From positions 1-23,434 of the IMG/VR virus record IMGVR_UViG_3300024432_000537: a DNA stretch of 23,434 nucleotides. The stretch is one strand, 5' to 3'. The position numbers and the translations under genes are program-made. The notes under the pieces were generated by a model that did no database searches, was not told where the DNA came from, and saw only the letters and a list, made by a program, of their open reading frames with translations. Positions 1 through 23,434 of this stretch are shown in pieces. The DNA is from a virus. The first letter of the stretch is position 1. Every line of letters begins with the position of its first letter.

Positions 1-162
1 TATGTGACGCACGATGAAGGTGATTTCGATATGATCATTTCCGAATGCGGAAAGAAAGCTGGCGAAGCTCTTGAAAAAATGATACGGCGATTCGATAAAG
101 CGAAGTTCGACAGATGGCTCGCGTCAATGAAAGAAGATACGGAAAATCCGGATGCCCGATGA
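1..162 (+). CDS. 3' end of an unidentified phage protein (partial)
   Basis: Frame 1 is open from the first base to a TGA at 160-162 and gives 53 residues rich in charged amino acids (contains KAGEALEKMIRRFDKAKFD, probably an amphipathic helix). The start lies outside the window. An AAAGGA-type ribosome site for the next gene follows the stop directly, which fits a packed operon. I do not recognise a family and assign no function. Confidence 0.5.
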   Translation, partial: YVTHDEGDFDMIISECGKKAGEALEKMIRRFDKAKFDRWLASMKEDTENPDAR

Positions 163-175
163 AAGGAAATGCAGA

Positions 176-328
176 ATGTCCATAAAACCATGTAGAATTT
201 GTGGAATCGCCCCGCTGAAGATTGCAAAAGTCAAGAAACTTTTTTGGATCATTGCGTGCTCCCGATGTGGTCGTATTTATTGGGCTCTTACTCGATGGGG
301 TGTATTACGTAAGTGGAACCGAAGATGA
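176..328 (+). CDS. Small zinc-ribbon-like protein, 50 aa
   Basis: This short ORF starts at an ATG preceded by GAAAGGAAA about 7 bases upstream and ends TGA. It has two Cys pairs, CRIC at residues 6-9 and CSRC at about 28-31, spaced as in small zinc ribbons, followed by a Trp- and Arg-rich basic tail. Many phages encode tiny proteins of this type, sometimes named Lar-like or Com-like, but the similarity here is only the CxxC...CxxC pattern. Metal binding is inferred; the function is unknown. It sits in a run of small early-type genes just upstream of the terminase genes. Confidence 0.55.
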   Translation: MSIKPCRICGIAPLKIAKVKKLFWIIACSRCGRIYWALTRWGVLRKWNRR

Positions 329-350
329 TAAATGAAAGGACATTCAGACG

Positions 351-650
351 ATGAATAAAAAATGCATCATAGGATGGTACAACCCAAACACTAAGGAGTT
401 CTGCCGTCATAGTTGTATAGGATATACCCAACCAGTTTATGCGGTTCTCGAAGAAAAGCCAATTACAATACAGGTATTCAGAATATGCAGTAAGTGCAAT
501 AAAGAATTTGAAGTCGCAGGCTCTGTGCTTGTGCCTGAGTTTATAAAAGGAGCGGCACGTGGATATGTAACCACTTTTATGAGGTGCCCGCACTGCAAAA
601 AGCGAAATGATATATGGGTACGGGTGCAAGCCGTGAAGGATGAAAAATGA
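351..650 (+). CDS. Hypothetical zinc-ribbon protein, 99 aa
   Basis: The ATG start has GAAAGGA about 10 bases upstream. Two Cys pairs, CSKC at about residues 46-49 and CPHC at about 77-80, flank a hydrophobic core and match a treble-clef or zinc-ribbon arrangement. The N-terminal part, with further Cys and His, may hold a second metal site. The gene overlaps the ASCH gene by four bases (ATGA at 647-650), so the two are probably translationally coupled. I do not recognise a named family. Codon use is like that of the neighbouring phage genes. A DNA- or protein-binding role would be inference. Confidence 0.7.
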   Translation: MNKKCIIGWYNPNTKEFCRHSCIGYTQPVYAVLEEKPITIQVFRICSKCNKEFEVAGSVLVPEFIKGAARGYVTTFMRCPHCKKRNDIWVRVQAVKDEK

Positions 651-1051
651 AAGCGATTTCTCTACATCAACCGTGGGCGTCGATGATCGCTCGCGGAGAA
701 AAAACAATTGAAACGCGATGGTGGCGGACCACGCATCGCGGCGATTTGTTGATCTGTTCAACAAAACGCCCGTCGTTTCCGAGTTTACCGTGTGGCTTCG
801 CAGTTGCAATCGTTGACGTTTGGGATTGCCTTCCGTACTGCACGGACCACGCGAGAGCCGCCGGATTCGATGAAAATGCCGCGGCGGTGATGTCAGACTT
901 AGAGAAACAAAATAAGGGACAATTTTGGTCGTGGATGCTACGAGATATACGGCGGATCACGACGCCGTTCGCGGTCCGTGGTCGTCAAGGATTCTTTGAA
1001 GTTGAGACGCCTTTTCCTATTGCGTTTACTGACGGTTCCGTGTTATGCTGA
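647..1051 (+). CDS. ASCH domain protein, 134 aa
   Basis: The N terminus carries the ASCH signature: ISLHQPWASMIARGEKTIE at residues 4-22, then TRWWRTTHRGDLLICS, the usual order of a PUA-like ASCH fold with the conserved GxKxxE element. ASCH proteins bind RNA or modified nucleosides. Some bacterial members (YqfB) are N4-acetylcytidine amidohydrolases and some act as ribonucleases; the conserved Lys, Glu and Thr of the signature are present. The length is typical for a single-domain phage ASCH protein. It overlaps the upstream gene by ATGA and lies just before the terminase genes. RNA or nucleoside processing in the infected cell is plausible; the exact substrate cannot be told. Confidence 0.85.
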   Translation: MKAISLHQPWASMIARGEKTIETRWWRTTHRGDLLICSTKRPSFPSLPCGFAVAIVDVWDCLPYCTDHARAAGFDENAAAVMSDLEKQNKGQFWSWMLRDIRRITTPFAVRGRQGFFEVETPFPIAFTDGSVLC

Positions 1052-1060
1052 AATGTGTAA

Positions 1061-1606
1061 ATGAGTAAACGCAAGAAAAAGACGAAAAAGAAGTCAAAAA
1101 CGACCGTGACCGTTCCACGCACGAAAGTCTCTAAAGTAAGAAGTGGTCAACGTTTATCGCCAGAAGACGTCGAAAAGATGTTTATGGTTTACGTCGCGAA
1201 TCCAGTTTTACGAGGCGTAGCCAAAGCATTACACGTTTCAGTCCCTACGGTCCGGAAATACAGAGATAAAGATAATTGGGATCAACGTCGTCAAGAGATC
1301 CTCGAACGTGTGCGGAGGAAAGAAGGTAATGAAACGGCGAAAGCTATCGCGGCGAATTTGAAGGTGGTTCGATTCGCAAAAGCGAAATTGATCAAAAAGG
1401 TTCAGGCGGGAAAAGAGAAATCCACGTCAACGTATGCGGAGCTTGACCGTATGATCCGGCTCGAAGGATTCTTGCTCGGTCAACCGGATTCGCGAACGGC
1501 GGTCGGGCAATTCGAGCATTTGACGGACGAGCAATTGGACGAGAGATTGCATAAGTTCAAGACCTTCACCGATATTGAAAAAGATGAACCGTCAAGTCAA
1601 AATTGA
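1061..1606 (+). CDS. Terminase small subunit, 181 aa
   Basis: The first 30 residues are very Lys/Arg-rich (KRKKKTKKKSK). A helix-turn-helix segment follows at about residues 38-72: the phrase VLRGVAKALHVSVPTVRKYRDKDNWDQR is typical of phage small terminases that recognise packaging DNA. The C-terminal half is helical and could form the oligomer ring. It directly precedes and overlaps the large terminase by about 20 bases, the usual small-large order. There is no strong ribosome site before the ATG. The call rests on HTH plus position; an unrelated HTH regulator is less likely here. Confidence 0.8.
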   Translation: MSKRKKKTKKKSKTTVTVPRTKVSKVRSGQRLSPEDVEKMFMVYVANPVLRGVAKALHVSVPTVRKYRDKDNWDQRRQEILERVRRKEGNETAKAIAANLKVVRFAKAKLIKKVQAGKEKSTSTYAELDRMIRLEGFLLGQPDSRTAVGQFEHLTDEQLDERLHKFKTFTDIEKDEPSSQN

Positions 1607-3050
1607 AGAACTTGAGGTTCGTTGCGAAGTCTTCAAACGACTCGCACGTCGTCACCTTTTATCGTTCACCGGATATACGTTCGGAGAACTTCCGTATTAT
1701 GTGAATTGGCATCATCGAACGACGGCGAGTGAGATCGTCAAGTGGGCCACGTCTCCGGAACCATATCATCTTATGATCTTCGAGCCGCCACGTCACGGCA
1801 AATCGGAGCTCGCGTCGATCCGGACGCCGGCGTGGTTATTCGGTCTCGATCCGAATGCTCAAATCATTGCCGCGACGTACAATAACGAACTGGCCAATTA
1901 TTGGGGCCGCAACGTTCAAAAGGTAATGCTCTCACGTGAATATCATGATCTCTTTCCGGATACGCGACTCGCGACTCGCGGGCGAAAGAGGGATGAATCC
2001 GGTATCCGGCAGATGCACGAATTCACGATCTCACGATTTCACGGGATCTATCGGTCCGCCGGTATCGGCGGCGGAATCATGGGACGCGGAGCGAATTATC
2101 TGATCATTGATGATCCGGTCAAAGGCCGTGCCGAAGCTGAATCGGAAACGATTAGAGAATCCACAAAAGAATGGTACAAATCAACGTTGCGGACGCGACT
2201 GCAGCCGGGCGGACGAATGATGCTGATTATGACACGGTGGCATCAAGACGATCTGGCAGGCTGGTTATTGACGGAGCAAGGCAAACGCGGTGAAGCTGAT
2301 CAATGGCGTGTCGTCTCTCTGCCGGCGACGTTCGAGCGGACGGATTATACGCATTCAGATGATCATCGATCGGAAGATCAAGCATTATGGGAATTGGCAT
2401 ATCCGATTTCGTCTTTGAATAAAATCAGAGCGACACTCGGAACGTATGATTGGTCGGCATTATTTCAGCAGAGACCGACGCCGCCTGGCGGAGCGGTGAT
2501 CAAACGTCATTGGTTGCAGATCATTGATTTTCCGCCGGACAATCTCAATTGGGTGCGTGCGTGGGATTTGGCGGTGACTAAAGGCACGGCGTCCGATTAT
2601 AGTGCATCCGGAATGATGGCGATTGATGACGTCGGGAACGTCTATATCAAGGGATTGGTTCGCGTAAAGGAAGAATGGCCTACGATCCGCAAGATGATCA
2701 AGGCGTTAGCAGCATCCGAACAGGTACCGGTCGGGATCGAAGCTCAATCAACGCAGATCGGTTTCGTCGATGATCTTCTTGCCGATCCGGAAATGCACGA
2801 TATTGATCTGCACGGATATACGGTTATGACGGATAAGAAGACACGTGCGTTACCGTGGATCGCCCGGGCGGAGGCCGGAAAGTTCAAGATCGTCCGTGGA
2901 GGCGGCGTTGACGAATACATCGAGGAGTTGATACAATTCACCGGCGTTGAAGATGCACACGACGATCAAGTCGATTGGACGTCAATCGCGTGGAGAATGG
3001 TCGGCGGTGAAGAAGCAATCATCGAGATCGTCGGCGAATATGGTATTTAG
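1584..3050 (+). CDS. Terminase large subunit (packaging ATPase-nuclease), 488 aa
   Basis: This is the DNA-packaging motor that docks on the portal. From the ATG at 1584, the ATPase domain has a Walker A-type loop EPPRHGKSE at residues 67-75 and a Walker B YLIIDDP at 172-178. The C-terminal RNase H-like nuclease carries the acidic residues expected: WDLAV (D328), EAQST (E386) and DAHDDQVDW (D460/D461). The architecture resembles the Terminase_6C / TIGR01630 type of large subunit. An in-frame TTG at 1575 would add three residues; I prefer the ATG because neither has a clear ribosome site. Full length for the family, with no sign of damage. Confidence 0.96.
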   Translation: MNRQVKIEELEVRCEVFKRLARRHLLSFTGYTFGELPYYVNWHHRTTASEIVKWATSPEPYHLMIFEPPRHGKSELASIRTPAWLFGLDPNAQIIAATYNNELANYWGRNVQKVMLSREYHDLFPDTRLATRGRKRDESGIRQMHEFTISRFHGIYRSAGIGGGIMGRGANYLIIDDPVKGRAEAESETIRESTKEWYKSTLRTRLQPGGRMMLIMTRWHQDDLAGWLLTEQGKRGEADQWRVVSLPATFERTDYTHSDDHRSEDQALWELAYPISSLNKIRATLGTYDWSALFQQRPTPPGGAVIKRHWLQIIDFPPDNLNWVRAWDLAVTKGTASDYSASGMMAIDDVGNVYIKGLVRVKEEWPTIRKMIKALAASEQVPVGIEAQSTQIGFVDDLLADPEMHDIDLHGYTVMTDKKTRALPWIARAEAGKFKIVRGGGVDEYIEELIQFTGVEDAHDDQVDWTSIAWRMVGGEEAIIEIVGEYGI

Positions 3051-3059
3051 AAGGTAAAA

Positions 3060-3323
3060 ATGAATATTCTTGTTTCAGAATTCACTTGTTTCGTGCGGTC
3101 AATGTGCCGCTGGGGAAAAAATAGGTTCCGTCTCGTTTCATATCGGGTATATTGGAAACGCCGGATTATTTGCCGTGCGTGTTCCGGAGATTGGAGCCGC
3201 TGCCCGATTTGCGGCTGCCTTCTTTGGTTGTATTGCCGTTTATCGACGTCGTCGTGTTTGCATTGGAAGCGAAATCCGACGCGATATAAGAAATACGATC
3301 TCGAACCGACGGAAAAGAATTGA
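3060..3323 (+). CDS. Cys-rich small protein, possible zinc ribbon, 87 aa
   Basis: The ATG at 3060 follows AAGG directly after the terminase stop. The middle holds ICRACSGDWSRCPICGC, a CxxC-x6-CxxC arrangement typical of a compact zinc ribbon, with several other Cys and many Arg/Trp. A second frame (TTG at 3070 to 3330) is open over the same stretch, but it lacks an ATG and a well-placed ribosome site. Codons in the chosen frame (GAT CTC GAA CCG ACG GAA AAG near the end) look like the rest of the phage. Position between large terminase and portal is a common place for small accessory proteins. Function unknown. Confidence 0.55.
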   Translation: MNILVSEFTCFVRSMCRWGKNRFRLVSYRVYWKRRIICRACSGDWSRCPICGCLLWLYCRLSTSSCLHWKRNPTRYKKYDLEPTEKN

Positions 3324-3331
3324 GGTTTGAT

Positions 3332-4852
3332 ATGGCCCGATCAAGAAAAAACACGTTGAGAGCACGTCACGAAAATGCGATGATCCGTTTGGAGATCGCT
3401 CAGTTCAGACAATCGGCGGCTATGCTCGAAGCGTTACCGTCATTTGCCGAAGACCCGGACGAAAAGGACTGGACGATATTGACCGGGGCGACTGGAAAAA
3501 AACCATATACGGAAGTGCAGTTGCAAGCTCTACGTCTATCGGCTCAGAAATTACAATATACGTGCTCCGGACGCGGGATCCTTCAAACGTTGAGAGATTT
3601 CATCATCGGACGTCACGCATCGATCGATCCCGTTTGTCCGGACGAGAAGGTTCAAGAGTATTGGGACGAATGGCAGGATGCAAATAACTTCGATCAGCGT
3701 TCTAAAGAAATGATTCACCGCACGTTTCGCGACGGCGAGATATTCATCCGGTGGTTTCTGCCGGCATCCGAAGAAGATCATCTGCGAATCCGTCTCGTCA
3801 ATCCGAATGAAATCATGGATCCGAATAAAGGGAAGCCGGAACAATCGTTCGGAATTGAAACGGATGTTGACGACGTCGAGAATATCCGTGCGTATCATCG
3901 AAAATACAAACGCGGGAATTCTCCGGCGTACGAAGTAATCGAGGCGGCGTTCATGGATCACGTCAAAATTATGGTCGATTCGGATGTCAAACGCGGCGTC
4001 TCGTTCTTCGTCGGAATCGCGAAATGGATGCGGCAATATGAATTGTGGCTGCGTGATCGTTATATGCTCAATCGAATTCGTCAAATTTGGAACGTCGTCG
4101 GTAAGGTACAACCCGGGACCGCCGTTTCTACGATCAAGGAGAAATTCACCGATGTTTCACGGAACGCCGCCGTCGGCGGGGAAGCGAACAAACGTCAACC
4201 GAAACCGGGATCGATCTTGATCGATAAAAATATCGAGTGGGATCTAAAGAACCTGAATATCCGAGCTCAGGATACGAAAGACGACGGACGACAGTTTCAA
4301 TTGCTGATCGGAGTCGGAACCGGATTTCCGGAATACATCATTCGTTGCGACGCATCAAATTCAAATTACGCATCGACGATGGTTGCCGAATCGCCGTTCG
4401 TTCGTGCAATGGAATCCTGGCAGGATGTCTGGGAATTTGTTTTCAAAAACATATTCAAACGTGTGATCACACACGGAATTGCAATAGCTCGGATTCCGAA
4501 GACGATCAAAGATCAGGTTCAAGAATTCAACGAACAGACCGGTAAGGATGAAACGAAGACGAAAGAAATTCCGACATCAACCGATTGCACCGTCAATTTC
4601 GCGACGTTGATTCACCGCGACATCGATAAGGAGACTAAAGCGTTTCAAATCCACAAACAAGAACGATGGGCGTCTGATAAAACGCTCAGCGAAAAATGCG
4701 GATATGATCCGGATTATGAAAACGAACAGATCAGACGTGAGGAAGAAGCCGAAGCCGAGCGCGAAAAGAAAAGAGACGATGTCGATCAGCAACGCCTCAG
4801 GGATCGGAAGTTCGATAAGGATGCTGAGAACGAAGACGAAGACGAAACCTAA
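3332..4852 (+). CDS. Portal protein, 506 aa
   Basis: Position right after the terminase and before a gpF-like head protein, size near 500 residues, and composition fit a portal: the dodecameric ring at one capsid vertex through which DNA passes. Recognisable portal-like stretches include the early GILQTLRDFIIG, then DEWQDANNFDQRSKE, DGEIFIRWF and RIRLVNPNEIMDPN. The C terminus is highly charged (EEEAEAEREKKRDD and an acidic end), as often seen in the portal barrel or tail. The ATG at 3332 is chosen over an in-frame TTG at 3320 because GAGG at 3322-3325 sits 6 bases before it. No frameshift seen. Confidence 0.88.
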   Translation: MARSRKNTLRARHENAMIRLEIAQFRQSAAMLEALPSFAEDPDEKDWTILTGATGKKPYTEVQLQALRLSAQKLQYTCSGRGILQTLRDFIIGRHASIDPVCPDEKVQEYWDEWQDANNFDQRSKEMIHRTFRDGEIFIRWFLPASEEDHLRIRLVNPNEIMDPNKGKPEQSFGIETDVDDVENIRAYHRKYKRGNSPAYEVIEAAFMDHVKIMVDSDVKRGVSFFVGIAKWMRQYELWLRDRYMLNRIRQIWNVVGKVQPGTAVSTIKEKFTDVSRNAAVGGEANKRQPKPGSILIDKNIEWDLKNLNIRAQDTKDDGRQFQLLIGVGTGFPEYIIRCDASNSNYASTMVAESPFVRAMESWQDVWEFVFKNIFKRVITHGIAIARIPKTIKDQVQEFNEQTGKDETKTKEIPTSTDCTVNFATLIHRDIDKETKAFQIHKQERWASDKTLSEKCGYDPDYENEQIRREEEAEAEREKKRDDVDQQRLRDRKFDKDAENEDEDET

Positions 4853-4869
4853 ATTAAAGGAGCTCAATT

Positions 4870-5085
4870 ATGGCAGATCCGCAGATGAAAAAAGACGATA
4901 AGATAACGCCGCCACCGGTAAAGACAAAACCTCGCGGACAGTACGCATATATCGGTCAAGATAAGCACCGATTTCTCTTTCAAGATCGAGAAACGAAGAA
5001 ATGCTATACGCTTGAGAAGACGCAGTTGGTATATCGCGGGGAACACAAATTTCAAGATGCGGTCCTCGCGACGATTCAAAAGTGA
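4870..5085 (+). CDS. Small phage protein between portal and gpF-like gene, 71 aa
   Basis: The ATG has an excellent AAAGGAG about 8 bases upstream. The protein is Lys- and Gln-rich, with a Pro stretch near residue 15 and a compact C-terminal part containing YAYIGQDKHRFLFQD and KCYTLEKTQLVYRG that looks like a small beta domain. I do not recognise a family. The location between portal and head morphogenesis protein suggests a minor virion or assembly protein, but that is inference from order only. Confidence 0.7.
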   Translation: MADPQMKKDDKITPPPVKTKPRGQYAYIGQDKHRFLFQDRETKKCYTLEKTQLVYRGEHKFQDAVLATIQK

Positions 5086-5099
5086 TTTGATTCAGTCTA

Positions 5100-6062
5100 A
5101 TGGCGAAAAAACGAATCACCGGTGCAACGCGGATCAGACGTGCGATCAAAGAGGCTCGATCCGATTGGTTGGCTTATACGCGAACGCAGGAACGCGAAAT
5201 CTTCGAGCTTTTCGCGACGTCGGCGAGTAACATCATTTCTCAAATCGAGGTATTTCAAAAGGCCGGGAAGGTTCCGCCGGCGAGATTGAATTTTCTTCTC
5301 GGAAATCTTCTCGACGAAATGAGAGTTCTTCGTCCGAAGATCGCGGCGACGTTCGAGCGGGGTATGAAAGAATCCGTGCATCGAGGGATCACAGCCGGTC
5401 ACCGAGCGGCGGAAGCCGCCGTCAAAGCAGGTCGGCGAATCAAGATTGGAATAGGAACATCGTATATCGATAAGGCCGGCGTCGTTCAGAAATACGATAA
5501 TAAGGTCGAACGATACGCCGATTCGGTATGGGCGAAAGTTCATACCGCCGCCGTCGATGCGGTTATGCGATTTCGTCCGGGCGGTCTCACGTTCGCCGAA
5601 TCCGTCTGGGATATTACGTATCAGGCCGAACGAGCGATCCGGCGTGCGATCAACGTTGCGGTCGTGACCGGCCGATCCGCATCGGCTCTTTCGCGGGACA
5701 TTCGCGGATTTCTCAGCGAACCGGACAAGCTATTCCGGCGTGTTCGCGATCCACGCGGGCGTCTTCGATTATCACGTGCTGCTCGAGCATATCATCCCGG
5801 GACCGGCGTCTATCGATCATCGTATAAGAACGCGATGCGTGTCGCGAGAAGCGAACTAAATCGGGCGTTCCGTGAAGGTCAAATCCGATATGCTCGGAAA
5901 AAACCGTGGATCAAGGAAATCATCTGGCATAGAGGCTCGTCAGTTCGCTGCGACGAATGTGACGACTTGGACGGCAATTCGTATCCCGTCTCGGAGGTGC
6001 CGGATACGCCGCATCCGGCTTGTATGTGCTGGTTAGAGACCGTTGTAATCGGGTCGAAATAA
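5100..6062 (+). CDS. Phage Mu gpF-like head morphogenesis protein, 320 aa
   Basis: The C-terminal domain matches the Mu gpF / SPP1 gp7 family (PF04233): ARSELNRAFREGQIRYAR at about residues 245-262, then HRGSSVRCDECDDLDGNSY and finally PDTPHPACMCWL, including the Cys/His residues typical of this domain. The N-terminal two thirds are helical and basic. In SPP1 and Mu these proteins are minor head components that attach to the portal and are packaged in the capsid. Position directly downstream of the portal supports this. No strong ribosome site is seen before the ATG; translation may be coupled to the gene ending at 5085. Confidence 0.9.
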   Translation: MAKKRITGATRIRRAIKEARSDWLAYTRTQEREIFELFATSASNIISQIEVFQKAGKVPPARLNFLLGNLLDEMRVLRPKIAATFERGMKESVHRGITAGHRAAEAAVKAGRRIKIGIGTSYIDKAGVVQKYDNKVERYADSVWAKVHTAAVDAVMRFRPGGLTFAESVWDITYQAERAIRRAINVAVVTGRSASALSRDIRGFLSEPDKLFRRVRDPRGRLRLSRAARAYHPGTGVYRSSYKNAMRVARSELNRAFREGQIRYARKKPWIKEIIWHRGSSVRCDECDDLDGNSYPVSEVPDTPHPACMCWLETVVIGSK

Positions 6063-6066
6063 AAAA

Positions 6067-6255
6067 ATGCACGATTCGCCAAAAAAAAGTGTTGTGTCCG
6101 ACAAAGATGATGAGCATACTACGATTATGCCGATCCTGAAAGAGATCGGCGGCCGATTACGATTCGGTTCGTGTTTGATGCGAGTCGAATTTCATAACGG
6201 ACGGATTGCAAAGTTTGAAACGTTCGACGAGCGAAAAAAATTCGTAGTCGATTGA
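6067..6255 (+). CDS. DUF2292-like (YezD-like) small protein, 62 aa
   Basis: Residues from about 22 on read ILKEIGGRLRFGSCLM, then VEFHNGRIAKFE and the basic end ERKK. This is the pattern of DUF2292/YezD proteins: a short helix followed by a G-x-x-x-FG strand and an xxGRIxxxE hairpin. Those bacterial proteins have no established function. The gene begins four bases after the gpF-like stop and has no clear ribosome site. It is the last gene before a folded RNA element. The family call is from memory of the pattern and is moderate. Confidence 0.6.
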   Translation: MHDSPKKSVVSDKDDEHTTIMPILKEIGGRLRFGSCLMRVEFHNGRIAKFETFDERKKFVVD

Positions 6256-6291
6256 CAAGTTTATAAGTACGGATTTTCCCCCAAATCAAGA

Positions 6292-6383
6292 GGCGTCCGA
6301 TTGAATTTTCGGATCGCACCGTGAAACGGCGTCACCATCCCGCCGTCACGACGATCCGTGAATTTGTCGGACGTCTTTTTTTT
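6292..6383 (+). terminator. Large folded RNA element with U8 tail upstream of the head protease gene
   Basis: Three nested stems are visible. The outer stem pairs GGCGTCCGA (6292-6300) with TCGGACGTC (6367-6375), with one G-U pair. The middle stem pairs CGGATCG (6310-6316) with CGATCCG (6352-6358). The inner stem pairs CGTG plus ACGGCG (6320-6331, with an AA bulge) with CGCCGT plus CACG (6341-6350). Eight T follow directly (6376-6383). The T run makes it look like an intrinsic terminator or attenuator, but it is much more elaborate than a simple hairpin. The protease ribosome site GAGGA lies just after it, so a leader-RNA role is also possible. Confidence 0.7.
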
Positions 6384-6396
6384 GTGAGGATTTGAA

Positions 6397-7515
6397 ATGC
6401 CATTACCAAAACCAAGAACCGGAGAAGCGGAAGGCGATTTCGTTTCGCGTTGTATTTCATTCGAGAAGAACGCGAATCCGAACGAAGCCGACGACGTCGT
6501 TCAGGCTATGTGCTATAACGCGTGGCGGACACGCGGCGAATCATTGGAGAATCCACCGGAACCGGGAGTCTTCCGGGCGGTCGAATCAGTTTCCTTCGAG
6601 GGTGCGAAATTCGAGGACGACTCCAAGACGGTCAAGAACGTGTGCCTTCTTTCGGCGGTATCGCGAAACGGCTATCGCTACAAGACCGAGACAATGGTGA
6701 AAGCAACGCCGCTTTATGACGGCGTTCAAGTCTATATTTCACATCCGACGATCGAGGAAATGAAGACCGGACGCCGTGACGTTATGAAGCTCGCGGGGAA
6801 AATGACGTCTCCGAGGTTTGAAAATGGAAAGATTCGCGGGGACGTCGTGACCTTGCCGGACGTTCACGGACAGAAATTCTACGACGTCGCGAAAACTATG
6901 CCGGAATCCGTCGGTTGCTCGCACGTCGCCGATCTCGATTTGATACGAGAAGACGGGGAACTTCTCGTCGAATCGATTAAGGAAGTCTTTAGTGTTGACC
7001 TTGTCGCTTCGCCGGCGACGAATAAGAATATGTTTGAGTCTCAAAATGTCAATCGAAATCAGGAGACCGAAGAAATGAACTATAAAGAAGTGAAGCTCGA
7101 AGAGTTGAGAACGGCAAGGCCGGACATCGTCGAAATGCTCATCGGGGAAGGCAAGACGTCGCGAGACGACGAAGTCAAAACCCTCGAAGCGGAGAAAGTG
7201 GAAATTGAGAAAAAGTTCGATGAGATTTCGGTCAAAGTAGCTCATTCGGAAAAGCTCGCCACGGTCAATAAAATGATCACGGAATCGAAGCTGCCGAAAG
7301 AGGCCGTCACGGATACGTTCCGAAAGACGCTTCTCGCTATCGAGTCAACAGGTGCGGAGTTCGAGAAGGCCGCGAAGGTTCATATCGAAGACCGAATGAA
7401 TCTTATCGGCGGCGTCAAGAATATGGGCGGATCGAAGGGAGCCGCCGGCGGAGGCGGAAAGAAGATCGACGAAGACGAAGCCTTCGATATTCTCTCGGAA
7501 CCGGAAGACACCTAA
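6397..7515 (+). CDS. Prohead protease fused to scaffold domain, 372 aa
   Basis: The N-terminal segment MPLPKPRTGEAEGDFVSRC resembles a motif found at the start of many phage protease or head proteins. The protease core follows. VYISHP contains a likely catalytic His116, SVGCSHV a likely nucleophile Ser175, and FSVDLVASPATN at 198-209 matches the SVDxVxxPA signature of HK97-type prohead proteases. From about residue 227 the protein becomes a charged coiled-coil with a Gly-rich linker and acidic end, as in capsid scaffolds. So one gene probably makes both protease and scaffold, upstream of the capsid gene. The ATG follows GTGAGGA. Catalytic residue assignment is by pattern, not by structure. 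Confidence 0.85.
   Translation: MPLPKPRTGEAEGDFVSRCISFEKNANPNEADDVVQAMCYNAWRTRGESLENPPEPGVFRAVESVSFEGAKFEDDSKTVKNVCLLSAVSRNGYRYKTETMVKATPLYDGVQVYISHPTIEEMKTGRRDVMKLAGKMTSPRFENGKIRGDVVTLPDVHGQKFYDVAKTMPESVGCSHVADLDLIREDGELLVESIKEVFSVDLVASPATNKNMFESQNVNRNQETEEMNYKEVKLEELRTARPDIVEMLIGEGKTSRDDEVKTLEAEKVEIEKKFDEISVKVAHSEKLATVNKMITESKLPKEAVTDTFRKTLLAIESTGAEFEKAAKVHIEDRMNLIGGVKNMGGSKGAAGGGGKKIDEDEAFDILSEPEDT
7075..7515 (+). CDS. Probable nested scaffold protein from an internal start, 146 aa
   Basis: Inside the protease gene, in the same frame, an ATG at 7075 is preceded by AGGAG at 7061-7065 with a 9-base spacer. Translation from here would give only the coiled-coil scaffold part (starting MNYKEVKLEELR) with no protease core. 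This is the arrangement of lambda C/Nu3 and related phages, where a free scaffold is made in excess from an internal start. The evidence is the ribosome site and its exact position at the domain border; expression is not proven. Confidence 0.55.
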   Translation: MNYKEVKLEELRTARPDIVEMLIGEGKTSRDDEVKTLEAEKVEIEKKFDEISVKVAHSEKLATVNKMITESKLPKEAVTDTFRKTLLAIESTGAEFEKAAKVHIEDRMNLIGGVKNMGGSKGAAGGGGKKIDEDEAFDILSEPEDT

Positions 7516-7588
7516 AAAACGTGGCGTGGTTCAAGAAATTGAAACGTCAAAATCCATCAATCGTCAATCTCTTTAGGAGATTTGAAAA

Positions 7589-8119
7589 ATGGCGGAAACA
7601 GAACGCTTTATGCGTGGTCCCCAGCCGCGAACGCTGGTAGAGATTCCGTGCGTAACGACCATCGGAGTTGAAAAGGGCGATTTCGTATTGATCTGGCGAG
7701 GAAACGCGATCAACCCGGGTGCTCTCGGATTTATCTATTCCGGGGCCGTCGTCGCGAGACGTGAAGTTCGGATGATATTCGGTGGTATCGCGAGAAATTC
7801 GTCACCGGTCGGAAAAACGACGAAGGTGCAAATCGATGTTTCTCTCGAATCGATCTTTGCTCTCACTCAATGTGCCGCTCACGCGGCGTCAATCGCGGAC
7901 CTGTACGGAATATGTGCGGTCTCGAATGCCGCCGGTGCGTGGGGACTCGAAGATCAGAAAGTTGAGCCGGATTGCTCATTCCCGATTGCCGTTCTCGCTC
8001 AAGAGAAGCTTGCGACCGGAACGCGGATCCTCGCGAAATTGCTGCCCGGTAAACTATTCAACGTAGCCCATTCGTACGCAATCTGTGGCACCGAAGCCGA
8101 TCTGTCCTATGCAGGATAA
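7589..8119 (+). CDS. Putative capsid decoration (cement) protein, 176 aa
   Basis: The gene lies between the protease-scaffold and the major capsid gene, where head decoration proteins are usually encoded. The protein is small, Gly/Ala/Val-rich and predicted to be mostly beta strands (for example GDFVLIWRGNAINPG, GFIYSGAVVARREV, GTRILAKLLPG). The pattern 'functional value plus strand pairs' resembles DUF2190-type decoration proteins, but I see no decisive motif. AGGAG at 7575-7579 lies 9 bases before the ATG. It could also be a head fibre or other capsid-associated protein. Confidence 0.6.
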   Translation: MAETERFMRGPQPRTLVEIPCVTTIGVEKGDFVLIWRGNAINPGALGFIYSGAVVARREVRMIFGGIARNSSPVGKTTKVQIDVSLESIFALTQCAAHAASIADLYGICAVSNAAGAWGLEDQKVEPDCSFPIAVLAQEKLATGTRILAKLLPGKLFNVAHSYAICGTEADLSYAG

Positions 8120-8123
8120 AGAT

Positions 8124-8142
8124 CGAATCAGTTTGCGATTCG
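8124..8142 (+). other. Small hairpin before the major capsid gene
   Basis: CGAATC (8124-8129) and GATTCG (8137-8142) form a perfect 6-bp stem with a 7-base loop just after the decoration gene stop and about 48 bases before the capsid ATG. Only three T follow, so it is a poor terminator. It might stabilise or mark the end of the capsid mRNA, but chance is not excluded. Confidence 0.3.
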
Positions 8143-8189
8143 TTTGGTTGTTACGTGATCAGAAAACTCAAAGAAAAGGAGCCTGAAAA

Positions 8190-9380
8190 ATGTTTAGCAC
8201 ATCATCTAAATTTTCGGTCCGCCGTCACCTTGAGGCGAGAAACGGAAACGTCCGCGTCGTGATAGAAGAAATGCGACGCCTCTTGAATAAGAAGGACGAC
8301 GATCCTAAACAGATCAAGTGTGAAGATTTCTCGATTCTCGAAATCTGGGATGCCTGCAAGAATTCGACGCTCGAAGCGGTCGATGTTACGCAGTTCCCGC
8401 TCTTGACCGCGACGCTGCTCGAAAAGAAAGTCTTGGAAGGTTATACCGCCGCCGCGAAAATCGGCGATCAATTGGTTACGCCGTTCCCCTCATCTTTGCA
8501 GGTCTCGAAGATTCCGGGTGCGTTCGTCAAAGGCACGCTGCACGATATTGAACCGGGTATGCCGTACGAGCACGATGCTGACATCAACGACAAATTCGTT
8601 CAGATCGAAGGGAAGAAACGCGGTGCGATCCTCGATATTACGTGGGAAGCCGTCAAATTCGATCAGACCGGATTGATTATGCTTCGTGCCGTTCAATTTG
8701 GCGAGCGAGCCGCGATAGATCGCGAACGCCGGATCATCTATACGATCCTCGATATAACGATCGGCAATATCAATTATTGGGCGTGGTATCCGTCCGTGCT
8801 CGGGACCGCGACGCGAACGGCGATCTGGTCGGCTGCGGTTGCCGCCGGTCCTCATCTGCAGAGCAATCTTATTCCGAATGCGTTGCAGGACTGGACCGAT
8901 CTTGACGCGGCAAATACGATGCTCGGTTTGATGCAGGATGACAACGGTGATCCGATTTTGAACGATCCGAAGATCCTGCTCGTTCCGGTTTCTCTCGATA
9001 CGATTGCGAGACGTCTGATCACCAATACGGTGATTCCGGCGAACTGGAATTCGAGAACGACCGGGACCGCCGGCGAAGCGAATCCGTTCGCGGGCCGTTA
9101 TAACGTTCTTTCGTCTGCGATCCTCGATAGTCAATCGGTACGTCAATGGTGGCTCGGCGATTTCAAGAAGCAGTTTCTTGAGAAGGTCGTCATTCCGTTG
9201 CAGATTCTCACACGTCCGATGGCGAATACCGACGACGAGTTTGAAAGAGATATTATCGCTCAATACAAGGTCCGGCATTACACGCAGGTCGGAGCGGCGG
9301 ATTATCGACACGTCGTCAAATCGCAGGGAACGTATGGCGTCTGTCCGACTAATTCGTATTGCTCAACGTGGGCCGAATGA
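8190..9380 (+). CDS. Major capsid protein (HK97-fold expected), 396 aa
   Basis: The order protease-scaffold, decoration, this gene, then connectors, with length near 400 residues and a strong AAAGGAG ribosome site at 8175-8181, identifies the major head protein. The N-terminal helix is charged (RRHLEARNGNVRVVIEEMRR). A long middle part has GAILDITWEAVKFDQTG and FGERAAIDRERRIIYTILD, resembling the E-loop and spine helix regions of capsid proteins such as the Mu gpT-like group. The C-terminal third has the PKILLVPVSLDTIARR strand-helix and ends with a Cys-containing tail. The protein is not obviously cleaved at a visible site, although a protease is encoded. Confidence 0.87.
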   Translation: MFSTSSKFSVRRHLEARNGNVRVVIEEMRRLLNKKDDDPKQIKCEDFSILEIWDACKNSTLEAVDVTQFPLLTATLLEKKVLEGYTAAAKIGDQLVTPFPSSLQVSKIPGAFVKGTLHDIEPGMPYEHDADINDKFVQIEGKKRGAILDITWEAVKFDQTGLIMLRAVQFGERAAIDRERRIIYTILDITIGNINYWAWYPSVLGTATRTAIWSAAVAAGPHLQSNLIPNALQDWTDLDAANTMLGLMQDDNGDPILNDPKILLVPVSLDTIARRLITNTVIPANWNSRTTGTAGEANPFAGRYNVLSSAILDSQSVRQWWLGDFKKQFLEKVVIPLQILTRPMANTDDEFERDIIAQYKVRHYTQVGAADYRHVVKSQGTYGVCPTNSYCSTWAE

Positions 9381-9422
9381 TCGTAACGTCTGCCGTTTGA
9401 TGATCATCACCGGAGGTTTCGT

Positions 9423-9668
9423 ATGGCTACCGTTGCCGAATTACGGGCGAACATAATCAATCTGCTCAACGATGCCGCGTTGAATCCGGGGAGATACGTC
9501 GATTATCGAATCGGAAATAAGACGTTCAAGAAATCGTCGATCATATCTCTCTGGACGAAGCAACTTGAAGCTCTCAACAAAATGGAGCCAGGCGACGTCG
9601 ATTTTATGACGTTCGATCTTGACGGAGTTGATGCGTTCGGAGTCGACGCGGCTCAATACGAATTATGA
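9423..9668 (+). CDS. gpW-like head-tail joining protein, 81 aa
   Basis: The ATG has GGAGG 6 bases upstream. The protein shows the shape of lambda gpW and related small connectors: an N-terminal helix (VAELRANIINLLNDAA), a short beta hairpin (VDYRIGNKTFKKSS) and a second helix (SIISLWTKQLEALNKM). gpW-type proteins bind under the portal and prepare the head for tail attachment. Position right after the capsid gene and before the stopper-like gene agrees. The C-terminal acidic extension of about 25 residues goes beyond a minimal gpW. The call rests on predicted fold and order. Confidence 0.6.
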   Translation: MATVAELRANIINLLNDAALNPGRYVDYRIGNKTFKKSSIISLWTKQLEALNKMEPGDVDFMTFDLDGVDAFGVDAAQYEL

Positions 9669-9805
9669 TCATTTGGGAACGGAAGTCGAGAAATCGGTGG
9701 ATCCACCGATTTTCTTGCCCGACAGGGCCCCCACGTTCGCCTGTGGTGGAAAAATACGAGCCAAGGCGTATGAATGTACGTAGTTTTGCAATTACGGCGA
9801 AATGA
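9665..9805 (+). CDS. Small ORF overlapping the gpW-like gene, 46 aa, doubtful
   Basis: An ATG at 9665 overlaps the upstream TGA (ATGA) and is open to a TGA at 9803-9805, giving a basic 46-residue peptide (starts MIIWERKSRNRWIHRF). The overlap is the kind used for coupled genes in this phage. Against it, the codons (GGG CCC CCA, AGG) are unlike the neighbours and a perfect palindrome lies inside. It may simply be the spacer between connector genes. No function is proposed. Confidence 0.3.
   Translation: MIIWERKSRNRWIHRFSCPTGPPRSPVVEKYEPRRMNVRSFAITAK
9691..9712 (+). terminator. Perfect 22-bp palindrome, hairpin or weak terminator
   Basis: Two exact inverted 11-base halves (AAATCGGTGGA and its complement) meet at 9701/9702. 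The RNA would fold as a 9-bp stem with a GATC loop, followed by TTTTCTT from 9710. It sits just after the gpW-like gene. The T run is short, so it would be a weak terminator; a protein-binding dyad is also possible. Confidence 0.5.
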
Positions 9806-9820
9806 GAGGTTTGACGGCTG

Positions 9821-10198
9821 ATGGCGTTGTCTGATATTTCAATTGCGGATCTGTGTGCAGACACCGTCTTGATCATGGAAGATTGGGACGAGCTCTTGCA
9901 GGTCAAACGTCGAGTTAGTCCGCCGTCTTATGATTCGACCGGTGAAATGGTCGATGCTTGGGCGAATGTCGGCGATCCATTTCTCGGAGATTGGCAGCCG
10001 GTATCCGGCGGAACGATGCGTGCCGAAGCGGCGTTGAAGATCAAATCCGATGCAGTCAGTTTTGGTCCGTGCGGAATCAATGTGGTTCAGGGCGACCGCA
10101 TTTATCGTGCGGACCTTACTTGGGAATACGTCAATCGCGTGATCGTTCACGAAGATCATTTTGAAATCTATATGACGAAGACCAAAGGATCTCTCTAA
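9821..10198 (+). CDS. Head-tail connector, stopper-like head closure protein, 125 aa
   Basis: The gene is the first of three overlapping small connector genes between capsid and tail modules. Its C-terminal half is a beta barrel-like sequence (GDRIYRADLTWEYVNRVIVHEDHFEIYM) with the 'QGDRI...W...V..V' pattern common in head closure/stopper proteins of the SPP1 gp16 or HK97 type. The middle has WANVGDPFLGDWQPVSGG, also typical. These proteins plug the portal channel until the tail joins. GAGAGG lies about 12 bases before the ATG. The last base of its stop is the first base of the next start (TAATG). Role assigned by order plus pattern. Confidence 0.65.
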   Translation: MALSDISIADLCADTVLIMEDWDELLQVKRRVSPPSYDSTGEMVDAWANVGDPFLGDWQPVSGGTMRAEAALKIKSDAVSFGPCGINVVQGDRIYRADLTWEYVNRVIVHEDHFEIYMTKTKGSL

Positions 10199-10581
10199 TG
10201 ATAAGCATTGGCGGTCAAGATGAAGTGAATCGAAATATCCGTCGAGTCACCGACGATATGCTCAAGCGGATTATCAATCACGTCGGAGCGATCGGAGAAA
10301 AGGTCGCGAACCAGGCTAAAGCCGATCATACGAAAGGATTCGCTCACGCGATCAACCGATATGAAAATCAAACGACGAACTTGACGAATTCGATTATGGC
10401 ACAAATGACGCAAGCGGACGCCGGCGGAGTCGAATCGATCATATTCGCCGCGAGAGAATATGCACCGCTCGTCGAACTCGGCGGAAACGGGCGGAACGCA
10501 TATCCGTTTATGTGGCCGGCGTTGGTATCAGAACAGCAGCATTTCGTTGACGGTTTCAAAAAAATCGGGTTCCGAGAATGA
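10198..10581 (+). CDS. HK97 gp10-like tail/neck protein, 127 aa
   Basis: The protein has the usual layout of the HK97 gp10 family: an N-terminal helix (NRNIRRVTDDMLKRIINHV) with 'A..V...AK' helix, then LTNSIMAQM and the signature YAPLVELGGNGRNAYPFMWPAL, corresponding to the 'YA.yvE.Gt....pfl.PAl' stretch of the family. Such proteins are neck or tail completion components. The gene overlaps the upstream gene at TAATG and the downstream one at ATGA (10578-10581), so these three are translationally coupled. Confidence 0.85.
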   Translation: MISIGGQDEVNRNIRRVTDDMLKRIINHVGAIGEKVANQAKADHTKGFAHAINRYENQTTNLTNSIMAQMTQADAGGVESIIFAAREYAPLVELGGNGRNAYPFMWPALVSEQQHFVDGFKKIGFRE

Positions 10582-10997
10582 CATTAAAAGAAAAATTCTA
10601 CGAACTCCTTTATGTGGACGCCCGGTCCGCCGCCGCCGGTTCACTGGGCGTCCTCTTATCTTATAACGTGGCGACGAAACCGCGATGCGTCTTCTATCAG
10701 AATACGCCGAAAGAACCGCAACTACCGTTGATCACGTACTTTATCAATACGCAGACCGGTTATTTCCCGCGAGAGATTTACATCTCCGTGACGGCGTGGG
10801 GCGAAGGATCTCAAATCAATCCGGTTCTTGAACGTGTCTGGGATATTCTGCAAAAGGCGGCCGAATCGTTCGGGACGCTGACCGATTTTTCTTTGAAACA
10901 AATTGTATTTGACTGGTCCGGACCGGAGGTGTATGATCCCGATTTGAAATGCTATTATCAACAGTATCGTTTTAAGTTGATCGCTGTACGTATTTGA
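10578..10997 (+). CDS. Tail terminator-like protein (DUF3168-type), 139 aa
   Basis: This gene follows the gp10-like gene with an ATGA overlap, the usual place of the tail terminator (tail completion) protein that caps the tail tube. It has the N-terminal helix (LKEKFYELLYVDARS), then PQLPLITYFINTQTGYF, the strand REIYISVTAWGEGS and a helix (PVLERVWDILQK), the alternation seen in DUF3168-type proteins, with a C-terminal strand pair YYQQYRFKLIAVRI. Family identity is by pattern and context. It is the last structural gene before the 8.6-kb non-structural insertion. Confidence 0.7.
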   Translation: MTLKEKFYELLYVDARSAAAGSLGVLLSYNVATKPRCVFYQNTPKEPQLPLITYFINTQTGYFPREIYISVTAWGEGSQINPVLERVWDILQKAAESFGTLTDFSLKQIVFDWSGPEVYDPDLKCYYQQYRFKLIAVRI

Positions 10998-11021
10998 AAG
11001 ACCATAAAGGAGTCAAATCAA

Positions 11022-12821
11022 ATGAGCGGCATTGCAGGCGAAATCGGAGATCGTCAATTCATCACGTCTGATTTATCTCGCGTCGAAAAGATGTGTGACG
11101 CTATTCGTCACCGGGGACCGGAGACCGAACACTGTTATCACTCGCCGAATGATGAACGATCATACGGTGTGAATCTCGGTTTGCGTGTTCGTTCAGCGTT
11201 TGATTGGGGACTCGTTGATCAAATACCGAAGGAACAAGACGCGACGCAAGTCTTCATCGTCTTCGATGGTGAGATTTACAATCATCGTGAAATCGTCCGG
11301 TTAATTGGAAATGCAGATCGAATGAAAACCGATTACGATTACGAAGCTCTTTGGCGATCTTGGTGCGTATGGGGTGACGATGTAATAAGAACAATCGATG
11401 GAGAATTCGCATTCGCCGTCTGGGACCAGCGGATCGAGACGTTATTTCTCGTTCGTGACCGGATGGGATGTAAGCCGCTATACTATTTCTACGCGAGGGA
11501 ACGGAACGTTCTTCTCTTTGCATCGGAGATAAAAGCGATTCTCGCCAATCCGCTGTATTATGAATTCGTGGAACAATCAAGACGTCTCAATTTTGATGCG
11601 ATTTTCGATTTCGTTTGCTTGCAGTATTGCCCGGAACCGCAAACCGCGTTTCGCGGAATATCTGCGGTTCTGCCTGGCGACGTATTACGATTCACGCCGG
11701 GATCCAAAAAATTTGAAATCGGTCCGTATTCGCGTCTTGAAGATCACATCATCCAGTTGAGCGAATCCGATCCGCAGACGGTCAATCTCATTGAATCATC
11801 GGTTCGCAACGCGGTGTATAAGCGTCTCGAAGGCGACGTTACGCCCGGGATCTATCTTTCCGGTGGTCTTGATTCGTCAATCGTTACCGCTATTGCGAAA
11901 GAGAAGATCGAGGAACTGCATACGTTCGCGGTCGGATTTGAGGAGACCGGATTCAACGAACTCGAGTACGCGAAGATGGCCGCTGATCATTTCAAAACGA
12001 TTCATCATCCCATGATGGTCAAAGAAATCGATTTCTACGAAACGACGAAACGCATCGTCGATCAGTATGATCAACCATTCGGAGATTGTTCGGCGATTCC
12101 GACAATGCTGCTTAATCAACACGCGAGCAATTATATCGCCGTCGCGTTGACCGGTGATGGTGCGGACGAAGCGTTCGGCGGATATTCGCGTTATTGGTTG
12201 TCTCAAACCGGCGATCCGGAATCGTATATTCGCAATCTTATGGTTTGGGGTCCGCCTCAACGAGCACAAATTCTCAATCCACTAATGCAGGCGAACGTTG
12301 TCGATACAAACTCAACGCAGCATTTTCTTCTTTCGCACGTGAATCCGAATCGTGATCAGATCGCGAATATGCTCACGATCGATACGCATACGTATCTCGT
12401 CAACGATTGTATCGTGAAAATGGAGCGTGCCGCGGCGGCCAATTCTATTGACCTCAGATCGCCGTTTCTCGATCCGCGGGTCTTCGGAATCGCACACGGT
12501 ATTCCGTCTTCGGAAAAGGTCGGACCGGACTCCGGAAAACAGATACTCAAAGACGTCTTCGCCGATCTGATCCCGGAAGCGATTATTCTCCGAGAGAAAC
12601 GCGGATTCGCCGTTCCGGTCGGTCAATGGTTCCGACGTTCAGACGGTTTGAAATTATTATGCGAAACGATTTTGCGAGAATCGTTCGGCGAATTCGGGAT
12701 CTTCTCTCGCGATAACGTTCGTGATATTGCGAGTCAGCATGTCCGCGGTCAAATAAATGTTGGACATTCTCTCTGGTGTCTCGTAGTTTTGGATTTGTGG
12801 TTGCAAAAGCATTTCGGTTAG
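11022..12821 (+). CDS. Asparagine synthetase B-like amidotransferase with Cys-to-Ser N terminus, 599 aa
   Basis: Full-length AsnB architecture. The N-terminal Ntn glutaminase domain has RHRGPE, FDGEIYNHREIV, GEFAFAVWD, VRDRMGCKPLYY and FASEIKAIL. The synthetase domain has the PP-loop SGGLDSS at residues 280-286, HTFAVGFEETGFNE, GDGADEAFGGY at 378-388 and the C-terminal DLRSPFLD and REKRGFAVPVGQW. In active AsnB the mature protein starts with Cys, the nucleophile releasing ammonia from glutamine; here codon 2 is AGC (Ser). Glutamine hydrolysis may be lost, as in beta-lactam synthetase-like relatives and lasso cyclases, while ATP-dependent adenylation should remain. AAAGGAG lies 9 bases before the ATG. 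It opens the biosynthetic cassette. Confidence 0.93.
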   Translation: MSGIAGEIGDRQFITSDLSRVEKMCDAIRHRGPETEHCYHSPNDERSYGVNLGLRVRSAFDWGLVDQIPKEQDATQVFIVFDGEIYNHREIVRLIGNADRMKTDYDYEALWRSWCVWGDDVIRTIDGEFAFAVWDQRIETLFLVRDRMGCKPLYYFYARERNVLLFASEIKAILANPLYYEFVEQSRRLNFDAIFDFVCLQYCPEPQTAFRGISAVLPGDVLRFTPGSKKFEIGPYSRLEDHIIQLSESDPQTVNLIESSVRNAVYKRLEGDVTPGIYLSGGLDSSIVTAIAKEKIEELHTFAVGFEETGFNELEYAKMAADHFKTIHHPMMVKEIDFYETTKRIVDQYDQPFGDCSAIPTMLLNQHASNYIAVALTGDGADEAFGGYSRYWLSQTGDPESYIRNLMVWGPPQRAQILNPLMQANVVDTNSTQHFLLSHVNPNRDQIANMLTIDTHTYLVNDCIVKMERAAAANSIDLRSPFLDPRVFGIAHGIPSSEKVGPDSGKQILKDVFADLIPEAIILREKRGFAVPVGQWFRRSDGLKLLCETILRESFGEFGIFSRDNVRDIASQHVRGQINVGHSLWCLVVLDLWLQKHFG

Positions 12822-12827
12822 TGAGAT

Positions 12828-13811
12828 ATGAAAATGAAGATGATCTCGTGTTACAAACAGCTATCGGCGGATCAATTGCAATTGCAGGCGATCGATAATT
12901 TGAAACTCGGCGGCGTCGGTCAAGGCGGCGGAACGTATTGGCAAGATATAGTCGGAATCAAATTGCAGCAAGCAATCGCCGGACCGGAGAATACGATTCT
13001 TTGTCCGCGATCACACGGACAGGATTCGTTCGACCGGACCGATTATGACGGTCCTCAATTCTTGTACGATCTCGCCTACTGTCAATTGTTCGAGATTCCG
13101 AAGAATCGACCGGCGAAAATCGTTTATTCGATCATTTCGGATTATGTCGGTCTCGAGGATGTGCTCGAAGATTTTTTGACGCGTGCGAAACCGAATTTCC
13201 TTATCGCGTTTCAATATCCGAAAACCGATTTGGTCGAGCAATGTTACCGGCATAATTGTCGGCTCTTTCAATTGCCGTGGTTCAACGCGGAAAATTACAA
13301 ATGGGACGATGATCCAAATAACGCAAGGATGACCGCAATGTGTACCGGCAAAATTGGCCGAAGCTATCCGGTGCGAGCAGCGATATTCGATTATCTGAAA
13401 AAATTCAAAATATGGAGCGGACGTGAAGACATCGTTTTATCAGCAATTGGCGGTCGGGACGGAGCAACGAAATTCTCATTGAGCTACGACGATTATCAGT
13501 ATTTTCTCGGACATACGAAATACGTTTTTTCCGGCGGCATATATGATTATCAGATCCCGCCGAAGTACTTCGAGATTTGCAATCACGGCGGAACGCTCGT
13601 CTCCCCGGATATGCCGCTGATGAAGGACGTCGGATTCATCGACGGTGAAACGTATATCAAATTGAATTCAGTCGAACAGATCCCGGGCATTCTTGAATCG
13701 GATGCGTGGCGAACGATCGGACCGGCGGGTCAAAAGATGGTTCACGAACGGCATTCGATAACGCAGAGAGCGAAAGAGATTTTAGAGATTTACAATGAAC
13801 TTGCACAATAA
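12828..13811 (+). CDS. Putative CgeB-like glycosyltransferase (GT-B), 327 aa
   Basis: The C-terminal half reads like the Glyco_trans_1_2 / CgeB domain: HTKYVFSGGIYDYQIPPK, then YFEICNHGGTLVSPDMP and DGETYIKLNSVEQIPGIL, the pattern 'processor position, bland loss of state, time slot for the window' seen where GT-B enzymes bind the nucleotide sugar. The N-terminal half is an ill-conserved Rossmann-type domain starting with a Gly-rich stretch (LGGVGQGGGTYW). It would transfer a sugar from a nucleotide donor to an unknown acceptor. It begins seven bases after the AsnB-like gene and overlaps the methyltransferase gene by 17 bases, so it is part of the same operon. Substrate unknown. Confidence 0.65.
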   Translation: MKMKMISCYKQLSADQLQLQAIDNLKLGGVGQGGGTYWQDIVGIKLQQAIAGPENTILCPRSHGQDSFDRTDYDGPQFLYDLAYCQLFEIPKNRPAKIVYSIISDYVGLEDVLEDFLTRAKPNFLIAFQYPKTDLVEQCYRHNCRLFQLPWFNAENYKWDDDPNNARMTAMCTGKIGRSYPVRAAIFDYLKKFKIWSGREDIVLSAIGGRDGATKFSLSYDDYQYFLGHTKYVFSGGIYDYQIPPKYFEICNHGGTLVSPDMPLMKDVGFIDGETYIKLNSVEQIPGILESDAWRTIGPAGQKMVHERHSITQRAKEILEIYNELAQ

Positions 13812-14421
13812 TTTCGGCGTGTCGGCTGAGAAATTCACTTCGGATATGTTATCAGCCGACGAGAAAAAGAAGGAATACGTTGATGTCGTGATCCAGAAAA
13901 TTTGCGAGCTCGGTGAAATCAAGGCCGCGTATGATTTTGGCTGCGGTTCCGGAATATACGTTCAGGCTCTTATCGATAAGGGCGTAAAAACGCTCGGATT
14001 TGATTCAAACGAGAAGTTGCTTTCTAAACTGAATACGTCAGTGAAAAATCTGCGATTTTTAGATTTGTCAAAAAACATATTTGATTTGTTTTTCTTTAGG
14101 CCGCGAGATTTGATTATCTCGTTCGAGATTGCCGAGCATATTGCAAGAAATAAGATTGACGTATTTTTCCAAAACATTATCACATTAGCCGATGATTGGA
14201 TCGTTCTAACCGCGAGTCCGGACGTAGGCACATATCATCTTAACCCACAACCGCGAAGATATTGGATTGATCACGTTGAAAAATTCTCTGTTCATCTGTA
14301 TCAAGAGGATCTGACTGAAAATATAATGGAGTATTTCAGATCGAAAATACCGGACGATCAACTCGTCTGGTTCAGACGAGATTTGATGATCTTCAAGAAG
14401 GTGCCGAAAGGAGACGTTTGA
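13795..14421 (+). CDS. Class I SAM-dependent methyltransferase, 208 aa
   Basis: Motif I is AYDFGCGSGIY at residues 45-55, followed by GFDSNEKLL with Asp70 as the expected ribose ligand, and DLIISFEIAEHI near 105-116 as motif IV/post-I. This is a UbiG/Methyltransf_11-like fold. The centre (about 14040-14170) is clearly richer in A and T, with many TTT, TTG and AAA codons, than the flanking phage genes, a hint of recent acquisition. It overlaps the glycosyltransferase gene and is followed after one base by the SEC-C gene. Acceptor unknown; a sugar or peptide substrate would fit the neighbours. Confidence 0.85.
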   Translation: MNLHNNFGVSAEKFTSDMLSADEKKKEYVDVVIQKICELGEIKAAYDFGCGSGIYVQALIDKGVKTLGFDSNEKLLSKLNTSVKNLRFLDLSKNIFDLFFFRPRDLIISFEIAEHIARNKIDVFFQNIITLADDWIVLTASPDVGTYHLNPQPRRYWIDHVEKFSVHLYQEDLTENIMEYFRSKIPDDQLVWFRRDLMIFKKVPKGDV

Positions 14422-14422
14422 A

Positions 14423-14686
14423 ATGCAAGATCATACGATTGTAAAAAATGAGCAAGAGTTGATGCTTCGTGAATTCGTCGAAGAAGATTCTCCGGTGGAG
14501 TTGCTGAAAAGATTGCAACGGATGCATAGTGAAGCTATCCAAGAACCCGGGACGGTTTCCGTTTGTCAACGAATCGTCAATCAGAACGAACCGTGTCCTT
14601 GTGGTAGCGGCAAGAAGTTCAAGTTGTGTTGTAGATCAAAAGTGAACAAAGGAGCATTTGAAATTGAAAGCAGAACAAAGAAATGA
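14423..14686 (+). CDS. SEC-C motif protein, 87 aa
   Basis: Residues 55-70 carry the SEC-C zinc motif NEPCPCGSGKKFKLCC with four Cys (58, 60, 69, 70), the same element found at the end of SecA and in many small proteins. The first 50 residues are helical and acidic with no other recognisable domain. SEC-C binds zinc and often mediates protein contacts. GAAAGGAG lies about 12 bases before the ATG, and the stop overlaps the next start (ATGA at 14683). A stand-alone SEC-C protein in a phage cassette may act as an adaptor; this is inference. Confidence 0.85.
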   Translation: MQDHTIVKNEQELMLREFVEEDSPVELLKRLQRMHSEAIQEPGTVSVCQRIVNQNEPCPCGSGKKFKLCCRSKVNKGAFEIESRTKK

Positions 14687-15027
14687 AGTTGACCGTATTT
14701 GAACGAATCAATCTGTTGAGTATTTTACCGCCGCAAGGCAATCTGGTCACGCTGCGTATCTCGCGAGAATTGATGAAGGAACTCAGTTTTAGCGAAATAG
14801 AAATCAAGCAAGCAGAGATCAAATATCTTCCGACCGGTAAAGTAGAGTGGGACCCGGTTGCCGGCGAAAGCCTCGTCAAAGATGTCGAAATCGGCACCGT
14901 CGCAAATGCGATCATCGTCGAAGAACTCGTCAAAGCGGAGAAGGCAAGCAAGCTCAGGGCCCAGCATCTTGATCTGTATGAAAAGTTCGTTATAAATATG
15001 GCTCCGAAAAAACCGAAAAGCAAATGA
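14683..15027 (+). CDS. Conserved phage hypothetical protein, 114 aa
   Basis: The start FERINLLSILPPQGNLVTLRISREL and the following LSFSEIEIKQAEIKY resemble a small protein that I remember from many environmental phage genomes, without known function. The order helix, 'LPxxGN-vTL' turn, helix, then a strand ending VEWD, is characteristic. The C terminus is basic. It is overlapped on both sides (ATGA at 14683 and at 15024), so it is translated together with the SEC-C and methyltransferase genes. Confidence 0.65.
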   Translation: MKLTVFERINLLSILPPQGNLVTLRISRELMKELSFSEIEIKQAEIKYLPTGKVEWDPVAGESLVKDVEIGTVANAIIVEELVKAEKASKLRAQHLDLYEKFVINMAPKKPKSK

Positions 15028-15644
15028 GTGAATCATCGTTGAAACTCGACGTGCTCAAGAAGTACGCGTACAACAAAATCTATATCGAGACCGGGACCGG
15101 CGACGGCGAATCGGTTGCGATCGCATTATCCGCAGGTTTCAAACGCATCATAACGATTGAAGCGGCTCCGCGGGTCTTCGAGCGTGCCTGCGAACGATTT
15201 GCATTCGATGATAGGGTTCTCAACGTTCTCGGCGATTCCGGATCGGCGTTGCCGAACATTTTGGCTGCAATCAACGAACCGATCACGTTTTTTCTCGATG
15301 CTCACTGGTCAGCCGGTGAACCGGATCTGCCGAACGGCGTCTCGAAATGTCCGTTACTCGAGGATCTGATCGCGATCCGAAATCATCCAGTCAAGACGCA
15401 TACGATCTTGATTGATGATATTCGTTATTTTCGCCGTACCGGAATCGAGCAATGGGGAAATATCACAATCGGGGATATTGTCGAAATCGTAATGGAGATC
15501 AATCCGAAATATCAAATCTCATTCGAGCCGGGATCCACGGAGAACGATATTCTCGTCGCGACGATCACGGAGTCTTTCGTTCAAGGGACGATTCAAAAGG
15601 AAGGTTGCTTTCATTTTTCACCCTCTCAATCGTTCATCACTTAA
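15024..15644 (+). CDS. Class I SAM-dependent methyltransferase, 206 aa
   Basis: Motif I is IYIETGTGDGES at residues 19-30 and IITIEAAP (Glu46) the acidic ribose ligand. FFLDAHWSAGEP at 89-100 and CPLLEDLIAI at 109-118 are typical of the Methyltransf_24 / FkbM-related group, as is HTILIDDIRYF at 126-136. Some of these act on sugars or small molecules in secondary metabolism. No extra domain. Coupled to the upstream gene by ATGA. The enzyme looks intact; the methyl acceptor cannot be predicted. Confidence 0.78.
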   Translation: MSESSLKLDVLKKYAYNKIYIETGTGDGESVAIALSAGFKRIITIEAAPRVFERACERFAFDDRVLNVLGDSGSALPNILAAINEPITFFLDAHWSAGEPDLPNGVSKCPLLEDLIAIRNHPVKTHTILIDDIRYFRRTGIEQWGNITIGDIVEIVMEINPKYQISFEPGSTENDILVATITESFVQGTIQKEGCFHFSPSQSFIT

Positions 15645-15670
15645 TAAATGCAAAAAAGGAGAAATGAAAG

Positions 15671-15868
15671 ATGAGTGATTATGATACGATACAAGAGGGT
15701 CCGGTGACAATAGAATTCAGCAAAAGCGATGACGATAGAGTGAAGTTTAGTATTTCAGTTGATTTTGGAAAGACTGATTTTAGTCCGAGCAAAGCGAGCA
15801 AATTATTCAAAATGATGATCGATATTCTTCGTTCTGTTTTGGGCGTGAAATTATCAAAATGCAGTTAG
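15671..15868 (+). CDS. Small hypothetical protein, 65 aa
   Basis: The ATG is preceded by AAAAGGAG at about 13 bases. The protein has a beta hairpin-like N-terminal half (GPVTIEFSKSDDDRVKFSISVDFG) and a C-terminal helix (ASKLFKMMIDILRSVLG) and ends in KCS. Its codons are A/T-rich compared with the phage structural genes. No family recognised. It sits between a methyltransferase and the ATP-grasp gene. Confidence 0.6.
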   Translation: MSDYDTIQEGPVTIEFSKSDDDRVKFSISVDFGKTDFSPSKASKLFKMMIDILRSVLGVKLSKCS

Positions 15869-15880
15869 TATTAAGGAGAA

Positions 15881-16834
15881 ATGATGCCGTCAGTTTACGC
15901 ATACGATGATCCGTTCGGTCAAGGGAAAGAATTATTCGGAGCCGTCAAAGCCGCCGCCGGCGAAGCTCATCTTTTCTCACATCCGGATGGTGTTCCGAAT
16001 CAACTCGGAACGCACTCGTTCTTGATGATGCCGACCTATCCTCGAGCCGAACGTGATAAGACGAAAGATTTTCACGAAGCATTAAGAAAGCGGTCCTCGA
16101 TTCAAATTCCGTCATATCTCGACGGAGTTCTTCACGATGATAAACGATTACAAACGTTGCAATTCCAAAGATGGTTGCCGAAGACGTGGTTCGCGGAGGA
16201 TCATATTAAAGCTCTCACGTTGATCGATGCAATCGAATATCCGTGTCTTTCAAAATCTGCAACCGGTTCCGGCGGCGTCAATTCGTTCTTGATTCAAGAT
16301 AAACCGGGGGCGTTCGCAGAGATCCAACAGATTTTCTCGGAAGCGGGCAAAATCACGTACAATCTCGTTCCGCAAAAAGATTACGTCATATTTCAACAAA
16401 TCATTCGGCAAACGAATGATTTCAGCTGGCGAATCACGATTCTCGGAAATCGATATGCGATCATTTCGCGACGATACAAGGATCCTGAGAAGAAAATTGT
16501 TCTCGATAACTCGCGGTATGAAATGATCGACATTATGGAGAATCATCTACACGATCTTTTGCAGTACGTCGCGATGTTCGTTGATGAATATCGTTTGCAC
16601 TTTGTCACGATCGATTTAATGTGCGGAATTGTCTGCGGAATTGTCTCGAAAGAAAATCATCGACCGTATATCGTATCGACGGCGGCAAATTTCAATTACG
16701 AATGGTTCAAGACCGGTGGATTGATCTTCGAGCGTCAACCGGACAATAATTGGGTTTCGACCGGTCGACCTGCAATGAGAGTTTTCGATCTTCTCGCGGA
16801 ACTGATTTTAAGGGGGAAATTCGATTATGCCTGA
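15881..16834 (+). CDS. ATP-grasp fold protein, 317 aa
   Basis: The central part follows an ATP-grasp (RimK / glutathione synthetase-like) order: YPCLSKSATGSGGVNSFLI at about residues 120-138 gives the phosphate-binding Gly loop and Lys, YVIFQQIIRQTNDFSWRI at 168-185 the adenine-binding linker and basic residues, and FVTIDLM near 245 a metal-binding Asp. The final Glu-x-Asn of active enzymes is not clear; the corresponding stretch seems to be VSTAANFNYEW, keeping Asn but not Glu. ATP-grasp ligases form amide bonds using ATP, including on peptides. AAGGAG precedes the ATG by 3-4 bases. It overlaps the next methyltransferase gene by eight bases. Confidence 0.7.
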   Translation: MMPSVYAYDDPFGQGKELFGAVKAAAGEAHLFSHPDGVPNQLGTHSFLMMPTYPRAERDKTKDFHEALRKRSSIQIPSYLDGVLHDDKRLQTLQFQRWLPKTWFAEDHIKALTLIDAIEYPCLSKSATGSGGVNSFLIQDKPGAFAEIQQIFSEAGKITYNLVPQKDYVIFQQIIRQTNDFSWRITILGNRYAIISRRYKDPEKKIVLDNSRYEMIDIMENHLHDLLQYVAMFVDEYRLHFVTIDLMCGIVCGIVSKENHRPYIVSTAANFNYEWFKTGGLIFERQPDNNWVSTGRPAMRVFDLLAELILRGKFDYA

Positions 16835-17456
16835 TCAAGCATATCAGAATCCGCATCCGTTTCATTCTCCGGAATGGTACATGGCAACGTTTCAATGTCT
16901 CTTAGAGTGCCACCTAAAAAATTTCGCCGAAATAAAAAAGCGGTGGTGGAATCGGATCGATAGCGTTCTTGAAATCGGTTGCGGAACATACCGTTTCTAT
17001 CCGACCGCGTTCGCAAAAAAGAAATATACCGGCTGCGATATAGATCCCGCCGTGATCGCGTATTGTCAAAATCATTATACGGCTCAATTTTTGCATCATC
17101 AATGGAAGGTCCGGACCCTGCATAGTTTTCCGGATGAATCATACGATCTCGTTTTAGCGAATTCGGTGATCGATCACGCCGAGGATCCGGATCAATTCAT
17201 CAATGATTGTATCCGCGTCGCGAAACGATTTGCGTACATCGTTTCATATCGCGGTTACTTCATCGGATTGGTTGATCACAAACAGGAAAAGGGCGGCGAT
17301 GGATTTTTCTATAATGATATTTCCGCTCCGCGAATAGGTGAACTACTTGAAAATCGTTCGGACGTTTTACGGTTCGATATTCTTCCGGTACCTACCGGAC
17401 GACCGGGGGTCGAAATTCAATTTGAAACCGTAATCAAGATTGAAAAGAATGCCTGA
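16827..17456 (+). CDS. Class I SAM-dependent methyltransferase, 209 aa
   Basis: Motif I is SVLEIGCGTYRFYP at residues 46-59, the acidic ribose ligand is in YTGCDIDP (Asp71/Asp73), and ESYDLVLANSVIDHAEDPDQF is the motif IV and post region of a Methyltransf_11-like enzyme. The C-terminal part has GYFIGLVDHKQEKGGDGFFYND, a less common insertion. GGGGGAAA about 9 bases upstream serves as ribosome site. It overlaps both the ATP-grasp gene and the first mini-glycosyltransferase-like ORF (ATG at 17449). Confidence 0.85.
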   Translation: MPDQAYQNPHPFHSPEWYMATFQCLLECHLKNFAEIKKRWWNRIDSVLEIGCGTYRFYPTAFAKKKYTGCDIDPAVIAYCQNHYTAQFLHHQWKVRTLHSFPDESYDLVLANSVIDHAEDPDQFINDCIRVAKRFAYIVSYRGYFIGLVDHKQEKGGDGFFYNDISAPRIGELLENRSDVLRFDILPVPTGRPGVEIQFETVIKIEKNA

Positions 17457-17793
17457 GAAAAAACAAAAACCGATTATTCTCTGGACCTGCGACGTCGAAG
17501 GATGGGCGTATCATAACCGATTTTTACGTCTCTCGAAGAATCTTCCGGATTATGATCATCGATTGTATTTCTTCGGCGATCCGAAACTTTCGTATATTGA
17601 AAGAATCAATCTTGTGCTTTCCGCCGATGTCATAGTCTGTCAGGGCGTCAAGGCAATACGGATTGCAAGGATGAACGGTCCCGATCCGGACCGTAATCGA
17701 TATGCGAATATCGTCGGACGGCTTGACTCGATGCGAGTAGATTACAACGGAGAGTATTACGATATATGGACCGGCGAAGGAATTGAAAAATGA
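17449..17793 (+). CDS. Mini GT-B N-domain-like protein 1, 114 aa
   Basis: The N-terminal 60 residues have the same pattern as its three downstream neighbours: ILWTCDVEGWAYHNR, then LSKNLPDYDHRLYFF and SADVIVCQG, the beginning of a GT-B glycosyltransferase (beta-1, Gly/Trp loop, helix, 'LPxYxH' turn, 'ADVIV' strand). It continues with GRLDSMRVDYNGEYYDIW and then stops, so the nucleotide-sugar-binding C-terminal domain is absent. An in-frame TTG at 17440 would add three residues. It overlaps the gene before by eight bases and the gene after by ATGA, so it looks like an intended short protein and not random decay. Function unknown. Confidence 0.7.
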   Translation: MPEKKQKPIILWTCDVEGWAYHNRFLRLSKNLPDYDHRLYFFGDPKLSYIERINLVLSADVIVCQGVKAIRIARMNGPDPDRNRYANIVGRLDSMRVDYNGEYYDIWTGEGIEK

Positions 17794-18062
17794 GAATCTT
17801 ATGGCTTGCCGATAATCGTTCGTGGGCGTTCGCGTCAATCGTTCGGCAGATCGCGAAGACGTTACCGCAATATGAACATCAAGCGATATTTATGGTCGAA
17901 GACGCGAAAGAGTATGGATTCATAGAGGGTTTGGCACTTGGAACATTACAAGCCGACGTGATCGTCGCAATGTATATCCGCTATCCGGAAGCGTTGCCGG
18001 TCGAAACGAGAGCGAAGACCATTTTATTTCTTTCAGGATTGAGACCGTTTTATGGAGAATAA
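17790..18062 (+). CDS. Mini GT-B N-domain-like protein 2, 90 aa
   Basis: Paralogous to the proteins at 17449 and 18205: MRILWLADNRSWAF, then IAKTLPQYEHQAIFM and LQADVIVAMYIRYPEALP. Only the first Rossmann-like half of a GT-B enzyme is present; the ORF ends at TAA 18060-18062 after LRPFYGE. The start overlaps the previous stop (ATGA), and its last 11 bases overlap the start of the RiPP-like peptide gene. The Trp-Ala pair and the ADVIV strand are kept. No active-site residues can be assigned. Confidence 0.68.
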   Translation: MRILWLADNRSWAFASIVRQIAKTLPQYEHQAIFMVEDAKEYGFIEGLALGTLQADVIVAMYIRYPEALPVETRAKTILFLSGLRPFYGE

Positions 18063-18204
18063 AAATTCAAAAACAAAGAAAAAAGTTTACGAAAAACCGA
18101 CTCTTGTCAAAAGCAAAGAAATGACATTTCCGATGGACATAATCGCGAAATTCAATGGCGGACGATTTTGCGTTCAATGTTCCGGTTGTCACGGTTGTCG
18201 ATAG
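18052..18204 (+). CDS. Cys-rich 50-residue peptide, candidate RiPP precursor
   Basis: The short ORF overlaps the mini-protein 2 gene and ends TAG directly before the ATG of mini-protein 3 (no spacer). Its first half is Lys-rich and has VYEKPTLVKSKEMTFP at residues 12-27; YxxPxL is the leader motif recognised by the RRE domain in lasso-type RiPP systems. The last 12 residues are FCVQCSGCHGCR, with Cys at 40, 43, 46 and 49 in exact CX2CX2CX2C spacing after a GG at 36-37, a common leader-core border. The overlap with flanking genes supports translation. Alternatives: a metal-binding (4Fe-4S or zinc) mini-protein. No radical SAM or RRE protein is seen in this window. Confidence 0.6.
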   Translation: MENKNSKTKKKVYEKPTLVKSKEMTFPMDIIAKFNGGRFCVQCSGCHGCR

Positions 18205-18507
18205 ATGGAGAAACTGATCATAGCGTGGATCGTTGACGTCCCGGGTTGGGCGTATGATAATCGAGCGAAACGAATCGAACGTGCCTTGCCGGATTATCAT
18301 CACGTTCGTTTTTTCAATATAGCTGCGACGATAGCATTCAACGGAAAAGCGTTTATGATGTGGATCGTCGATCAGGCCGACGTAATCGTTTGCCCCGATC
18401 CGCGTCTCTTGAAATTCTTTACGGACGAAATGAGACCGAAAATTGTTCAAAACCTGAACGCGATCAAGATATTTGAAAAGGACAAAACAGATGGCAGCAA
18501 TAGTTAA
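18205..18507 (+). CDS. Mini GT-B N-domain-like protein 3, 100 aa
   Basis: Starts at the base after the peptide stop. It has IIAWIVDVPGWAYDNR, then RIERALPDYHHVRFF and QADVIVCPDPRLL, closely parallel to mini-protein 1. It then has LNAIKIF and a polar end DKTDGSNS before TAA at 18505. The frame stays open after this stop all the way into the full glycosyltransferase gene, so a readthrough product is conceivable but not supported by any motif. As in the other mini-proteins the donor-binding domain is missing. Confidence 0.68.
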   Translation: MEKLIIAWIVDVPGWAYDNRAKRIERALPDYHHVRFFNIAATIAFNGKAFMMWIVDQADVIVCPDPRLLKFFTDEMRPKIVQNLNAIKIFEKDKTDGSNS

Positions 18508-18568
18508 TATGACACCCAGCGTTACCGTAATGGTGACGGTGACGGTTATTACAAGAGGAGCAAGACTT

Positions 18569-18691
18569 ATGTTGCGTGCATTGATTTTCCCTATCAAAAT
18601 ATATGGTTGGTTCTCTACAAAGTGGGCGAAAATTCGTCACGCAACGCCGAGTCATGTCGTCATAAGGATAGAGATCGTACAAGAAAAATGA
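18569..18691 (+). CDS. Very short GT N-terminus-like protein, 40 aa
   Basis: The ATG at 18569 has a perfect AAGAGGAG 8 bases upstream, and the TGA overlaps the next start (ATGA at 18688). The sequence ALIFPIKIYGWFSTKWAKI followed by HATPSHVVIRI parallels the 'IL..D..GWA...A..I...LPxYxH' start of the mini-proteins, with the W-to-P spacing one shorter. So it may be a fourth, even shorter copy. An upstream in-frame ATG at 18491 (with AAAAGGA 9 bases before it) would make 66 residues with a Val/Thr-rich start; I prefer 18569. Homology of such a short ORF is tentative. Confidence 0.45.
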   Translation: MLRALIFPIKIYGWFSTKWAKIRHATPSHVVIRIEIVQEK

Positions 18692-19653
18692 ACAATAAAA
18701 ACCAAGTGATGCTCTTGTCAGTCGAGAACACGAAATCGTGGTCGTGGGGAATCGTCATAGATCGATTGGAAGAACATCTGCCGAATTATGAATTTACACG
18801 AATCGTTCGTGATCAAATGATCTGTCCGAGCCCGAAATGTCGTCATACTCTTATGCGTCAAGTCGATCTCGGATTATGCTATCATTTCGATCTAACGTTA
18901 TTACAGAACTGCGATACGATACGGTTGATGCCATACGCCGGAAATTGTCTCGCGAGAATTGGAGGTCTTGATATGTCGAACCCGGATACAGACAGATATG
19001 GCGAAGATTTGAAACGCGTCGGAGCGGTGATCGCCACGAATGATCAACTCGGAGAGATCGCGAAGAAATTCAATCCGATCGTTGAAGTCGTTCCGAACGG
19101 TGTCGAACTCGATAAATTTGTCCCGCCCGATCCGTGTCCGGATTTCAGTCGCAAGATATTCCGTGTCGGTTTCGCCGGAAATATCTGGGGCGGCGGTGCG
19201 GATTACAAAGGTTGGGTCTTCTACGTTCAAGCCTGTGCATATATGGCGGCTGAAATCGAGCAAATTCATCTTCTGCACGGCTCAAATCAGATTCCGCACG
19301 AAGATATGCCAAAAAAATTCTATCACGAAATTGACGCCTTGATTCTGCCGTCTCGCGGCGAAGGATGCTCGAACGTGGTCTCTGAGGCCCTTGCCTGCGG
19401 TGTTGCGGTCTTGACCACGAAGGTCGGGTTTCACGGTGAAAAATTGACGGACGGAGAAAATTGCTTGTTCATCGAACGCGACGCCGATATGATAGCGGAG
19501 ACGATCCGGCGTCTGATTGCCGACCGCGAGTTGAGAATCCGGTTGTCAATAAACGGACGGAAATTCGCCGAAAAGTATCATGACGTCCGGAATGTCGCGG
19601 CGATCTACGATAAGGTCTTCAAGACGATAATTGAAAATACGACGAAAGGGTAA
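18688..19653 (+). CDS. GT4-type glycosyltransferase (GT-B fold), 321 aa
   Basis: A complete GT-B enzyme. The N-terminal half has VMLLSVENTKSWSW, EEHLPNYEFTRIV and GAVIATNDQL. The linker is VEVVPNGVELDKF at residues 132-144, the classical GT4 phrase. The donor domain has FRVGFAGNIWGGGADYKGW, then LPSRGEGCSNVVSEALACG around 221-239 with the E-x7-E motif (Glu225, Glu233), and ENCLFIERDADMIAETIRRL. It should transfer a nucleotide-activated sugar. Its N-terminal domain is the same type as those of the upstream mini-proteins. ATG 18688 is preferred over the in-frame TTG at 18607. It is the last gene of the cassette. Confidence 0.92.
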   Translation: MNNKNQVMLLSVENTKSWSWGIVIDRLEEHLPNYEFTRIVRDQMICPSPKCRHTLMRQVDLGLCYHFDLTLLQNCDTIRLMPYAGNCLARIGGLDMSNPDTDRYGEDLKRVGAVIATNDQLGEIAKKFNPIVEVVPNGVELDKFVPPDPCPDFSRKIFRVGFAGNIWGGGADYKGWVFYVQACAYMAAEIEQIHLLHGSNQIPHEDMPKKFYHEIDALILPSRGEGCSNVVSEALACGVAVLTTKVGFHGEKLTDGENCLFIERDADMIAETIRRLIADRELRIRLSINGRKFAEKYHDVRNVAAIYDKVFKTIIENTTKG

Positions 19654-19711
19654 AGATGAAATAACGCGGATCGAAATACTCATTTCAACTTAGTTAAAAA
19701 TTTCTTCTGAT

Positions 19712-19762
19712 CGGATGGGTGCGGCGGACCTTGATGTTCCTGCTGCATCCGTCTTTTTATTT
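19712..19762 (+). terminator. Hairpin with T-rich tail before the tail tube gene
   Basis: CGGATG (19712-19717) pairs with CATCCG (19746-19751), and CGGCGG inside pairs with CTGCTG by two G-U pairs after a 4-base bulge. TCTTTTTATTT follows. It looks like an intrinsic terminator at the end of the non-structural cassette, ending just before the GGAG ribosome site of the tail tube gene. The 118-base gap 19654-19771 also holds a minimal ATG-AAA-TAA behind AAAGGG and nothing else I can name. Confidence 0.6.
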
Positions 19763-19771
19763 GGAGACAAA

Positions 19772-20350
19772 ATGATAAACAAAATAACGGAAAATGTGAC
19801 GGTCGGTTCTGCTGATCTCTACGTCAACGGAATCGATGTGGGGCACTTGAAAGAGAACGTGGATTTCTCATATACGCGGGACAAAATAGCGTTCAAGCCG
19901 GCGAATATGCTCGGAGAAGTCAAAGCGTTCGCGATTCGCGAACAATGCGAAATCCGGGCACGGTCTGCCGAGTTGAAACTCGCGAATTTGAAACTCGCAC
20001 TCGGAGTAACCGAAGCAATCGGTGCATCGACAAGCGTTCCGTCTTATGCCGGTCCTGATCGTTCGTGTTCGTTTTCTTCTCCGGCGGCGGACAGTGCATC
20101 TTGGGATACGATGACGTTCGGCGGGTCAAAAACGATTGACGAGGTTTGCATACGGATCGAACATACGCGGTCAAATGGAAAGAAATTCATCGTGATTCTT
20201 TACAAGGCGATTTCTATGACGGAACTGTTGATTCCGTTTGCCGAGGAAGATTTCACGCTGCACGATCTGATCTTCCGTGCTCTTGCAGATGCAACGCGGG
20301 CAGAAGGCGATCAGATCGGCATAATTCTCGATCAAGTGCAAGGATTCTGA
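19772..20350 (+). CDS. Major tail (tube) protein, putative, 192 aa
   Basis: The order tail terminator (before the inserted cassette), this gene, chaperone pair, tape measure is that of siphovirus tail modules. The protein begins ITENVTVGSADLYVNG, then GHLKENVDFSYTRDK and a long strand-rich centre with EQCEIRARSAELKLANLKLA, and near the end KKFIVILYKAISM and LHDLIFRALAD, consistent with a beta-sandwich tube subunit that is 'typed' by strands. GGAG at 19763-19766 is 5 bases before the ATG at 19772; an upstream in-frame ATG at 19715 lies inside the hairpin and is not preferred. Family is assigned by order and size. Confidence 0.75.
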   Translation: MINKITENVTVGSADLYVNGIDVGHLKENVDFSYTRDKIAFKPANMLGEVKAFAIREQCEIRARSAELKLANLKLALGVTEAIGASTSVPSYAGPDRSCSFSSPAADSASWDTMTFGGSKTIDEVCIRIEHTRSNGKKFIVILYKAISMTELLIPFAEEDFTLHDLIFRALADATRAEGDQIGIILDQVQGF

Positions 20351-20419
20351 TCAAACGGATTAGTCCGGGCGAATAAGAGTTCTGAGTAACCGAAGATACA
20401 TAAAGGAGCGTAGCGTATT

Positions 20420-20818
20420 ATGGCAAAAGAAAAACAGGCGAAGATCACAGGTGCCACTCTGGTCAACGGTCTAATCGAGATCGCAGACGGCGTGAAAATG
20501 GACACGCGTTTGCGTGTCTCCGGAATGCTTTTCCTCGAAGAAAAGTTTGACCAGCCCCTCGCGGCGATCAAATTCTCGGAAGGCGGTCGGGTGCTTTCTT
20601 TGATTCCACTTTTCACGGCTCTCGTTCTTCAAGCGAATGAAGGAATGACGGACGAAGACGCAGAGAAGCACGTTCGATCAATGGATTCAACTACGATGCT
20701 AAAGGTCGCGAACGAGATTCCGAAGATGCTCGCGGTACCTGAAATCGAGACGGACGAAGACGATCCGGAAAACCCTCCGGAACCGGCGAAGGAGACGAAG
20801 ACGCCGGCGACGGAGTAA
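20420..20818 (+). CDS. Tail assembly chaperone, short form (gpG-like), 132 aa
   Basis: AAAGGAG lies 11 bases before the ATG. The protein has a mixed alpha/beta start (ITGATLVNGLIEIADG), a central helix region and a Pro/Glu/Asp-rich C terminus. In lambda-like phages gpG wraps the tape measure protein, and a fraction of ribosomes shift frame to add gpT. The next ORF is in the -1 frame, with a slippery site and stem at 20770-20815. These together identify the pair even though sequence similarity to lambda gpG is not obvious. Confidence 0.8.
   Translation: MAKEKQAKITGATLVNGLIEIADGVKMDTRLRVSGMLFLEEKFDQPLAAIKFSEGGRVLSLIPLFTALVLQANEGMTDEDAEKHVRSMDSTTMLKVANEIPKMLAVPEIETDEDDPENPPEPAKETKTPATE
20770..20815 (+). 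other. Programmed -1 ribosomal frameshift signal
   Basis: The heptamer AAACCCT (20770-20776) has the X XXY YYZ form in the zero frame (A AAC CCT). Six bases later CCGGCG (20783-20788) pairs perfectly with CGCCGG (20802-20807), with a 13-base loop; CTCCG (20775-20779) can also pair with CGGAG (20811-20815). The -1 frame is open only from 20743, after a TGA at 20740-20742, and the zero frame stops at 20818, so the shift must occur in this interval. Confidence 0.75.
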
Positions 20819-21183
20819 TAAACTGGCATCGATTGTTTTACGAACTCTCGCGTGAATTCAGTTGGGATCCTGATCAAATTCGCCGTTTGACGTTTCAAGA
20901 ACTTGAAATATACGCTGCGGAAAATCATCGGTTACGGCGAAATGTCCCGATGATGGATCGTTCGTTACACGCGATCCGGCGTGCCTTATTCGCGTTCTTC
21001 GGAATCAAAGAACGAAAACCGATCGAGAACGAACGCGAACTTGATGGGAAACTGAAACAATTAGGTGCGATCACGATTACGGAATCCGAAATGAAAGCGT
21101 GGTTAGACGCCGGTATGCCGTCACCGCCGCAAGCATTTCTGAGAACGTATCGTGCGAGAATGAGGCAACAAAATGGCGGTTGA
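20776..21183 (+). CDS. Frameshift extension of the tail chaperone (gpT-like part)
   Basis: Translated after the -1 shift, this part joins the first 119 residues of the upstream protein to 135 more, giving a fusion of about 254 residues. It contains LFYELSREFSWDPDQIRRLTFQELEIYAAE, cut here for length, which is the 'LxxEFgW.peqi..Lt..e' pattern of tail chaperone C-terminal parts. Without the shift, the only starts are weak: TTG at 20833 has its GGAG 17 bases away. The last 11 bases overlap the tape measure gene. In lambda gpGT recruits tail tube subunits to the tape measure complex. Confidence 0.78.
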   Translation, partial: SGTGEGDEDAGDGVINWHRLFYELSREFSWDPDQIRRLTFQELEIYAAENHRLRRNVPMMDRSLHAIRRALFAFFGIKERKPIENERELDGKLKQLGAITITESEMKAWLDAGMPSPPQAFLRTYRARMRQQNGG

Positions 21184-23434
21184 TTTAGGTGAGCTGTTTG
21201 TCCGCTTAGGTGCGGACTTGACGCAATTGTCAAGCGGTCTTCAAAAGGCCCAAGCAGCAGTCAATCGATACGTTAGCAAAACCGACAAATTTCTTCAACA
21301 GAACGCAAGACATTTTCAACGTCTCGGGAGACAGGCTCAACTTGCCGGATTAGCGATCACGGCGGCGTTGACCGCTTCTGCGAAAAAATACGGCGATTTC
21401 GATAAAGCGATGCGGCGTGCAACGGCGGTCTCGCAGGTGACCGGCGAACAGTTTGCTATTATGGCCGAACAGGCGGAGGCCCAGTCAATCGCCTTGAATA
21501 CGGCGGCGACGCAGACGGCGGAGGCGTTCTATTTTCTCGGGTCCGCCGGTCTAAACGCGACGCAACAACTTGAGGCGTTCATTCCGACGACCACGCTCGC
21601 GAAAGCCGCTGTAATCGATATGGGTCAAGCAGCGGAAATTCTCGTCGACACGATGAAGGCATTTCATATTCCGTTCAAGCAAACAACGCGGGTGACGGAT
21701 ATTCTTTCGCGAACGGTAACGAGCTCGAATACGACGTTCGGTCAACTCGGTGAGGCGTTATCATACGTCGGCGGAATCGCGAGAAATACGAATAATACAC
21801 TTGAAGAAACCTCTGCTATACTCGCGACGTTTGCAGACGTCGGAATCAAAGGAACGCGTGCCGGAACGTCTCTCAGAATGGCATTGACGAGATTGTCCGC
21901 TCCGACCGGCGAAACGAAACGTGCTCTCGATCAACTTGGTATCTCGATTTCAGATAGTGAAGGACGTATTCGACCGCTGCTTGATATTGTCGCCGATCTC
22001 GAAATTGCGTTCAAAGGATTGACTGAGGTTGAACGAAATCACGCGTTGAAAGCATTATTCGGTCAACGTGCAATCGCGGCAATGATTGCGGTTTTTGATC
22101 GCGGTTCTGATAACGTTCGTCAATTCGCCGAGGAACTTGAGAATTCGTCCGGGGCAACGGAAGAATTGACGGAAAAACAGATGGCGGCCTTCTCAGAGAA
22201 ATGGGGTGCGATTTCTCGCGAGATCGCGAAATTCATCCGGACCGTCGGATCGTTATTGGTTCCGGCACTTGAAGATTTGGGAAAAGCGATCTCGCGAGCA
22301 ACGAAAGCATTATCCGAATGGATGGCCGTCTTTCCGGAGACGTCTCAAACGATTGTTGAGTTTACCGCCATCCTCGGTCTCGCGTTGATCGCGGCGGGAT
22401 CTCTTTTGACGATTCTCGCGAAACTCTCGTTTGCCGCGATTGCGTTGAAAATGACCGTCGGTGCGATTGCCGGAATTTTCGCTCTTGCGACGGCAGCAAT
22501 TGGGCTGACGGTCTATAACGTGATTCAATTGGTCAAATCGTTTGAACGCGTGGCGAACACGATCGAGGATCATATCGAGCAGATGCAGCGGGTGAATAAA
22601 CTTTTCAGGGAAGCAACCGTCGCAATCGAAGAATATCGAGCCGCCGCTGATCAACTCGGGCGTGATCCGGCTCAAGCACGTGCAATGGAAGTATTCGGAA
22701 ATGCTCTCGAAAAGGCACGTGAGAATTTGCGGAATTTTGAAAAGCAATTGAGCGATTTCGACCGATGGGGAATGGAGAATCTTCGTCGCGTACCGTATTT
22801 CCGCGAACTCGATACGGTTATGAAGCGATTGCAGACGTCGGTCGATCAAGCAGAAAAGAGTTATGAAAACGCGTTGGGACGGATGAAGACGGTGACGACG
22901 GAATTGAACGAAGAAATCGCGAAGACGGCGAAAACAGTCGAAGAAAGAGTTGTTGAACCTGCATTCAAAATTAAAGATGTTTTTGTCAATGCTGCGAATG
23001 ATATTGAAAACGCGTTCGAGGACGCATTCGTCAATATCACGACCGACGCCGAAAATTGGCGTGATCACATGAATAGTATGATCAGCGATATTTATAGATC
23101 GTTGACTCGTCAAATGTTTCAAATGGCAATAGCAAAACCACTTATGGGATTGGTCGGAGATGTTCTCGGCGTAACTATGCCATTGAAACCTCGTATTGGT
23201 GTTGGTGGACCACAAGCCGGACCGACGCCGGTCGAACTTGCACGCGGCGGTATCGTACGGCCGATATACGCGGCACGCGGTTTTCGTCCACGCGGTTCCG
23301 ATACGGTACCGGCAATGTTGACGCCAGGCGAATTGGTCGTTCCGAAATCAATCGTTGATCTTATGCGGCAAGCCGGAGAAGGCGGCGGCGGCGGGCCCGC
23401 CGGCGGTGAAGGTGAACGCGGACCGACGATTATC
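21173..23434 (+). CDS. Tape measure protein (partial, N-terminal 754 residues)
   Basis: Open from ATG 21173 to the window end. The start AVDLGELFVRLGADLTQL is the common N terminus of tape measure proteins. A TP901-like core follows: YGDFDKAMRRATAVSQVTG, SAGLNATQQL, GQLGEALSYVGGIA and ADVGIKGTRAGTSLRMALTR. Next is LSAPTGETKRALDQLGI and a hydrophobic stretch near residues 398-450 (ILGLALIAAGSLLTILA and later IAGIFALATAAIGLTV), probably membrane-inserting. Long charged coiled-coil comes next, and near the end AARGFRPRGSDTVPAMLTPGE, the widespread motif after the coiled-coil. It sets tail length and is ejected with DNA. The C terminus lies outside the window. Confidence 0.95.
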   Translation, partial: MAVDLGELFVRLGADLTQLSSGLQKAQAAVNRYVSKTDKFLQQNARHFQRLGRQAQLAGLAITAALTASAKKYGDFDKAMRRATAVSQVTGEQFAIMAEQAEAQSIALNTAATQTAEAFYFLGSAGLNATQQLEAFIPTTTLAKAAVIDMGQAAEILVDTMKAFHIPFKQTTRVTDILSRTVTSSNTTFGQLGEALSYVGGIARNTNNTLEETSAILATFADVGIKGTRAGTSLRMALTRLSAPTGETKRALDQLGISISDSEGRIRPLLDIVADLEIAFKGLTEVERNHALKALFGQRAIAAMIAVFDRGSDNVRQFAEELENSSGATEELTEKQMAAFSEKWGAISREIAKFIRTVGSLLVPALEDLGKAISRATKALSEWMAVFPETSQTIVEFTAILGLALIAAGSLLTILAKLSFAAIALKMTVGAIAGIFALATAAIGLTVYNVIQLVKSFERVANTIEDHIEQMQRVNKLFREATVAIEEYRAAADQLGRDPAQARAMEVFGNALEKARENLRNFEKQLSDFDRWGMENLRRVPYFRELDTVMKRLQTSVDQAEKSYENALGRMKTVTTELNEEIAKTAKTVEERVVEPAFKIKDVFVNAANDIENAFEDAFVNITTDAENWRDHMNSMISDIYRSLTRQMFQMAIAKPLMGLVGDVLGVTMPLKPRIGVGGPQAGPTPVELARGGIVRPIYAARGFRPRGSDTVPAMLTPGELVVPKSIVDLMRQAGEGGGGGPAGGEGERGPTII

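Follow-up and report, generated by a model that had tools for sequence, protein, structure and literature searches.

Orphan RiPP-type precursor genes in tailed phages and their homologues in a cellular radical SAM/PqqD operon

Dozens of unrelated phages carry orphan precursor genes of an apparently undescribed RiPP family that extends across bacteria and archaea. In cells, the precursor is encoded behind a radical SAM/SPASM enzyme and a PqqD-type RRE; in viruses, it is found alone. This orphan pattern suggests that phages borrow or jam a peptide-making pathway of their hosts. We consider it reasonably probable that RiPP biosynthesis is split here between virus and host, with many unrelated tailed-phage lineages carrying, and maintaining under selection, only the substrate gene of a host radical SAM pathway and using or jamming the host enzymes. 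If this is true, phages parasitize or counter a host pathway in a way that is widespread and had not been seen before.

The peptide gene and its family

The window, i.e., the whole stretch of DNA analyzed, corresponds to a virus record of 23,434 bp; its genes for terminase, portal, head, and tape-measure proteins show that it derives from a tailed phage. The ORF at 18052–18204 (+) encodes 50 aa, MENKNSKTKKKVYEKPTLVKSKEMTFPMDIIAKFNGGRFCVQCSGCHGCR, and is read as an orphan RiPP-type precursor gene, with no maturase in the record. The earlier note had placed this ORF of 50 codons correctly. It begins 11 nt inside the preceding small GT-like ORF (17790–18062, +; no Pfam hit), and its stop codon abuts the ATG of the following one (18205–18507, +; no PHROG hit), both being of interest as context only. 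The motifs described previously, YEKPTL (residues 13–18), GG (36–37), and CX2CX2CX2C (40–49), are all present, and the pattern goes well past what chance would give. The leader contains Y-E-K-P (residues 13–16; 18088–18099, +), which corresponds to the YxxP of RRE-read leaders, and a second element, M-T-F-P (residues 24–27; 18121–18132, +), which follows the MxFP consensus of the family alignment, where F is nearly invariant. G-G-R-F (residues 36–39; 18157–18168, +) is a subtype element, and the presumed core, CVQCSGCHGCR (residues 40–50; 18169–18201, +), matches the family core CxQCS(S/G)CHGCR. No family matching the peptide was found in NCBIfam or PHROGs.

Relatives identified in other phages by seed-and-tblastn keep FNGGRFCVQCS(G/S)CHGC(R/K) and the YxxP leader. 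Between the window and its relative L152, pS is 0.93 and pN 0.11, so that synonymous sites are near saturation and the protein is conserved; in closer, unsaturated pairs from the closest phages, dN/dS is 0.06–0.09. Judged by these substitution patterns, ORF 18052–18204 is a genuine gene on which strong purifying selection acts. Two doubts raised by the earlier note, that Cys-keeping homologues might be lacking and that codon statistics might reveal no purifying selection, are answered by the relatives and by the dN/dS of the closer pairs, respectively.

The wider family was collected by scanning viral and genome collections for CxxCxGCHGC and CxQCxxCHGC and then reading every frame. Viruses contributed 53 distinct peptides, from 66 contigs, and cells about 40. 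Their layout is fixed, consisting of a YxxP leader, 24–28 residues, and a C-terminal CxQCS(S/G)CHGCR. All family members have this core. The scan patterns themselves fix C, Q, and CHGC in part, and the conservation of these positions across the wide set therefore does not count as independent evidence; S44, R50, the YxxP leader, its spacing, and the operon are independent of the patterns. YxxP occurs in 52 of the 53 distinct viral peptides (ORFs chosen by the C-terminal motif only) and in 36 of 41 cellular ORFs chosen by the C-terminal motif, the background rate being 4.7% per 32 aa, and in the viral peptides it is nearly always 24–28 residues ahead of the first core Cys. In the phage copies, core and leader are equally well conserved. 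YxxP is a known recognition sequence of RREs, those of PqqD type included (PMC12710340). A longer motif, YxxPxL, had been proposed for the leader of the window peptide; its YxxP part is conserved in the family, and its L is not.

The cellular operon

In bacteria and archaea, 27 loci encode the same peptide within a conserved operon, in the order radical SAM/SPASM enzyme, PqqD-type RRE, and precursor. Neighbor clustering and HMM searches place the radical SAM gene at about -850 nt and the PqqD gene at about -210 nt, on the same strand and in fixed order, in 26 loci, and L245 is the 27th. The operon proteins match Pfam Radical_SAM (7e-21), SPASM (1.5e-9), and PqqD (3e-9). Operon-bearing taxa include Desulfobacterota, Chloroflexota, Actinomycetota, Bacteroidales, Methanoperedens, Thermoplasmatota, and others. 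Because the peptide belongs to a radical SAM/SPASM-PqqD operon in these 27 loci, we read its family as a RiPP precursor family, and not as a lasso family. Its members are short ribosomal peptides with an N-terminal leader and a C-terminal core, and the recognition motif conserved in the leader is accompanied by a PqqD-type RRE beside the cellular homologues. The proposal that the phage ORF is a candidate RiPP precursor is thus strongly supported by evidence from outside the window, namely by homologues encoded directly after the RRE and the radical SAM/SPASM enzyme; the earlier reading was right in kind and wrong in pathway.

Genes commonly found downstream in the operon encode a terpene-cyclase-like alpha/alpha toroid protein (squalene-cyclase fold, confirmed at the level of fold class only), AsnB, a GT4 glycosyltransferase, and large proteins, some of which end in a metallo-beta-lactamase domain. 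In three bacterial operons (L107, L145, L217) a DNA methylase (N6_N4_Mtase) follows the precursor directly and is itself followed by a protein of ~900–1100 aa, with a metallo-beta-lactamase domain at the end in those checked. A PADLOC scan of the operon proteins gave no specific defense match, the hits being to a type II MTase in some loci and, weakly and at superfamily level only, to viperin. No curated RiPP system of NCBIfam fits the cellular maturase; membership in the best-matching one, the ACGX system of TIGR04340, was rejected at 196 bits, far below the cut-off of 400. The operons are rare, being present in 2 of 395 and 2 of 247 sampled genomes, counts that include the seed genomes. One Thermoplasmatota MAG (G030) has two complete copies, L157 and L214, with nearly identical precursors.

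Orphan copies and their capture from hosts

No cognate radical SAM, RRE, or toroid protein is encoded in the flanking DNA covered for the 66 viral contigs with the 53 peptides. The radical SAM profile had no match in 43 whole virus records (control genomes, E 1e-157 to 1e-179), nor had the RRE profile in 40 (control genomes, E 1e-30 to 1e-39); the whole records searched include some of 39–185 kb, and most viral records, the window included, are fragments. The radical SAM/PqqD operon was present at 27 of 38 cellular loci versus 0 of 20 viral contigs (Fisher p 8e-8), as counted before 44 further viral contigs turned up. A cognate modifying enzyme is encoded alongside the 27 cellular homologues and alongside the peptide gene of neither the window nor any other viral record. 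The statement that radical SAM, RRE, and protease genes are not visible in the window was correct, and the same rule applies to all viral copies. Cultured phages and plasmids, searched with several family members, contained no relative and gave chance matches only.

The phages that carry the peptide have near-zero similarity to each other. Next to the viral copies there are often genes for portal, terminase, and head morphogenesis proteins, which belong to several unrelated families, and the 70 neighbors include portal families of several types as well as terminases; the reliance of IMG/VR on hallmark genes may inflate this structural-gene bias for short contigs. By position and size, the peptide gene lies between terminase and portal in L001, L004, L005, and L006, between head genes in L152, and in the window within a glycosyltransferase cassette. 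The L152 contig (L246–L247) is a phage-like contig of 39.6 kb in a Phycisphaerae MAG, and carries an ASCH-like protein resembling that of window ORF 647–1051.

The peptide of virus L056 agrees with L186, the precursor of a Bacteroidales operon, at 38 of 38 residues; the DNA is 96.4% identical over 111 bp, inside the ORF only, and the flanks are unrelated. On the peptide tree, which is built from few alignment columns, the labels change between virus and operon at least 17 times, 4–5 of these changes being forced by starred (well-supported) branches. Viral copies interleave with operon copies and fall among several operon subtypes, from which, by their position on the tree, they descend. Operonic counterparts of the window subtype, GGRFCVQC, occur in L108, L157, L214, and L245 (Methanoperedens/Halobacteriota and Thermoplasmatota), so that the nearest operonic subtypes of the window peptide are archaeal; the GGRF element is also common to other phages. 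Both these archaeal subtypes and the Phycisphaerae MAG of L152 point to the host of the window phage in an indirect way only. A pairing of phage host and operon is suggested by the peptides of the L056/L186 pair only.

Orphan copies are also found in about seven small-genome CPR/DPANN MAGs (L112, L137, L144, L154, L163, L187, L198). None of the seven has a cognate radical SAM, and no RRE was found in the five searched (L112, L144, L154, L187, L198), whose genomes are incomplete. These copies are not simply explained by a model in which the host acts in trans. An ABC exporter gene lies directly after the precursor in L112 and adjoins it on the other strand in L163.

Explanations of the phage peptide and known systems

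The explanation that we prefer, and to which we give somewhat better than even chances, is that the peptide is the precursor of an apparently undescribed radical SAM/PqqD RiPP family, that tailed phages captured its gene many times from hosts without taking the maturation enzymes, and that it supplies the host pathway with an extra or substitute substrate. Late in the infection of an operon-bearing host, the YxxP leader of the phage peptide would dock on the host RRE, and the Cys core would be presented to the radical SAM enzyme of the host. In this way, the phage would provide the host pathway with an extra or substitute substrate (or a competitor), and may gain either from the product or from competition. 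Docking, maturation, and the benefit to the phage are steps that we infer; the retention of YxxP in 52 of 53 orphans at a spacing that is nearly always 24–28 aa counts for this explanation.

The foremost alternative, possible but clearly less probable, is that of a competitive decoy, in which the host RRE and radical SAM enzyme are tied up by the phage peptide during infection, so that the host RiPP is starved or misdirected. Such a decoy would serve either to disarm a product harmful to the phage or to shield the phage in the manner of a captured antitoxin. A decoy would leave the same orphan pattern and the same leader conservation, and agrees with the near-identity of L056 to the host precursor L186 and with the presence of large unknown proteins in host operons and of a DNA methylase in some of these operons. 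However, the leader would mainly suffice for a decoy, yet the core is equally conserved; a place among late structural genes is unusual for counter-defense, and the defense-model matches of the operon proteins are limited to the DNA methylase and superfamily-level viperin. Since phages conserve the core no less than the leader, the sequences favor real maturation over a decoy that uses the leader alone.

An unmodified metal-binding (Zn or Fe-S) mini-protein of the phage head/packaging region, having only a common origin with the operon precursor, is improbable. The four Cys and the His in CX2CX2CHGC form a compatible pattern, portal, terminase, and head genes are neighbors, and orphans without maturase are found in CPR/DPANN chromosomes too. 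Such a protein would nevertheless have no reason to keep YxxP at fixed spacing in the orphans, the phages sharing the peptide have unrelated portals and terminases, and the near-identity of L056 to the operon precursor L186 is limited to the gene. It is very improbable that the phage genome encodes a maturase in a part missing from the recovered fragments; the window and many records are fragments, but no cognate radical SAM or RRE was found in the 40–43 whole records, those of 39–185 kb included, and the three genes are contiguous in cells.

Around the peptide ORF, the window encodes AsnB, ATP-grasp, methyltransferase, and glycosyltransferase proteins, and modification by the first three kinds of enzymes, giving a lasso- or graspetide-like phage RiPP, might be envisaged. 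AsnB is a clear Asn_synthase (1.7e-79) and the ATP-grasp protein a weak, RimK-like one, both in a same-strand cassette. The window AsnB scores above the TIGR01536 cut-off and reaches 174 bits on the lasso-cyclase model, for which the cut-off is 525 (the operon AsnB of L173 reaches 115 bits); its identity to an operon AsnB is only 30%, and AsnB is absent from the flanking DNA covered for every other viral relative. There is no Asp/Glu after residue 29, i.e., in the last 21 residues, and hence no isopeptide acceptor at core position 7–9, as a lasso peptide would need. The match to Pfam DUF5972 over residues 10–20 is below threshold (16 bits, gathering score 22.6). The lasso reading and the link to the window AsnB, ATP-grasp, and methyltransferases, both put forward in the earlier note, are accordingly abandoned; of the homologue features that it had proposed to check, the four Cys and YxxP are kept, and the window AsnB is not found beside other viral relatives. 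Modification by these enzymes, already a weak reading given that peptide-carrying relatives keep none of the genes, is therefore highly improbable, and the cassette, rich in glycosyltransferases, is probably better read as one of glycan modification. Four tandem ORFs in it (17449–17793, 17790–18062, 18205–18507, and 18607–19653) have a motif like that of the GT4 N-terminal half (W..D..GW.Y/A...RI...LP.Y.H), and only 18607–19653 continues into a full glycosyltransferase C-terminal domain. Another small ORF of the cassette, 14423–14686, has a C-terminal SEC-C zinc motif (PCPCGSGKKFKLCC). Finally, a spurious ORF, to which the short length and a ribosome-binding site that is weak by inspection could point, has a negligible probability and was already refuted by the saturation of synonymous change with the protein conserved and by the 53 versions of the same peptide.

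The literature searched holds no account of the peptide family or its core motif, and no report of phage-encoded RiPP precursors or of phages with the precursor alone. Host RiPPs have been correlated with phages, and the parts of that account consulted do not report phage-encoded precursors (PMC11118758). The orphan precursors hint that this RiPP matters in phage-host conflict. With them, it becomes possible to ask by experiment whether a host peptide pathway is fed, stolen, or blocked by phages, and the subtypes allow a phage peptide to be matched with the RRE and the enzyme of a host.

Among known systems, the cellular homologues resemble the radical SAM/SPASM and PqqD pathways (PQQ, mycofactocin, sactipeptide, ranthipeptide) in having the enzyme, the RRE, and a short precursor in one operon. 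They differ in the CxQCS(S/G)CHGCR core and in operon content (terpene-cyclase-fold protein, AsnB, GT4), which match no RiPP precursor of NCBIfam or Pfam, and the viral members differ in being without the enzymes. The radical SAM/SPASM protein of the ACGX system, TIGR04340, is the nearest to the cellular maturase in NCBIfam, yet far below its cut-off. The YxxP leader motif is shared with lasso peptides, to which the sub-threshold DUF5972 match of the window peptide also points, whereas here there is a Cys core instead, with no lasso cyclase, leader protease, or Asp/Glu acceptor. Phages are known to capture mimics of host genes, such as the pseudo-ToxI of phage phiTE and phage auxiliary genes. 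There, too, phages retain a small gene of host origin that works through host machinery; the captured gene in the present case would be a RiPP substrate.
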